From the NCBI RefSeq assembly GCF_003050935.1, contig NZ_QAOX01000006.1:62001-126000 (forward strand): a stretch of DNA of 64,000 nucleotides, given 5' to 3'. This DNA comes from Luteibacter sp. OK325. GTDB taxonomy: Bacteria; Pseudomonadota; Gammaproteobacteria; Xanthomonadales; Rhodanobacteraceae. Below the pieces are notes generated by a model. That model was not told the DNA's origin. It saw only the letters and a list, made by a program, of their open reading frames with translations, and did no database searches. How positions within the stretch are numbered: position 1 is the first letter of the stretch; every line of letters begins with the position of its first letter. Positions 1-64,000 of the stretch are shown here, in pieces. The translations under genes and the position numbers were made by a program.

Positions 1-979
1 AAGGACTGCTGGCGCATTGCAGGTCCAGCGCACGCACCTGGGTGATCATGTAGTCGATGAACACGCGGATACGCGAGGGCAGCTGCTGGCGGCTGAGGTA
101 ACAGATGTAGTGACCGCGATCGTCCGGCGCGTACTGTGGAAGACACGCCACCAGCCTGCCGCTGCGCAGGTGCTCGCATACCTGGTAGCCGGCCAGCTGC
201 ACCAGGCCCTGGCCGTCGAGCGCCGCGTCCATCAGGAGGTCCGTATCGTTGAAGGTGAGCATGGCCTTGGGCAGCACCTTGTGCGGGTGTCCTTCGACCT
301 TGAATTCCCACTCGTGCAGACGCCCTGACGCCATCCGGAAGTTAAGGCAGTGATGATCCGCCAGCTCGGCAACGTTCCGCGGAAGGCCATACCCGGCGGC
401 ATAGGTCGGCGACGCACAGACGATCATCTGCATGGGAATCAGTTGCCGTGCGATCACCTGGCTGTCTTCCATCCGTCCGTTGCGGAACGAGACATCGATC
501 TGGTCCGTCGTGAAATCGGCCATGTGGTCGTCAAGCAGGAGGTCCACGGCGATCTCCGGATAGAGGTCGCGAAAGCCACTCAGCAGCGGCGCGACGACCT
601 TGCGACCGAAACCGACCGCCGAACTGATGCGAAGTTTGCCCCGTGGCGGCCCCTCTCGCAGTTCCTGCATGTCGGCCAGCGCCTGGGTGATGCGCTCGAC
701 GCCGGGCTTGCAGTTCTCGAAGAAGATCTCGCCTTCGCGCGTGAGCGAGTTGCTCCGGGTGGTGCGAATGAACAGTCGCGCGCCCACCTGCCCTTCCAGT
801 TTCTGCACGCTGCGACTGACCGCCGACCGGCCGATGCCGAGGCGGTCGGCGGCCTTGGCGAAACTGCCCTCGTTAACCACCGCGATGAAGGCGATAACAC
901 CCGCGTAACTGGCGGAGAAGCTCGAGGCCAGTGCGTCTGCCGGCTCGGCAGCGGCGGGCCCTGGTAGGTTGATGGTCAT
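1..979 (-). CDS. LysR-family transcriptional regulator (3' end outside window)
   Basis: Reading the minus strand from the ATG at 979 gives an open frame to the left edge with no stop, so the C-terminus lies outside the window. It starts MTINLPGPAAAEP and continues with a LysR winged helix-turn-helix at about residues 25-85 (FAKAADRLGIGRSAVSRSVQ, then LFIRTTRSNSLTREGE). A LysR substrate-binding domain follows (PRGKLRISSAVGFGRKVVAP, then DVSFRNGRMEDSQVIARQL). Over 320 residues are visible, slightly more than a typical LysR (about 300), because of an N-terminal extension of about 20 residues. Its ATG overlaps the stop of the upstream sigma region-4 gene (ATGA), which implies translational coupling. 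The effector and targets are unknown. Confidence 0.9.
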   Translation of the reverse strand, partial: MTINLPGPAAAEPADALASSFSASYAGVIAFIAVVNEGSFAKAADRLGIGRSAVSRSVQKLEGQVGARLFIRTTRSNSLTREGEIFFENCKPGVERITQALADMQELREGPPRGKLRISSAVGFGRKVVAPLLSGFRDLYPEIAVDLLLDDHMADFTTDQIDVSFRNGRMEDSQVIARQLIPMQMIVCASPTYAAGYGLPRNVAELADHHCLNFRMASGRLHEWEFKVEGHPHKVLPKAMLTFNDTDLLMDAALDGQGLVQLAGYQVCEHLRSGRLVACLPQYAPDDRGHYICYLSRQQLPSRIRVFIDYMITQVRALDLQCASSP

Positions 980-1215
980 GACGTGCCTCCGCGTTCTTTT
1001 TGCTCGTGGCGGACGGACTGGATGTGGGTACGGGCTTGCTCGACCAGCTCGCGGCAGCGAAGGGCATCGCGGCGTATCAACACCGCGACATCCTCCACAC
1101 GCATGTCGAATACCTCGCTAAGGAGGAAGGCGACGCGTGCATCCGTAGGCAACTGGTCCAGTGACACCAGCAATCCCGCCCAGACCACATCGGGTGAGTC
1201 GTTTTGTTCGTCCAT
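976..1215 (-). CDS. stand-alone sigma-70 region 4-like protein
   Basis: A 79-residue protein starting at the ATG at 1215 (MDEQNDSPDVVW). Its core, LPTDARVAFLLSEVFDMRV followed by an HTH and CRELVEQARTHIQ, aligns by eye with region 4 of the ECF41 factor at 2533-3408 (LTPEARAAFLLREVLDSDY, CRQLVHRAKDQIR). Region 2 and the C-terminal SnoaL-like domain are absent. An upstream extension of the frame to 1440 runs through REP repeats, so I do not include it. The stop overlaps the LysR start. It may be a decayed ECF factor or a small DNA-binding co-regulator; I cannot tell which. Confidence 0.65.
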   Translation of the reverse strand: MDEQNDSPDVVWAGLLVSLDQLPTDARVAFLLSEVFDMRVEDVAVLIRRDALRCRELVEQARTHIQSVRHEQKERGGTS

Positions 1216-1278
1216 ATCCAACAGACGCGGCAGCGCAGGAACTTGTGACGTGCCCGGGGAATGTTTTCGCGCCCCCAC

Positions 1279-1380
1279 TGTGGGAGCCGCTTCAGCGGCG
1301 ATAACCAGGTCGCCGCAACGCCGCAACGCCGGATCGCCGGATCGCCGGATCGCCGGATCGCCGATGAATCGGCTCCTACA
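1279..1380. repeat. REP-type inverted pair with internal 8-bp tandem repeat
   Basis: A forward REP palindrome (GAGCCGCTTCAGCGGCGA, 1279-1302) faces a reverse one (ATCGCCGATGAATCGGCTCC, 1357-1380). Between them GGATCGCC is repeated four times in tandem (1331-1362). The unit lies upstream of the sigma region-4 gene. Confidence 0.85.
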
Positions 1381-1497
1381 GATCCATTGGTGTCTCTCGC
1401 GCAACACGGTGGTCCCGCTGACGGATCTACCGGGCATCACCGGCCATGCCTAACCTTTGCCTCATCCCATCTTCCCAATCGCTAACGAGGCAATCAC

Positions 1498-1971
1498 ATG
1501 CGTGTCGATTATCAGAAGCAGTCGCCGGAACTGTTCAAGAAGTTCCTCGACTTCACCATGGCGTTCGGCCATTCCTCGATCGAGGAGTCGACCCGCGAGC
1601 TCGTCGAGCTGCGCGTATCCCAGATCAACGGTTGTGCCTTCTGCGTGGACATGCACGCGAAGCGCGCCACGATCCATGGCGAACGCGCGTTGCGCCTGCA
1701 CCATGTCGCCATCTGGCGCGAATCGAACCTGTTCACCCCGCGTGAGCGCGCCTGCCTTGCCTGGGCCGAAGTCCTGACGCAGATCCCCGCCCAGGGCGTT
1801 GCCGATGAGATCTATGAGCGCGTTCGGACGCAGTTGTCCGAGAAGGAAATATCCGACCTGACATTCTCTGTCATGGCCATTAACGGCTGGAATCGGGTGA
1901 ACGTCGCTTTTCACGTCGAGCCCGGCATCTTCGACAAGGCCTACGGCCTGGATCAGTCCGGCCTCGCCTGA
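1498..1971 (+). CDS. carboxymuconolactone decarboxylase / AhpD-family protein
   Basis: A 157-residue protein with the AhpD-like core, including the CxxC-xxx-H motif (NGCAFCVDMHAKRA, residues about 39-52) that acts in peroxidase/thiol redox chemistry in this fold. The ending WNRVNVAFHVEPG resembles YciW/CMD-type peroxidases. The ATG at 1498 follows AACGAGG. A cupin and an ECF41 sigma factor follow on the same strand. ECF41 factors are known to be genomically linked to CMD, oxidoreductase or epimerase genes, so membership in that module is likely. The substrate is unknown. Confidence 0.85.
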   Translation: MRVDYQKQSPELFKKFLDFTMAFGHSSIEESTRELVELRVSQINGCAFCVDMHAKRATIHGERALRLHHVAIWRESNLFTPRERACLAWAEVLTQIPAQGVADEIYERVRTQLSEKEISDLTFSVMAINGWNRVNVAFHVEPGIFDKAYGLDQSGLA

Positions 1972-2031
1972 GGCCGCTCAAACCGGCGAGGCGTATCCCG
2001 CCTCGCTTTTCCCTCCTGCGAGGACATCCCC

Positions 2032-2454
2032 ATGCGACATTTCAAGACACTCGCCCTGCTCCTGCTGGTGATCACCGGCAATGCCGCCGCCCATGACGCC
2101 GCCACCCATGGCGACACGACGGCGCCGCAGGCCAAGGTCACCGAGAACATGACCAGGCCCCTGCCCGACTTTCCGGGCAAGGAGATCCTCACCATCACGG
2201 TCGATTACCCGCCGGGGGCCGTGGATCCCGTCCACCGCCACGACGCGCACGCGATCGTCTATGTGCTCGAAGGCTCGATCATCATGGGCGTGAAGGGCCA
2301 GAAGGAGCAGGTGCTCAAGCCGGGCGACAGCTTCTATGAAGGCCCGAACGACATCCACACCATCGGCCGCAATGCGAGCAAGACCCAGCCTGCGAAGTTC
2401 GTGGTGTTCCTGCTGAAAAACCAGAACGCGCCGGTGCTTACCCCGGTTAACTGA
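2032..2454 (+). CDS. secreted cupin-domain protein
   Basis: A 140-residue protein with a Sec signal peptide (KTLALLLLVITGNAAAHDA, cleavage near residues 20-21), then one cupin barrel. Metal-binding histidines are in DPVHRHDAHAIVYVLEG (motif 1), and GDSFYEGPNDIH is motif 2. It probably acts in the periplasm. The ending IGRNASKTQPAKFVVFLL is nearly the same as in the cupin at 40017-40442 (ISRNASKTEPARLLAVFV), so the two are paralogues. It lies 60 bp after the CMD gene and upstream of the ECF41 factor. Confidence 0.85.
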   Translation: MRHFKTLALLLLVITGNAAAHDAATHGDTTAPQAKVTENMTRPLPDFPGKEILTITVDYPPGAVDPVHRHDAHAIVYVLEGSIIMGVKGQKEQVLKPGDSFYEGPNDIHTIGRNASKTQPAKFVVFLLKNQNAPVLTPVN

Positions 2455-2496
2455 AGCAGGGTTCGCCAAGACGGCGGCGGCTAGACTGACCCACCG

Positions 2497-2523
2497 TGTC
2501 ACAACGACACGGCGACGAACGTC
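2497..2523 (+). promoter_or_regulatory. ECF41-type promoter (TGTCACA-N16-CGTC)
   Basis: TGTCACA at 2497-2503 and CGTC at 2520-2523 are separated by exactly 16 bases, matching the ECF41 target promoter TGTCACA-N16-CGTC. It lies immediately before the ECF41 gene (ATG at 2533), which implies autoregulation. Transcription would start about 6-9 nt after CGTC, practically at the ATG, so the mRNA may be leaderless. Confidence 0.8.
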
Positions 2524-2532
2524 TTGGTCTCT

Positions 2533-3408
2533 ATGAACGACGCAACCGCCACCTTTACCGCCCTCCGCTCCCGCCTGCACGGGATCGCCTACCGTATGCT
2601 CGGCTCGGTCTCCGAATCCGAGGATGTCGTGCAGGACGTCTGGCTCAGTTGGAACGAGGCCAACCAGGCTGCGATCGCAAACGCCGAGGCGTGGCTGGTG
2701 ACCACCACCACCCGGCGCTCGATCGACCGCCTGAGGGCGGCGAAGGCGCGCCGTGAGCACTATGCCGGCATCTGGTTGCCGGAGCCGGTGCTGACCGAAG
2801 ACCCGGCTACCCCCGAATCCCTGCAGGAGCTGTCCAGCGATGTGTCGGTGGCCTTCCTGCTTCTGCTCGAACGGCTCACTCCCGAGGCGCGCGCGGCCTT
2901 CCTCCTGCGCGAGGTGCTCGATTCGGACTATCCGGAGATCGCGCAGACCCTGGGCAAGAGCGAGGCCGCGTGCCGGCAGCTCGTCCACCGGGCCAAGGAT
3001 CAGATTCGCGACGAACGCCCCCGCCAATCGGTGACGCCCGACTTCCACCGCCGGCTCATGCACCGTTTCGCCAGCGCGTTGTCCGCGGGTGACTTTCCCG
3101 CCATCCGCTCCATGCTCGCCACCGACGCCGTGCTGATGGGCGATGGCGGTGGCAAGGTCACCAGCTTCCCGAAGCCCATGCTCGGCGGCCAGCGTATCGC
3201 CCAGCTCTTCTACGCGGCGAACCTGCGCTACAAGTACGGCATGCGGTTGCAACTTGCGACCATCAATGGCGAAGCCTCGCTGCTACGCTTTCTCAACGGT
3301 GAGCTCGAGTCCGTGCAGACTTACGTGGTAGATGGCGAGCACATCACGCAGATCCACATACAGCGCAACCCCGACAAGCTCGAGCGCATCCTGCAGTCCC
3401 TGAATTAG
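2533..3408 (+). CDS. ECF41-family RNA polymerase sigma factor
   Basis: A 291-residue sigma factor. Region 2 (LHGIAYRMLGSVSESEDVVQ) is followed by the ECF41 linker signature WLPEP, region 4 (LTPEARAAFLLREV, then SEAACRQLVHRAK) and a C-terminal SnoaL-like extension with the DGGGK motif (MGDGGGKVTS). In this family that domain controls sigma activity directly, in place of an anti-sigma factor. I use the ATG at 2533; an in-frame TTG at 2524 abuts the -10 element and is unlikely. There is no Shine-Dalgarno, which fits a leaderless transcript from the promoter at 2497-2523. The CMD and cupin genes upstream are the expected kind of neighbours. Confidence 0.93.
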   Translation: MNDATATFTALRSRLHGIAYRMLGSVSESEDVVQDVWLSWNEANQAAIANAEAWLVTTTTRRSIDRLRAAKARREHYAGIWLPEPVLTEDPATPESLQELSSDVSVAFLLLLERLTPEARAAFLLREVLDSDYPEIAQTLGKSEAACRQLVHRAKDQIRDERPRQSVTPDFHRRLMHRFASALSAGDFPAIRSMLATDAVLMGDGGGKVTSFPKPMLGGQRIAQLFYAANLRYKYGMRLQLATINGEASLLRFLNGELESVQTYVVDGEHITQIHIQRNPDKLERILQSLN

Positions 3409-3417
3409 CAACAGAAC

Positions 3418-3610
3418 TGTGGGAGCCGCTTCAGCGGCGATGGGTGCTCGCGATAACCCTGTGGGAGCCGCTTCAGCGGCGATGGGTGCTCACGGCAACC
3501 TGGCCCGCTGCCGCGGGATCGCCGATGAATCGGCTCCCACATCGCCGATAAATCGGCTCCCACATGGCCGATGAATCGGCTCCCACATGGCCGATGAATC
3601 GGCTCCTACA
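3418..3610. repeat. REP cluster with four-copy 23-bp tandem array
   Basis: Two forward REPs (3418-3441, 3460-3483) are followed by a CCCGCTGCCGCGGG hairpin (3504-3517). Four reverse REPs (3518-3541, 3541-3564, 3564-3587, 3587-3610) then form a head-to-tail array with 23-bp period. The array ends at the greA stop codon, so it lies in the greA 3' UTR and between convergent genes. Confidence 0.9.
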
Positions 3611-4086
3611 TCAGCTGTAGCGGACTTTCTCGATCGAGTAGGTCTTTACGCCATTGGGGGCGGTGAAGTCGAACTCGTCGCCTTCGCTCTTGCCGATCAA
3701 TGCACGAGCGATCGGCGACGACACTGCGATGAGGCCCTTCTTGATGTCGGCTTCGACATCGCCAACGATCTGGTAGGTCACTTCGGTATCGGTGTCGACG
3801 TCGATCAGGTCGACGATGGCGCCGAAGACGATGCGCTTGCCGACCGTCAGACGCTCAGTGTCGATGATTTCCGAGTTCGACAGCGCCGCTTCCAGCTCGG
3901 CGATGCGCCCCTCGTTGAAGCCGTGTTCCTCGCGGGCGGCGTGATACTCGGCATTCTCCTTCAGGTCACCGTGCGCACGCGCTTCGGCTACGGCCGCGAT
4001 GATCGCCTGGCGCTTCGGCCCCTTCATGTGTTCCAGCTCCAGACGCAGCCGATCGGCGCCTTTCTGGGTCATGGGAGGACGGCTGC

Positions 4087-4090
<4 letters not shown>
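3611..4090 (-). CDS. greA: transcription elongation factor GreA
   Basis: 159 residues, full length for GreA (158 in E. coli). The N-terminal coiled coil carries the acidic tip ([19 protein letters not shown]) that enters the RNA polymerase secondary channel to stimulate cleavage of backtracked RNA. The C-terminal FKBP-like domain contains [15 protein letters not shown]. The start overlaps the carB stop by four bases (ATGA), so it is the last gene of a carB-greA unit. Confidence 0.98.
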
Positions 4091-7314
<3,224 letters not shown>

Positions 7315-7365
7315 GGTTTCTCTCGCGAATCGAAGCGGATGGTTGAGTGGGCGGCTAGCGGCGCG

Positions 7366-8508
7366 TCAGGACGCGCGCTTGGCCTTGTGCTCTTCCATCG
7401 AGGCGATGAACGTGTCGAACAGGTAGCCGACGTCTTCGGGACCAGGGCTCGCTTCCGGATGTCCCTGGAAGCAGAACGCCGGGCGATCCGTGAGCGCGAA
7501 GCCCTGCAGGGAGCCGTCGAACAACGAGGTGTGCGTCACGCGAACGTTGGCCGGCAGCGTCGCGGCGTCCACCGCGAAGCCGTGGTTCTGCGAGCTGATC
7601 AACACGCGACCGGTGTCCAGGTCCTTCACCGGGTGGTTCGCGCCGTGGTGACCGAACTTCATTTTCAGCGTCTTCGCGCCGATGGCCAGCGCCATGATCT
7701 GGTGACCCAGGCAGATGCCGAACACCGGGATCTTCGTTTCGAGGATCTGTTTGGTCGCCTCGATCGCGTAGTCGCAGGCGGCCGGATCGCCCGGGCCGTT
7801 GGCCAGGAAGATGCCGTCCGGATTCATGGCGAGCACGTCGGCGGCCGGCGTCTGCGCGGGCACCACGGTGATGTCGACGCCGCGATGGGCCAGCAGGCGC
7901 AGGATGTTCTGCTTCACGCCGTAGTCGTAGGCCACCACGCGGAATTTCTTCGGCGCGTTGAAGAAGGCCTGTTTGTCGAGGTCGTAGGTGCCCTCGCTCC
8001 ACTGGTAGGTCTTGGTGGTGCTGACCACCTTGGCCAGGTCCATGCCGTTGAGGCCGGGGAAGGCCTTCGCCTTGGTCACCGCGGCATCGACGTCGATGGA
8101 CTCACCGGCGACGATGCAGCCGTTCAGGGCGCCCTTCTCGCGAAGGATGCGCGTAAGGCGGCGCGTGTCGATACCGGCGATGGCCACGACGTTCTGGCGC
8201 TCGAGGTAATGCGGCAGCGGCTCGGTGCTTCGCCAGTTACTGGCCAGGCGCGGCACGTCACGGACGATCAGGCCCGCCGCATGGACGCGGTCGGCCTCGA
8301 CGTCGACGTCGTTGGTGCCGGTGTTACCGATATGGGGGTACGTCAGGGTGACGATCTGGCGGGAGTACGAGGGATCGGTCAGGATTTCCTGATAACCGGT
8401 CATGGCGGTGTTGAACACCACCTCGCCAATCGTTTCGCCTCGTGCACCGACCGAGTGGCCGTGAAAAACGCTGCCGTCTTCGAGAGCAAGCAGAGCAGGA
8501 GTACGCAT
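7366..8508 (-). CDS. carA: carbamoyl-phosphate synthase small (glutaminase) subunit
   Basis: 380 residues, normal length. The N-terminal CPSase small-chain domain ([35 protein letters not shown]) is followed by a class I glutamine amidotransferase with nucleophile Cys in [13 protein letters not shown] and the His-Glu pair in [11 protein letters not shown]. It hydrolyses glutamine and channels ammonia to CarB. A good sigma-70 promoter lies upstream and leaves a leader of about 85 nt. I did not find a clear leader peptide or PyrR-type attenuator. Confidence 0.99.
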
Positions 8509-8598
8509 GATGGGCCGCCTTCAGGTGCAGCAAAGCCCGCAAGCCTGCTTAGAGCGGCTCGTGGGCCTTGGGGATAAGGGATCGTTGGGCGGGTATGA

Positions 8599-8627
8599 AT
8601 GATAGGTGTGAAGGGGCGTTTTGTCCA
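8599..8627 (-). promoter_or_regulatory. predicted sigma-70 promoter of carA
   Basis: On the minus strand TGGACA (8627-8622) and TATCAT (8604-8599) are separated by 17 bases. Each matches the sigma-70 consensus at five of six positions. Transcription would start near 8592. Confidence 0.6.
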
Positions 8628-8723
8628 TCGGCAAACGCTGAATGGCGGCGTAGGAAAAATCGCTGGCAACCCTTCATGACACGATACAATACCGTCCGAG
8701 GTACCTAGCCGAGATTCGCCCGC

Positions 8724-9407
8724 ATGCTGCTCGACCCCGCCCGTCTGGAGCGACCCGACACCGATATCCGGCATGAGCCGTTTTCGTTCATGATCGCGCA
8801 CGGCCAGTTACCGGACGAATCGCGCAACGAACTGGAGCGCGATTTCCCCCAGTACACCAGCGCGGGGTTCTTCCCGTACGACGCCAGCGACTGCGGCCCG
8901 TCGGTGAACGAGCTGGTCGAACAGATGACCTCGCGGGCGTTTTCCTCGGCTATCGGGCGCCATCTGGGCATTCCGGGCCTGGAGGACTACCCCACCCTGG
9001 TCACCCTTTGCCGGCTGCTCAACCGCCGCCACGGCACCATCCACACCGACAGTAAGTCGAAGATCGCCACCGCGTTGATCTACCTCAACCCGATGTGGCC
9101 GGACACCAGCGACGGCTGCCTGCGCTTCCTGGCCTCCATCGACAATATCGACAACACCGTGGCGCCGGAGCTCAAGCCGCTCTACGGCGAGTTCGCGGTG
9201 TTCCGTCGCGCCGAGAACTCCTTCCACGGCCACCTGCCTTACGAGGGCGAGCGCCGGGTCATCCAGGTCGCCTGGCTGACCTCCGAGGAAGAAAAGGCCC
9301 GCAAGACCAAGCGGGGCAAATTCTCCCGGGTCTTCAAGAAGATCTTCGGCAAGCTGGACCGCCAGCACGGCGCCGGCCGCGACCGCAGCGCCTCCCACCC
9401 GGATTGA
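8724..9407 (+). CDS. 2-oxoglutarate/Fe(II)-dependent oxygenase-like protein
   Basis: A 227-residue protein with the double-stranded beta-helix iron site: HTDSKSKIATALIYLN supplies the His-x-Asp pair (about residue 110), and AENSFHGHLPYEGERRVIQ supplies the distal His and the 2OG-binding Arg. The basic C-terminal tail (KTKRGKFSRVFKKIFGK) has no family equivalent that I recognise. The substrate is unknown; a cytosolic hydroxylase is expected. TACAAT at 8685-8690 is a possible -10. It is divergent from carA. Confidence 0.8.
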   Translation: MLLDPARLERPDTDIRHEPFSFMIAHGQLPDESRNELERDFPQYTSAGFFPYDASDCGPSVNELVEQMTSRAFSSAIGRHLGIPGLEDYPTLVTLCRLLNRRHGTIHTDSKSKIATALIYLNPMWPDTSDGCLRFLASIDNIDNTVAPELKPLYGEFAVFRRAENSFHGHLPYEGERRVIQVAWLTSEEEKARKTKRGKFSRVFKKIFGKLDRQHGAGRDRSASHPD

Positions 9408-9408
9408 G

Positions 9409-9518
9409 TGTAGGAGCCGGCTACTGCCGGCGATGTAGGAGCCGGCTACTGCCGGCGATCCCGCGGCAGCGGGCCAGCGCGCCGCGAGCACCCATTCGCC
9501 GCTGAAGCGGCTCCCACA
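9409..9518. repeat. REP unit (GCCGGC class) with central hairpin
   Basis: Two direct copies of a TGTAGGAGCCGGCTACTGCC-type palindrome (9409-9434, 9434-9459), a CCCGCGGCAGCGGG hairpin (9460-9473) and a reverse GCCGCTGAAGCGGC REP (9494-9518) lie between convergent genes. Confidence 0.85.
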
Positions 9519-9539
9519 AGGAGCCAGTTCACCGCCACC

Positions 9540-10550
9540 TCAGTGGGTACCGAACCACCACCCCACGAACACCGCGAAGACCCCATAAAGCCCGCCAATC
9601 GGCATCAGCCAGCGCGCTTCCACCGCCCCCCGGCGGAACATCGCCCACAGCGCGATCACCGCCACCATCGTGATGGCGCCAGCCACGATCAGGGGCGTAT
9701 CGAACAGCCACGGGGTAGCGAACAGCGCCAGCGAGCTGGGAATCGTCGCCTGGATCATCATGGCGCCGGAGATGTTCGCCAGGGCGAGGCGCTCCTTGCC
9801 CTGCCGCACCCAGATCAACGCATTCACCGTCTCCGGCAGCTCGGTGGCGACCGGGCTCAGCACCAGGGCGACGATATGCGGCGAAAGGTGGAAGAACTCG
9901 CCGAACGCCTCCAACTGCCAGACGAAGGTGCGCGAGGCGATGGCGATGACGACCAGCGCCAGACCCGTCTGCAGCATCACCCAGTTCATCGAGGGATTGG
10001 CGTCGTGCGGGCGGAAGGTGAGCGGTTCGAGTTCGTCCTCGCCTTCGGGCGCGCTGGTGTCGTCGCGCATCTCGCGCCAGACGTAGGCGACGTAGGCCAG
10101 CAGGAACAGCACGCCGAGCCAGGGCTTCCACGCAAAGGCCACGAGGCCGAGCCCGACCTTGACCACGAAGATCGCCAGGAACCAGGACTGGTCCCGGGCC
10201 AGGCGCTTGTTGTCAACGCGCACCCGCAAGTCAGGTCTTTTCAGACGCTTACGGCCCGCATATAAAGCGAATCCGACCACGGCGTAGGCAATCGTAGCGA
10301 GCACCAGTGGACCGCCGAGGGCAGCGCCGACGCCGATGTCCTTCGCTTCAGGGGTCTTGCCAAACATGACGGCGACGAAGGTCACCGCGCTTTCCGGCAG
10401 GGCCGTGCCAAAGGCGGCAAGCACCGTACCCGTAGCCGTGGCGCCAAGGTTGAGCTTGCGCCCGAACCATTCGACGCCATTGACGAAGTATTCGCAGGCG
10501 AAATAGATAGCCCCGGCCGAAACCAGGAACAGAAAGCATGTCAGCAGCAT
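9540..10550 (-). CDS. CaCA-family cation exchanger, probable Mn2+/Ca2+ exporter
   Basis: A 336-residue membrane protein with the two alpha-repeats of the calcium/cation antiporter family: GTVLAAFGTALPESAVTF near residue 41 and LVLSPVATELPETVNALIWV near residue 225. Each contains the conserved acidic PE motif. About ten hydrophobic segments flank a charged cytoplasmic stretch (KRLKRPDLRVRVDNKRL). A yybP-ykoY riboswitch precedes it. That RNA senses Mn2+ and in known cases switches on manganese exporters, so manganese export is the likely role. There is no clear Shine-Dalgarno, and a 13-bp stem sits just upstream of the ATG. Confidence 0.88.
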   Translation of the reverse strand: MLLTCFLFLVSAGAIYFACEYFVNGVEWFGRKLNLGATATGTVLAAFGTALPESAVTFVAVMFGKTPEAKDIGVGAALGGPLVLATIAYAVVGFALYAGRKRLKRPDLRVRVDNKRLARDQSWFLAIFVVKVGLGLVAFAWKPWLGVLFLLAYVAYVWREMRDDTSAPEGEDELEPLTFRPHDANPSMNWVMLQTGLALVVIAIASRTFVWQLEAFGEFFHLSPHIVALVLSPVATELPETVNALIWVRQGKERLALANISGAMMIQATIPSSLALFATPWLFDTPLIVAGAITMVAVIALWAMFRRGAVEARWLMPIGGLYGVFAVFVGWWFGTH

Positions 10551-10561
10551 GTTTTATCTAA

Positions 10562-10613
10562 GGCCGGGCGAGCGAGTTAATACCGATGGCACAGCCACAC
10601 CGCTCGCCCGGCC
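10562..10613 (-). promoter_or_regulatory. 13-bp perfect stem before the exchanger start
   Basis: GGCCGGGCGAGCG (10562-10574) and its exact complement (10601-10613) enclose 26 bases, and the stem ends 11 nt before the ATG. No U-tract follows, so it looks more like a translation-control or alternative-fold element of the riboswitch than a simple terminator. Confidence 0.6.
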
Positions 10614-10619
10614 CGGGTA

Positions 10620-10765
10620 AGCATGTCGCTGGCCAAAGGTCTCGCCGGGCGGGCAGCGCACTCTCCGGGCGCTGTGCCGTTCGCGCCATGGGGCACGAGG
10701 CCACCAAGTGTGTTGACGCGAACTCCTCGGGGACGAGGATGGCTACTCCCCAATGACTTCGGCGC
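10620..10765 (-). ncRNA. yybP-ykoY (manganese) riboswitch
   Basis: On the minus strand the leader contains TTGGGGAGTAGCC (GGGGAGTAGCC at 10751-10741) and, about 100 nt downstream, CGGCGAGACCTTTGGCC (around 10646-10631). These are the two conserved internal-loop sequences of the yybP-ykoY Mn2+ riboswitch; E. coli mntP and alx leaders carry the same GGGGAGUAG and GAGAYCUUUGCC signatures. The element lies about 70 nt upstream of a cation exchanger on the same strand, the classic context. Ends are approximate. Confidence 0.88.
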
Positions 10766-10821
10766 GGATGTTAACACGCGCTCGAGGTTTCGTTGAGAAG
10801 CATTTGCGGAGGGGGGAGTGG

Positions 10822-10904
10822 TGTAGGAGCCGATTCATCGGCGATCCCGCGGCAGCGGGGCAGTCTCTCGCCAGCACCCAATCGCCGATGAATCGGCTCC
10901 TACA
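10822..10904. repeat. REP inverted pair with central hairpin
   Basis: A forward GCCGATTCATCGGC REP (10822-10845), a CCCGCGGCAGCGGG hairpin (10846-10859) and a reverse REP (10881-10904) form a BIME-like unit after dapB. Confidence 0.9.
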
Positions 10905-10931
10905 AGGGCCAGCGACGCCAGGCCGGCAATC

Positions 10932-11726
10932 TCACATCTTGCTGGCGATCACGTCTTCGATGGACCAGGTCCCCGGCGCCCTGCCAGCAATCCAGTTAGC
11001 CGCCTCGAGCGCCCCGCGCGCAAAAATCGACCGGTCGGTCGCGCGGTGGGCCAGCTCGATCCGCTCCCCCTGCCCCATCAACAACGCCTGGTGCTCGCCG
11101 ACGATGTCGCCGCCGCGCACTACGGCAAAGCCGATCGTGCCGGCTTTACGCGCACCCGGGCGACCTTCGCGCGCATACACCGCCAGTTCTTCCAGCGTAG
11201 CGCCACGACCCGCGGCAGCCGCATGACCCAGCGCCAGCGCCGTACCGGAGGGAGCATCCTCCTTGCGACCATGATGTGCCTCGACGATGTCGAGATCCCA
11301 ACCGGGCAGCGCGGCAGCGGCCTCACGCAACAGGCGCGTGAGCACAGCCACGCCCAGGCTGAAGTTGGCCGCGCGCAGCACGGCGATGCGTTCGGCCGCC
11401 TTGGTCAGGCGGTCTTCCAGAGCAGGCTCAAGGCCGGTGGTGCCGGTGACGAGTGAGGCACCCGAGGCTTCGCAGTAATCGAGCGCGGCGCCGAGGCCCT
11501 CGGGGCCGCTGAAGTCGATGACGACATCGATATCACCGGCGTCGGTCCAGTCGGTGAAACGCAGCGCCGAGACATCGCCGAAAGCGGCTTTGCCGATCCG
11601 GGGCGATCCCGACGAAACGATGGCGCGCACGAGTTCGAAGCGATCGTCGTCCCGCACGAGGCCAAGCAGCGCGGTGCCCATACGGCCGGAGGCGCCGCTG
11701 ATGGCGAGACGGGCGGGACGGGTCAT
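10932..11726 (-). CDS. dapB: 4-hydroxy-tetrahydrodipicolinate reductase
   Basis: 264 residues, normal for DapB, the NAD(P)H-dependent reductase of lysine and diaminopimelate synthesis. The Rossmann glycine motif is RLAISGASGRMGTALLGL near the N-terminus. The catalytic and substrate-binding segment is VEAHHGRKEDAPSGTALAL (His-His, Lys and the SGTA loop), and TGTTG precedes it. It follows dnaJ on the same strand, with a REP-filled gap between. Confidence 0.98.
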   Translation of the reverse strand: MTRPARLAISGASGRMGTALLGLVRDDDRFELVRAIVSSGSPRIGKAAFGDVSALRFTDWTDAGDIDVVIDFSGPEGLGAALDYCEASGASLVTGTTGLEPALEDRLTKAAERIAVLRAANFSLGVAVLTRLLREAAAALPGWDLDIVEAHHGRKEDAPSGTALALGHAAAAGRGATLEELAVYAREGRPGARKAGTIGFAVVRGGDIVGEHQALLMGQGERIELAHRATDRSIFARGALEAANWIAGRAPGTWSIEDVIASKM

Positions 11727-11778
11727 GGATGGAGGCCTTCGGAGAGTGGGAAGGCAATCCTAGTCGATGGCTGCGTTG

Positions 11779-11897
11779 TGTGGGAGCTGTCCTGATTAAT
11801 GTGGGAGCTGTCCTGATTAATGTGGGAGCCGCTTCAGCGGCGATGCCTTACGGCTATACCGCTCCGTTGGCTTTTCGCCGATGAATCGGCTCCCACA
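11779..11897. repeat. REP pair plus two degenerate tandem copies
   Basis: TGTGGGAGCTGTCCTGATTA-type 21-mers occur twice in tandem (11779-11799, 11800-11820). They share the REP head but have lost the palindrome. A complete forward REP (11821-11844) and a reverse one (11874-11897) follow in the dapB-dnaJ gap. Confidence 0.8.
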
Positions 11898-11906
11898 CGT
11901 TACTTC

Positions 11907-13037
11907 TCAGGAAGTCACTTTCGACCAGAAATCCTTGACGCCATCGATGAAGGTGGTCGAGCGCGGCGTGTGCTTCGCAGCGTCTTCACCGACAAAGGTG
12001 GCTTCGAGCTGCGTGAGCAGATCGCGTTGTTCCTTGGTCAGGCGTACCGGCGTCTCGACGACCACCGTGCAGATGAGGTCACCGGTACGACCGCCGCGAA
12101 CCGACTTCACACCGCGACCGCGCATGCGGAACTGGTGGCCGGTCTGTGTCTCGGGCGGCACGCTGACCGGGATCTCGCCTTCGAGGGTCGGCACCAGCAG
12201 GTCGGTACCGAGCGCCGCCTGGGCGAAACGGATCGGCACTTCGCAATACAGGTCGCTGCCATCGCGCTGGAAGATGGCGTGCTCGCGCACGCGCACTTCC
12301 ACGTACAGATCGCCCGACGGTGCACCTGCGGGACCGGCTTCGCCCTGCCCGGTGAGGCGGATACGGTCGCCGTTGTCGACGCCGGCCGGAATCTGCACGG
12401 ACAGCGTGCGCTCTTCCTCGATACGGCCTTCGCCGTGGCACTTCTTGCAGGGCTTGTCGATCTTCTGGCCAGAGCCATGGCAGGTCGGGCAAGCCTGCTG
12501 GATAGAGAAGATGCCGTTCTGCATGCGCACGCGGCCGTGACCGGCGCAGGTGCTGCACTTGGACACCTTGCCGTCTTCCGAACCGGAACCGTTGCAGTGG
12601 TGGCAGTTGACCTGGGTCGGCACTTCGATCTTTTTCTCGACGCCGAAGACGGCTTCCTCGAGATCCAGATCCATCATGTAGCGCAGGTCGGCGCCACGAC
12701 GCGCACGCTGGCGACCGCCGCCACCGCCGCCGAAAATGTCACCAAAGATGTCGCCGAAGATATCGCCGACGTCGCCGAAACCGGCGCCACCGCCACGACC
12801 GAACCCGCCGCCTTCGAAGGCGGCGTGTCCGTGCTGGTCGTACATCGCGCGCTTCTGCGCGTCGGCCAGCACTTCGTAAGCCTCTTTGGCTTCCTTGAAT
12901 TTGTCGATCGCTTCCGGATCGTCCGGATTGCGGTCAGGGTGGTACTTCATCGCGACGCGACGAAAGGTCTGCTTGAGGTCGCCCTCGGTCACGGTGCGTT
13001 CCACACCGAGAATTTCGTAGTAGTCGCGCTTGGCCAT
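11907..13037 (-). CDS. dnaJ: chaperone protein DnaJ
   Basis: 376 residues. The N-terminal J domain has the HPD triad ([13 protein letters not shown]), which stimulates DnaK ATPase activity. A Gly/Phe-rich linker ([14 protein letters not shown]) follows, then four CxxCxGxG zinc motifs ([32 protein letters not shown]) and the C-terminal substrate-binding domain. It is the last gene of hrcA-grpE-dnaK-dnaJ, 130 bp after dnaK with a strong hairpin between them. Confidence 0.99.
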
Positions 13038-13117
13038 TACACGTGTACTTTCCCTGGACGGACGAACGCACCGACGGGTTGCCCCTCGGCGCGATCGTTC
13101 CGGTTAACCGTCGGTAC

Positions 13118-13146
13118 CGCGCCGCGGGCATCGGGCCCGCGGCGCG
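13118..13146 (-). other. 12-bp hairpin between dnaK and dnaJ
   Basis: CGCGCCGCGGGC and its exact complement enclose five bases. No U-run follows on the minus strand, so it is not a typical terminator. It could stabilise the dnaK 3' end or lower dnaJ expression relative to dnaK. Confidence 0.5.
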
Positions 13147-13167
13147 TCATTACATGCCGAAGACGAA

Positions 13168-15093
<1,926 letters not shown>

Positions 15094-15145
15094 AGTCACG
15101 TTGCTCCGAATTTCATGCGGCCCCCGCGGCCGCGACTGTTTTGGA

Positions 15146-15173
15146 AAATGGGGGTAACCCCCATCGATTCAAT
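15146..15173 (-). promoter_or_regulatory. sigma-32 (heat-shock) promoter before dnaK
   Basis: On the minus strand ATTGAAT (15173-15167) and CCCCATTT (15153-15146) are 13 bases apart, against the consensus CTTGAAA-N11-16-CCCCATNT. The -10 overlaps a GGGGGTTACCCCC palindrome. It would give dnaK-dnaJ heat-shock expression separate from hrcA-grpE. Confidence 0.65.
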
Positions 15174-15190
15174 ATCTTTGGTGAAGCTGT

Positions 15191-15739
15191 TCAGTTGTCG
15201 CGCACCACGGCGACGAGCGCCGGACGCAGCAGACGGTCGTTCAAGACGAAGCCCTTCTGGACCACGGCGACGACGGTGTTGGGCGCGTGCTCGTTCGAAT
15301 CGACCGAGCTGATCGCCTGGTGGTGCTCCGGATTGAACGGCTGGTGTAGCGGATCGACCACGGAAAGCCCGTTGGACTGGGTCACCTTCTCCAGCTGCTT
15401 CAGCGACATATCCAGACCTTCGCGAAGTGTCTTCGCATCCGCGGCCTGATTGGCCAGGCCCAGGGCGATGCCGTCGTACACCGGCAGCAACTCGGCAAGC
15501 AGCTTCTCGTTGGCGAAGCGGCGGGCCTGGTCGATATCGCGCTGCATGCGGCGACGCTGGTTCTCGATCTCCGCCTTTTCGCGCAGCACCGTCTCGCGCG
15601 CCTGGGCGAGCTCGGCTTCCATCGCGGCCAGCTTGATGTTCAGGGCCTCGATCTCGGCATTGACGCCGTTGTCGGCCACACCGCCGTCCTGCGCCGGATC
15701 CGGCACGTGGGGATCGTTGTTTTGCATTACTTGCTCCAA
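15191..15739 (-). CDS. grpE: nucleotide exchange factor GrpE
   Basis: 182 residues. A long N-terminal coiled coil (IEALNIKLAAMEAELAQARE, then RRRMQRDIDQARRFANEKLL) is followed by the beta-wing domain with the family ending (HQAISSVDSNEHAPNTVVAV, then GFVLNDRLLRPALVAV). It releases ADP from DnaK. It lies between hrcA and dnaK on the same strand. Confidence 0.98.
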   Translation of the reverse strand: MEQVMQNNDPHVPDPAQDGGVADNGVNAEIEALNIKLAAMEAELAQARETVLREKAEIENQRRRMQRDIDQARRFANEKLLAELLPVYDGIALGLANQAADAKTLREGLDMSLKQLEKVTQSNGLSVVDPLHQPFNPEHHQAISSVDSNEHAPNTVVAVVQKGFVLNDRLLRPALVAVVRDN

Positions 15740-15813
15740 ATGTCAGCGTACCGACCCCTCCGAGGAAGGGTCGAACATTCGCGGGAAATACTAAACCCGC
15801 CTCCCGTGGCGGT

Positions 15814-16875
15814 TTATGAGGTCGCCGCGGCGCGATTCAAGGCGTCGCTAAGCAGTGAGGCGGTGGCTTGTACCACCGGAATCACCCGCTCATATGCCAT
15901 ACGCGTCGGTCCAATAACTCCGATCGCGCCGAGCATGCGGCCGTTCGTGCCGTAGGTGGCGGTGACGATGCTGCAACCGTCGAGGGCCGAAAAACCGGAC
16001 TCCTCGCCGATGAACAGGCGTACGCCAGGGGCTTTGACGCACATCTCCATCAGCTGAAGCAGGTCGCGCTTCTGCTGGAAGGCGTCGAAAAGGTCGCGGA
16101 GCCGCTCGATATCGGCCAGCTCGGAATAGCCCATCAGGTTGGTCTGGCCGCTCACCAGCACGTCGTCAGCGTCCTCCTCGGAGCTGAACGAGGCAGTGGC
16201 CAGTTCGACCACACCGGTGAGCAGGCGATTGAGCTCGCCGCCGGCTTCACGCAACTCGGTGGCCAGATGCGCCCGGATATCCACCAGGCGGAACCCGGCG
16301 AACTGGGCATTGAGGTAGTTGGCCGCCTGCTCCAGCTCAGCCGATTCGAGCGGCCGGGCGAGCTGGACCACGCGGTTCTGCACCTGGTTGTCGGAAAACA
16401 CCAGGATCACCAGCACCCGGGCGTCGGGCAAATTGACGAAATCGATGTGTCGCAGCGGAAAGTCGCCCTGGCGCGGCACCGTGACCACGCCGGCGAAGTG
16501 GGTCATCGCCGAAAGCAGGTGCGAGACGTTGCCGAGCAGGTCGCGCGTGGTCGTCTGGTGCGGCGGCAGGCCGCCCTGCAGGCGGGCCATCTCGTCGCGC
16601 GGCAGCGGCTTGAGCTCGAGCAGGCTGTCGACGAACAGGCGCAGGCCGCGCGGCGTGGGGATTCTTCCGGCCGAGGTATGCGGCGAGGCCACCAGCCCGG
16701 CTTCTTCGAGGTCGGCCATGATGTTGCGGATGGTCGCGGGGCTGACTTCCAGGCCCGACGACTTCGCCAGCGTGCGTGAGCCGACCGGCTCACCATCTGA
16801 CAGGTATTGCGAAATCAGGGTACGCAGCAGCCGGCGCGCGCGTGCATCGATGTCGTGACCGGAAAACGGATTCAT
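15814..16875 (-). CDS. hrcA: heat-inducible transcription repressor HrcA
   Basis: 353 residues from the ATG at 16875 (MNPFSGHDIDARARRLLRTL), the usual family length; the open frame continues 22 codons upstream without family similarity. The N-terminal winged helix includes SPATIRNIMADLEEAGLVAS followed by HTSAGRIPTPRGLRLFVD, and the C-terminal part has IGVIGPTRMAYERVIPVV. HrcA represses chaperone operons through CIRCE (TTAGCACTC-N9-GAGTGCTAA) with help from GroE. I see no CIRCE in this window, so its targets (probably groESL) lie elsewhere. Confidence 0.96.
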   Translation of the reverse strand: MNPFSGHDIDARARRLLRTLISQYLSDGEPVGSRTLAKSSGLEVSPATIRNIMADLEEAGLVASPHTSAGRIPTPRGLRLFVDSLLELKPLPRDEMARLQGGLPPHQTTTRDLLGNVSHLLSAMTHFAGVVTVPRQGDFPLRHIDFVNLPDARVLVILVFSDNQVQNRVVQLARPLESAELEQAANYLNAQFAGFRLVDIRAHLATELREAGGELNRLLTGVVELATASFSSEEDADDVLVSGQTNLMGYSELADIERLRDLFDAFQQKRDLLQLMEMCVKAPGVRLFIGEESGFSALDGCSIVTATYGTNGRMLGAIGVIGPTRMAYERVIPVVQATASLLSDALNRAAATS

Positions 16876-17007
16876 GCGCGTGGATGGGCCGGAGGGTTGG
16901 TTCGTCCGGCTATCAATAAGGTCTCGACGCTCCTGATGCAAGTCTCGGCTTCTGCGACGCGCCTGCCGCTACAATCGGCGCGATTCCATCCGCCGCCATC
17001 GGTAGCC

Positions 17008-18678
17008 ATGCTCACCTCGCTCTACGTCCGTCAGTTTGCCGTCGTCGAAGAAGCCGAGATTGCCTTCGGGCCAGGGCTCACCGTGGTCAGCGGCGAGACC
17101 GGCGCCGGCAAGTCCCTGCTCGTGGACGCCCTGATGCTCCTGGCCGGCGCCCGCGCCGACAGCGGCATGGTGCGCTCGGGCAGCGATCGCGCCGAGCTGG
17201 CCGCGGAATTCGACCTCAAGGGTTTGCCCGAGGCCACCGACTGGCTGCGCCAGGAAGAACTGGACGATGGCGAGACCTGCCAATTGCGCCGCGTCATCCG
17301 CGTCGAGGGCAGCTCGCGTGGCTGGATCAACGGCCGCCCTGCCAGCCTCGCGCAGATGTCGGCGCTGGCCGCGCTCATCGTCGAGATCCACGGACAGCAC
17401 GAACACCAGGCCCTGCTTTCGCGCCAGCACCAGATGGCCCTTCTGGACGCCTACGCCGGCAACGAGATGCTCCAGACCAGCGTTCGCGAGACCGCGAAGT
17501 CGTGGCGTGAGGCCGTCGCCCGCATCCGCACGCTCTCCGGTGGTGACGATCGCGAGCGCCAGATCGAACTGCTCGCCCACGAACTGGAAGAACTGGATCG
17601 CTGGGCCCTGGTCCCCGCCGCGCTGGAAGAGCTCGAAGCGCAGCATCGCCGCCTGGCCAACGCCGGCCGGCTGGCCGAAGGCGCCAACGGCGTGGTCGAG
17701 ATCCTCGATGGCGAGAGCGAGTTCGCGGTCGGTCGCGCCCTGCTCCGCGCACACGCCGAGCTGTCGCGCCTGGCCGAGCTCGACGCTTCTTTAGTGCCGA
17801 CCCTCGAGCTGCTCGATAGCGCCCAGATCCAGGTGGGCGAAGCCGTGGACGGTCTGGGCCGCTACGCGCAGGATGTCGAACTGGACCCGGAGCGCCTTGC
17901 CGAAGTCGACACCCACCTCACGCATCTGCACGATCTCTCGCGCCGCTACCGGCTGCCGATCGAGGAACTGACGGTGAAGGCCGAAGAGGTCCGCGAGCGC
18001 CTGGGCGAGCTCGAAGGCGCCGGTGATGCCCTGGATCGCCTCGGCCGCGAGCGGGATCGCCTTCATAAGGCGTATGACGAAGCGGCCGCCGCTTTGTCGG
18101 CCGCGCGTTCCGCTGCCGCCGGTCGCCTGGGCACCTCGGTCGCAGCGCTGATGGGCGAGCTCGGCATGGCCGGCGGTCGTCTGGAAGTCTCACTGGAACG
18201 CGTGGAAGGTGACGAGCCCGACCCGCAGGGCCGCGAGCGTTGCGAGCTGCTGGTCAGCGCCAATCCCGGCCAGCCGCCGCGTCCGCTGCGCAAGGTCGCC
18301 TCGGGCGGCGAACTCGCCCGCATCAGCCTGGCTATCGAAGTGGCCACGCTGGGCAACGACAACATCGGTTGCATGATCTTCGACGAAGTGGACACTGGCA
18401 TCGGCGGCGCCGTGGCCGAAGTGGTCGGCCAGAAGCTGCGCGCCCTCGGCGAAAAGGTCCAGGTGATGTGCGTCACCCACCTGCCGCAGGTGGCCGCGCA
18501 AGGCCACGCGCATCTGCAGGTCGCCAAGGAAAGCGACGGCGAAGCCACCCGCACGCGCATCCGCACGCTGGATGCCGCCGGCCGCCGCGACGAACTCTCG
18601 CGCATGCTCGGCGGCGTGGAAATCACGAAAGAGACCCGCGCCCACGCCAAAAAGATGCTCGACCGCGCCCAAGGCTAA
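17008..18678 (+). CDS. recN: DNA repair protein RecN
   Basis: 556 residues from the ATG at 17008 (MLTSLYVRQFAVVEEAEIAF); an open extension upstream overlaps hrcA and is not family-like. It is an SMC-like ATPase for double-strand break repair. Walker A is GETGAGKSLLVDAL, a long coiled coil fills the middle, the signature motif is ASGGELARISLA and Walker B is MIFDEVDTGIGG. It is divergent from hrcA, the order usual in xanthomonads. I did not see a clear LexA box. Confidence 0.97.
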   Translation: MLTSLYVRQFAVVEEAEIAFGPGLTVVSGETGAGKSLLVDALMLLAGARADSGMVRSGSDRAELAAEFDLKGLPEATDWLRQEELDDGETCQLRRVIRVEGSSRGWINGRPASLAQMSALAALIVEIHGQHEHQALLSRQHQMALLDAYAGNEMLQTSVRETAKSWREAVARIRTLSGGDDRERQIELLAHELEELDRWALVPAALEELEAQHRRLANAGRLAEGANGVVEILDGESEFAVGRALLRAHAELSRLAELDASLVPTLELLDSAQIQVGEAVDGLGRYAQDVELDPERLAEVDTHLTHLHDLSRRYRLPIEELTVKAEEVRERLGELEGAGDALDRLGRERDRLHKAYDEAAAALSAARSAAAGRLGTSVAALMGELGMAGGRLEVSLERVEGDEPDPQGRERCELLVSANPGQPPRPLRKVASGGELARISLAIEVATLGNDNIGCMIFDEVDTGIGGAVAEVVGQKLRALGEKVQVMCVTHLPQVAAQGHAHLQVAKESDGEATRTRIRTLDAAGRRDELSRMLGGVEITKETRAHAKKMLDRAQG

Positions 18679-18696
18679 CGCCTGGCGCAGGCGCCG

Positions 18697-18763
18697 TAAC
18701 CGACCGGCCGACGACGCCCTAACCGACCGGCCGACGACGTTGTAGGAGCCGATTCATCGGTGA
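18697..18763. repeat. 20-bp direct repeat and single REP after recN
   Basis: TAACCGACCGGCCGACGACG occurs at 18697-18716 and again at 18720-18739, followed by one REP (18741-18763) between the recN and response-regulator 3' ends. Confidence 0.8.
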
Positions 18764-18785
18764 AAACCAGATTGCGGGAAGCCAA

Positions 18786-19415
18786 TCAGGCCCTGATCAG
18801 CCCCCGCTCCTGAGCCATCCGGTAAAGGTCGAGTTCCGACCCCGCATTGAGCTTGTTCATCACCGCGGCGCGGTGGATATAAATCGTCTTCTGCCCGATG
18901 CCCAACTCCGCCGCCACCTGCTTCGGCGCCCGGCCAGCGGCCAGCAACAGGAAAACCTCGCGCTCGCGCGCCGTCAGCCTGCTGAAGGGATCGAGGTCCA
19001 CCGACGACCGCCCCGAGCGACGCTCGCGCAGATCCGAGCTCAGGTACTGCTCGCCACCCAGCACCGCACGAACCGCCACCACGAGTTCCTCGGGGGCCAC
19101 ACCCTTGGTCACGTAACCGTGCGCACCACGACGCAAAGCCTCGGAAACGTAAGGCTCGCCGTCGTGCATGCTGAGCACGACGATCTTCATGTCCGGGGAA
19201 ATGCTCTTCAGATGCTCGATCAGCGGCAGGCCGCTGCCATCGGGCAGCGACAGGTCCACCGCCACCAGGTCGGGGCGATGCTGGGTGACCGCATCCACGG
19301 CCTCGTCGGCATTCCGGGCCTCGGCGACGACGTCGAGGTCAGATTCCAGCTCGATGAGGCGTTTGAAACCCTCACGAACGATGGCGTGGTCATCTACAAG
19401 GACGATTCTTGGCAT
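18786..19415 (-). CDS. NarL/UhpA-family response regulator
   Basis: 209 residues from the ATG at 19415 (MPRIVLVDDHAIVREGFKRL). The receiver domain has the acidic pair DD, the phospho-acceptor Asp in VAVDLSLPDGSG and the Lys in GYVTKGVAPEE. The LuxR-type HTH is LTAREREVFLLLAAG followed by KQVAAELGIGQKTIYIHRA. It is divergent from the MASE1 histidine kinase, 87 bp away, the probable cognate partner. The open frame continues far upstream antisense to the kinase; that part is spurious. Confidence 0.96.
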   Translation of the reverse strand: MPRIVLVDDHAIVREGFKRLIELESDLDVVAEARNADEAVDAVTQHRPDLVAVDLSLPDGSGLPLIEHLKSISPDMKIVVLSMHDGEPYVSEALRRGAHGYVTKGVAPEELVVAVRAVLGGEQYLSSDLRERRSGRSSVDLDPFSRLTAREREVFLLLAAGRAPKQVAAELGIGQKTIYIHRAAVMNKLNAGSELDLYRMAQERGLIRA

Positions 19416-19502
19416 GGACAGAATGTAACAGGCTCGCCCGACGCGTGCGTATGGGTGGAAGCGTGCAACGGCATCTGAGGTTCGCCGTGTAACATTCGCC
19501 GA

Positions 19503-21122
19503 ATGCGACTTAATGCCGTCTCCCGGTTCGCCGGCCCCCTGTTTGCCCTCCTTTACGGCGCGGCCTGGATCCTGCTGTGGCCGACGGAACAGCCTTATTG
19601 GGTGCTGCCGTTCGGCCTGCGGTTTGGCGCCCTGCTTCTCATGCGCACCCGCAACTGGTTCTGGATCCTCGGTGCCGAGATTCTCGCCAGCGCCTTCTGC
19701 GAGTGGCGCAGCGGCCTGCCGATCGGCGGCGCTGGCTTCGTGCTGGGCGACGCACCCGAACCGCTGATGGTCGCCGCCTGCCTCTGGCTGCTGCGCCGGG
19801 CGCATTTGCACGCCAGCCTGAACACCCCGGAGGACGTCGCCCGCCTGCTGCTGTCGGCCATGGTCACCGCCACGGTCGCCACCGCCGGTAATGCCGCGAT
19901 GATGGCCTCGCTGCACCCGGCCGCGCCGGTGGAAATGCTGGGCACCACCTTCGGCAGCGACCTGCTCGGCAACTACCTGGGTGTGTTGCTTGTCGTGCCG
20001 GTGATGATCCTGACCTTCCGCGAACGGCCCACCCAGTCCGCCCTCGCCGAACTGATGCTCGACGGCCTGCTGGTCATGCTCCCCTCGCTGGCCATCCTTA
20101 TCACCCTCGCCGAATACTCGCCCCAGCCGCAGTTCGCCCGTGTGCTCTCGCTGGCACCGGTGCTGTTCTTCGCCTTTCGCCATGGCTGGCGCGGTGCGGG
20201 CCTGGCCATGCTGATCACCAGCGTGGGCCTCAATGTCACTGAAGACATGATCGGTCGCGGCGCGCCGACGGCCGCCGCCCATCTGTTCCTCGCCGTGGCC
20301 GGCACCGGCACGCTGATGCTCGGCGCCGCTACCGACGCCCTGCGCCGGAGCAGCGAGCGCGTCGCACAACAGAACACGCACCTGGCGGCCGCCAACCAGC
20401 GCCTCGACCAGCTCGCTCGCCAGCTTCGCGACGCCGCCCGCGGCAACCTCCAAGCCGAGGAAGACCTGCGCAAGCACATGGCCGCCGAGCTGCATGACGA
20501 ACTCGGCCAGAACCTCACCGCCATCCAGACCCACCTGAAGCTGGCCCAGGCCAGGCTCGGCAGCGCCGGCCTGGACGACATCGGCGCGTCCATCAACGGC
20601 ATCCTCGGTCACATGCGCCGGGCCCTTCATAAGATGCTCGACAGCCTGCGCCCTTCGGTCCTCGATGAATTCGGGCTGCTGCGCGCGCTCGACGAAGGCC
20701 CGGTACGCGACATGCTCGCCGCCGCCGGCATTCACTATGTGACCGACCTGCGGGGCGAACCGCGGCTGCTCGACGACGAAACACTTACCGCGATCTACCG
20801 TGTCGTGCAGGAAAGTGCGACCAATGTGGTGCGCCATTCAGGTGCGAAGGAACTGAAATTGCGGCTACGCATCGGACTACGCGACAGCGGACCGGTGGCC
20901 ATTCTGGACATCCGCGACGACGGTACGGGCCTGCCCTCTACACCTAGGCCGATTCGCACAGACGGTGGTGGGCGCGGCCTACAGGGAATGAGCGACCGCA
21001 TCACCGCCTTGGGTGGCATCTTCCGCATCCGTCCCGAGCCAATCGGATTACACCTTCGGGTGTTGCTTCGCAGCACAAGTATCGGAACTACCATAGGAAA
21101 TTTTCCGATACCGGGTCGGTGA
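19503..21122 (+). CDS. MASE1-domain sensor histidine kinase
   Basis: 539 residues. Residues 1 to about 285 form about eight hydrophobic segments of the MASE1 sensory type (LRFGALLLMRTRNWFWILGA, LGDAPEPLMVAACLWLLRRA). A coiled coil follows, then a HisKA_3 dimerisation box with the phospho-acceptor His in AELHDELGQNLTAI and a HATPase with N box VQESATNVVRHSG, G1 DIRDDGTGLP and G2 GRGLQGMSDR. It is a UhpB/NarX-type kinase paired with the divergent response regulator. The ligand is unknown. The GGA-rich RNA follows its stop codon. Confidence 0.95.
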   Translation: MRLNAVSRFAGPLFALLYGAAWILLWPTEQPYWVLPFGLRFGALLLMRTRNWFWILGAEILASAFCEWRSGLPIGGAGFVLGDAPEPLMVAACLWLLRRAHLHASLNTPEDVARLLLSAMVTATVATAGNAAMMASLHPAAPVEMLGTTFGSDLLGNYLGVLLVVPVMILTFRERPTQSALAELMLDGLLVMLPSLAILITLAEYSPQPQFARVLSLAPVLFFAFRHGWRGAGLAMLITSVGLNVTEDMIGRGAPTAAAHLFLAVAGTGTLMLGAATDALRRSSERVAQQNTHLAAANQRLDQLARQLRDAARGNLQAEEDLRKHMAAELHDELGQNLTAIQTHLKLAQARLGSAGLDDIGASINGILGHMRRALHKMLDSLRPSVLDEFGLLRALDEGPVRDMLAAAGIHYVTDLRGEPRLLDDETLTAIYRVVQESATNVVRHSGAKELKLRLRIGLRDSGPVAILDIRDDGTGLPSTPRPIRTDGGGRGLQGMSDRITALGGIFRIRPEPIGLHLRVLLRSTSIGTTIGNFPIPGR

Positions 21123-21144
21123 ACGCTTCGTTACGATTCCGTCA

Positions 21145-21345
21145 TCGATGTGGGGGAGCCGCCGTCGAGAGACGGTGAGCCCAGGTCGGTCGTGGGGACG
21201 ATCGACCTGATGAGGCGACAGGATGTCAGCCTCGCCGATGCGAAGTGGTGAAACGTGGATCCCGCGAGCAACTCGCGATTCACGAACCATGGAAACATCG
21301 GATCAAGCCGCTGGTGGACAGGAGTCCGCCAGCGGCGTTTTTATT
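21145..21345 (+). ncRNA. candidate CsrA/RsmA-sequestering small RNA
   Basis: The gap after the kinase holds no gene but a chain of hairpins ending in a strong terminator. Eight GGA triplets lie within about 170 nt (21155, 21196, 21221, 21257, 21291, 21300, 21316, 21321). One hairpin (21212-21233, GAGGC-GACA-GGA-TGTC-A-GCCTC) presents ACAGGATGT, the core of the published CsrA SELEX consensus RUACARGGAUGU. The terminator hairpin presents AGGA as its tetraloop. GGGGA sits at the tip of 21183-21208. TACGAT at 21132-21137 is a possible -10. The 5' end is a guess, and CsrA binding is inferred from the motifs. Confidence 0.6.
21307..21345 (+). terminator. intrinsic terminator with AGGA tetraloop
   Basis: Stem 21307-21319 pairs with 21324-21336 (13 pairs, one G-U). 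The loop is AGGA (21320-21323), followed by GTTTTTATT. Confidence 0.9.
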
Positions 21346-21371
21346 GGGCGAACGAAAAGGCCCCTGATTTG

Positions 21372-21473
21372 TGTAGGAGCCGCTTCAGCGGCGATAACCA
21401 GGTCACCGCACCACCCATCGCCGGCATAGCCGGCTCCCACAATAGCCGGGTCCCAGAACAGCCGGCTCCCACA
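21372..21473. repeat. REP group between sRNA and fur
   Basis: One forward GCCGCTTCAGCGGC REP (21372-21395) is followed by two reverse GCCGGC-class copies, ending near 21441 and 21473. The second is partly degraded. Confidence 0.8.
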
Positions 21474-21547
21474 AAAGCCCGCCCCACCAAAAGAAAAAGG
21501 CCCCCTCTCGGGAGCCCTTCTCACCTGCCAAGCCGGAAAACCCCGCC

Positions 21548-21961
21548 TCAGCGTTTCTTCTTCGGCCGCACGTACAGCACCAGGCTGTGATCTTCGATCA
21601 CATACCCATGCCGTTCCGCAATTTCATGCTGGAGGCGTTCGATCTCCTCGCTGATGAACTCGATGACCTTCCCGCTGTCCACATCGATCATGTGGTCATG
21701 ATGCTTGCCGCGGTCCAGCTCGTAGACGGCCTGCCCACCCTCGAAGTTGTGCTTCATGACGATGCCGGCAGCTTCGAACTGGGTCAGCACCCGATACACC
21801 GTGGCAAGCCCGATGTCTTCCTGGTGCGCAAGCAGACGCTTGTAGATATCTTCGGCGGTCAGGTGGCGCTCGTCCGCCTCCTCGAAGATCTGCAGGATCC
21901 GCATGCGTGGATGTGTGACTTTGAGCCCTGCTTTACGGAGCTCTTTTGTTTCCTGGTCCAT
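21548..21961 (-). CDS. fur: ferric uptake regulator Fur
   Basis: 137 residues. The winged helix has the family start (ELRKAGLKVTHPRMRILQIF) and LATVYRVLTQFEAAGIV. The metal-binding dimerisation domain has KHHDHMIDVDSGKVIEF. The cysteines of the E. coli CxxC pair are replaced here (MIDVDSG), as in some other Fur proteins, so a structural zinc site would have to differ. The start abuts the divergent bamE by 72 bp, the fur-omlA arrangement known from xanthomonads and pseudomonads. Confidence 0.98.
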   Translation of the reverse strand: MDQETKELRKAGLKVTHPRMRILQIFEEADERHLTAEDIYKRLLAHQEDIGLATVYRVLTQFEAAGIVMKHNFEGGQAVYELDRGKHHDHMIDVDSGKVIEFISEEIERLQHEIAERHGYVIEDHSLVLYVRPKKKR

Positions 21962-22033
21962 ATAGACCCCCTCGCGGTGCCGTCAGGCGCTTAGTGTATC
22001 ATCGCAGGCTTCACGATCCGGACGTTACTACGC

Positions 22034-22504
22034 ATGCAAAAGCTCATTCGCCGCACGCTGGGTATGGCCATGATGGCGGTCGCCATCGCAGGCTGCAGCC
22101 TTATCTATACCCCCGACGTGCAGCAGGGCAACCTGCTCGACAAGAAAAACGTCGAACAGCTGCAGCCGGGTCTGACCAAGCGCCAGGTCCTGGTGCTGCT
22201 GGGCACCCCGTCGATCGCCTCGCCGTTCGACAACGATCGTTGGGACTACGTGTCCACGTTCTCGCATCGTGGCGGGAAGATGACCACCCGTACGCTTACG
22301 CTGACCTTCAATAACGACACCCTGGTCCGCTCCGAAGGCGATTTCTTCGCCCAGGACGCCCAGCAGTTGCTGAAGGACTCCAAGAAGTACAAGAACGACC
22401 CGGTCAACGGCACCAAGGGCGACAAGAACACCAGCGCCAACGACAAGAAGGATGACGACCAGGGCGGCATCTTCGGCGGCAGCTCGTCGGACGACAAGAA
22501 GTAA
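22034..22504 (+). CDS. bamE: outer-membrane assembly lipoprotein BamE
   Basis: 156 residues. A lipoprotein signal peptide ends in the lipobox IAGC (Cys at about residue 21). The SmpA/OmlA domain follows (VQQGNLLDKKNVEQLQPGLT, VLVLLGTPSIASPFDNDRWD). The Lys/Asp/Asn/Ser-rich tail of about 50 residues (GDKNTSANDKKDDD) is low-complexity and longer than in E. coli. It is a component of the BAM complex that inserts beta-barrel proteins. Divergent from fur. Confidence 0.96.
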   Translation: MQKLIRRTLGMAMMAVAIAGCSLIYTPDVQQGNLLDKKNVEQLQPGLTKRQVLVLLGTPSIASPFDNDRWDYVSTFSHRGGKMTTRTLTLTFNNDTLVRSEGDFFAQDAQQLLKDSKKYKNDPVNGTKGDKNTSANDKKDDDQGGIFGGSSSDDKK

Positions 22505-22513
22505 GACGGCCCT

Positions 22514-22792
22514 TCAGGCGCCGCGCTTTGCGCGGCGCCGCCTGGCCTCCATCGGATCGAGCGTGAGCGGCCGGTACAGTTCCACCCGGTCGCCCTCCTC
22601 CAGCACACGGTCCGCGGTCACCTTCCTGGCGAAGATTCCCAGCCTGTCCGGGTCGGGCGTGACGCCGGGAGGCAATCCGCCCCGAGCCAGCTCAACCGCC
22701 TCCCAGGCGGTGGTACCTGACGGCACGGCCAGGGCAAGGACGACCTGCCCCTCCGGACCAGCGTAAGCGACCTCGACGGCGAGCTCAGCCAT
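22514..22792 (-). CDS. rnfH: RnfH-family ubiquitin-like protein
   Basis: 92 residues from the ATG at 22792 (MAELAVEVAYAGPEGQVVLA). It has the beta-grasp fold typical of UPF0125/RnfH, with the conserved ending DRVELYRPLTLDPMEARRRR. The start overlaps the ratA stop by eight bases, the usual ratA-rnfH order. Its last codons overlap a GGCGCCGCGC palindrome (22517-22539), which may terminate both rnfH and the convergent bamE. The exact role is uncertain. Confidence 0.9.
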   Translation of the reverse strand: MAELAVEVAYAGPEGQVVLALAVPSGTTAWEAVELARGGLPPGVTPDPDRLGIFARKVTADRVLEEGDRVELYRPLTLDPMEARRRRAKRGA

Positions 22793-23213
22793 ACTGACGG
22801 CGCGCCTCGTCACAGAAGTCGTCGACCATGCGGTTGGCCAGTTGCTGGAAGCCCATCCTCAGCACCGAACCACCCAGCCCCGCGTAGTCGAAGTCCAGGG
22901 CGAGGGCAATCTTGCAGCCCACCTCGCCAAGGGCCTGGAAGGTAAACACCCCGTCCAGCGAGCGAAACGGGCCTTCCACGAATTTCATGGCCAGGCTGTG
23001 GGGCCGATCCGTGGTATTCCGGGTGGTGAAACTCTGCTTCAGCCCGGCGAACTTGAGATCCAGCCGCGCCACCAGCACGTTGTCTTCCCTCTCGAGTACT
23101 TCGGCGGCGTCACACCAGCCAAAGCGCTTTGGGTATGCTTCCACATCGTTGACCAGGTCGAACATCTGCGCGGGCGTGAAAGGCACGATCGCACTGCGGC
23201 GGATTTCAATCAC
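22785..23213 (-). CDS. ratA: RatA/COQ10-like START-domain protein
   Basis: 142 residues of the SRPBCC/START fold: IRRSAIVPFTPAQMFDLVND at the start, EAYPKRFGWCDAAEVLERED, and FQQLANRMVDDFCDEARRQY at the end. E. coli RatA was described as a toxin blocking 70S assembly. The family also resembles the coenzyme-Q-binding protein COQ10, which may be the older role. It is coupled to rnfH and divergent from smpB, a conserved arrangement. Confidence 0.93.
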   Translation of the reverse strand: MIEIRRSAIVPFTPAQMFDLVNDVEAYPKRFGWCDAAEVLEREDNVLVARLDLKFAGLKQSFTTRNTTDRPHSLAMKFVEGPFRSLDGVFTFQALGEVGCKIALALDFDYAGLGGSVLRMGFQQLANRMVDDFCDEARRQYG

Positions 23214-23293
23214 TGCTTTGACCTCGTCTCATTTGCCGGCTCACGGACCCGCCGGCCTTGTATCAGGGATCCGATAGACCGATTTTAGCGGAC

Positions 23294-23794
23294 ATGGCAA
23301 AAGCGAAACCGAAGGACACGGAAAAAGACGGCGGCGGCACGATTGCGCTGAACAAGCGCGCGCGCCACGAATATCACATCGACCAGCGCTTCGAATGCGG
23401 CATGGCCCTGGAAGGCTGGGAGCTGAAGTCCCTGCGCGCGGGCCGGATCAACTTCGGCGAGGGTTGCTACGCGATCATCCAGCACGGTGAGGTTTTTCTC
23501 GTCGGTGCCCAGATCCCGCCCCTGATCAGCGCCTCCACCCACGTCATCGCGAACGATCGCCGCACGCGCAAGCTGCTGCTCCATCGTGAGGAGATCGACC
23601 GCCTGATCGGCGCCGTCGAGCGCAAGGGCTACACCCTCGTTCCCACCGCGATGTACTGGAAAAACAACAAGGTGAAGTGCGAGATCGGCCTGGCCAAGGG
23701 TAAACAGGACCACGACAAGCGCACCGCGGAGAAAGAACGCGAGTGGGCGGTCGACAAACAGCGGGTCATGCGCTCCCACAACAAGATGGGCTGA
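23294..23794 (+). CDS. smpB: SsrA-binding protein SmpB
   Basis: 166 residues from the ATG at 23294. The beta-barrel carries [39 protein letters not shown] and [15 protein letters not shown]. The basic C-terminal tail ([15 protein letters not shown], then [10 protein letters not shown]) enters the ribosomal A site. It delivers the tmRNA encoded 80 bp downstream to stalled ribosomes. Upstream codons (from 23258) are open but not family-like. Confidence 0.98.
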
Positions 23795-23817
23795 CCTGAA
23801 CGGACGGGCGGCGCCCA

Positions 23818-23846
23818 TTGTGGGCGGCCTGCCCCGCCCATATACT
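23818..23846 (+). promoter_or_regulatory. predicted ssrA promoter
   Basis: TTGTGG (23818-23823) and TATACT (23841-23846) are 17 bases apart. Transcription would start near 23853, leaving a short 5' leader to be trimmed by RNase P. Confidence 0.5.
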
Positions 23847-23875
23847 GATAGGTGTAGTCACACAACGTTTTCCCC

Positions 23876-24271
23876 GGGGATGTTCTGGTTTCGACGGGGG
23901 TAGTGCGATCTACTGGTGCATGCCGAGGGGGTAGCTTTCCTCGTTAAACCAGCTGCAAAAACTATAGTTGCCAATGACAACTACTACGGTAATGACGCTT
24001 CGGTGGCTCTCGCCGCCTAAAGCGTTCGGCCCCTAAAAAAGGCCCTACCCCCGAACCGATCTTGTGCTCATGCTCGTCGGTGTAGGGTCACTATCATGAG
24101 ACCGCCGAAAGACTCTCCATCTGTGGGTCTGACGCTAGATCAATCAGGTATGTCCGTCGGTGCGCTTCGCACACCGTGCTGCTGGCGGACGAGATCTAAC
24201 GGTGAGCTAAGCATGTAGATCTGGAGATTAAACGCCTTCGGACGCGGGTTCGACTCCCGCCATCTCCACCA
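23876..24271 (+). ncRNA. ssrA: transfer-messenger RNA (tmRNA)
   Basis: The 5' end GGGGATGTTCTGGTTTCGAC and the 3' tRNA-like end (GGTTCGACTCCCGCCATCTC, then CACCA) form the alanyl acceptor arm, with CCA encoded. The resume codon is most likely GCC after ATAGTT, giving the tag ANDNYYGNDASVALAA and then TAA. It rescues stalled ribosomes with SmpB. The 3' end is a common integration site, and the accessory island begins right after it. Confidence 0.97.
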
Positions 24272-24277
24272 ATATGG

Positions 24278-24311
24278 CCCCCTGAGTAATTTCGTTGCTC
24301 AGGGGGTTTTT
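24278..24311 (+). terminator. tmRNA terminator
   Basis: CCCCCTGAG and CTCAGGGGG enclose an 11-nt loop and are followed by TTTTT. Confidence 0.9.
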
Positions 24312-24490
24312 CGTAGGCATCAGGCGTGTGAACAAATTTAGCTCGGCTGGCCGGACTCGACTTCGCCGCCGATGTCAGCCTACGCGTCGACAGGGTGGCC
24401 GCCGATTGCGCTACTGGTACAAAGACTTTCAAATGGGCATTAAGCTTTTTCGCCCCATGCCGCTACATTGATGGACCATAGGATGGCGCA

Positions 24491-25375
24491 ATGCGGTTTT
24501 ACTTCCCTACCTGCGACGACAGCGAACGGGCTCATGAGCTCCTCTCGCACGTCTTCGTCCGGGTGTCGAGTATTCCTCGCGCCCCTATCACTTTCGATTT
24601 TTCGGGCTGCGGTGACCTACGTCCGGCGGGGCTAGTCATTCTGGCTGGCATGTCCAGGCAACTACGACTGCGAGGAATTCGGCCGAATATCGACATCACA
24701 ACGATGACCCCCAAGGTCTATAGCCAGTTCACGGGTAGCGGATGCCGCTCCCATCTATTTAGTGACGTCGCCTCCACTCAATCGACGCTTTTTCGCCACG
24801 ACGAGACTGAGGACGAGGATGCCATCATCAGCTTTCTACGAGATCAGTGGCTCGGCGGTTCGCGGCTTATCATGAGCGCAGGGGCGCGCGATACCTTCAT
24901 CACCCACCTGTGGGAGGTGTACGCAAACGCCTTCGAGCACGGCGATTCGGGGGTCGGAGTCTACACATGTGGCGAACAAATTGGGGAGGACACACTTATC
25001 CTCACCGTGGCGGATTTCGGTCCCGGCATCCCGGCGAATGCGGCCCAGAAACTTCGGAAGGAGTGGATACCCGGAGATCAGGCGCTTGCATGGGCTTTCA
25101 CCCGGGGAACTACCACAGCCGCCAACCAGCGCTATCCCCGGGGACTTGGACTCGACTTACTGAAAGAATTTGTGAACATCAATGGTGGGCGCCTTGATAT
25201 ATATAGCCACCATGGTCATGGACGCGTGGAAAGCGCAGAACCTCGGTTTAAAAGTCTAATGCTTTCGATGGGTGCCACTGTGGTGCAGATACGCCTACAC
25301 TGCGATGATCGATTGTACGTACTCCAGCAAGAATTGGAGCAGCAGCTGCCGCCTCCAGGGACGCCTTTATTTTGA
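24491..25375 (+). CDS. STAS-like / GHKL ATPase protein (partner-switching type)
   Basis: 294 residues. Residues about 25-95 resemble a STAS fold (ITFDFSGCGDLRPAGLVILA). Residues about 110-280 form a GHKL ATPase: N box THLWEVYANAFEHG (Glu142, Asn146), G1 VADFGPGIP (Asp175) and G2 RGLGLDLL (218-223). There is no phospho-acceptor His box, so it resembles anti-sigma kinases of the SpoIIAB/RsbW type. The stop lies 11 bp before the ATG of a small DUF4325 STAS protein, and a PIN nuclease gene follows: a three-gene operon. The base composition looks more AT-rich than the core genes. Function unknown. Confidence 0.8.
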   Translation: MRFYFPTCDDSERAHELLSHVFVRVSSIPRAPITFDFSGCGDLRPAGLVILAGMSRQLRLRGIRPNIDITTMTPKVYSQFTGSGCRSHLFSDVASTQSTLFRHDETEDEDAIISFLRDQWLGGSRLIMSAGARDTFITHLWEVYANAFEHGDSGVGVYTCGEQIGEDTLILTVADFGPGIPANAAQKLRKEWIPGDQALAWAFTRGTTTAANQRYPRGLGLDLLKEFVNINGGRLDIYSHHGHGRVESAEPRFKSLMLSMGATVVQIRLHCDDRLYVLQQELEQQLPPPGTPLF

Positions 25376-25386
25376 TAGGTGAAGCC

Positions 25387-25686
25387 ATGCGCATACCAGT
25401 CGCCGAAATCGCCGGACGAAACGCGGTCTCCTCAAAGGCCGGCGAAGCTGTGTACAAGGCAATAATCGGCAGCATTGATGTCGAAACCGTCGAACTCGAC
25501 TTCATCGGCGTCGAGATTTTCTCCACTCCGTTTTTCAACCTCGCAATCGGTCGCCTACTTGAGCGTATGTCTGCTGACATGCTCAACCAGAGGCTTCAAG
25601 TGGTCAATCTGACCCCGCTTGGCTTCAGCACCCTTCGTCGCGTGATCGACAATGCGAAGCGTCATTACTCTGGGCTTGCAACTTAA
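25387..25686 (+). CDS. STAS-like DUF4325 protein
   Basis: 99 residues from the ATG at 25387, preceded by TAGGTGA; a TTG five codons upstream is possible. It has the DUF4325 pattern: a Gly/Ala-rich helix, VELDFIGVEIFSTPFFNLAI and LQVVNLTPLGFSTLRRVID. DUF4325 proteins look like anti-sigma-antagonist STAS domains and occur beside GHKL ATPases, as here. It is probably the binding partner of the upstream ATPase. I see no obvious phosphorylatable Ser in the usual DSSG context. Confidence 0.75.
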   Translation: MRIPVAEIAGRNAVSSKAGEAVYKAIIGSIDVETVELDFIGVEIFSTPFFNLAIGRLLERMSADMLNQRLQVVNLTPLGFSTLRRVIDNAKRHYSGLAT

Positions 25687-25695
25687 GGGAGCGCG

Positions 25696-26361
25696 ATGGA
25701 CCGCCACGCAGCAAAGCCGCGAAATGTAACCGCCCTCACATTCGACATCACCGATAGTACAACCGCATTGCCCCCACGAATGCTCGTTGATACGAATGTG
25801 TGGCTCCTGTCGCAGTACAGCCCTTTTAGCCTTGGCAACCGGCAAGCCGTTGCTGTTGTTTACACAGATTTTCTCGCTAGGTGTTTGGAAGAGGGTTGCC
25901 AGCTGGTTCGAAGCCCCTTCACGTTGCCCGAAGTCACTCACGTCATCGAGAAAGCGGAGTCTGTCGCAGTACAACAGCGGGGTGGCAAGATGGATCTCAA
26001 GCAACTCCGATGGGAACCGAATCATCGCCGAAAAGTAATTGCCGAGATTGTCGCCACTTGGCAGCAGGTTCAAGGCATGAGTGTCTGGTCTCCCGGACTA
26101 ACCGTCGACGGAAACGTCGGAGATCAGATGTTAGTGGATTTTAGAAACCGAAAGATCGATGGCTATGATCTGTTGATCGTTCAAGAGGCACTGCAGGGTG
26201 GCGGGCTCCCTATCTTGACCGACGATTTCGACTACCTATCAGTACCGATGCTCAAGGTGTACACGGCCAACGAACGTGCGGTCAATGCAGCGAAGGTTGG
26301 CGGAAAGCTGCGTACCGGCGTCACAAATCAAGGCAACGCGCGCCAGGTGAGTCAGGCCTAG
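25696..26361 (+). CDS. PIN-domain putative ribonuclease
   Basis: 221 residues with the acidic PIN constellation: MLVDTNVWLL (Asp32), TLPEVTHVIE (Glu79/Glu85), DGYDLLIVQEA (Asp158) and ILTDDFDYL (Asp176/177/179). It starts 9 bp after the STAS gene with AAGGGAGCG as ribosome-binding site. No separate antitoxin of a VapBC pair is visible. The neighbours suggest its activity may be gated by the ATPase/STAS pair instead. Confidence 0.75.
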   Translation: MDRHAAKPRNVTALTFDITDSTTALPPRMLVDTNVWLLSQYSPFSLGNRQAVAVVYTDFLARCLEEGCQLVRSPFTLPEVTHVIEKAESVAVQQRGGKMDLKQLRWEPNHRRKVIAEIVATWQQVQGMSVWSPGLTVDGNVGDQMLVDFRNRKIDGYDLLIVQEALQGGGLPILTDDFDYLSVPMLKVYTANERAVNAAKVGGKLRTGVTNQGNARQVSQA

Positions 26362-26616
26362 CGACGGGCGACACTAGTGCATGCCACCAAAGTTACCGCC
26401 GGCATACTCTTCGCATCGAGCTCCCTGCGGGCGACACTGAGCGGTGAGCGTGCAGGCATTTGTGTGAACCGGTACCGAGCCTCCCCGTGCGCCAGGTCAA
26501 CGGCGCCTTCACCACCGGCTAGAGACCGCACGCTGCGATGACGGCGGCGGCTCCCTTTTTGAGCCAACAGCATTTGTCATTGCTTCCACGCCATGTTCGG
26601 CATTCCCCGCTAAGAC
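26362..26616. other. gap between convergent defence-type operons
   Basis: 255 bp between the PIN gene (+) and the CD-NTase gene (-). I see no convincing gene, attachment repeat or clear terminator. Confidence 0.5.
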
Positions 26617-27729
26617 TCACGGCACTCGAACCTCCTTGAGAATTTGCCGCGCGCTGTCACTTGTCGGAATCGGACCTAACAATCTGAATTCGGCGGCAAC
26701 CGCCTTCGACAGCTCATCCATCTCGCTCGACAGGGCTAGAAGCGCACTCACCTTGGCTTCGGTGTCGAAGATGCGACGGGTGCCATCGGGGACATACAAA
26801 CGCTGAGCTTCGTTCGGGTGGTAGTAAAGATAATCCAGGTACCTCTGGGTCTCGGCCAAGATTGCAAGCTCATGGAACACACCCATCCGGAGTGCCGCTA
26901 GGTCCGCGTGAAACATGATGGCGGCAATGTCGAAACTCGGAAGGGCGATATCGCGACCCGAGTCAGCCTTGACGTTTTTGCACAACCGAATGGCCTTTTT
27001 CAGGCCCCCCACCGCTATGGCATCCTGGTCCGACACCAGCTTGATGTGCTTGAATGGAAAATTGGTCACTGTCTGGTTGGCTTTACGGTCAAGAATGATC
27101 ACGCCCCTATCGTGGAGCTGACCTGTCCTCTGGTAGTCCGCACCGTCATACCAGTGCGACGGGACCACATCTACGGAGCGTGCCAGCGAACCACCGAAAA
27201 TCTTGATGGCCTTGCTACCCGATGTGTCCACCGATGCGGCCGGAAATGCCTTCTTGAGCGCTGGTTCCTCCTCATTACGCAAGTTGATCAGTTGCTGAAG
27301 TGAGTTATCCGCGGAAGGCCAATAGGTGTTGGACCTGATTCCACTCTTGTCGTAGGTCAGGAACTGCCCATCAATTGTGGTCAACAGGTCTACGTCGCTC
27401 ACACCTTTGATGTGGACGTTCAGCGGCACCGAACCCTGCAACTTGAAATCGAGGTTGAATCCGCCCACCCGCTTGCCCAGCTGATTCGCAACCCGATCAG
27501 CCGTCTCCAAGCTGATACGTGTGTAGTCAGGATCGACTTCCTGCATGGCGCCCAAGGCGTACTGGGTAAACGGCTTGCCCCCTGCCCTGCCCTCCCAGAT
27601 CTCCGGCAAGTACAACTTGCGTCGATAGCTCTCCAGCGCAACGTTGTCGGCTGCGACTACGGCAAGCCCGTCGGCGCCTTTTCGTCGCCCCTTCAGTGCT
27701 GATATTCGCTCTTGAATATTCGTTGCCAT
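26617..27729 (-). CDS. CBASS cyclic-oligonucleotide synthase (CD-NTase)
   Basis: 370 residues. It has the CD-NTase active-site signature QGSVPLNVHIKGVSDVDLL (Gly99-Ser100, Asp112, Asp114) and a third acidic residue in SLARSVDVVP (Asp187). In this family the enzyme makes a cyclic oligonucleotide on phage infection, which activates the partner effector. The ATG overlaps the stop of the upstream Cap15-like gene by one base. No Cap2/Cap3 or HORMA/TRIP13 gene is next to it, so this is a type I arrangement. The nucleotide product cannot be read from sequence. Confidence 0.85.
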   Translation of the reverse strand: MATNIQERISALKGRRKGADGLAVVAADNVALESYRRKLYLPEIWEGRAGGKPFTQYALGAMQEVDPDYTRISLETADRVANQLGKRVGGFNLDFKLQGSVPLNVHIKGVSDVDLLTTIDGQFLTYDKSGIRSNTYWPSADNSLQQLINLRNEEEPALKKAFPAASVDTSGSKAIKIFGGSLARSVDVVPSHWYDGADYQRTGQLHDRGVIILDRKANQTVTNFPFKHIKLVSDQDAIAVGGLKKAIRLCKNVKADSGRDIALPSFDIAAIMFHADLAALRMGVFHELAILAETQRYLDYLYYHPNEAQRLYVPDGTRRIFDTEAKVSALLALSSEMDELSKAVAAEFRLLGPIPTSDSARQILKEVRVP

Positions 27730-28352
27730 TAGGATCTCCTCAAGATCATGCTGCCCGACGAATGCCGGCCGTCCCCGTTGAAATAATCGCCCTCGGCCCG
27801 TTGCAAGTCCTTGGCGAAGACGAGACGGGCAAAGCCACGATGGACAGACAACTGGCCATCTTCAGGCTTCGGCTCATTCTGGTAGCTGTAGAGCAATACG
27901 TATCCTTCGATCGGGTCCGTGGTGAGCGCTGCTACGATGCTGTTGGATGCGGATTTAGCTGTCTTGAGGTGGACCCGGAAACGGTCCCAATCCTGGGTGA
28001 TTGTCACGGCGGCCTTCCATGCGATCGCCTTTGAGTCGGGGCGTGGGAAGGGTGAGCCCTCGCAAACCCAAGTTCCGGCGAGGTTCGCGACCTTTAGCCA
28101 GCGCATGATCCATGGAAGCCGCCACACCCATTTTCGAAAGAGCAAATAGAGCCCGGCGTAGACCGTCCCAGCGCCAAGTAGGGAAAGGAAAACAGGCGGT
28201 AGGTTCACCCCTAGCCCGAGCCCTTTCGCGACGTCGACCACCTGAAGCAACGCCCACACCAAAATGCCTGACACGACTGAGGCTGTTCTGGTCAAATACC
28301 TTCCAACTTGGGCGCGATTGGTCCCACCCAACACGACATATTCATGGTCCAT
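27729..28352 (-). CDS. cap15: Cap15-like membrane beta-barrel CBASS effector
   Basis: 207 residues. There are two N-terminal hydrophobic helices (about residues 25-40 and 52-72) and an aromatic stretch (LLFRKWVWRLPWIMRW), then a small beta-barrel opening with NLAGTWVCEG. It continues with ITQDWDRFRVHLKTAKSASN, VLLYSYQNEP and GDYFNGDGRHSSGSMIL, the pattern of Cap15 receptors. Cap15 binds the cyclic nucleotide and oligomerises in the inner membrane to cause abortive infection. It is upstream of and coupled to the CD-NTase gene. Confidence 0.8.
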   Translation of the reverse strand: MDHEYVVLGGTNRAQVGRYLTRTASVVSGILVWALLQVVDVAKGLGLGVNLPPVFLSLLGAGTVYAGLYLLFRKWVWRLPWIMRWLKVANLAGTWVCEGSPFPRPDSKAIAWKAAVTITQDWDRFRVHLKTAKSASNSIVAALTTDPIEGYVLLYSYQNEPKPEDGQLSVHRGFARLVFAKDLQRAEGDYFNGDGRHSSGSMILRRS

Positions 28353-28621
28353 CGAGCTCCCCTGTTCGATTCACTAAACTTCATGCTATTCCGTGCGCCG
28401 ATGCCTGCAGCCTGCGCCTAAACAACAGACTGCCCCAGACCACCTAAACCGAACCCACAGTCTTCCGGCACACACCAAAAAACATCCGGCATAAGGATGG
28501 CGCAGCGGTGTCGCATTCGGTGAGAATCCGACGAAGCGCCCGCGGCGGTGGGAACGCACCGCCCTATCTCTTTAAATGGTCGCCGAACCTCAGCTACGTC
28601 GCGGCTAGGCGTTTTCGTGAG
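28353..28621. other. gap between Abi_C and CBASS genes
   Basis: 269 bp that probably hold the CBASS promoter on the minus strand. There is a GGCGGTG/CACCGCC inverted repeat around 28540-28560 without a U-tract. Nothing else was recognised. Confidence 0.4.
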
Positions 28622-29446
28622 TTATGGCAGCGTACTGAGCAGCAACGACGCGATATTGCCCATACTTTCGATGGCGAACCGCGCCTCTGCCCCCGACACG
28701 GTGGCCACCCACGGTCGCCCATGGCCCGTCCCCTGCTTGTTGCGCAGCCCATTCAGGGCACATGCGAGTTCGTATGCAGCTCGTTCCACCCGTTGTCGCT
28801 CGGAAGCTGTTCCGGTGTTCCCGCCATCGGGTGTCGCGAACTGGACCATCGTGAACGTCTGGCCAAGCAAGGTCGGGAAGTTGGTGACGGTGGCCTTGGC
28901 GCCCGTCCGCTGCTCCAGCACGTGGGCCGCGGTCGCCTCCAACAAGTCCTTGGCTGTGCCGGCCAGCAGGGGGCTGTCGAGCGCACCCCTTCGCGCGCGG
29001 TCCGCATAGGCCCGCAAAGCGGCTGTCAGTTCCTTACCCCGGAGCGCGTCCAGCACACGCGGTTGGAGAACACCATCTAGCGAAAGGTCCCAACCCTCCG
29101 CCTCGAACGCGCTGATCAGGTTCGCGATGGCGTCGTCTCCGCAATGGCTCGCCGATCCTTTGCGGAAACCACCACTTCCCTTCACCAGCCCGATGAGCGA
29201 CTCGACCAGAGCCTCTCCGGCGGCGACGTCGTATTCGATTGCCCAGTTGAGCACCGCGGCCACCCGCCTAGCCTTACCCACGGGTTTGGGACCTTGCGCA
29301 GGATCGGCGGCCGACAAGCCAGCCTGCCCGATGCGCACGCCTATCTCGGAATGACTGGGCGCCCGTTTATCCTTCACCTGGGAATCGTCTACCAAGCGCG
29401 CTAGGGCTACAGCAATAGGATCGGTCAGCGGTGGATGTTGCGACAT
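28622..29446 (-). CDS. abortive infection family protein (Abi_C domain)
   Basis: 274 residues. The C-terminal half fits the Abi_C family: LLAGTAKDLLEATAAHVLEQ, NFPTLLGQTF, then ALNGLRNKQGTGHGRPW and GNIASLLLSTL. The RN...HG motif resembles the catalytic R-x4-6-H of HEPN RNases. The N-terminal half is not recognised. It has the same orientation as the CBASS pair but is 269 bp upstream, so probably a separate unit. Phage defence is inferred from the family and the neighbours. Confidence 0.75.
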   Translation of the reverse strand: MSQHPPLTDPIAVALARLVDDSQVKDKRAPSHSEIGVRIGQAGLSAADPAQGPKPVGKARRVAAVLNWAIEYDVAAGEALVESLIGLVKGSGGFRKGSASHCGDDAIANLISAFEAEGWDLSLDGVLQPRVLDALRGKELTAALRAYADRARRGALDSPLLAGTAKDLLEATAAHVLEQRTGAKATVTNFPTLLGQTFTMVQFATPDGGNTGTASERQRVERAAYELACALNGLRNKQGTGHGRPWVATVSGAEARFAIESMGNIASLLLSTLP

Positions 29447-29691
29447 GGTCTGGCTTCCTGGTTGCCTACACTGGCGACGAACGGTTCGGCCGAGCGCCTG
29501 TCAGGAGTTGGTTTGCCGAACTTACTTAGTGAACTCACCTAACCCCTTCTCCTGGCACATCCTCGCCCGCGCCAGCCAATCCGACACAAAACTCCATTGT
29601 TCGCGTCATGGAGGTTGCAATCTTAGCGGAGCTTTCATTCAAGTCGCCTGTGCTGTCGGCACGGCACAGCGCGGAAAGAAATGCACCTGGT
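29447..29691. other. end of the accessory island
   Basis: 245 bp with the presumed Abi_C promoter on the minus strand. I looked for a second copy of the tmRNA 3' end (CTCCCGCCATCTCCACCA) and found none. Confidence 0.4.
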
Positions 29692-30399
29692 TCAACCGCG
29701 TGTCGCAGCGCCCCCCGGCAACACATAAAACAAAACAGCAAAGTAGTGCAGCACGCTCCCCGCCACCACAAACAAATGCCACAACGAATGGTGAAACGGC
29801 AAACGCTTCGCCAGATAAAACGGCACGCCCGCCGTATAAGCAACACCGCCCGCCACCAATAACATCAGGCCGGCCTTCGGAACGTGTGTTGCCAGCGGCT
29901 GGAACGCCGCAATCGCGCCCCACCCCATCGCGACATACATGAACACCGCCGCGCGGTGGTAGCGCTTCAGGATGCCGAGCTCGAGCACACTGCCGACGAT
30001 GGCCAGCAACCAGATCATGCCAAACAGGCAGAGGCCCCATGTTCCGGGCACCGCGATGAGCGCGAACGGGGTGTAGGTGCCGGCGATCAGCCAGTAGATG
30101 CCCAGGTGGTCCAACGTCCGAAGGACACCCTGGGCGCTGTGATGTGGAAGGGCGTGACAAAGCGTCGATGCGGCGTAGAGAAAAATCAGGGTGGTGCCGT
30201 AGAGCGCGCTGGCGAACACAGCCACGGACCCGCCATACATAGCCGCTTTCGCAACCAGGGTGACGAGCCCGGCAATGCTGAGCCCGACGGCCAGCCCATG
30301 GACGATGCAACTGCCCAGTTCGTCAACGCGCGCATGGGGCACAACGGCGCGGCTCGCATCCATGGCCATCTGGTAGTCCCGTCGAAGGCAGGGTCTCAT
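29692..30399 (-). CDS. hemolysin III / YqfA family membrane protein
   Basis: 235 residues with about seven transmembrane helices of the PAQR/hemolysin III superfamily. The metal-binding motifs are LYAASTLCHALP with RTLDHLGIYWLIAGTYTPF, and PFHHSLWHLFVVAGS near the C-terminus (Ser, Asp and His residues conserved in the superfamily). The ATG at 30399 has GAGG eight bases upstream. The role in bacteria is unclear; hydrolase or membrane homeostasis functions have been proposed. Confidence 0.92.
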   Translation of the reverse strand: MRPCLRRDYQMAMDASRAVVPHARVDELGSCIVHGLAVGLSIAGLVTLVAKAAMYGGSVAVFASALYGTTLIFLYAASTLCHALPHHSAQGVLRTLDHLGIYWLIAGTYTPFALIAVPGTWGLCLFGMIWLLAIVGSVLELGILKRYHRAAVFMYVAMGWGAIAAFQPLATHVPKAGLMLLVAGGVAYTAGVPFYLAKRLPFHHSLWHLFVVAGSVLHYFAVLFYVLPGGAATRG

Positions 30400-30439
30400 C
30401 TTGCCAGCCTCGCATTGCAGTTAAGGACCATCGTGGGCA

Positions 30440-30466
30440 AACCTGTTAAATGGGGCTTGACAGGTT
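30440..30466. promoter_or_regulatory. possible operator (AACCTGT-N13-ACAGGTT)
   Basis: A perfect 7-bp inverted repeat lies about 70 bp upstream of the alpha/beta hydrolase start. The right arm overlaps TTGACA, so it could act at a promoter. No cognate regulator is known. Confidence 0.4.
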
Positions 30467-30533
30467 ATGCCATACCTTCGTAACCTCTCTAAACCGCTTA
30501 CTACGGTTACTATTGGCAACGAAGGGCTCCCCA

Positions 30534-31391
30534 GTGAATAAGGTCACGTTCCGAAAGATCGATGTCGACGGCCACCAGATCGCCTACCGCGAGGCGGGTC
30601 CGAAAGACGCGCCAACGATCCTGTTGCTGCATGGATTCCCCAGCTCGAGCCACATGTTCCGAGACCTGATTCCTCACCTCTCGGACTTCCACGTAGTGGC
30701 GCCCGACCTGCTGGGCTTCGGCCAGTCCGATATGCCAGGTCGTGACACGTTCACCTACACGTTCGACAACATTGCCGCCGTAATGGACCGCTTTACCGAG
30801 GTGGTCGGAATCGACCATTTCGCGCTCTACGTCTTTGACTACGGCGCACCGGTCGGCCTTCGCATCGCTGTGAAGCACCCAGAACGCGTAACGGCAATCA
30901 TCTCTCAGAACGGCAACGCCTATACCGAGGGCCTGAGTGACGGCTGGAATCCCATCCGCGCGTATTGGCAGGATGCCTCGGAAGAAAACCGGAACGCGCT
31001 TCGTGCTTTCCTCGCCCCTGAAACCACGGTGTGGCAATACCTGCATGGTGTTCCCGACGCAGCCAGGGAGCAGGTAGGGCCCGACGGGTACTCGCTCGAT
31101 AACTTCTATCTGGCACGACCTGGCGCCACGGACATCCAACTGGACCTGTTCGGCGATTACAAGAGCAACGTCGCGCTGTATCCGGCGTTCCAGGCGTATT
31201 TCCGCGAGCACAACCCGCCATTGCTGGCGGTTTGGGGTAAGAACGACCCGTTCTTCCTGCCTGCCGGTGCGGAAGCGTTTCAGCGAGACATCCCGTCGGC
31301 GCAAGTTCGCTTCTTCGACACCGGGCACTTCGCGCTGGAAACGCATGCGAAGGAAATCGCCGAGCAAATCAATACGTTCCTCCGTCGGTAA
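30534..31391 (+). CDS. alpha/beta hydrolase (epoxide hydrolase / dehalogenase-like)
   Basis: 285 residues from a GTG at 30534 (VNKVTFRKIDVDGHQIAYRE), with AAGGG nearby; the open frame goes further upstream through a putative operator. The oxyanion segment is LLLHGFPSSSHMFRDL. The nucleophile elbow is VFDYGAPVGLRIA, where Asp stands in place of Ser, as in epoxide hydrolases and haloalkane dehalogenases. The late acid is in AVWGKNDPFF and the catalytic His in DTGHFALETH. It probably starts an operon with the quinone-oxidoreductase-like gene. Confidence 0.88.
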   Translation: MNKVTFRKIDVDGHQIAYREAGPKDAPTILLLHGFPSSSHMFRDLIPHLSDFHVVAPDLLGFGQSDMPGRDTFTYTFDNIAAVMDRFTEVVGIDHFALYVFDYGAPVGLRIAVKHPERVTAIISQNGNAYTEGLSDGWNPIRAYWQDASEENRNALRAFLAPETTVWQYLHGVPDAAREQVGPDGYSLDNFYLARPGATDIQLDLFGDYKSNVALYPAFQAYFREHNPPLLAVWGKNDPFFLPAGAEAFQRDIPSAQVRFFDTGHFALETHAKEIAEQINTFLRR

Positions 31392-31428
31392 TTTAAACGG
31401 GCGTACTTCGAACTTCAGGATCTACAAC

Positions 31429-32403
31429 ATGCGCGCAATCGTCCTCGATGGTTTTGGCGGCTACGACAAGCTCGTCTACAAAGACATCCCCAAGCCCGAA
31501 CCGCTGCATGGCCACGTAGTCATACGGATCAAGGCATTCGGCGTGAACCATGCCGAGATGCACATGCGTCGCGGCGAATGGGCCGAGAATGCTGACGTAA
31601 TTGGCCTGGAGTGTGTCGGACTAGTTGACGCCTGCCCCGGCGGCGAATTCCCGATCGGCGCGAAGGTTGCGGCGATGATGGGTGGCATGGGACGGACCAT
31701 CAATGGCAGCTACGCGGAATATGTGGTTGTGCCCACGCACGTGGTGACTCTCATCGACGCCGACCTGCCTTGGGCGGAACTTGCTGCTCTACCAGAGAGT
31801 TATGCAACGGCGTGGACGTGTCTCTTCCGCAATCTCGAAATCCAGAAAGGCCAGACGCTGCTAATCCGGGGGGCTACCTCAGCGTTCGGGCAAGCCGCGA
31901 TTAACCTGGCTGTCGATGCAGGGTTGAAGGTGATCGCCACGACGCGCCGACGAGAGCGTTTTCCTGTGCTTGAAGCATTAGGTGTGACTCGGTGCGAGGT
32001 CGAGGGACCGGAACTGTCGAAGCGCCTTCCCGAAAGCGGCAAGGTGGATCGGATCCTCGACCTCGTTGGCAACAGCGTGATCGTGGACTCTCTCGCCATG
32101 CTGCCGCGTTACGGACGTGCCTGCATTGCCGGGTGGCTTGGAGGGCTTGACCCGGTGAAGGACTTCAACCCGCTCGCGCAATTGAACAGCGGTGTCTATC
32201 TGACGTTCTTCGCGTCGTTTCACTTTGGCCTCCCCGACTTTCCACTGTCAGATGTGCCCTTGGCCGACATTGCGAGGAAGGTCGCCGCTGGACGCTTCCA
32301 GGCCAAACCAGCCCGCATTTTCAAGTTCGAGGACATCCGTGAGGCACATCGCGTCATGGAGGCCAATGAGGCGGGCGGGAAGATGGTCGTCCTGGTCGAC
32401 TGA
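31429..32403 (+). CDS. zinc-less MDR / quinone oxidoreductase-like protein
   Basis: 324 residues from the ATG at 31429 (MRAIVLDGFGGYDKLVYKDI). It has a GroES-like N-terminal domain (IRIKAFGVNHAEMHMRRGEW, ECVGLVDACPGG) and a Rossmann NAD(P)H domain with RGATSAFGQAAINLA. No structural four-Cys zinc lobe is visible, so it belongs with quinone reductases. It follows the hydrolase by 37 bp and precedes another hydrolase gene by about 50 bp on the same strand. The substrate is unknown. Confidence 0.88.
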   Translation: MRAIVLDGFGGYDKLVYKDIPKPEPLHGHVVIRIKAFGVNHAEMHMRRGEWAENADVIGLECVGLVDACPGGEFPIGAKVAAMMGGMGRTINGSYAEYVVVPTHVVTLIDADLPWAELAALPESYATAWTCLFRNLEIQKGQTLLIRGATSAFGQAAINLAVDAGLKVIATTRRRERFPVLEALGVTRCEVEGPELSKRLPESGKVDRILDLVGNSVIVDSLAMLPRYGRACIAGWLGGLDPVKDFNPLAQLNSGVYLTFFASFHFGLPDFPLSDVPLADIARKVAAGRFQAKPARIFKFEDIREAHRVMEANEAGGKMVVLVD

Positions 32404-32457
32404 GTCGACCACGCACCGATGTGGCACGGTTTCCAGCGCTGACATAAGGAGTTGACC

Positions 32458-33270
32458 TTGCTATACCGAGGAATGGAACGCGCCGCACTCGATGCGGCAT
32501 ATAACAACACGCGAGCTGTCGCGGACTTTCAGGAGACCTTCAAAGATTTCCGGTCACGTAGCGACCGACTTTATCGATCTACCGAGTCTGAGCGAGACCT
32601 CCGCTACGGCAGCCAACCCGATGAGCGGTTCGACCTGTTCCGAGGCCGAGAAGTTAGCGCGCCGACCGTCGTGTATATCCATGGCGGATACTGGCAGACG
32701 TTGTCGAAAGAGGACTTTGCTTTCGTAGCCCAGGGGCCGCTAGACCTCGGCCTCAACGTTGTACTAGCGGAATACACCCTCGCGCCGCTGTCCTCGATGA
32801 CACAGATCGTGCAGGAGATTGGCCGCCTTCTTGACCATCTCGCAGTCAACACGGACTTGATTGGGCGTGGCCCTGTCAGTGTGGTGGGACATTCAGCGGG
32901 CGGCCAACTGGGCCTGCTGCATCGCTCGCACCGCCTGCTTGCGCACATCATGGCGATCAGCCCATTGGTCGATCTGGAACCGATCAGCCTGTCCTGGCTA
33001 AACGAGAAATTGAATCTCGATGCCAGGGAAGTCGAGATGTACAGCCCGTTGCGGCATATCGGTGCAGGCGCACCGACGACGATAGCCGTTGGCACCACGG
33101 AGTTGCCTGAGCTTGTGCGTCATGCAAGTGAGTACTCGACCGCGGCGGCGAGGTCCGGGGACGTCGATTATGTCGCACTCCAAGGCCGGAACCACTTCAC
33201 CGTGCTCGAAGATCTGGCGAGTGCGACAGGTGTGCTGACGAAGAAACTGGGAACTATTCTTTCACCGTGA
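32458..33270 (+). CDS. alpha/beta hydrolase, arylformamidase-like
   Basis: 270 residues. AAGGAG at 32446-32451 points to the TTG at 32458; TTG at 32452 and ATG at 32473 are alternatives. It carries the HGGYW oxyanion motif typical of kynurenine formamidase/esterase families (VVYIHGGYWQTL), the nucleophile elbow VVGHSAGGQLG and the catalytic His in QGRNHFTVLED. It is the third gene of the 30534-33270 run. No other tryptophan-catabolic gene is nearby, so kynurenine formamidase is only a resemblance. Confidence 0.82.
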   Translation: MLYRGMERAALDAAYNNTRAVADFQETFKDFRSRSDRLYRSTESERDLRYGSQPDERFDLFRGREVSAPTVVYIHGGYWQTLSKEDFAFVAQGPLDLGLNVVLAEYTLAPLSSMTQIVQEIGRLLDHLAVNTDLIGRGPVSVVGHSAGGQLGLLHRSHRLLAHIMAISPLVDLEPISLSWLNEKLNLDAREVEMYSPLRHIGAGAPTTIAVGTTELPELVRHASEYSTAAARSGDVDYVALQGRNHFTVLEDLASATGVLTKKLGTILSP

Positions 33271-33348
33271 TCGACACTCCGGTAAGGGCAACCGAGTGGA
33301 CGCTGACAAAGCGATATTCGCCAGCGATCCACTCCTTCGTGACCGCTA

Positions 33349-33900
33349 TTACGCGGCAGCGGCAGGCGTCACGACGGGGAAATCGACTTCCGTCCTGGCG
33401 ACTTCGTTGATGTAGTTGGTCCAGGTATTCAGCGCAACGTGCATGACGATTTCGATCACCTGGGCGTCGTCGTAACCGGCCAGCTTCACAGCATGCAGGT
33501 CGCCATCGCTGACATGCCCACGATGCTTCACCACCTTGACGGCAAACCGAACAGCAGCGTCTGCCTTTGGATCGGTCGACGTGCCATGGCGGTTGGCGAT
33601 CATTTCAGCATCGTCGAGCTTGGCGAGGTTCTTGCCTAGGTAGGTATGAGCGGAAAGGCAATAGCTGCAACCGTTGATCTCCGCGACGGCGAGGGCGATG
33701 CGCTCGCGGGTCGGTGCCGGCAGGTCACCCTTACCCAGGGCGGTGGACAGGCCCAGGTAGCCTTCGAGGGCCACCGGGCTGTTACCGACCATGCGGAACA
33801 AGTTAGGAGCAACGCCGAGTTGCTTCTTCACGGCTTCGAGCATCGGACGCGAACCGGCGGGGGCGGAGTCGATCGTAGTGGGGGTGGCGATGCGTGACAT
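33349..33900 (-). CDS. carboxymuconolactone decarboxylase / AhpD-like protein
   Basis: 183 residues with the peroxidase-type CxxC motif EINGCSYCLSAHTYLG (about residue 78) and the family segments PTRERIALAVAE and HVALNTWTNYINEV. It is divergent from a LysR gene, with a palindrome in the shared promoter region; regulation by that LysR is likely. It is related to the CMD protein at 1498-1971 but longer. Confidence 0.92.
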   Translation of the reverse strand: MSRIATPTTIDSAPAGSRPMLEAVKKQLGVAPNLFRMVGNSPVALEGYLGLSTALGKGDLPAPTRERIALAVAEINGCSYCLSAHTYLGKNLAKLDDAEMIANRHGTSTDPKADAAVRFAVKVVKHRGHVSDGDLHAVKLAGYDDAQVIEIVMHVALNTWTNYINEVARTEVDFPVVTPAAAA

Positions 33901-33969
33901 GGCTCAGTTTTCTCGATATTTGCCGGCTAGCTCCGGCGGCGAAAACCAAGGTACGACCTCTCCTTTCCG

Positions 33970-33991
33970 ACAACTAGTCGGTGTAAGTTGT
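33970..33991. promoter_or_regulatory. possible LysR binding site
   Basis: ACAACT-N10-AGTTGT between the divergent CMD and LysR genes, with a nested CGAC-N5-GTCG. Its shape and place fit a LysR-type site. Confidence 0.45.
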
Positions 33992-34020
33992 AGACGTCCT
34001 TTCAGAAAGTGAAACTGTTC

Positions 34021-34923
34021 ATGGACCGCCTGGAAGCTATGCGTGTGTTCGTTCACGTGGTGGATGCGGGAAGCCTGTCGGGCGCCGCTCGCGCCTTGGA
34101 CATGCCACTGCCCACCGTAAGTCGCCGGCTTTCAGACCTGGAGAGGCGCCTCAAAACGCAACTCATCACACGCTCGACGCGCCAGCTGACATTGACGGAC
34201 TCGGGCCTCGAATACGTCACTACATGCAGGCGGATTCTTGAAGAGATTGAACAAGCCGAACGCCAGGCCGCGGGTGAGTACGCCGCGCCTAAAGGGGACC
34301 TGGTCATTACCGCTCCCATTGTATTCGGTCGCATGTACCTGCTCCCGATCGTTACCGAATTTCTGAAGGCGTATCCCGAAATCAACGTCCGACTCGTTCT
34401 CGGTGACCGATCGTTGAATTTATTGGAAGACCATGTGGACCTTGCCGTGCGCATCGGCACACTACCCGACAGCAGCCTCATCGCGACGCGTCTTGGAACG
34501 ACGCGTCGGGTGGTGTGCGGAAGCCCGGCGTACTTCGCGGAAAAGGGAACGCCGCAACATCCTCGGGAACTGCGTGATCATGCGTGCGTGACGTTTGAAG
34601 GATTGGATGCCGCCACGCAGTGGTTATTCTCCACTGGCAAAACGTCGCTGGCTGTTCCGATCCAATCGCGGCTTGCCGTGAGCACCGCCGAGGCGGCGAT
34701 CGACGCCGCCGTGGCGGGCGTGGGTGTGACGCGTGTCATCGCATATCAGGTAGCGGCGCGGTGCCGCGATGGCATTCTGAAGCAGGTACTCGAGGACTTC
34801 GAACCGGAAGCCTGGCCGATCAGTATGCTTTATGCCGGCCAAGGGCGATTGCCGCTCAAGGCGCGCGCCTTTCTTGATTTCACTGGCCCACGTTTGCGAA
34901 GCGCCGTCTCGATTGTTCCATAA
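34021..34923 (+). CDS. LysR-family transcriptional regulator
   Basis: 300 residues from the ATG at 34021 (MDRLEAMRVFVHVVDAGSLS); a GTG four codons upstream is less likely. The HTH is SGAARALDMPLPTVSRRLSD, then LITRSTRQLTLTDSG. The substrate-binding domain starts at PKGDLVITAPIVFGRMYLLP and contains VDLAVRIGTLPDSSLIATRL, the subgroup often controlling neighbouring oxidoreductases. It is divergent from the CMD gene. Confidence 0.95.
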   Translation: MDRLEAMRVFVHVVDAGSLSGAARALDMPLPTVSRRLSDLERRLKTQLITRSTRQLTLTDSGLEYVTTCRRILEEIEQAERQAAGEYAAPKGDLVITAPIVFGRMYLLPIVTEFLKAYPEINVRLVLGDRSLNLLEDHVDLAVRIGTLPDSSLIATRLGTTRRVVCGSPAYFAEKGTPQHPRELRDHACVTFEGLDAATQWLFSTGKTSLAVPIQSRLAVSTAEAAIDAAVAGVGVTRVIAYQVAARCRDGILKQVLEDFEPEAWPISMLYAGQGRLPLKARAFLDFTGPRLRSAVSIVP

Positions 34924-34990
34924 CCTGGTAGAGAGCCTTCCGATTTCTATGGATTATCTGGAGACGTCGAAGGCTTGATCATGCTCATGC

Positions 34991-35503
34991 ATGATCGCTT
35001 TCGCCCACGCCAAGGTGTGCCTTACTGCCTTCGTCGGCTCCCATGTCGCCGGGGTGAGCAGGGATTTACTGACCGAGCACTTCCTGACTCTTTCGGACGA
35101 AGGTCGCTTTCAGCGGTTTCTACGGCGAATGGACACCGAAGCCATCGACGCGCACGTTGAGCATCTTCTGGCAGATGCCCACGCCTTGATTATTGCATCG
35201 CAATCGAATCGAATCCGCGGTCTGGCCGAGCTTTACATCTCCTTGCAGGAGCCGTCCGCCGAGGTCGGACTGAGCGTCCTGGAACGACATCAAGGACAAG
35301 GCATTGGCACGTCAATGACAACGATGCTGATCCGTATTGCCGAGCATGCGCGGTGTACCGCCTTGAGTGCGGTAACGCTCATGGAAAACAGCGCCGCGCG
35401 AGCCCTCTTGAAGAACTTGGGATTTCGGCAGCGTGGCTCGGGCGAAGAGTGCCATGCCACGCTGCTTATGCAGCACTCCGACGACAGCCGGGTGCCCAAC
35501 TGA
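34991..35503 (+). CDS. GNAT-family N-acetyltransferase
   Basis: 170 residues. The acetyl-CoA motif A is EVGLSVLERHQGQGIGTSMT (about residues 91-110), followed by an AVTLMENSAARALLKNLGF segment typical of the fold. The substrate is unknown. The start codon choice is weak because no good ribosome-binding site precedes it. Confidence 0.85.
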   Translation: MIAFAHAKVCLTAFVGSHVAGVSRDLLTEHFLTLSDEGRFQRFLRRMDTEAIDAHVEHLLADAHALIIASQSNRIRGLAELYISLQEPSAEVGLSVLERHQGQGIGTSMTTMLIRIAEHARCTALSAVTLMENSAARALLKNLGFRQRGSGEECHATLLMQHSDDSRVPN

Positions 35504-35615
35504 TCCCTTCCACCCCACCACTCGTCCCTCCCCAGGCCCACTTCATCCCTTCCCGCCTGACACACCAACCGCCGAGCGCCTAACGTGTCGCCATTGGCAC
35601 ACGAAGGAGAAGCTC

Positions 35616-37403
35616 ATGCGTCGACGCACCCTACTCAAGGCCGGCCTGGTCCTGCCGTTCGTTCCGTACGCACTCGCCTTCAACCGGAGCGCTCTCGCCT
35701 GGACAGGATCGTCCCATGGCGCCGCCGCAGCGCCACGCGCTATCGACGCCACCTGGCCGGCCACGGATCAATGGGAGCGCTTGCGCAAGCAGGTCGGCGA
35801 CCGCCTGCTGAAGCTTCAGTCGCCCTTCGCGGCCGACGCTCCCAAGGCAGCCAGGGCTGAAGCCATAGCCCACCTCGGCAACCCTTTCTATCTGGGCGAC
35901 CAGCCGGCACTCACCCAGACCAGCGGCTGGTTCGGTGCCTGGACGTCACAACCCAGCCCCTACGCTGTCGCGGCCGAGTCCACCGCCGATGTGGTCGCCG
36001 CGGTCAATTTCGCGCGCGAGCAACGCCTTCGTCTGGTGGTGAAAGGTGGCGGTCACAGCTACCAGGGAACCTCCAATGCTGCCGCGTCCCTGCTGGTATG
36101 GACGCGCCGGCTCAGGCAGATCACCTTGCACGACGATTTCGTCGGCCAGGGCTGCTCTGGCAAGCACGCGCCGCAGCACGCGGTCAGCCTGGGCGCCGGC
36201 TGCCTGTGGATCGACGCCTATGACGCCGTTACCACGCAGGCGGCGCGTTACGTGCAGGGTGGCGGTTGCACCACCGTCGGCGTCGCGGGCCTGATCCAGA
36301 GCGGTGGCTTCGGCAGTTTCTCCAAGGCCTTCGGCACCGCCGCGAGCAACCTGATCGAAGCCGAAGTCGTGACAGCCGATGGCAAGGTACTGATCGCCAA
36401 TGCCTGCACCAATGCGGATCTCTTCTGGGGACTGAAAGGCGGTGGCGGCGGCAGCCTCGGCATCATCACACGCGTGACGCTGCGCACGTTCGACCTGCCG
36501 GACATCTTCGGCGGCGTAGGCGGCCACATCAAGGCACCCGACGAGGCGAGCTTCCAGGCGCTGATCGCCCAGACCGTACGCTTCTATGCCGAAGCCTTGT
36601 GCAACCCGCACTGGGGCGAACAGATGTCCTTGCGTGAAGGCAACACGCTGGCTATTTCCATGGTGTTCCAGGGCTTGTCCAAGGAAGAAGCCGAAGCCAC
36701 CTGGGCGCCGTTCAAGGACTGGCTCGCCCGGCACCCGGCATACGTGATCGTCGAGCCGATCGCCGCGCTGGCCATATCGGCGCGCCACTTCTGGGATGCG
36801 ACATTCTTCCGTGAGCACGCGCCCCGGTTCATCGCCGATGACGATCGCGAAGGGGCGCCGCCGTCGCACATGGTCTGGGCTGGGGACCGCGGTCAGGTTG
36901 GCTGGTACATCCACGCTTACCAGTCGGTGTGGTTGCCGGGCAACTTGCTTGCAACCGACCAACAGGTCCGACTCGTCAAAGCCTTGTTCGAAGCGTCGCA
37001 ACACGAGGACGTGGGCCTGCACTTCAACAAGGGTCTCTTCGGCGCGCCTGACGACGCGCGTGCACGCGCCCGCGATACTGCGACCAACCCGCAAGTGGCC
37101 GACGCGTTCGCGCTGGCCATCGTCGGCACCAGCGGTGCGCCCGCGTTCCCCGGCATGCCGGGCGCAAAGATAGACGCGGACAAGGCGCGCAGGGATGTGG
37201 ATAACGTCGGCCGTGCCACGGCGCCGCTACGTGGACTGGGAACCGGGCTCGGCTCGTATGTCTCCGAGAGCGATTATTTCCTCGCCGACTGGCAGCACGC
37301 TTTCTGGGGTGTCAACCACACACGGCTTGTTTCGGTGAAGCGGCGATACGATCCGACGAACTTGTTCAATGTTCATCACGGTGTGGGCAGCACCGTCGAC
37401 TGA
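35616..37403 (+). CDS. Tat-exported FAD-linked oxidase (BBE type)
   Basis: 595 residues from the ATG at 35616 with GAAGGAGA upstream. The N-terminus has a twin-arginine signal (RRRTLLKAGLVLPFVPYAL). An FAD_binding_4 domain follows (RLVVKGGGHSYQGTSN, VQGGGCTTVGVAGLIQSGGF, LKGGGGGSLGIITRV). The berberine-bridge C-terminus ends with RLVSVKRRYDPTNLFNVHHG. It is probably a periplasmic alcohol or carbohydrate oxidase. An open frame of 61 codons upstream overlaps the GNAT gene and is spurious. Confidence 0.92.
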   Translation: MRRRTLLKAGLVLPFVPYALAFNRSALAWTGSSHGAAAAPRAIDATWPATDQWERLRKQVGDRLLKLQSPFAADAPKAARAEAIAHLGNPFYLGDQPALTQTSGWFGAWTSQPSPYAVAAESTADVVAAVNFAREQRLRLVVKGGGHSYQGTSNAAASLLVWTRRLRQITLHDDFVGQGCSGKHAPQHAVSLGAGCLWIDAYDAVTTQAARYVQGGGCTTVGVAGLIQSGGFGSFSKAFGTAASNLIEAEVVTADGKVLIANACTNADLFWGLKGGGGGSLGIITRVTLRTFDLPDIFGGVGGHIKAPDEASFQALIAQTVRFYAEALCNPHWGEQMSLREGNTLAISMVFQGLSKEEAEATWAPFKDWLARHPAYVIVEPIAALAISARHFWDATFFREHAPRFIADDDREGAPPSHMVWAGDRGQVGWYIHAYQSVWLPGNLLATDQQVRLVKALFEASQHEDVGLHFNKGLFGAPDDARARARDTATNPQVADAFALAIVGTSGAPAFPGMPGAKIDADKARRDVDNVGRATAPLRGLGTGLGSYVSESDYFLADWQHAFWGVNHTRLVSVKRRYDPTNLFNVHHGVGSTVD

Positions 37404-37407
37404 GGTC

Positions 37408-38292
37408 TCAGACCGGCTTCCAGGCTAGTGCCATGTCTACGAAGGCCTGGCACGCGGCCGTTCGATACGCTCCCTTGCGCTGAAGCATGGCCACGGTGCG
37501 CTGGGCCATGGCGTCGCGTACCTTCACGGGACACAGGCCGTCGTGGTGATGGGCGACTGCCTCGGGTAGCACGGTAGCAAGCCTGTCGCTGTGCTGGACC
37601 ATCTCGATGATCCCGCTGACCGAATTGGCTTCGATCGCGGTGTGCGGGTGGATTCCCTGGTCGTGGCAGTGACGGTCGATATGACCTCGTGTTGCGAAGT
37701 CGCCACTCAACAGCACGCGCGGCTCCTTCTCGAACTCACGAAGCGATAGCGCCCGCCGCCGCGTGGCATACGGATGCTTCTTACCCACTACCAGGGCGAG
37801 CGTCTCGACAAACCAGGGCTGACTCTCGATGTCCGCCGAGCGTGCCTTCATGAATCCTATGCCGATGTCGAGATCGTCCTGCGCCAGCAAGGCCTCGATG
37901 CGATCCTGGTTCATCTCCATGACGCTGAGGTCGATGCCCGGATAGTCCGCGTTGAAGCGCGCGACCAGGGGACCCATCAGGTATGCGGTGAAGGTCGGCG
38001 TCATGGCCAGCCTCAGCTCGCCGTGAGTCAGGTCCTTCGCGTCGTGAATGGCGCGCTTGCCCGCATCGAGATCCTGCAGGGCACGGCGGGCGTATTGCGC
38101 ATAGGCTTTGCCCGCGTCCGTTAACCGGATGCTACGTCCGGACCGGTCGAGCAACTGCGCGCCCAAGGCGTCTTCGAGCTGCCTTATCTGCTGCGACAAC
38201 GTCGGTTGCGACACGTGCAGTGCTTCCGAGGCGCGCGTGAAGTTCCGGTGCTCCGTGACCGCGAGGAAGTAGCGAATGTGCCGCAGCAGCAT
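37408..38292 (-). CDS. LysR-family transcriptional regulator (CynR/CbbR-like)
   Basis: 294 residues. The HTH is FTRASEALHVSQPTLSQQIR, then LEDALGAQLLDRSGRSIRLT. The effector domain starts at LTHGELRLAMTPTFTAYLMG. It is convergent with the FAD oxidase and divergent from the metallo-beta-lactamase-fold gene 118 bp away, which it may regulate. Confidence 0.95.
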   Translation of the reverse strand: MLLRHIRYFLAVTEHRNFTRASEALHVSQPTLSQQIRQLEDALGAQLLDRSGRSIRLTDAGKAYAQYARRALQDLDAGKRAIHDAKDLTHGELRLAMTPTFTAYLMGPLVARFNADYPGIDLSVMEMNQDRIEALLAQDDLDIGIGFMKARSADIESQPWFVETLALVVGKKHPYATRRRALSLREFEKEPRVLLSGDFATRGHIDRHCHDQGIHPHTAIEANSVSGIIEMVQHSDRLATVLPEAVAHHHDGLCPVKVRDAMAQRTVAMLQRKGAYRTAACQAFVDMALAWKPV

Positions 38293-38410
38293 GACGCCTC
38301 AACTATAGGGTGTGCTTATGGTCCGGATAGTAAACCGGTCTTGGACGTCACGGGGGGCGAAGCCGATTCTATCGCGTTATCAAACGCACCCCTCCCCAGA
38401 AGAATTCATC

Positions 38411-39376
38411 ATGAAAACGCTACGCACGTCGCCGCTCGGAATGATGCTGTCGCTTGCCATCGTGGCCGGAACCTGGGTGATTCCCACCCTGAGCTTCGCC
38501 AGTGAGCCCGGCCCGAATGACTATTTCCATACGGGCGCCGGCGCCCGGTACCTCGTTCGCGCGCAAACAGCGCTCGACATCGAGCCCCAGCGCGACGGCA
38601 TCACCGTACTGCTTGGCTCCGGTGGCAACATCACCGTGCTCTCCGGGCCGGACGGCAAGTTCCTGGTCGATGCCGGTATCAGTCCCTCACGGGCCAAACT
38701 GCAGGTGGCGTTCAACCAGCTCGGGGCGACTTCCGTCAAATACGTCGTCAATACGCATTGGCACTGGGACCACACCGACGGCAACGCGTGGCTGCACGCA
38801 GCGGGTGCGACCATCGTCGCGCAGCGCAATACGTATAAACACCTGACGCAGACCACGCACGTCAACGAATGGAACTGGACCTTCAGCCCCGTCCCCGTCG
38901 ACGCACGGCCGACCTTGCTCGTGGATGATGAAAAGACCTTCGACTTCGACGGAACACGCATCGAGGTAGAAAACCTCGGCGCCGGTCACACCGACGGCGA
39001 CCTCTGGGTGTACTTCGTCAAGGCGGACACCCTGGTCCTGGGCGACACCTTCTGGAACGGCCACTTTCCTTACATCGACAACGAGGACGGCGGCAATATC
39101 GACAGCGCCATTCAATGGGCCAACAGCGCCATCGAGCGAACCACGGACAAGACCATCGTCGTGCCCGGCCACGGTCCCGTCGGAAACCGCGCCGACCTGA
39201 TCGCCTTCCGCGACATGCTTGTCGGCGTGAGCGACAACGTGCGGGCGCTGAAGCAGCAGGGAAAGTCACTCGACGAAATCATCGCCGCCAAACCCGCCGC
39301 CGCTTTTGATGCCAGGTGGGGCGGCTTCGTGATCGGACAGGATCATTTCGTCAAGCTGGTCTACGCAGGTTTGTAG
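38411..39376 (+). CDS. secreted metallo-beta-lactamase-fold hydrolase
   Basis: 321 residues from the ATG at 38411. A Sec signal peptide (MLSLAIVAGTWVIPTLSFAS) precedes the MBL domain with zinc ligands in VNTHWHWDHTDGN (HxHxDH), NLGAGHTDGD and VVPGHGPVGNR. It acts in the periplasm; the substrate is unknown. The last 16 bp overlap the convergent HD-domain gene. Confidence 0.92.
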   Translation: MKTLRTSPLGMMLSLAIVAGTWVIPTLSFASEPGPNDYFHTGAGARYLVRAQTALDIEPQRDGITVLLGSGGNITVLSGPDGKFLVDAGISPSRAKLQVAFNQLGATSVKYVVNTHWHWDHTDGNAWLHAAGATIVAQRNTYKHLTQTTHVNEWNWTFSPVPVDARPTLLVDDEKTFDFDGTRIEVENLGAGHTDGDLWVYFVKADTLVLGDTFWNGHFPYIDNEDGGNIDSAIQWANSAIERTTDKTIVVPGHGPVGNRADLIAFRDMLVGVSDNVRALKQQGKSLDEIIAAKPAAAFDARWGGFVIGQDHFVKLVYAGL

Positions 39377-40020
39377 TGCGCCCAGGGCGAATGCAGGATG
39401 ACACTGCACATATCCACTCGCCGGAAGCCAGGGTCCTTAGCCGCGACGAAGTCGTCGTTGAACGTGCCGAAGGTCGTCGCGGGCCGACGTTTCAAGCCTT
39501 CATAGAAGGTGTCGATGATCTGCGCATTGAAGTGCTCGTCGCGGGGATAAGCGGCAACCACCGCGTCGCGCTCTTCGTCCGTGAACTGCTCGTAAGAGCG
39601 CCCCGCCACGTCCATGCCAGCGGCCACATGAAGCAGCGACGCTTCGGGATGCAGGAACTCGGGGATCCCGGGCGTCGTGTGGAACGCGATAGCGGACCAC
39701 ACCTTCTGGACGTCCGTTTCGACAATGCCGTGGCTCCTCAGGAAATCGCGCGCCGCGTTGGCCCCATCCACTTCGAATCGTAACGAACTTCCATGGAAGC
39801 CGTCGGTAAGGCCCAGGTCATGGAACATCGCCCCGGCGTACAAAAGCTCCGGATCGAAGCTCAGGCCTTTGCGCTCCGCGAGCAGCGCACCCCACAGATA
39901 CACGCGCATTGAATGCTGGAACAGAAGATCGCTCGCCGTATCGCGAAGGAGTTGCGTGGCTTCGCGGGCGATGGCGCTGTCGGGAACGGTGAGTCCGGCG
40001 ATGGTGGCTGCCATGATCAT
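39361..40020 (-). CDS. HD-domain metal-dependent phosphohydrolase-like protein
   Basis: 219 residues. The HD metal site is in LLFQHSMRVYLWG and YAGAMFHDLGLTDG, with a further His in AIAFHTTPGIPE. Related proteins include cyanamide-hydratase-like HD enzymes. The ATG overlaps the stop of the upstream secreted cupin gene (ATGA), so the two are translationally coupled. Confidence 0.88.
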   Translation of the reverse strand: MIMAATIAGLTVPDSAIAREATQLLRDTASDLLFQHSMRVYLWGALLAERKGLSFDPELLYAGAMFHDLGLTDGFHGSSLRFEVDGANAARDFLRSHGIVETDVQKVWSAIAFHTTPGIPEFLHPEASLLHVAAGMDVAGRSYEQFTDEERDAVVAAYPRDEHFNAQIIDTFYEGLKRRPATTFGTFNDDFVAAKDPGFRRVDMCSVILHSPWAHYKPA

Positions 40021-40442
40021 TTGCCCGCACCTGGTTCCTGCGGCGTGGTCAGGGCCGTGTCGGCTGTATCGACGACAAACACGGCAAGCAACCTGGCCGG
40101 CTCGGTCTTGCTCGCGTTACGGCTGATCCGATGATGAGCGCCGGGCTCTTCGTAAAAGGCCTGCCCCGCCGTGTAGACGTGCGCGGGCTCGTCATTGACC
40201 TGGCTCTCGATCGCGCCCGATACGACATAGGCATAGATGAAAGCCGACCTGGCGTGCGTATGCGGCAGCGACGCGCCACCCGGGGGATAGGACACCTCGA
40301 CCGCCACCAGCGACTTGCCGGGTATATTGGTGATGGCGTGGGAGAAATTGGGGGTGACCGCGTCGCCCGGCGCGTGGGCGCTGGCCGCGGCCGAGAACAA
40401 GGCGGCGGCAAACAGGGCGGGAAGAAGGATCTTCGTCTTCAT
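40017..40442 (-). CDS. secreted cupin-domain protein
   Basis: 141 residues from the ATG at 40442 (MKTKILLPALFAAALFSAAA, a Sec signal). Cupin motif 1 is SLPHTHARSAFIYAYVVSG and motif 2 is GQAFYEEPGAHHRISRNASK. It is a paralogue of the cupin at 2032-2454. It is coupled to the HD-domain gene downstream. Confidence 0.88.
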   Translation of the reverse strand: MKTKILLPALFAAALFSAAASAHAPGDAVTPNFSHAITNIPGKSLVAVEVSYPPGGASLPHTHARSAFIYAYVVSGAIESQVNDEPAHVYTAGQAFYEEPGAHHRISRNASKTEPARLLAVFVVDTADTALTTPQEPGAGK

Positions 40443-40667
40443 AAGAACTCCTCGGGGAGCAGCATCTTGCGCGCCGGCTGCGTACACCGAAAAGCACCAA
40501 AAACGTTCTGGCCGGATGCACCATGGGTGATCCCGTAAGCTCCAGACGTGACGCTAATTCGGCAAAGCTGCCACATTCGGGGCGATCGGGCACTGTAGGG
40601 AGGCATTTCAGGTTAATAATCGCGAAAATCTTGAAACTGACCCCTTGAACCAAGGCTAGGAGCGACC

Positions 40668-41642
40668 TTGAACGGAACCGGAGGCAATCCAAGGATGACC
40701 GAAGCCCGCTGGCAAGCCTGGGGACAGCACCTCGCGATCGCGGCTGCCTACGGCGCCCTTTATGAAGTGACCCGGCACCTGTCCTTCCCGCAGTGGATGC
40801 TGACCGCCGGGCTTCGTCTCGCCTGTCTCCTGCTCCTGCCCACGCGCTACTGGCCCGCGCTTGCCGTAGGCGAAGGGCTACCCCTGCTCGAGAACGCCTT
40901 CTTCCTCGCACCTGACTTCGGCGTGGCCTGGGCCGTGTCCGAGTCCGTGCCCATGGTGGTCCTGTGGATGGCCCTGCTGAAGCCGCTCCGGCAGCGCTGG
41001 CCGCTGCATGACGACCAGGGCCGTATTCGCATGCCGGTGATCCTGAGCGCCGCCCTGGGCGCGGCGATCATCACCGCCGCCGCGACCCTGCTCACCGCCG
41101 TGACGGCAATCCTCAACACCCCGACGGGCGAATGGCCGGATCCGAACACCGCCTGGCCCGGGTATTTCCTGGCCTATACCCTTGGCGCTTACCTGGGTGC
41201 GCTGACCCTCACTCCGACCGTACTGGCACTGCGCGAACGATTCCTCGCCCTCGACGGCCAGCCACTCAGCGTCACGCGCATCTGGCACAGCGCGCTCTTC
41301 CGGGATGTCCTCGGGTGGGTGCTACCCACGTTGGCGACGCTGACCTGGATAGCCGTCCATACGCACGACGACACCGTGCAACAAGCCGCGCGTCTTGCCC
41401 TCATCGGCCCCGTACTGGTTCTCGCCTGGCGCCACGGCTGGCATGGCACGGCCGTCGGCGGCATGGCGGCGAGCATCGCGTTGGCCATCACCGCGCCGGG
41501 CGTGCTGGCCGATCCGGCCACCTTGCGGGTGCAGGCCATCCTCGCCCTCGTCGTGTCGGGCGGGCTTCTGGTCGGTGCCTGGGCTGCTGCCAGGGCGAAG
41601 GCCAAGGCGACGCATGCTGGCTCCCGGACCGCGCATCTCTGA
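40668..41642 (+). CDS. orphan MASE1-like membrane protein without kinase domain
   Basis: 324 residues with about eight hydrophobic helices arranged like the sensory part of the kinase at 19503-21122. Compare LRLACLLLLPTRYWPALAVG with LRFGALLLMRTRNWFWILGA, and LVLAWRHGWHGTAVGGMAAS with LFFAFRHGWRGAGLAMLITS. It ends soon after the last helix (AARAKAKATHAGSRTAHL). No histidine kinase, GGDEF or EAL domain follows in any frame I could see. It could be a solute carrier-like sensor or a truncated receptor. Confidence 0.75.
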   Translation: MNGTGGNPRMTEARWQAWGQHLAIAAAYGALYEVTRHLSFPQWMLTAGLRLACLLLLPTRYWPALAVGEGLPLLENAFFLAPDFGVAWAVSESVPMVVLWMALLKPLRQRWPLHDDQGRIRMPVILSAALGAAIITAAATLLTAVTAILNTPTGEWPDPNTAWPGYFLAYTLGAYLGALTLTPTVLALRERFLALDGQPLSVTRIWHSALFRDVLGWVLPTLATLTWIAVHTHDDTVQQAARLALIGPVLVLAWRHGWHGTAVGGMAASIALAITAPGVLADPATLRVQAILALVVSGGLLVGAWAAARAKAKATHAGSRTAHL

Positions 41643-41648
41643 GCGGCT

Positions 41649-41671
41649 GGGGGTGGTGCATGACCACCCCC
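41649..41671. terminator. hairpin shared by convergent genes
   Basis: GGGGGTGGT and ACCACCCCC enclose five bases between the MASE1 gene (+) and the small peptide gene (-). No long U-tract is present. Confidence 0.5.
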
Positions 41672-41690
41672 AATCACTTATCCGCGAGAC

Positions 41691-41855
41691 TTATTTGACC
41701 GAGCAGACCAGCGGATTGCACGGCAGGTCGAGCAAGCTCGGCGCCGTAACGCTATGGACCGGCGCATGGCTGACCGGTGCGGTTGCTGCCGCGGTGGCGC
41801 CGCAAGCGAAAAGCAGGGTAACGGCGAGGATGACGCGGCGATTGATCGTGTTCAT
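41691..41855 (-). CDS. 54-residue secreted small protein
   Basis: The ATG at 41855 is preceded by AAGGAG at the right spacing. The product starts MNTINRRVILAVTLLFACGA, a signal peptide with a possible but atypical lipobox (LFAC), and ends LPCNPLVCSVK with two further cysteines. No family is recognised. It lies between the MASE1 gene and the EmrB-type pump gene. Confidence 0.6.
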   Translation of the reverse strand: MNTINRRVILAVTLLFACGATAAATAPVSHAPVHSVTAPSLLDLPCNPLVCSVK

Positions 41856-41983
41856 GGTGACACTCCTTGGCTTTACGTGGATGGAGCCTCCAGCGTAGCC
41901 GAGCCAAGTGTCTTAAGTGCCTGTCCTGACGGCATTTCCCGGTCTGGGGACTGCGCGTTTTCGGCCAATTTCCTGACGTTGGG

Positions 41984-43498
41984 TTAGTCCACCAACGTCG
42001 CCGCCGTCGCCTGGCCGGTGTTGTGCACCGCACGCTTGCGCGGCAGGAACGCCGCCGCGACAAGTCCCAGCACCACGACACCGAGAGCCCACACGAACGT
42101 GTGCCCGAAGGCACGACCGAGCGCAGGCAGGATCGTCGCGTGCATCGCGGGCGTCATCGCACGGGCCACGGCAAAGCCGGATTCCTGCACGCCGGTCGAA
42201 GGCATCACGCTGGCGATCTGGTGCGACAGCACCACGGCCAGCAGGGCCGTGCCGACCGAACCACCCACGCGCTGCACCACGTTCATACCGCTGGTGACAC
42301 GGGCGATCTCATGCCGCTGCAGGCTGCTGAGCGCGGCGGTCATCGACGGCATCATGGTGGAACCCATGCCGAGGCCGAGCAGGAACAGCATGCCCTCGAC
42401 CATCCACATCGGCGTGTCGCTCTGGATCTGGGTGAGCCCAAGCAGACCAAGCCCCGTCAGGCTGAGGCCGACGAGCACGATGCGGCCGGGGCCCGTCTTG
42501 TCGGTAAGGCGTGCGGCGATGGGCATGGAGATCATCGCGCCGATGCCCTGGGCCGCCATCAACAGGCCGGCGTGCAGCGCGGACTCACTGCGCACCAACT
42601 GGAAATACAGCGGCAGCAACAGCGCGGTACCGAAGAATGCCGTACCGAAGAAGAACGAGGTGGACGCCGCAGCGCCGACGACGCGCGTGCCGAACAGGCG
42701 CACGTCGATCAGGGCGCCTTCCTTGCGACGCGCATGCCAGACAAAGCCAATCACCAGCGCGAGGCCAAGCAGCACGCCACCGACGGCGTCGGGCCGCGTG
42801 AACCCACCGCCTGCGGCCGTTTCAGCAAGGCCGTAGACGAAGATCGCCAGGCCCGGCGACAGCATCAACAGACCGCGCCAGTCCAGCGCGTGGTGCGGCT
42901 TGGGCTCGTCACGATCCAGAAAACGCGACGCCGCATACAGCGCGATCACGCCGATCGGCAGGTTCACGAAGAAGATCCAGCGCCAGGACAGATCGTCGAC
43001 GAACCAGCCGCCGAGGATGGGACCGACGATCGGCGCGACCAGCATCGGAATACCGACCAGACCCATCACGCGCCCCATTCGCTCGCGCCCGGCAGCATGG
43101 GAGAGGATGGTCATGCCCGCGGGCATGATCATGCCGCCACCGAAGCCCTGCAGCACGCGGAACACGATCAGCGACGTCGCCGACCAGGCCAGGCCGCATA
43201 GCGCGGAACCGATCACGAACAACGCGATGGAACCGATGTACAGGCGCTTGGTGCCGAAGCGATCGGCCGCCCAGCCGGTCAGCGGGATCACCGTGGCAAG
43301 CGCCAGCATGTAGCCGGTGGATATCCACTGCGTCACCGACAGCGACGTGCCGAACGAGTGCGACAACTCACGGATGGCGACGTTGACGATGGTGGTGTCG
43401 AGGATCGACATGAAGCTGCCGAGCACGACGACGGAAGCGATGCTCAGCAACCGGCGGTCGAGCGCCGGCGGCGTATCGGTATGGGTCGGAGCGTTCAT
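41984..43498 (-). CDS. EmrB/QacA-type MFS multidrug transporter (DHA2)
   Basis: 504 residues from the ATG at 43498, about 14 transmembrane segments. It has the DHA2 hallmarks ILDTTIVNVAIRELSHSFG near the N-terminus, GWAADRFGTKRLY (motif A) and GPILGGWFVDDLSWRWIFFV. It is proton-driven export of hydrophobic compounds. The start overlaps the stop of the MarR gene (ATGA). No membrane-fusion EmrA gene is adjacent, so it either works alone or uses one from elsewhere. Confidence 0.95.
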   Translation of the reverse strand: MNAPTHTDTPPALDRRLLSIASVVVLGSFMSILDTTIVNVAIRELSHSFGTSLSVTQWISTGYMLALATVIPLTGWAADRFGTKRLYIGSIALFVIGSALCGLAWSATSLIVFRVLQGFGGGMIMPAGMTILSHAAGRERMGRVMGLVGIPMLVAPIVGPILGGWFVDDLSWRWIFFVNLPIGVIALYAASRFLDRDEPKPHHALDWRGLLMLSPGLAIFVYGLAETAAGGGFTRPDAVGGVLLGLALVIGFVWHARRKEGALIDVRLFGTRVVGAAASTSFFFGTAFFGTALLLPLYFQLVRSESALHAGLLMAAQGIGAMISMPIAARLTDKTGPGRIVLVGLSLTGLGLLGLTQIQSDTPMWMVEGMLFLLGLGMGSTMMPSMTAALSSLQRHEIARVTSGMNVVQRVGGSVGTALLAVVLSHQIASVMPSTGVQESGFAVARAMTPAMHATILPALGRAFGHTFVWALGVVVLGLVAAAFLPRKRAVHNTGQATAATLVD

Positions 43499-43995
43499 TC
43501 GGGCTTTTCCGGGGAGCAATAAGAGGCGCCGGTGGGGGCGGCGAAATGTTTGCGGGTGAGTGCGCCGAGGGTGGCCAGGGCACCGGCCAGGGCGGTGCGC
43601 TCTTCTTCGGTGAGCGCCTCGACAAAGCGGTCGGCGGATCGGCCGCGGGCGCGGCCGATCTTTTCGAGTGCTTCGCGGCCCGGCTCGGCCAGTCCGATGC
43701 GCTTGATGCGCCGGTCCACTTCATCTTCCCGTCGGGTCAGCAGGCCCAGTCGGACCATGCCGTCCACGGCGCGTCCGGCGGCCGGCAGCGACAAGGCCAC
43801 CGTCTCGGCCAGTTCGTTGACGGCGAGGTCCGAGCCGGCGTTATCGAGGATCCACAGCATGCGCAGCTGCGAGAAGGTCAGGTCGAAACCGGCCATGACC
43901 GCGGCCACGCCCGCCTGGCTGTCCTTGAGGATGGGCATGAGCACGCCCATGAGCTCGGCGGCCAGCGGATGAGTGTCTGGAGGTAGCTTGTGCAT
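43495..43995 (-). CDS. MarR-family transcriptional regulator
   Basis: 166 residues from the ATG at 43995 (MHKLPPDTHPLAAELMGVLM). The winged helix includes DLAVNELAETVALSLPAAGR and the wing LLTRREDEVDRRIKRIGLAE. It is the first gene of a MarR-EmrB operon. Just upstream (about 44005-44050) is an inverted repeat containing TTGCAAGTGCGCAA next to ATAGTT/AGTATA sequences. This is a plausible autoregulatory operator. Confidence 0.93.
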   Translation of the reverse strand: MHKLPPDTHPLAAELMGVLMPILKDSQAGVAAVMAGFDLTFSQLRMLWILDNAGSDLAVNELAETVALSLPAAGRAVDGMVRLGLLTRREDEVDRRIKRIGLAEPGREALEKIGRARGRSADRFVEALTEEERTALAGALATLGALTRKHFAAPTGASYCSPEKPE

Positions 43996-44132
43996 CGGCG
44001 CAATAGTACGCTTACTAACAATAGTTGCAAGTGCGCAAGTATAGCTATGCCTTCCGGTACTGCCCGGATGCCCTGCCCGCCTACTCCGCACGGCTAATGC
44101 TGCCGTCGCTATGACCGGCCTAACCTCAGGTC

Positions 44133-44405
44133 ATGGCCATCATCGACAAAGAAACGGTTCTCAGCCGCAGCCGCCTGGCTCTGGATGCGACGGCCATCGG
44201 GCGGGCGATGCTAGAAGGGGACATGGAGGAAGCGCGTTTCCGCGCCTATCTCCTGCGCAGCCAGGCCTCGGACCTTGGGCTCGACGACGTCGCAAAGGCC
44301 GCCCTGATGGTGGTGGTCATGCTCCCGCCCGATGAGCGCCTGCCAAAACGCGGCATCGGCCGGGCCATGCTGTGGCTGTGTAATACGCTGGACGTCCCGC
44401 ACTGA
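44133..44405 (+). CDS. hypothetical protein, 90 residues
   Basis: An all-alpha-looking soluble protein (MAIIDKETVLSRSRLALDAT, with helices EARFRAYLLRSQASDLGL and DDVAKAALMVVVMLP). No family is recognised and no signal peptide is present. It lies between the divergent MarR operon and a convergent hydrolase gene. Codon use looks like the neighbours, so I take it as real with moderate confidence. Confidence 0.6.
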   Translation: MAIIDKETVLSRSRLALDATAIGRAMLEGDMEEARFRAYLLRSQASDLGLDDVAKAALMVVVMLPPDERLPKRGIGRAMLWLCNTLDVPH

Positions 44406-44412
44406 CCACCGG

Positions 44413-45309
44413 TTACTTGAACGTGGCGAGCCACTGCAGAACGGCATGCGACAGCTCCGTTCGCTGATCCGAATACGAATGGTCGGTTGGCAGATGGAGT
44501 GTCGTCACCTGCTTGTCGCCCGCCTGGCGTAGCGCGGCAGCGAAGGCATTGTCGGCGGGGGCAAGGCCGTCATCCGAGGTGATCACGAATGCTGGCCGAT
44601 CCTTGAGCGCGCCAACCCTGGAGCGAAACGCCCAGGCGGTAGCGTGGTCCGCGAGGTCCGTTGCCAGACCTTCGGGCGTGCATCCGGCAAGCGGCGCCAT
44701 GCCCTCCTTCGCCAGCGCCGCACCCATGTTCTTCACCGCGTCCGCCCGCGATCCCTCCGCCTGCATCTGCGCGAACGTGCCTGCCATGTCGGCGGCCGAA
44801 ATCATCGCAATGCCCTTGATCGCGGGGTCGACGGCAGCGGCCTGGACGGTCATGAAACCACCCATGCTGTGACCGACCAGCACGATGCGCGATGGATCCA
44901 GCCTTAGTCGCCTGGCGTTTTCAGGTTGGCGCAGATAGGCGATCGCTGCCGCGACGTCTTCGATGCCATGAGCGAAGGAGAAGTCTCCTGGCGTGCCCCA
45001 CGATCCGCGGTAGTTGAAGTACAGGACATCCCATCCTGCACGCCGCATGTCCTGCGCGAGATCGAGGTTCCTTTCATTCCCCGGAAAACCGTGGAGGAGG
45101 ATCACGACCGGATGTGGCTCGGCACCCGCAGCCACGTAGACCAGGGCATTCATGAGCGAACCATGGCTGGGTATCTGCATGCTCTCCATCGAGGCCTTGG
45201 CGGCTCCTTCGGGTTTGCTGAGCAGTCCATCGCCATGCGCGGGAGAAACCGTCAGGCACAGCAACAGGCACGCCGCAAACCACGTAAACGTCGTCGCACA
45301 AACCTTCAT
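44413..45309 (-). CDS. secreted alpha/beta hydrolase
   Basis: 298 residues with a Sec signal peptide (TFTWFAACLLLCLTVSPAHG). The hydrolase core has VVILLHGFPGNERNLDLAQD, the nucleophile elbow IVLVGHSMGGFMTVQ and the catalytic His in PTDHSYSDQR. The YFNYRGSWGTPG segment fits dienelactone-hydrolase/S9-like serine hydrolases. Probably a periplasmic esterase of unknown substrate. Confidence 0.88.
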   Translation of the reverse strand: MKVCATTFTWFAACLLLCLTVSPAHGDGLLSKPEGAAKASMESMQIPSHGSLMNALVYVAAGAEPHPVVILLHGFPGNERNLDLAQDMRRAGWDVLYFNYRGSWGTPGDFSFAHGIEDVAAAIAYLRQPENARRLRLDPSRIVLVGHSMGGFMTVQAAAVDPAIKGIAMISAADMAGTFAQMQAEGSRADAVKNMGAALAKEGMAPLAGCTPEGLATDLADHATAWAFRSRVGALKDRPAFVITSDDGLAPADNAFAAALRQAGDKQVTTLHLPTDHSYSDQRTELSHAVLQWLATFK

Positions 45310-45507
45310 GTTGTTCCCTCGGTTGAAATTCCCGGAATCAGTAGAGCATCGATCGATGCCTTACTCTCACCTGCTCTTGGCAGGAAGTACAGCCGCTGCT
45401 AGTCTCCCGCCGTCGCCACCTCAGGCGGCCGTAAGCGTTTACGTCAACCAACGCGCATCCTGTCCAGTCGCCCTCGTGGTGGCTGGTCGCTGCGTGGAGT
45501 TGATAAC

Positions 45508-46710
45508 GTGAACCTGCTTACCTTTTTCAGGAAACCGGCGTACATCGCCGCCCTGCTCTTCCTTTTCATCAGTATTGGCGACGGCGTGATGCTGCCATTC
45601 TTTGCCCTTTGGGCACAGAAAGATGCCGGTGTGCCTGTCGCGTGGATTGGTGTGCTTTTCGGCTGTTATGCGGGCGGCGAATTGCTTGCCACGCCGTTGC
45701 TGGGAGGCATCGCGGATCGCCTGGGTCGGCGGCCTGTACTGCTTGCTTCGACGCTGGGCGTGGGCAGTGGATTTCTGCTGCTGTCGTTCTGCCATGGCGT
45801 GGTTGCCACGGCAGCGGTGCTTCTGCTGATCGGTGTTTTTGAAAGTGTGCTGCACCCTACGGTCTTCACCGTCATCGGCGACGTGGTGCCGCAGGACGAG
45901 ACGCGGCACTACTTTGCCGTGGCGCGTGTGCTCTCGAGCATCGGGCGCGCCATCGGCCCCGCGCTCGGTGCGCTGCTCGTGTTGCGTTCGTTGAGTACGG
46001 TCTTCGTCGGTTCCGCCGTGGCGCTCCTGCTGGCCGCCGCCATCGTCGCGTGCCTGCTACCGGAGACGCGCCACACCGGAGCCGACGAAGCAGATGACGA
46101 TGCCGAGGAAGGATTCTCCGCCTTGCTCCCCGCGCTTCGTGATCGCCGCCTCGGTGGGCTGCTCTTGTGCTTCATGCTGCTCGAGCTTTCGGGCAGCTGG
46201 GTCGAGACCGTGCTGCCACTTAGCGTGCATGCGGCAGGCACGTTGAGCCCTTCAGGCGTGGGTCTGCTGTTTACGTTTGCTTCGATACTCACCGCGGTCT
46301 TGCAGATACCGGTCACGCGTCTCACGGCACGATTCAGTGCGCGAGGTTTAGTACTTACCAGTGCGGCCGTACTGATGGCGGCATTCGGTGTGCTTCTGGC
46401 CTCTACTGGCCTCGTCGCGCTGGTCGTGGCGATGACATGCTTCGCGGTGGCCGACATGTTCTGCGGCCCGCTGATTCCTTCAGCAGTGAACGAACTGGCG
46501 GCGCCGAAGACGCGTGCGACCTATATGGCTGCGGTGTCGGTGGCGAACGATCTGAAGGACACCGTCGGGCCGGCGAGCGGGACGATGTTGTTTGCCGTGG
46601 CGGCTTCGTTGCCTTGGGTGATGGGGATTCCGCTGGTGGGGGTGGCGGCGTTGGGGCTTGCTTTGGCGTTGTCGCGGGTGGTTATCGCCGATGAATCGGC
46701 TCCTACATAG
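45508..46710 (+). CDS. MFS transporter (DHA1 drug-efflux type)
   Basis: 400 residues from a GTG at 45508 with GGAG upstream, about 12 transmembrane segments. Motif A is GGIADRLGRRPVLLA. An antiporter-type loop (GRAIGPALGALLVL) and a central acidic loop (GADEADDDAEEG) follow. The last residues, IADESAPT and the stop, are encoded by a REP element (46684-46707), so the native C-terminus has been replaced or extended by a repeat. Confidence 0.92.
   Translation: MNLLTFFRKPAYIAALLFLFISIGDGVMLPFFALWAQKDAGVPVAWIGVLFGCYAGGELLATPLLGGIADRLGRRPVLLASTLGVGSGFLLLSFCHGVVATAAVLLLIGVFESVLHPTVFTVIGDVVPQDETRHYFAVARVLSSIGRAIGPALGALLVLRSLSTVFVGSAVALLLAAAIVACLLPETRHTGADEADDDAEEGFSALLPALRDRRLGGLLLCFMLLELSGSWVETVLPLSVHAAGTLSPSGVGLLFTFASILTAVLQIPVTRLTARFSARGLVLTSAAVLMAAFGVLLASTGLVALVVAMTCFAVADMFCGPLIPSAVNELAAPKTRATYMAAVSVANDLKDTVGPASGTMLFAVAASLPWVMGIPLVGVAALGLALALSRVVIADESAPT
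46684..46707 (-). repeat. REP element inside the 3' end of the MFS gene
   Basis: ATCGCCGATGAATCGGCTCC followed by TACA, in frame with the transporter and supplying its last codons. Confidence 0.9.
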
Positions 46711-46756
46711 GGGGTTAGGTCGCTATTTGCTAGATGGGCGCAATCCGCATCAAGAC

Positions 46757-46794
46757 GGCCGTTACCGGTGCAGCGCAATGTGCCGGTAGCGGCC
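46757..46794 (+). promoter_or_regulatory. hairpin in the gcd leader
   Basis: A 12-pair stem (GGCCGTTACCGG with CCGGTAGCGGCC, one T-G pair) lies 34 bp before the GTG of gcd. It could be the terminator of the upstream transporter or a leader element. Confidence 0.4.
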
Positions 46795-46828
46795 GGTCGG
46801 CGGCTCGCAAAATATTGAGGAGCGTCCC

Positions 46829-49267
46829 GTGAGAGTTCAAACTTCATCACGCCCGCCATGGTTCCTGCTTGCCACGGCCGCCGTCGTTTTGATCCTTGGC
46901 ATCGTGCTCATTGTGTTCGGCGTACGCCTCGTCGCCCTCGGCGGATCGCTGCACTACCTCGTCTTTGGCCTGGGCCTGATCGCCGTGGCGGCGCTGCTTT
47001 GTGCGCAACGGCTGTCGGCCATCTCGCTTTACGCCGCCATGCTCGTACTCACCACCGTGTGGGCGCTGTATGAGGTCGGCCTGGACTTCTGGCAACTGCT
47101 TCCCCGTCTGGACGTCTGGTTCGCGATCGGGATCTGGCTCGCCCTGCCCTTCATACGCCGCCCCTTGCGCTCGACGTCGGTTCCTTATCCGGCGGCATCG
47201 CTCGCCGTGGGTCTCGTCTTCCCGCTCGTGGTGGCACTGGTGAGCCTGCCCCGTGAGTCGACCACCATCGAGGGTCACCTTGCGCGCGGTCTCGACGCGG
47301 TGCTTCCGACAGCCGCACTCGGGCCGGGCGGCATGCCGGCCGGCGAATGGCATTCCTATGGAGGGACGCCGTTCGGCCAGCGCTACTCACCCCTGGACCA
47401 GATCAATGCGCAGAATGTAGGCAAGCTGCAGAAAGCCTGGGAATTCCATACCGGCGACCTTCCGGGTCCCCAGGATCCGGTCGAGATCACCAATCAGGTC
47501 ACGCCGTTGAAAATCGGTGACACGCTGTATGTGTGCACGCCGCACAGCATTGTCATCGCTGTCGACGCGACCACGGGTAAGGAACAGTGGCGCTTCGATC
47601 CGAAGATCCAGAGCGCAAACGGTACCTTCAAGATGTGGGAGCACATGACCTGCCGTGGCGTGTCGTATCACAATGATGCCGACTACGCGGCGGCCGGTGC
47701 CGCATCGCCAGCGACCGCCACGACCACGGCCGCACCCACACCCGCAGTTACTACGGACTGCCCGCGCCGCCTCTTCCTGCCCACCGCCGACGCGCGCCTC
47801 ATCGCGCTCAATGCGGACAACGGACAGATCTGCACCAGCTTCGGCGACAAAGGCACTATCCAGTTACTCACCGACAACCTCGACGGGCGGATGCTGCCTG
47901 GCGGCTATTACTCCACCTCACCTCCGGCGATCACCCGCGACCTAGTCATCATCGGCGGGCATGTCAGCGACAACTATTCCACGCATGAGGCGTCGGGTGT
48001 CATTCGTGCGTTCGACGTGCACGACGGGCACCTGGTCTGGAACTGGGATGCGGGAAATCCCGAGGAGACCGCTCCGCTGCCCGCGGGCCAGCATTACACG
48101 CGCAATTCCCCGAACGTGTGGTCGGTGATGAGCGTGGATGAAGGACTGGGCCTGGTGTACCTGCCCATGGGCAACCAGACCCCCGATACATGGGGCGGCA
48201 ACCGCACAGCCGGTGCCGAGAAGTACGCCGCCGGCGTGGTCGCGCTGGACATCGCGACAGGCAAGGTGCGCTGGAACTACCAGTTCACCCATCATGATCT
48301 TTGGGACAAGGACACCAGCGCGCAGCCGACCCTCGTCGACATCAAGACACCCTCCGGCGTGCAGCCCGCGCTGATCTCGACCAGCAAGCAGGGCAGCATC
48401 TACGTGCTGAATCGCCTGACCGGCCAACCGATCATCCCCATCGACGAAGTACCGGTGGCCCAGGGTGCCGTGCAAGGCGATCACACCTCGCCGACGCAGG
48501 CCAGGTCGCAGCTCAACTACGACCCGCCAAGGCTCACCGAAGCGGACATGTGGGGCACCACGCCGTTCGACCAGGTGATGTGTCGCATCCGCTTCAAGTC
48601 CATGCGTTATGACGGCCCGTACACCCCGCCTGGCGTTACCGAGACCCTGATCCACCCTGGCAATGCTGGTGTCTTCGATTGGGGTGGCATCTCCGTCGAT
48701 CCGGTCCACCAGATCGCCTTCACCAACCCCGACTCGTTCGCCTTTGTGTTCCGTCTGGTTCCCGCCGCGGAGGTCGCACGTCGCGAGGCGTCGACCAATG
48801 AAAGCTCGGGCGTTCACCCCGATACCGGTGCGCCTTACGGTGTCGAGATCTCGCCGCTACTCAGTGCGCTCGGCATCCCCTGCCAGGCACCGCCCTGGGG
48901 TTGGGTGTCGGCAGTGGATCTGACCACCGGCAAGGTCATCTGGAAACACAAGAACGGCACGACACGCGACAGCGCCCCGTTCGGGATTCCGCTTCCGCTC
49001 GGTGTACCCGGCCAGGGAGGCACCCTGATCACGGCCGGCGGCGTCGCGTTCTTCGGCGCCGCGATCGACTATTACCTGCGGGCCTATGACGTCACGGACG
49101 GCCGCCAGCTATGGAGCTCGCGCCTGCCCGCCGGTGGACAGGCAACGCCGATGAGCTTCAAGGGCAAGGATGGCCGCCAATACATCGTCATCATGGCCGG
49201 TGGCCATGGTTCGCTCGGAACGAAGATGGGTGACTCGGTGGTCGCTTACGCCCTACCGGCGCCGTAA
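46829..49267 (+). CDS. gcd: membrane-bound PQQ-dependent glucose dehydrogenase
   Basis: 812 residues from a GTG at 46829 with GAGGAGC upstream. About five transmembrane helices occupy residues 1-140 (LPRLDVWFAIGIWLALPFIR), followed by a periplasmic PQQ beta-propeller beginning EWHSYGGTPFGQRYSPLDQI. W-motif blades include DATTGKEQWRFDPKI and DVTDGRQLWSSRLP. It oxidises glucose to gluconolactone in the periplasm and passes electrons to ubiquinone. A short low-complexity insert (AGAASPATATTTAAPTPAVT) replaces a loop. No pqq biosynthesis genes are in the window. Confidence 0.95.
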   Translation: MRVQTSSRPPWFLLATAAVVLILGIVLIVFGVRLVALGGSLHYLVFGLGLIAVAALLCAQRLSAISLYAAMLVLTTVWALYEVGLDFWQLLPRLDVWFAIGIWLALPFIRRPLRSTSVPYPAASLAVGLVFPLVVALVSLPRESTTIEGHLARGLDAVLPTAALGPGGMPAGEWHSYGGTPFGQRYSPLDQINAQNVGKLQKAWEFHTGDLPGPQDPVEITNQVTPLKIGDTLYVCTPHSIVIAVDATTGKEQWRFDPKIQSANGTFKMWEHMTCRGVSYHNDADYAAAGAASPATATTTAAPTPAVTTDCPRRLFLPTADARLIALNADNGQICTSFGDKGTIQLLTDNLDGRMLPGGYYSTSPPAITRDLVIIGGHVSDNYSTHEASGVIRAFDVHDGHLVWNWDAGNPEETAPLPAGQHYTRNSPNVWSVMSVDEGLGLVYLPMGNQTPDTWGGNRTAGAEKYAAGVVALDIATGKVRWNYQFTHHDLWDKDTSAQPTLVDIKTPSGVQPALISTSKQGSIYVLNRLTGQPIIPIDEVPVAQGAVQGDHTSPTQARSQLNYDPPRLTEADMWGTTPFDQVMCRIRFKSMRYDGPYTPPGVTETLIHPGNAGVFDWGGISVDPVHQIAFTNPDSFAFVFRLVPAAEVARREASTNESSGVHPDTGAPYGVEISPLLSALGIPCQAPPWGWVSAVDLTTGKVIWKHKNGTTRDSAPFGIPLPLGVPGQGGTLITAGGVAFFGAAIDYYLRAYDVTDGRQLWSSRLPAGGQATPMSFKGKDGRQYIVIMAGGHGSLGTKMGDSVVAYALPAP

Positions 49268-49297
49268 TACCCAAATTTGCAAATAAACCCAAAATAA

Positions 49298-49349
49298 CCC
49301 AACCTCCACGGAATGCCGCAGGGCACGCCGTCGTCGATCGGAGGTTGGG
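49298..49349 (+). promoter_or_regulatory. inverted repeat occluding the ribosome-binding site of the GH35 gene
   Basis: CCCAACCTCC (49298-49307) and its perfect complement GGAGGTTGGG (49340-49349) enclose a nested hairpin (ACGG-aa-TGCC-GCAG-GGCA-cg-CCGT). The right arm contains the Shine-Dalgarno GGAGG, six bases before the ATG at 49351. Translation should be reduced while it is folded. Confidence 0.65.
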
Positions 49350-49350
49350 G

Positions 49351-52323
49351 ATGTTTGTTTTTCGCAGGCCGCATGGCCGTCTTACCGCGCGCTCGGCAGC
49401 GCTGGCGCTGCTGGCGCTTTCTGCGTCGAGCACCCTGGCGCCCGTCGAGGCCGCGCATGCCGCGGCGACAGCGACGACCGTCCCACCCGCGCACACCATC
49501 GCCTACGACCGCTACTCCCTGACCATCGATGGCAAGCCCATATACCTATGGTCGGGATCGTTCCATTACTGGCGCCTGCCCTCGCCCGATCTGTGGGCCG
49601 ACGTCCTGCAGAAAATGAAAGCGGCGGGCTTCAACGCCGTGGAAATTTACTTCCACTGGGGATATCACTCGCCCAAACGCGGGGTCTACGACTTCTCAGG
49701 CATCCGCGATGTCGACCGCCTGCTCGACATGGCGCGCGACGCGGGTATCTATGTCATTGCTCGTCCGGGCCCGTACATCAACGCCGAGACAGATGCAGGC
49801 GGTTTCCCTGGCTGGCTGGTCACGACCGCGGGTAAGCCGCGTTCCACCGCCCCGGACTACACGGCTGCCTATCGCGAGTGGATGACGCAGATCGATCGCA
49901 TCCTTGCTCGTCATCAGCTCACCGATGGCCGTGGCACCGTGCTGCTCTATCAGGTCGAGAACGAGCTTTACGATGACTCCCCCGATAGCCGCCGCTACAT
50001 GCAGGACATCGAGGACAAGGCGCGCGCCGATGGCATCACCGTGCCACTCACCGGTAACCACAACGGCAACTTCTTCACCGGCGTCGGTGCGGTGGACATG
50101 CCCGGTTATGACTCCTACCCGGCGGACTTCGATTGCACGCGCCCGGAGCGGTGGAACAGCGTCTACGACTTCGCCAGTGAACGAAAGGGCCTGACACGCT
50201 CGCCGCTGTTCTTCCCGGAGTTCCAGGGCGGCGCGTTCGACGTGTGGGGTGGCCCAGGTTATGAAGCCTGCCGCAAGCTCACCGGTCCCGACTTCGAGCG
50301 TGTGTTTTACGAATCGAACATCGCTTCCGGCTCGACCATGCAGAACTTCTACATGACCTACGGCGGTATCAACTGGGGCTGGTTGTCCTCGCCGGGCGTG
50401 TACACCTCGTACGATTACGGCGCGGCGATCACGGCGAACCGCCAGCTCACCGACAAATACGACCAGCAGAAACTCATCGGTTACATGACCCAGGCTGTCG
50501 CGCCGCTGGCGCGGACCGACGCCGTGGCGACCTCGGTGCCGGACAACCCGCGGCTGCGCGTCAACGCGCGCGTCAACCCGGACGACGGCACGCGCTTTTA
50601 TATCCTGCGGCATGCCGACGTGGCAGATACGTCGAACGATGCGACGCACCTCCGCATCACCCTGGCCAAGGTGGGCGCCACGACCATTCCGCAGCAGGCC
50701 GGCACGTCGATCCGCGTCAACGGCCGCGATTCAAAGATGCTTCTGGCCGATTATCACTTCGGCAAGCAGGACCTGGCGTATTCCACCTCCGAGCTGATGA
50801 CGCAGCTACGCCTTGGCGATCGCGATGTCGCATTGCTTTATGGCAGGCACGACGAAGAGGGTGAGACCGCCTTGCGCTACGCCGCCGAGCCCACCACGCA
50901 CGTGATCGACGGCAACGTCGCCACGCACTGGGATGCCACCACGCACACGCTGCGCCTCAACTATCGCCATGACGGTCTGGCACGAGTGGCGATCAGCCAG
51001 GGTGATACCTCCCTGCTTCTGTTAATCGGTGACAACGAAGAGGCAAAGCGCTTCTGGCAGCTGCAAACAGAAACCGGACCGGTGCTCGTCCGAGGTCCCT
51101 ATCTCGCGCGCAACGCATCCCGCGACGGCGAGCAGCTCGCTCTCACCGGTGACGCCGACAAGGCCGGCGACATCGAGGTGTTCGCTGGACCGGATACCCA
51201 CGGCTTCTCATGGAACGGTACGCCTGTGGTGGCGGACGCCACGCCTTCCGCGAGCCTGCAAGGTCATGTCGACGGGCCGCAGCCGGTGTCGCTGCCGAGC
51301 CTGACCACCTGGCATGTCAGCGAGGCCGCACCGGAAATCACGCCGACCTTCGACGATAGCGGCTGGACAGCTACCGATCGCACCAGCACGCCCAACCCCT
51401 ACTGGAACCACAAGCTGCCGATTCTCGACAGTGACGACTACGACTTCCACCACGGCAACGTGTGGTATCGCGGCCACTTCAAGGCTACCGGCAAGGAAAC
51501 CGCCATCCTTCTCGCCGCCAACACCGGTGTGCACCTGGGTAACCACGGCATTTTCACTGCCTGGCTCAACGGCCACTTCCTCGGCAACAATCCGAGCGGT
51601 GCGCAGCAGTTCCCGATCGACCCTCGCTGGCTGAAAGCAGGCGGCGACAATATCGTCTCCGTGCTGGTCGACAATACCGGGCACCTCCAGGAAGAACACA
51701 GCGGGACCTTCCGCGAACCCCGCGGCCTGATCGCAGCCACGTTTGCCGGTTCGCCGACCGATATCCGCTGGAAGATCCAGGGCAACGTAGGCGGTGAAAA
51801 CCTGCCGGACCCGACACGCGGCCCGTTCAATGCCGGCGGTCTCTACGGCGAGCGCATGGGCTGGCAGCTACCCGGCTTCGCCGACAGCCGCTGGGCGACC
51901 ACGACCCTGCCCCATGCTACCGACAAGCCTGGCGTCGACTGGTATCGCACCAGCTTCCGTCTCGACATCCCAACCGGCCAGGATGTCCCCATCGCCTTGC
52001 GCATCCACGACATCGCGCCACACCACTATCGCGCGATCATCTTCATCAACGGCTGGCAAATGGGCCGTTACATCAGCGATGTCGGTCCGCAGACCGAGTT
52101 CGAACTGCCGGCGGGGCTGTTGAATACGCATGGCGACAATACGATCGCCATCGCGTCGTGGAGCACGGCGCAGGACGGCGGGCTTGGTGAGGTCTCGTTG
52201 GTGATGCAGGGGAATTACCGAAGCACGTTGGCTGTGAAACCGGTGGTCGCGCCGGACTATCAGCAAGTCATGCAGGCACAGAAGGCATTGGCGAAGCCAG
52301 CTAAAGCCAACGGCACGAACTGA
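49351..52323 (+). CDS. beta-galactosidase, glycoside hydrolase family 35
   Basis: 990 residues from the ATG at 49351, with a Sec signal (SAALALLALSASSTLAPVEA). The GH35 TIM barrel starts at YSLTIDGKPIYLWSGSFHYW. The acid/base Glu is in YQVENELYDD (about residue 203) and the nucleophile Glu in FFPEFQGGAFD (about residue 289). C-terminal beta-sandwich domains (galactose-binding-like jelly rolls) follow, ending near AIASWSTAQDGGLGEVSLVM. It is exported, so probably removes galactose from plant or microbial polysaccharide. It lies 83 bp after gcd, behind an RBS-masking hairpin. Confidence 0.94.
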   Translation: MFVFRRPHGRLTARSAALALLALSASSTLAPVEAAHAAATATTVPPAHTIAYDRYSLTIDGKPIYLWSGSFHYWRLPSPDLWADVLQKMKAAGFNAVEIYFHWGYHSPKRGVYDFSGIRDVDRLLDMARDAGIYVIARPGPYINAETDAGGFPGWLVTTAGKPRSTAPDYTAAYREWMTQIDRILARHQLTDGRGTVLLYQVENELYDDSPDSRRYMQDIEDKARADGITVPLTGNHNGNFFTGVGAVDMPGYDSYPADFDCTRPERWNSVYDFASERKGLTRSPLFFPEFQGGAFDVWGGPGYEACRKLTGPDFERVFYESNIASGSTMQNFYMTYGGINWGWLSSPGVYTSYDYGAAITANRQLTDKYDQQKLIGYMTQAVAPLARTDAVATSVPDNPRLRVNARVNPDDGTRFYILRHADVADTSNDATHLRITLAKVGATTIPQQAGTSIRVNGRDSKMLLADYHFGKQDLAYSTSELMTQLRLGDRDVALLYGRHDEEGETALRYAAEPTTHVIDGNVATHWDATTHTLRLNYRHDGLARVAISQGDTSLLLLIGDNEEAKRFWQLQTETGPVLVRGPYLARNASRDGEQLALTGDADKAGDIEVFAGPDTHGFSWNGTPVVADATPSASLQGHVDGPQPVSLPSLTTWHVSEAAPEITPTFDDSGWTATDRTSTPNPYWNHKLPILDSDDYDFHHGNVWYRGHFKATGKETAILLAANTGVHLGNHGIFTAWLNGHFLGNNPSGAQQFPIDPRWLKAGGDNIVSVLVDNTGHLQEEHSGTFREPRGLIAATFAGSPTDIRWKIQGNVGGENLPDPTRGPFNAGGLYGERMGWQLPGFADSRWATTTLPHATDKPGVDWYRTSFRLDIPTGQDVPIALRIHDIAPHHYRAIIFINGWQMGRYISDVGPQTEFELPAGLLNTHGDNTIAIASWSTAQDGGLGEVSLVMQGNYRSTLAVKPVVAPDYQQVMQAQKALAKPAKANGTN

Positions 52324-52338
52324 CCTGACGGCGCGAGA

Positions 52339-52683
52339 TCACGTTCCCAACCATGCCTCGAGAACGACGGCATGGTTGATCGCGGTGTCGTGCGCACCGT
52401 AAACCAGCGTGACCTTCCGCTTCTTCACCAGCGCGCGCAGTTCGGCGACCGCCGGGTTGTGCTCGAGTTCGTTTCGGTACTTTTCGGCAAATGCTTCGAA
52501 GCGGTCTTCACGATGATCGAACCATGTGCGCAACGTCGGCGACGGTGCAATCTTCTTGAGCCAGAGGTCGACGGCGGCCTTCTCCTTCGTCAGGCCGCGA
52601 GGCCAGAGGCGGTCGACCAGGACGCGCATGCCATCACGAGGCGATGGCTCTTCGTACACACGCTTGACGGATAAGGTGGGCAT
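52339..52683 (-). CDS. DUF488 family protein
   Basis: 114 residues with the DUF488 pattern: VLVDRLWPRGLTKEKAAVDL, SPTLRTWFDHREDRFEAFAE and VTLVYGAHDTAINHAVVLEA. The family is widespread and uncharacterised. It is convergent with the beta-galactosidase gene. Confidence 0.93.
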   Translation of the reverse strand: MPTLSVKRVYEEPSPRDGMRVLVDRLWPRGLTKEKAAVDLWLKKIAPSPTLRTWFDHREDRFEAFAEKYRNELEHNPAVAELRALVKKRKVTLVYGAHDTAINHAVVLEAWLGT

Positions 52684-52734
52684 GGCATCAACTTCATGGG
52701 TGTCAGCCCATTATGGCTCCGGAGAAGCGACCCT

Positions 52735-53115
52735 ATGAAAGCCCTTCCGTCGATCGTGCTGCTTTCCTCGTTCCTCATGCCGACTCTCGCCTTCGCCCAA
52801 TCCTCCGGGTGCGATGCCAAGCGTGAATCGATCCAGACCGAGATCGCCTATGCCCAGAGCCACGGCAACGCGTCCCGGGTACGTGGGCTGCAGACGGCGC
52901 TGGCGGAGGTGACCGCACATTGCACGGAAGAGTCTTTGCAAAGCGCCGCCAACAAGAAGGTGGCCAAGGCGCGGGAAGACGTCGCGGAGAACGAGCGCGA
53001 CCTTCAGGACGCCAAGGACCAGGGCAAGAGCCCGAAGAAGATCGCCGACCGCCAGCGAAAGCTCGACGACGCCCACGCCGGGCTCGAGCAGGCGTTGATC
53101 AACGCCGGTCGCTGA
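52735..53115 (+). CDS. DUF1090 periplasmic protein (YqjC-like)
   Basis: 126 residues from the ATG at 52735 with GGAGAAG upstream. A Sec signal (MKALPSIVLLSSFLMPTLAF) precedes the DUF1090 core: CDAKRESIQTEIAYAQSHGN, RVRGLQTALAEVTAHC, then a charged coiled coil (KVAKAREDVAENERDLQDAK). Two cysteines may form a disulphide. Function is unknown in the family. Confidence 0.9.
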   Translation: MKALPSIVLLSSFLMPTLAFAQSSGCDAKRESIQTEIAYAQSHGNASRVRGLQTALAEVTAHCTEESLQSAANKKVAKAREDVAENERDLQDAKDQGKSPKKIADRQRKLDDAHAGLEQALINAGR

Positions 53116-54333
53116 TCACGCCTCTGACGCCACGGCCACGCCCGCCTCGGATCGATCACGCAGGCTGACGAAGATCATCGCCCCCGCCACCAGCAGCACC
53201 ACGCCGCTCGCGACGAACACACCCGATGCGCCGGCATGGTCGAACACCAGGCCACCGGCCGCCGCGCCCAACGTGATGGCGAACTGCACCGCGGCCACGA
53301 TCAGGCCACCGCCACTCTCGGCTTCATCGGGAACGGTCTTCGTGATCCAGGTAGTCCACGCCACCGGAACGGCGCCGAAGGCCATGCCCCATAGCGCGAC
53401 GAGCAAGGCATCGGCAACCGGTGCGCGACCGAGCGCGACCAGCACGAGTGCTATGGCACCCATCGCCAACGGCATGAGCAACAGCGTCATGCGCAGGCTG
53501 CGCTCGAGCATGAAACCCGCGAGCGACGTACCGATGAAGTTCGCCACGCCGAAGCCGAGCAGGATCAACGACAACCCATTCACGCTAACGCCGGTCACCA
53601 CTTCAAGGAACGGCCGCAGATAGGTAAAGAAGGCGAAGTGGCCGGTAAACACAAGCAGCACCGACAACATGCCTGCGCGCATGGCAGGACGCTTCATGAC
53701 GTCGACCAGCGTTCCCATTCGTGCCGTGCCGGTGGGCGCCATCTTCGGCAGCACGAGAAGCTGCCAGAAGAACGCGAGCACACCGAGAACCGTCGCGATG
53801 AGGAACACATTGCGCCAGCCGATCAGGTGTCCGAAGTAGCTGCCCAGCGGAGCAGCGGCCACGGTGGCGGCGGACACGCCAGTGAAGATGATCGACAACG
53901 CGCGCGGCACCATCGCCTCGGGTACCAGTCGCATGGCGACCGCGGCGGACATCGTCCAGAAGCCGCCAATCGCGATACCGAGCAGAACACGGCCGAGCAG
54001 CACCAGCGTAAGCGTCGGCGCGAAGGCCACGAGCAGGTTCGAGGCAACCAGCAGGACGGAGAACGAAAGAAGCACCGTCCGCCGGTCCGTGTTGCGGGTG
54101 AGCACCGAGATGACCAGGCTCGTCACCAGGGCGATGGCCGCCGTCGCCGTGACGGTCTGGCCCGCCATGCCTTCGGTGACACCGAGGGTCGCCGCCATGG
54201 GCGTGAGCAGGCTCGCCGGGAGGAATTCGGCCGTGATCAGGGCAAACACGCCCAGGGTCACCGCGAAGACCGCGCCCCAGGCGGGCCCTTCCGTTACCGC
54301 CACCGTGTCACAGGTTTCCGCACAAGCCGTCAT
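53116..54333 (-). CDS. MFS transporter (DHA1, AraJ/SotB-like)
   Basis: 405 residues from the ATG at 54333 (MTACAETCDTVAVTEGPAWG), about 12 helices. It has LGVFALITAEFLPASLLTPM near the N-terminus, typical of sugar/arabinose-efflux-like permeases, and a NTDRRTVLLSF loop. It is divergent from an AraC-type regulator, the usual control arrangement. The substrate is unknown. Confidence 0.93.
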   Translation of the reverse strand: MTACAETCDTVAVTEGPAWGAVFAVTLGVFALITAEFLPASLLTPMAATLGVTEGMAGQTVTATAAIALVTSLVISVLTRNTDRRTVLLSFSVLLVASNLLVAFAPTLTLVLLGRVLLGIAIGGFWTMSAAVAMRLVPEAMVPRALSIIFTGVSAATVAAAPLGSYFGHLIGWRNVFLIATVLGVLAFFWQLLVLPKMAPTGTARMGTLVDVMKRPAMRAGMLSVLLVFTGHFAFFTYLRPFLEVVTGVSVNGLSLILLGFGVANFIGTSLAGFMLERSLRMTLLLMPLAMGAIALVLVALGRAPVADALLVALWGMAFGAVPVAWTTWITKTVPDEAESGGGLIVAAVQFAITLGAAAGGLVFDHAGASGVFVASGVVLLVAGAMIFVSLRDRSEAGVAVASEA

Positions 54334-54433
54334 GTCACTTCCTGTCCAGCAAAGGAAAGTGAGCATGGTAGGCGGGCCCGGCCGGACGGTATATGATGCC
54401 AACTCCTTTATCATTGATCGTGCGTCCGGACTT

Positions 54434-55393
54434 ATGATCCCTCCCGCGTTTGCAGACGAATCGGATGCTGCCAGCGAACTGCTGCTGGGCATGCGCCTGG
54501 TCGGGGTGAATTACCGTCGTATCGAGCTGGCCCGGCCGTTTGGCGTCGGGTTCAAGGGTGAACCGGGCCATGCCCAGTTCCACTTCATCGGCCGTGGTCC
54601 GGTCCTCCTGCGTACCCATGACGACAGGTTGCTTACCCTGCAGACAGGCGACGCCGTCCTGCTGCCGCAAGGCCGTCCGCACGTGCTGCTCTCGTCGGCC
54701 GACATAGCCTCGCGGGACATCACCGACTTCCTGACCACGCCGCTGTGCAACAGCGTTGCCGACATCCATCCCGAGTGCGAGGCAAGTGCGCGCGCCTCGG
54801 GTGCACTGATTTTCAGCGGATGCATGGAATTCGAACTCGGCGGCATGCAGCCCCTCGTTTCGGCGATGCCCGACGTGATGCTCGTCGGTACCCTGCTCGA
54901 CCGCTATCCGGAGCTGCGCCCGATGCTCGACGCGATGGAGCGCGAGTCCTGTCATAAGCGCGCCGGATTCGCCGGCATCCTTGCCCGCCTGGCCGACGTC
55001 GTCTCGGCGATCATCGTGCGCGGTTGGGTCGAATCGGGCTGCGGTGATGCCTCCGGCTGGCTGAAGGGGCTGCGTGATCCCCGCCTGGGCAAGGCCATCG
55101 TCGCCATGCATCGCGCGCCCGGCCGCAACTGGACGGTGGCCGAGCTCGCCGACGAGATGGGCAGCTCACGCTCGGTGTTCGCCGAACGCTTCCTCGCGGT
55201 CACCGGCATGACCCCGGTGCGCTATCTCACCGAACTGCGCATGCGCCTGGCCGCCCAATGGATCGGGCGAGACGATTCGACCATCGAGACGGTGGCGTTC
55301 CAGCTGGGCTACGGCTCGCTGGCTGCTTTCAGCCGGGCGTTCAAGCGGGTGATCGGCGAGCCGCCCGGGGCTGTGCGGCAGGCTTCGAAGTGA
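54434..55393 (+). CDS. AraC-family transcriptional regulator (cupin_6 type)
   Basis: 319 residues from the ATG at 54434. The N-terminal cupin_6 sensor has LRTHDDRLLTLQTGDAVLLP and YPELRPMLDAMERESCHKRA. The C-terminal double HTH has WTVAELADEMGSSRSVFAER, MTPVRYLTELRMRLAAQWI and ETVAFQLGYGSLAAFSRAFK. It probably controls the divergent MFS gene. Longer open extensions upstream overlap that gene and are spurious. Confidence 0.95.
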   Translation: MIPPAFADESDAASELLLGMRLVGVNYRRIELARPFGVGFKGEPGHAQFHFIGRGPVLLRTHDDRLLTLQTGDAVLLPQGRPHVLLSSADIASRDITDFLTTPLCNSVADIHPECEASARASGALIFSGCMEFELGGMQPLVSAMPDVMLVGTLLDRYPELRPMLDAMERESCHKRAGFAGILARLADVVSAIIVRGWVESGCGDASGWLKGLRDPRLGKAIVAMHRAPGRNWTVAELADEMGSSRSVFAERFLAVTGMTPVRYLTELRMRLAAQWIGRDDSTIETVAFQLGYGSLAAFSRAFKRVIGEPPGAVRQASK

Positions 55394-55395
55394 CA

Positions 55396-55473
55396 GCTAA
55401 CCTTGAATAAACGGCGTCCTTATTCAAGGTTAGCGGCTTATCCTTGAATAAGGGGACGCCTTATTCAAGGATA
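55396..55473. repeat. two tandem perfect 15-bp-arm palindromes
   Basis: GCTAACCTTGAATAA (55396-55410) pairs with 55420-55434 around nine bases. TATCCTTGAATAAGG (55439-55453) pairs with 55459-55473 around five bases. Both share CCTTGAATAA. They lie between the convergent AraC and TonB-receptor genes. This sequence is unlike the REP family. Confidence 0.9.
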
Positions 55474-55498
55474 TCGCCGTATCCTTTAATCTGCTTTC

Positions 55499-57664
55499 TC
55501 AGAGAAACTTGTAATTGAACGTCAACGTGACCGTATGCGGCGCCGCGTAGTACAGGTTGCTGTACTCATCCAGCACGAAGTACTTCCGGTTGAGCGGGTT
55601 ATCCGCATTGATCTGCAGCGAGGCCTGCGGCGAGAACGCGTATTTCGCCATGGCGCTCACCAGCATCACCGAGGATTGGTTCACCGTCTGCGGGCCATCC
55701 GGACCGTCCACCGGTGCATGGCTGGCCGACTGCCAGTTGGCGCCGCCGCCTACGGTCACGTGGTTCCAGCTGCGCGGTAGCGTGTAGGTGGTGAAAAAGC
55801 GAACCAGCGTGCGTGGGAGTGCCGTGCGCAGGGCCGTAAGCGTACCTTCGTCGCCAAGGCCCTTGATGTTGAAGTGCGACCAGCCCAGCGTGGCGTTCCA
55901 GGTGTCGGACAGCTGGCCGGAGACTTCGGTTTCGAAGCCACGCGACATGGTCCCGTTCACCGGGTTGTATGCCTGCGTGCGACCGTCCGGCAGGAACTCG
56001 CCCACCGCCGCTTCAGCGACGTTGTTCTGGCGCGTTTCGAAGAACGTCAGCGACGTGTTCAGCAGGCCGTCGAAGTAGCGACCCTTGATACCTATCTCGC
56101 GGCTGCTGCCGGTCATCGGATCGAGGAAGCTGCCATCGGCACGACGGTTGTCCTGGGGGTCGAAGATTTCCGTGTAACTGGCAAAGGCTGAATACGTGGG
56201 GTTGATCTCGTAGATCAGGCCCGCATACGGAATGGTCTTGCTGTCTTTCTGGTGATAAATGCCCGCCGACGCATCGTTCGTGTCGTTCTTCCACCGGGCA
56301 TAGCGTGCACCGGCGACGAGCTTGAGCGGATCGGCCAGCTGGAGGCGCGTGGCGATGTACAGGCCGCTCTGCACGGTACGCGCGATGTTCGCGCGGTCCC
56401 CGGTCGATGCGAAATCCGGGAAGGGATAGTCACCGTTCCAGTCGAGGAAGTTGTCGATCGGCGGAAGATCGCCATGCGCGTTCTCGGTGGAGTCCTTGGT
56501 GTAGTGCGAACCGTTGGCGCCAACGACGAGCTCGTGTTCGCGGCCAAAGGCCTCGAACGGACCAGACGCATAGAGGTCCACCATGTTCTGGCGGCCTCGA
56601 TCGCGCCCCTGGTAAGCGTACGGATCCACGCCGGCGCCGGTGTCGCGGTTGGGAAAACCGAAGACGTAGAACAGCTGCGAATCGCCCTGGGTTTCGCGGT
56701 GGCTGGCCATGGCATGCCCCTGCCAGCCGTTGCCGAACTCGTGCTTCAGATCGATGAAGGCGGTCTTGGTGGTGTTGGTCCAGCGCGTCCAGTCGGCCGC
56801 GCTGGTGAACCCGCGACGCCACGGGATGAAGCCGCCATCGTCGTAGAACACCGGGTACGAGCCCCACGTCACGCCCTTCGGCTTGGACTTCTGCCAATCG
56901 AAACCGACGCTTAGCGTGGTGTTCGCATCGAGGTCGGCATCGACCACGCCGTAGAGCACATCCTTCTTGCTGCTGTAACGGTCGAGATAGGAATTGCCCT
57001 GCTGATGCGTAGCGACCACGCGGCCGCGCACGCTGCCCGATGCATTCAACGGCGCGGATAGATCGACCGACTCACGCTGCGTGTTGTATGTGCCGTAACT
57101 TACGGTCGCATCTGCCTGCAAGGTATGGCTGTCGGCATGCTTGCGCACGAAGTTGATCAGGGCCGACGGGCTGCCCGCGCCGCTGAGCAGACCCGAAGCA
57201 CCACGCACTACTTCGATGCGATCGTAAACCGAGGTATCGAGACTGCCATCCGCCGAGCTGGCATTGAGGCCCGGCGCGACAGGCACCCCGTCGTATGCCA
57301 TGTTCTCGATCTGGAAGCCGCGCGCATAGAACACCACACGTTCGGTGTCGTACGCGCTGGAAAACACGCCCGTGGTGTTGTCGAGCACGCTGCGCACCGA
57401 GGTGAGGTTCTGGTCCTCGATGCGCTGCTCGGTGATGACGCTTACCGACTGCGGCGTGTCCTGCAGCGACAGCGGCAGGCGCGTCGCGACAGAGGTCTGG
57501 TCGATGGCGTAGTTCGATGTGCGCTGTCCGCGCACCTTCACCGCGTCGAGCGTGGTGGCGGTATCGGCCGTCGTCGACTGCGCCTGCGCAACGGCGGGCA
57601 TGGAGAAAGCAAGGCCAATGGCCAGCGAAAGCAGCCGCGGACGGCTGGTATGGAGTGCAAGCAT
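55499..57664 (-). CDS. TonB-dependent siderophore receptor
   Basis: 721 residues with a Sec signal (LLSLAIGLAFSMPAVAQAQS). The plug domain has SLQDTPQSVSVITEQRIEDQ and VRGASGLLSGAGSPSALINF. The 22-strand barrel ends in the outer-membrane signature HTVTLTFNYKFL, with the terminal aromatic pattern. The plug resembles FhuA/FpvA/FoxA-type ferric siderophore receptors. I see no clear Fur box upstream but a strong palindrome at 57695-57715. Confidence 0.95.
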   Translation of the reverse strand: MLALHTSRPRLLSLAIGLAFSMPAVAQAQSTTADTATTLDAVKVRGQRTSNYAIDQTSVATRLPLSLQDTPQSVSVITEQRIEDQNLTSVRSVLDNTTGVFSSAYDTERVVFYARGFQIENMAYDGVPVAPGLNASSADGSLDTSVYDRIEVVRGASGLLSGAGSPSALINFVRKHADSHTLQADATVSYGTYNTQRESVDLSAPLNASGSVRGRVVATHQQGNSYLDRYSSKKDVLYGVVDADLDANTTLSVGFDWQKSKPKGVTWGSYPVFYDDGGFIPWRRGFTSAADWTRWTNTTKTAFIDLKHEFGNGWQGHAMASHRETQGDSQLFYVFGFPNRDTGAGVDPYAYQGRDRGRQNMVDLYASGPFEAFGREHELVVGANGSHYTKDSTENAHGDLPPIDNFLDWNGDYPFPDFASTGDRANIARTVQSGLYIATRLQLADPLKLVAGARYARWKNDTNDASAGIYHQKDSKTIPYAGLIYEINPTYSAFASYTEIFDPQDNRRADGSFLDPMTGSSREIGIKGRYFDGLLNTSLTFFETRQNNVAEAAVGEFLPDGRTQAYNPVNGTMSRGFETEVSGQLSDTWNATLGWSHFNIKGLGDEGTLTALRTALPRTLVRFFTTYTLPRSWNHVTVGGGANWQSASHAPVDGPDGPQTVNQSSVMLVSAMAKYAFSPQASLQINADNPLNRKYFVLDEYSNLYYAAPHTVTLTFNYKFL

Positions 57665-57694
57665 GGATGGATGCCCCTGGGACGAGTGGCCTAA

Positions 57695-57715
57695 GCAAGC
57701 GGGAGTTCCGCTTGC
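57695..57715. promoter_or_regulatory. palindrome upstream of the TonB receptor
   Basis: GCAAGCGG-GAGTT-CCGCTTGC lies 31 bp before the receptor start. It could be an operator or an mRNA hairpin. Confidence 0.45.
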
Positions 57716-57794
57716 ATGAAAGTCACGACGGGGGCTGGCTTGACGGCTGGCAGGTCGCTCTGTTCGCAGAGTCTAACAAAGCGACCCCACGTTT

Positions 57795-57818
57795 TGTAGG
57801 AGCCGATTCATCGGCGAT
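57795..57818 (+). repeat. single REP element
   Basis: TGTAGGAGCCGATTCATCGG followed by CGAT, between the divergent TonB receptor and UDG-family genes. Confidence 0.9.
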
Positions 57819-57856
57819 CGAGTGCTGCAACCTCGCTCGCCGGTTAAACTTTGCCC

Positions 57857-58444
57857 ATGACATCCCTGCCGTCACTACTGAAAGAGGTTCGCGCCTGCAC
57901 GGTATGTGCCGCGCACCTGCCCCTCGGACCGCGTCCCGTCGTACAGGCGCACGCGTCGGCGCGCATTCTCATCGCGGGTCAGGCGCCGGGACGGAAAGTG
58001 CACGAGACGGGTATCCCGTTCAATGACGTCAGCGGGAACAGATTGCGCCAGTGGCTGGGGCTATCGCCTGAGGTTTTCTACGACGAGACCAAGCTGGCCA
58101 TCCTCGGCATGGGCTTCTGTTTCCCCGGGACAGGCAAGTCAGGTGACCTGCCGCCGCGCCCCGAGTGCGCGCCGACATGGCGGGCACCGCTGCTGGCCGA
58201 ATTGCCTGACATCCAGCTCACGCTGGTGCTCGGACAGTACGCGATGGCTTATCACCTGCCCGGCCGGGGAAAGACACTCACGGAGATCGTTTCGGGCTGG
58301 AAGCGCGACTGGCCCATCATCGTGCCACTGCCTCACCCCAGCCCGCGCAATCAGGCCTGGCTCAAGCGTAATCCGTGGTTTGAGAGCGAGCTGCTCCCCG
58401 TGCTTCGGCTACGCATCGCCGACGTGCTCCGGAGCGAGAACTAG
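57857..58444 (+). CDS. uracil-DNA glycosylase family protein
   Basis: 195 residues from the ATG at 57857. A Cys-rich start (VRACTVCAAHLP) is followed by UDG motif 1 (ILIAGQAPGRKVHETGIPFN) and the DNA-binding HPSP motif (LPHPSPRNQAWL). This resembles the bacterial UDG-like proteins with GQAPG in place of GEAPG. Only the first two cysteines typical of the [4Fe-4S] family 4 enzymes are seen, so a cluster is uncertain. It is convergent with polB. Confidence 0.88.
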   Translation: MTSLPSLLKEVRACTVCAAHLPLGPRPVVQAHASARILIAGQAPGRKVHETGIPFNDVSGNRLRQWLGLSPEVFYDETKLAILGMGFCFPGTGKSGDLPPRPECAPTWRAPLLAELPDIQLTLVLGQYAMAYHLPGRGKTLTEIVSGWKRDWPIIVPLPHPSPRNQAWLKRNPWFESELLPVLRLRIADVLRSEN

Positions 58445-58453
58445 ACGGCCGGA

Positions 58454-60832
58454 TCACGCCTGGAACAGGCTGATCTGCGCTGTCGTCAGGTTGGCGAAAC
58501 TGTCGTTCAATGGTCCGAGGATCGCATCGGCGATCGGCTGCAGCTGGCTGGTCAGGTAGTGCTCGTAGTCGATCCGTGACTCGCGCGCCTCCAGCGGCTC
58601 CGGGCCATTACGGGTGATCACATAACTGATCCAGCCACCATTCTGGTACTGCAGCGGACGTTGGCGCCGCGCGTTGTAGTCGTCGGCGAGACGCGCGGCC
58701 CGCACCTGCGGCGGTGTATTGCTTTGGTAGTCGGCGAGCTTGCCGCGTAGCCGCTTGCGGTAGACCAGCAGATCGTCGAACTCACCGGCAAGCAGGCTGC
58801 GCGTGTACTCGCGGATAAAGGTGGCATAGGGCTGCTCTTTGAAGATAAGCAGGTACAGCGCCTGCTGGAACTTCTGGGCCAGAGGAGTCCAGTCACTGCG
58901 TACGGTTTCCAGCCCGCGATAGACCACTTCTTCCGCACCCTCCTCCGACACGACCAGGCCGGCATAACGCTTCTTGCTGCCCAGCTCGCTGCCGCGGATG
59001 GTAGGCATGAAGAAGCGTTGGTAATGCGTGTCGAATTCGATCTCGAGCTGGCTCTCCAGGCCGAATGTCCCGAGCAGATGATCGTGCCACCACCGGTTCA
59101 CGCGCTCGACGAGATGGTCGGCAATGGCGGACGCCTCGGCTTCACTGCGGCGTACCTTCAGCCAGATGAAGATCGAGTCGGTATCGCCATAGATGACTTC
59201 ATAGCCTTCGGCCTCGACCAGCTCGCGCGTGCGACGCATGACGTCGTGACCACGCAGGGTCACGGCCGATACCAGTTCGGGATCGAAGAAACGGCAATTG
59301 GGTGCACCGAGCACGCCGACGAACGAATTCATCAGCAGCTTCAGCGACTGGGACTGCGCCTGGTTGCCCTGTCGCTTCGCCTCGTCGCGGCGCTCCCAAA
59401 GCTGGGTGACAATGGCCGGCAGGCAATGCCTGGTGCGGGAGAAGAATCGTCCATGCACGCCGGGCACGGCGGCGGCTTGCGAGGTATCGAGGGCACCTTC
59501 GGCGAGCCCGACCGGATCGACCAGGAAGCTCCGGATGATGGACGGATAAAGGCTCTTGAAGTCCAGCACCAGCACGGAGTCGTAAAGCCCCGGGCGGGAG
59601 TTCATCACGAACCCACCCGGGAACGCCTTCTCGGGCACGTCGCCGACGTTCGGCGCGACATAGCCTTCCCGATGCATGCGCGGCAGGTACTGATGGTCGA
59701 ACGCGGCAATAGAACCGCCTGAGTGATCGGCCTGCAGGCCGGTGACATGGGCACGCTCGAGCAGGAATTCGAAGAGCTTCGCCTTGGCGAAGATCCGCGT
59801 GACCAGCTCGCAATCCTTCAGGTTATAGCGTGCGAGGGCGACCTTGTCCTCGTGGAAGCGTCGCTCGATTTCGGCCATGCGGTGGTAGGGATCGTCAATG
59901 GACTTACCCTCGCCGAGCATCGTCTGCGCGACGTTCTCCAGGCTGTAGGACGAAAAACTCCACTGCGCCCCACGCACTGCTTCTATACCGTCGATCACCA
60001 GCCGGCCCGCCATCGGTGCGAAGAGGAAGCCCTCCCGCCGCGAATGGCCGCGCCACTCAATGGGCTGGGCACCGCGTCCCAGCAGCAACGGAATGCCATG
60101 TTTGTCCGCATGCGCCTGCAGGAGGCGAAGATCGAACTGCACGACGCTCCATCCGATGAGGGCGTCAGGATCGTGCTCGGCGAACCAGGCGTTCAGGCGA
60201 TGGATGATCTGCGCCGGATCAGCCACGTACTCAAGCTTGAAGTCGTCGGGCGGTACGTCGTTCACGCCCGGCTCGCCGAGCATGTAAACCTGCCGCTGTC
60301 CGCAGCCCTCCAGGGCGAGGGAGTACAGATCGCCCTCGGCGCTCGTCTCGATATCGAGCGACACCACGCGAAGCGACGGCCGGTAGTCGGCCACGGGCCG
60401 GAGCTTCGGATCGAAGATGGCATCACCCTCCTCCGCGCCGCCCTCGATGCTGACCGCCGCAGTGATGAAGCGCTCCATCATGTAGCGCTCCGGCGGCCGT
60501 ATATCGGCTTCATACAACGCTACGCCGCGATCCTTCAGCCGCTTCTCCAGAAGCATCATCTGCCGGTGGCTGCGGGTGTACACACCCAGCACCGGTTCCT
60601 GCGTAAAGGTTTTCAGCGGTAACGGGCGGATGTCCACGCTGGCGACCCGGCGCGCCACGGCTTCGATGTCCGCTTGCCGCGACGCCGCCGCGAAGGCGAC
60701 CGACTGCTGCGCGGTGATCACGACCCGCTTCGGCCCGTCGTCGGTCGCCATCCAGAGTTCGACGTCGGTGCCATGCCCCGTGTCCCGCCAGTGGCGGCTA
60801 AGAATGAAACCCTGTCGGGTCGGGGACGTCAC
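58454..60832 (-). CDS. polB: DNA polymerase II (family B)
   Basis: 792 residues from a GTG at 60832 (VTSPTRQGFILSRHWRDTGH), close to E. coli Pol II (783); an ATG 23 codons upstream is less family-like. The exonuclease motif is VVSLDIETSAEGDLYSLAL. Polymerase motif A is VLVLDFKSLYPSIIRSFLVD, motif B is LKLLMNSFVGVLGAPNCRFF and motif C is VIYGDTDSIFIWL. It is a DNA-damage-tolerance and replication-restart polymerase, SOS-controlled in E. coli. I saw no clear LexA box here. Confidence 0.97.
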   Translation of the reverse strand: MTSPTRQGFILSRHWRDTGHGTDVELWMATDDGPKRVVITAQQSVAFAAASRQADIEAVARRVASVDIRPLPLKTFTQEPVLGVYTRSHRQMMLLEKRLKDRGVALYEADIRPPERYMMERFITAAVSIEGGAEEGDAIFDPKLRPVADYRPSLRVVSLDIETSAEGDLYSLALEGCGQRQVYMLGEPGVNDVPPDDFKLEYVADPAQIIHRLNAWFAEHDPDALIGWSVVQFDLRLLQAHADKHGIPLLLGRGAQPIEWRGHSRREGFLFAPMAGRLVIDGIEAVRGAQWSFSSYSLENVAQTMLGEGKSIDDPYHRMAEIERRFHEDKVALARYNLKDCELVTRIFAKAKLFEFLLERAHVTGLQADHSGGSIAAFDHQYLPRMHREGYVAPNVGDVPEKAFPGGFVMNSRPGLYDSVLVLDFKSLYPSIIRSFLVDPVGLAEGALDTSQAAAVPGVHGRFFSRTRHCLPAIVTQLWERRDEAKRQGNQAQSQSLKLLMNSFVGVLGAPNCRFFDPELVSAVTLRGHDVMRRTRELVEAEGYEVIYGDTDSIFIWLKVRRSEAEASAIADHLVERVNRWWHDHLLGTFGLESQLEIEFDTHYQRFFMPTIRGSELGSKKRYAGLVVSEEGAEEVVYRGLETVRSDWTPLAQKFQQALYLLIFKEQPYATFIREYTRSLLAGEFDDLLVYRKRLRGKLADYQSNTPPQVRAARLADDYNARRQRPLQYQNGGWISYVITRNGPEPLEARESRIDYEHYLTSQLQPIADAILGPLNDSFANLTTAQISLFQA

Positions 60833-60912
60833 TGAGGAATCCTGCGGATAGCTGAAGCGTGAATTGTGCCACCCCCCGGCATGAATTAAGCCCGATGGCA
60901 CAACAGCCCTTC

Positions 60913-61017
60913 TGTAGGAGCCGATTCATCGGCGATCCCGCGGCAGCGGGCCAGCGCACGGCTAGGGCACGGCCAGCGCACGGCTAGCACCCATTCGTCG
61001 ATGAATCGGCTCCCACA
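60913..61017. repeat. REP inverted pair with hairpin and short tandem repeat
   Basis: A forward REP (60913-60936), a CCCGCGGCAGCGGG hairpin (60937-60950), CCAGCGCACGGCTAG copies, and a reverse REP with one changed base (60993-61017). With about 140 bp of featureless flanks this accounts for the 329-bp gap after polB. Confidence 0.85.
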
Positions 61018-61161
61018 TACAAGCATTCACGGCGGGAGCCCTTCAAACGGACTAAGATTCATGCCGCCATTGAATACCAATGCCCTGGCGCCGGTCCAAA
61101 CGTTCAAGACAAGGCCGGGGCTTCGGCGAATAGTCCTCCGTCTTCAACCAAGGCCCACGGC

Positions 61162-61548
61162 ATGAATGACTCCGTTCTCAGCAAGAGCTTCCTCGACGCC
61201 CAGCGCGAGCGCCTCCTCACCCTGCGCAAGCAGCTGATCTCCAGCGCCGACGCGGCGGGTGACGAAGAGGGCCTGCTCCAGCAGACCGCCGGCGGTGAGC
61301 CGCAGGATTCCGGCGACGATGCCGAGCGCTTTGCGCTACAGGACCGTGACGAGTCCATCCTGGGTCACAACGAGGACCGCCTGGCCATCGTCGACCGCGC
61401 GCTGGAAAAGCTGGACGAAGGCACCTACGGCGTCTCCGACGGCAACGGCGAGAGCATCTCGAAGGCTCGTCTCGAAGCCATTCCGGAGACGATCTACACG
61501 CTGGAAGAAATGGAGGCGCGCGAGCGCGCCGAGCGCAACGCGCGCTAA
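61162..61548 (+). CDS. TraR/DksA-family protein lacking zinc-finger cysteines
   Basis: 128 residues. A coiled coil (FLDAQRERLLTLRKQLISSA), an acidic tip-like segment (GGEPQDSGDDAERFALQDRD) and a C-terminal region (KLDEGTYGVSDGNGESISKA) match DksA/TraR relatives. In those relatives the last part reads GxYGxCxxCGxxI. Here Ser and Asn replace the cysteines and the protein has none at all. It may still enter the RNA polymerase secondary channel. The role is unknown. Confidence 0.85.
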   Translation: MNDSVLSKSFLDAQRERLLTLRKQLISSADAAGDEEGLLQQTAGGEPQDSGDDAERFALQDRDESILGHNEDRLAIVDRALEKLDEGTYGVSDGNGESISKARLEAIPETIYTLEEMEARERAERNAR

Positions 61549-61561
61549 GGCACCGCGGTGA

Positions 61562-62179
61562 TCACGGCGCCACGAGTTCGGGAAACCCCGGATAGAACGC
61601 GCCGTGATCGCCCTCGTGATTGGCGAAGCCCGGCTTGGTCAGGAAACCGCGCGGCGGAATGAAGCTGTAGATGGTGCGACGTGGCGATTCATGCCAGCCG
61701 ATGTTGAAGGCACCCAGCTTGGGAAAGAACTGCAATTCGCTATACGGCAGGTGATCGTGGATCCACCAGGCCATCGCTTCCCAGGTCACGCCCTCGTCGA
61801 GGCGGTCGACCAGCCAGGGCACCACCACGGTGGTCAGCGCGCCCATGCCGCCCCTGCTCCGCAGGTCCCATATGTGTCGCGCCCGGTTCTTTTCGTTAGA
61901 GGCACAACTGAGCCTGTGCTTGCAGCCGAACGCGTTGACTTCGGGTGAGCGGTACGCCGAGCGGATAGCCAACCGGCCAAACGTTGCCTGTAGCGGCTCA
62001 AGCAGGTTCTGGCAGAGCCCTTTGCCCGCTTCGATCGCCAGCTCCGGATCATCTGGAAGATTGGCCATGCCTTCGATGGCGGCGATTTCGCTGTAGAGGA
62101 AATCGCGCATGAAGAATGAATGCGAAAGGCGCGCTCGACTGAAGGCTTCGGCGGCCCGAACGGTTTTCGGTGCTTTCAT
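61562..62179 (-). CDS. peptidase M15-like protein
   Basis: 205 residues from the ATG at 62179 (MKAPKTVRAAEAFSRARLSH). FGRLAIRSAYRSPEVNAFGC and ARHIWDLRS resemble the Arg/His/Asp segments of M15 D-Ala-D-Ala peptidases. LAWW-like and HDHLPYSELQFFPKLGAFNI blocks are conserved in a family usually annotated as peptidase M15 or hypothetical. No signal peptide is present, which is odd for a peptidoglycan enzyme, so I keep the function open. Confidence 0.65.
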   Translation of the reverse strand: MKAPKTVRAAEAFSRARLSHSFFMRDFLYSEIAAIEGMANLPDDPELAIEAGKGLCQNLLEPLQATFGRLAIRSAYRSPEVNAFGCKHRLSCASNEKNRARHIWDLRSRGGMGALTTVVVPWLVDRLDEGVTWEAMAWWIHDHLPYSELQFFPKLGAFNIGWHESPRRTIYSFIPPRGFLTKPGFANHEGDHGAFYPGFPELVAP

Positions 62180-62327
62180 GGAGGGTTCGGCCAAAACACG
62201 TTGACCGCACTTTACCCCTTTCAACCGATCAGCTCTTGATGAAAGCCGGCAGCGCGGGCCGCCCGCCCTCACCGCCACGGAACAAACCTGCAAGGTGCGC
62301 GGGGTCACCTGCTGCTACGTTGAAGGC

Positions 62328-63446
62328 ATGAGGTTTCGTATCGGCATCGTGGGCGGTTCCATGGGCGGCCTGTTTGCAGCCAGCCTGTTGCGCAAGGCTG
62401 GCCACGACGTACAGGTTTTCGAACGCTCCGAGCGCGGGCTCGACGGTCGCGGTGCGGGGCTGGTCGGCCAACGCGAGTTGTACGCGATCCTGCGCATGCT
62501 TGGTTGCGAACAGGCGGCCCGCGTCGGCGTGCTGGCACACGAACGAATCACCTTCGCGCGTAACGGCAGCGTCGCCGAGCGAGACGTGACACCGCAGACA
62601 CAGATTTCCTGGGACCACCTATATCGCACGGTCCGTCACCTGCTGCCGCCCGCGGCCTACCGCGTCGGAGCACGCGTGGCGCGTGTCGAGAACTCACCGT
62701 CGGCGGCGACGATCGTGCTGGACGATGGAGAAGCGCTTCGCTTCGACCTGGTCATCGGAGCCGATGGCGTCGGCTCCATCGTGCGTTCTGCCGTGAGCCA
62801 CGGCCCCACGGCGAGCACTTACGCGGGCTATGTCGCCTGGCGCGGATTGATTGACGAAACCACGCTCCCTGCCGAAGCGGCCAGGGTGCTTTCCGAGCGC
62901 TTTGCCTTCTTCCACATGCGCGGATCCCAGATCCTCGGTTACCTCGTTCCGGGTCCCGGCGGTGAAACCGCGCCAGGACGGCGGCGCTACAACTGGGTGT
63001 GGTATCGGCAAGCCGCCGAAGGCGTTGCCCTGGACCGCTGCCTCACCGGGAGCGACGGCCGCCTGCGCGAGTTTTCCGTGGCGCGTGGTGACATGCCGGC
63101 CCTTCTTCGCGACGAACTGGTGGCCGCTGCCGGCGACCTCCTGCCCTCACCGTTTGCCCTTGCCGTGGCGGCCGAACCCACCCCCTCCCTTCAGGCGATC
63201 TTCGACTACGAAAGCACGCGCATGGTGCGCGACCATGTGGCCCTGCTCGGTGACGCCGCCTTCGTGGTGAGGCCGCATACCGCCATGGGCGTGGCCAAGG
63301 CGGCGGGAGACGCAATGGCGCTCGCGGCCGCCCTCGACCGCCTTCCACTGGAGCGGGCCCTGTTCGTCTATGAAGCCGAGCGGCTGGCCGAAGGTCACCG
63401 CATCGCCGTCTACGGCAGGGAACTCGGACGCCCCCTCTCCGCCTGA
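62328..63446 (+). CDS. FAD-dependent aromatic-type monooxygenase
   Basis: 372 residues from the ATG at 62328. The Rossmann dinucleotide motif is RIGIVGGSMGGLFAASLL, DLVIGADGVGSIVR is the DG motif, and ALLGDAAFVVRPHTAMGVAK is the GD motif. This is group A flavin monooxygenase (UbiH/2,6-dihydroxypyridine hydroxylase type). It hydroxylates an unknown substrate with NAD(P)H and O2. Confidence 0.92.
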   Translation: MRFRIGIVGGSMGGLFAASLLRKAGHDVQVFERSERGLDGRGAGLVGQRELYAILRMLGCEQAARVGVLAHERITFARNGSVAERDVTPQTQISWDHLYRTVRHLLPPAAYRVGARVARVENSPSAATIVLDDGEALRFDLVIGADGVGSIVRSAVSHGPTASTYAGYVAWRGLIDETTLPAEAARVLSERFAFFHMRGSQILGYLVPGPGGETAPGRRRYNWVWYRQAAEGVALDRCLTGSDGRLREFSVARGDMPALLRDELVAAAGDLLPSPFALAVAAEPTPSLQAIFDYESTRMVRDHVALLGDAAFVVRPHTAMGVAKAAGDAMALAAALDRLPLERALFVYEAERLAEGHRIAVYGRELGRPLSA

Positions 63447-63548
63447 ACTGCCGACCCACGCACACTTGTCACATCCGGACCCTGCGCGCGATAGACGGCG
63501 ACATTGTCCGCCCCATATGCTTGGGCGAAGGGGAAACGAGGTTAGACC

Positions 63549-63881
63549 GTGTCCGAAGTGACGACTAAGAGCATCCTCCACACGCGCACGTCGCATTTCG
63601 TGTCGGGGGTCGCCACAGGGATGGCCATTACCGGACCGACCGACGACGGCTTTCTGCACCTGCACTTCTTCCGCGAAGTGCAGCGCATCACCAATGACGA
63701 TGTACCGGCCCGCTCGCTGGTGCCGAACGAAGTGGAGCTTGCCTGGGCTCATGCGGAGGCGAACATCCACCTCCACCGTGAGGAGATCGCCGTGATCTCG
63801 ATACCGGTAGGCCGCCTGCCCGTCATCAGCACCAGCATCGCCCGCGCCATGCGTTTCGTGGCCACGCTGGCGACGCGATAG
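63549..63881 (+). CDS. hypothetical protein, 110 residues
   Basis: It starts at a GTG (VSEVTTKSILHTRTSHFVSG) and has alternating hydrophobic beta-like segments (GVATGMAITGPTDDGFLHLH, EEIAVISIPVGRLPVIST). No family is recognised. It sits between the monooxygenase and a convergent oxidoreductase gene. The stop TAG abuts that gene's stop. Confidence 0.65.
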   Translation: MSEVTTKSILHTRTSHFVSGVATGMAITGPTDDGFLHLHFFREVQRITNDDVPARSLVPNEVELAWAHAEANIHLHREEIAVISIPVGRLPVISTSIARAMRFVATLATR

Positions 63882-64000
63882 TCAGACCGGAGGAAACCTC
63901 ACGTGCATGCCGTCGTGCATCGAGCGTTCGGCCGCTTCGATGAGGTCGTGCATGCGGATGGCATCGTTGAAGTCGGGCGCGGTGCGCTCGCCCGTGGAAA
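63882..64000 (-). CDS. Gfo/Idh/MocA-type oxidoreductase, C-terminal end (5' part outside window)
   Basis: The minus strand reads an open frame from the right edge to a TGA at 63884-63882. Its last residues TAPDFNDAIRMHDLIEAAER, then SMHDGMHVRFPPV, match the C-terminal helix of Gfo/Idh/MocA dehydrogenases (APDF-DA...H-LIDA). Only 38 codons are visible, so the call rests on this short pattern. Confidence 0.6.
   Translation of the reverse strand, partial: STGERTAPDFNDAIRMHDLIEAAERSMHDGMHVRFPPV

Follow-up and report, generated by a model that had tools for sequence, protein, structure and literature searches.

A three-gene operon between ssrA and CBASS

Which system is encoded by three closely spaced genes of Luteibacter sp. 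OK325 that join the parts of a partner switch to a predicted nuclease? The locus lies in a 64,000-nucleotide stretch of contig NZ_QAOX01000006.1, called here the window, and positions are counted from its first letter. The genes are named after the published operon with which they are compared below. The vapK-like gene (24491-25375, + strand, 294 aa, ATG start) encodes a STAS-like N-terminus followed by a GHKL kinase/ATPase of the SpoIIAB/RsbW type. The vapS-like gene (25387-25686, + strand, 99 aa from its ATG, or 104 aa from an alternative TTG start at 25372) encodes a DUF4325/STAS protein with a candidate phospho-acceptor, T47, and a short C-terminus, while the vapC-like gene (25696-26361, + strand, 221 aa, ATG start) encodes a predicted PIN-domain RNase toxin with an unusually long C-terminus. 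The intergenic gaps are 11 bp between vapK and vapS (25376-25386) and 9 bp between vapS and vapC (25687-25695), and the open reading frames and the sequence bear out the three same-strand, tightly linked genes described in an earlier sequence-only reading of this DNA. A simple promoter scan, which is weak evidence, gave no site upstream of vapK.

Individual domain assignments vary in strength. Window VapK scores 33.6 bits against Pfam HATPase_c (cut-off 26.4) and window VapS 38.5 bits against Pfam DUF4325 (cut-off 23). The PIN protein of the window has no match in Pfam, PADLOC or NCBIfam at E 0.1 nor in PHROGs at 0.001, and the corresponding protein of a Deinococcus relative matches Pfam PIN with 35.6 bits. 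The STAS-like N-terminus proposed earlier for the ATPase holds at the level of the family, where the Deinococcus protein matches PF01740 STAS (23.3 bits, cut-off 22.6) and the ATPase family profile matches TM1442 (E 1.3e-4), which is an anti-sigma-factor antagonist, as well as RsbS (E 0.0098); in the window protein itself this domain falls below Pfam detection.

The sequence-only reading had also stated that neither a sigma factor nor a VapB accompanies the operon, and a scan of eight neighbouring proteins agrees, with none of either kind among them. With the SpoIIAB-SpoIIAA and RsbW-RsbV switches the operon has in common the GHKL fold (a relative matches SpoIIAB) and a STAS substrate with a Ser/Thr at a helix start. 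It differs from them in that neither a sigma factor nor a PP2C phosphatase gene was seen in it, the held partner being an RNase.

Relationship to the published VapKSC operon

Profile searches against solved structures gave the operon a name. The STAS-protein profile matches chain A of PDB 9z7o, 'Escherichia VapS', at E 7.4e-28, while chain C, 'Escherichia VapC', is matched by the profile of the PIN proteins at E 5.1e-33; with the window proteins alone, phmmer gives E 1.6e-11 for VapS against 9z7o_A and E 4.3e-23 for VapC against 9z7o_C. According to PMC13373217 (EMBO J, June 2026), VapKSC is a three-gene anti-phage operon of Escherichia sp. E4736, with 289 vapKSC cases, 36% of which have a further immune gene no more than 10 kb away, and with a solved VapS2-VapC2 structure (PDB 9z7o). 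Escherichia VapC is toxic and VapS acts as its antitoxin, and the operon gives about 2-log protection against one phage, Bas42, for which VapC D28, VapS S48 and VapK F54 are required (PMC13373217). Within the literature searched, the word VapKSC was found in that paper only, and passages of PMC7159879 and PMC7824862 make no mention of a kinase-STAS-PIN triad.

The operon had not been recognised as a named system; it is very probably a divergent member of the VapKSC type. That the switch-to-nuclease logic might be new was likewise considered here, and is rejected in view of the VapKSC paper. What stands of the earlier proposal is a defence-related switch whose released partner is a nuclease where others release a sigma factor, which agrees with the published system and with the conservation described below; its claim to a new logic does not stand. 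Homology, gene order, co-inheritance and residue conservation are observed for the window operon, which is very probably a vapKSC-type toxin-antitoxin operon whose VapC would be restrained by VapS and freed when VapK phosphorylates VapS. It shares with VapKSC the gene order, a kinase without HTH, a STAS protein with a conserved Ser/Thr and a PIN RNase. It differs in that window VapS is without most of the inhibitory C-terminal region, the window VapC C-terminus is longer than in the 71 other rows aligned, and the window copy sits beside a convergent CBASS.

Recurrence and co-inheritance of the triad

The main test of conservation was a query with the ATPase only (alignment A5, of four rows), for which each species was represented by a single genome; 132 stretches matched a pattern and 68 loci were confirmed, one of them (L080) identical in sequence to a query row (L049). 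The STAS gene is adjacent in 68/68 loci and the PIN gene in 67/68, in the same order, and the sole PIN miss (L091) is a locus cut by a contig end. The triad is thus conserved, and its gene order recurs beyond chance in loci found by the ATPase alone. Split VapK or VapC frames were flagged in 9/68 relatives, which may reflect decay or assembly error.

The same arrangement is found on mobile elements. Against plasmids and phages, the window ATPase query found one plasmid and one phage record, both with triads, and the window PIN query found no match. On a plasmid of Deinococcus gobiensis the same three genes stand in the same order, annotated as ATP-binding protein, STAS-like domain protein and PIN protein, with identities to the window over the aligned parts of 26% (ATPase), 39% (STAS) and 24% (PIN); the Deinococcus PIN query found only itself among plasmids. 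The phage record, MT837343.1 (L012, unverified, from human faeces), holds a complete triad at 1420-3192, preceded by two internal virion protein genes and followed downstream by a DNA invertase gene, and its kinase groups with that of Neorhizobium (L138; support 100/99). Among viral contigs no relative was recovered with PIN alone, with the broad ATPase alignment or with two single ATPases; a closer ATPase alignment found two loci, a triad beside an integrase gene (L079) and one cut by a contig end (L078). An ATPase match on a Phaeobacter plasmid has no STAS or PIN gene adjoining it in the annotation, and a DNA search of complete Escherichia coli genomes with one relative (L053) as query gave no copy.

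Searches were also made from the other two genes. Of 398 genomes examined in the phylum, 29 carry DUF4325, at 31 places in all, and four of these places are triads (the window, G390, G393 and G526). The family PIN profile matched 5/398 genomes, namely the four triads, all of which had themselves supplied rows of that profile, and one truncated relic. Single-PIN queries matched 2/274 genomes (the window and G235) and 3/369 (G526, G217 and G235); the PIN loci of the window, G526 and G217 are triads, and in G235 only 137 bp separate the PIN gene from the end of its contig and the start of the frame is not recognised, which precludes a judgement of its neighbours. A PIN gene standing alone as an ordinary VapC had been named as the finding that would speak against the triad, and every judgeable locus found from the PIN side is a triad except the relic (G442).

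The relic itself (L148, 6668-7192, − strand) is without kinase or STAS gene and has lost the C-terminal acidic residues; a type III Res gene lies alongside and a piece of Mod overlaps it.

The protein distances of the three genes are correlated, showing that they are co-inherited. Over the 63 loci in which all three proteins are near complete, the Mantel r is 0.949 for kinase and STAS, 0.887 for STAS and PIN and 0.930 for kinase and PIN, with 0/2000 permutations as high. These values also bear on the simpler view that the operon is an ordinary VapBC-like pair, with the STAS protein as a plain antitoxin and the GHKL protein incidental. VapS and VapC do form a toxin-antitoxin core, and the PIN fold is VapC-like, a PIN toxin of the VapC/FitB fold held by an antitoxin being common to VapBC and FitAB. 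An incidental kinase would nevertheless be hard to reconcile with VapK-VapS distances that are more strongly correlated than those of VapS and VapC, with PIN-first searches that gave kinase loci wherever judgeable, the truncated relic aside, or with the loss of phage protection in the VapK F54A mutant (PMC13373217). Moreover, the gene before PIN in the window encodes a DUF4325/STAS protein and not a DNA-binding VapB, and a kinase is part of the operon. We therefore consider a plain VapBC-like pair very unlikely and retain the kinase-controlled vapKSC-type operon.

The kinase tree spans 13 named phylum-level groups and requires 22 label changes where the minimum is 12; transfer of vapKSC-type operons between phyla is therefore likely, though not proven. 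The window kinase pairs with that of L053 (100/99), both on long branches (3.26 for the window), and a further triad, L176, is close to L053. Identity of window VapK to other kinases of the family is 16-33%. Separately, the kinases of L085 and L086 are nearly identical in bins titled Thermodesulfovibrionia and Deltaproteobacteria, through recent transfer or a binning error.

Genomic setting and the neighbouring CBASS

The operon starts 219 bp past the tmRNA gene (ssrA, 23876-24271, + strand, ARAGORN), which bounds on its left side the variable interval containing the operon; a smpB-ssrA query matched in 22/23 genomes of the genus set, the operon's own genome included. In L151 and L152, the two closest genomes, the interval between ssrA and the HlyIII gene (window 24272-29692) is of another length, and its genes are different and without similarity to those of the window. 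Because the cargo in both, judged by eye, is not defence, we describe the stretch as a variable interval and claim no defence hot spot. A second copy of the tmRNA end, sought as an att duplication that would prove integration at ssrA, was not found; the window has a single one.

Tail to tail with the operon lies a CBASS (26617-28352, − strand), composed of a cyclase (26617-27729; PADLOC, 477 bits) and a Cap15 effector (27729-28352; PADLOC 2TM effector, 259 bits; Pfam Cap15, 114 bits). The CBASS noted earlier is thus indeed adjacent; a functional tie is not borne out, CBASS being on the opposite strand and convergent. Beside CBASS, an Abi_C-domain gene (28622-29446, − strand; Pfam 41.6 bits) has no PADLOC match.

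This adjacency invites comparison with CapK and CapS, which according to PMC13373217 regulate CBASS and other operons, and which share with the window a GHKL-STAS kinase, a STAS substrate with a conserved serine and a defence setting. A GHKL-STAS and STAS pair adjoining CBASS might accordingly act as a CapKS-like regulator of its neighbour rather than as a toxin-antitoxin unit. CapK, however, carries an N-terminal HTH, and CapS carries a wHTH and represses transcription (PMC13373217), whereas window VapK has no HTH match at E 0.1, the 99-aa VapS has no room for a wHTH, and the output is a nuclease. CBASS is convergent, and vapKSC is therefore not upstream of its promoter, the position expected relative to a regulated operon; the PIN gene, in turn, is kept in 67/68 relatives. 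A regulatory role of this kind is thus hardly credible, and the vapKSC-type toxin-antitoxin reading is the one we pursue.

Conserved residues, predicted folds and proposed mechanism

Both catalytic sites are preserved. In window VapK the GHKL residues E142, N146, H150, D175, G177 and G218-L219-G220 are intact, and across the family E142 is conserved in 74/75 rows, N146 in 75/75, H150 in 73/75 and D175 and G177 in 73/73. The PIN protein keeps D32, N34, D155, D158 and D177 in 73/73 rows, E79 in 75/75 and D179 in 71/73. The full acidic set ascribed to the PIN protein is therefore intact in the window and kept across relatives, and the two residues singled out beforehand, ATPase N146 and PIN D32, are invariant in 75/75 and 73/73 rows. 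The E-N-H spacing of the N-box is that of SpoIIAB, and at the site that we take, through the SpoIIAA motif, to be the matching one, the N-terminal STAS part of the kinase has Ala in 60/69.

In VapS the phospho-serine position is Ser or Thr in 75/75 rows (57 Ser, 18 Thr); it is T47 in the window, which aligns to the Ser/Thr site (S48) of 9z7o_A. The phospho-mimic S48E in Escherichia VapS leads to loss of antitoxin action and of VapC binding (PMC13373217). The aromatic residue proposed for the ssDNA site is F54 in Escherichia VapK and W68 in CapK (PMC13373217). Window VapK has D42-L43 where relatives have Trp at 42 in 65/69 and Phe at 43 in 48, positions that may or may not correspond to Escherichia F54.

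Two pairwise joined-chain folds, made from proteins of relatives, point to the same families. The STAS and PIN proteins folded as one chain with a mean pLDDT of 92 and a pTM of 0.66, with unreliable relative placement of the two parts, and the PIN part has its structural matches among VapC and FitB proteins, with E 3e-3 for the best. The kinase and STAS chain (pLDDT 83, pTM 0.70) matches SpoIIAB first (1l0o, 1tid; E 1.7e-4) and then gyrase ATPase domains.

Following the published system, we propose that VapS would hold the RNase VapC in an inactive complex. The STAS-GHKL kinase VapK would respond to damaged DNA or to an infecting phage by phosphorylating VapS at the conserved Ser/Thr (T47 in the window), and phosphorylated VapS would release VapC. 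In turn, the freed VapC would cut RNA and halt growth, thereby limiting the phage. That VapK itself phosphorylates VapS, and that ssDNA activates VapK, are predicted steps, the latter carried over from CapK: in PMC13373217, VapK activity and ssDNA sensing rest on prediction and on the relative CapK, for which ssDNA activation is demonstrated.

A shortened VapS tail and an extended VapC

The window copy departs from its family at two C-termini. Window VapS has 8 residues after a conserved Lys (K91 in the 99-aa form), the shortest tail of 74, the median being 24 and the next shortest 11 (two rows); the nearest relatives keep tails of 19 (L053) and, by eye, about 22 residues (L176). With T47 aligned to S48, its last residue falls close to position 100 of the Escherichia protein, whose chain runs on for about 16 residues more. 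Conversely, the conserved Asn of the TAN motif is followed in window VapC by 29 residues, the longest C-terminus of 72 (median 6, next longest 16).

Deletion of residues 94-116 of Escherichia VapS abolished antitoxin activity (PMC13373217). Since this C-terminal region was looked for in window VapS and found wanting, we class the operon as a VapKSC variant. Given the short tail and the effect of the Escherichia deletion, VapC inhibition in the window copy may be different or weak, and the shortened VapS tail and the lengthened VapC C-terminus may be linked. For the same reason we infer, rather than observe, that the window operon works as the published switch. Also weighing against the vapKSC-type reading are the divergence of window VapK, its D42 in place of the usual Trp, the failure of Pfam to detect its STAS part, the promoter scan without a site and the 48/68 relatives in which neither Mod nor Res is in its expected place.

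The two C-termini could also be read as marks of a decaying copy, in which the switch no longer works after loss of the VapS tail, or VapC is weakly made or weakly toxic. The extreme lengths of both proteins and the long tree branch (3.26) would fit such a history, and decay may occur in the family, as judged by the split frames in 9/68 relatives (unless these are assembly errors) and by the truncated relic in G442. Against this, the window retains three open reading frames separated by short gaps, the catalytic and phospho-acceptor positions are kept, and an intact PIN toxin left unrestrained would not be expected to persist. We regard decay as improbable, and continue with an intact vapKSC-type operon of altered C-termini.

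Type III restriction-modification genes beside relatives

Two proteins of L082, a methylase and a restriction protein, served as queries for the surroundings of the relatives; their family names follow from PADLOC MTase_III (382 bits), REase_III (61 bits) and Pfam ResIII. A type III Mod gene lies upstream on the same strand in 20/68 loci, 14 of which also have Res downstream, and neither gene is in its expected place in 48/68. Mod is within about 600 bp in 19 of these 20 loci; in the other (L113) some 4 kb separate it from the operon, a stretch that contains pieces of Res, and in L101 and L103 Res is upstream of Mod instead. In the 14 Mod loci inspected, the kinase start reads [A/G]TGA in 14/14, and the Mod frame ends on that TGA in 13; in L086 the Mod match ends earlier. 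PDC-M47A/B-like genes occur in four loci, L095 by PADLOC and L102, L103 and L108 by similarity to L095.

As a control, not genome-matched, we used 38 loci, made up of 27 with DUF4325 but no triad and of 11 regions around ssrA from the genus, and found Mod or Res in 0/38 (389 kb vs 745 kb). Around the window copy, no R-M gene was found among the genes scanned with Pfam and PADLOC; its own genome has 16 ResIII matches, and the ResIII domain is also present in all 14/14 control genomes. Two observations speak for a defence setting, Mod upstream in 20/68 relatives against 0/38 controls and CBASS beside the window copy.

A word search of the main text of PMC13373217 does not find 'type III', and both the VapS tail shortening, with the long VapC C-terminus, and the type III R-M linkage go beyond that main text. 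A parallel is PrrC with type I R-M, an RNase linked genetically to an R-M system in a guard role, described as kept silent by the R-M enzyme until an anti-restriction factor sets it off. In the case of vapKSC, and in the relatives only, the R-M system belongs to type III, and the RNase comes with a kinase switch of its own.

Other DUF4325 loci and implications for the family

Beyond the triads, 8/27 DUF4325 loci without PIN (L045, L048, L051, L061, L062, L064, L066 and L069) share a motif like GSSFLEEAFGGL and are directly followed by a gene for a protein of 147-219 aa with a hydrophobic stretch (19-residue mean >=1.6 in 7/8). A GHKL-like protein precedes DUF4325 in 7 of the 8, as judged by eye; of the three run through Pfam, L066 is above the cut-off and L051 and L045 are weak. 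Leave-one-out profiles of the small proteins recovered 4/8 at E <0.02 and missed one, an unrelated ORF scoring 0.009. The hydrophobic-stretch protein is possibly a third output of the same GHKL-STAS switch. Six further loci (L044, L046, L047, L054, L056 and L059) encode single chains of 335-374 aa with an HTH-looking start, a GHKL-like part and DUF4325 (Pfam: L044 only).

A broader picture can be drawn, which we offer tentatively and consider more apt to fail than to hold. The kinase and DUF4325/STAS pair might be a general plug-in sensing ssDNA or damage, with at least three outputs: DNA binding through CapS, the RNase VapC, and, in other DUF4325 loci, a small protein for which a single membrane helix is predicted. 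One branch would be built into the type III operon (mod-vapK-vapS-vapC-res, the mod stop overlapping the vapK start), where restriction, whether it fails or is active, would set off the suicide RNase, and in the window copy inhibition may have moved from the VapS tail into the extended VapC.

For the family, the window adds a member and not a principle, since the release of a nuclease by a partner switch has been described before. The system has spread over 13 named phylum-level groups, one phage record and one plasmid. A naturally occurring VapS that is missing most of the tail on which inhibition depends in the published system raises the question of how VapC is really held, and the switch inside the type III restriction operons of relatives offers a direct way to test restriction damage as a trigger of abortive infection.
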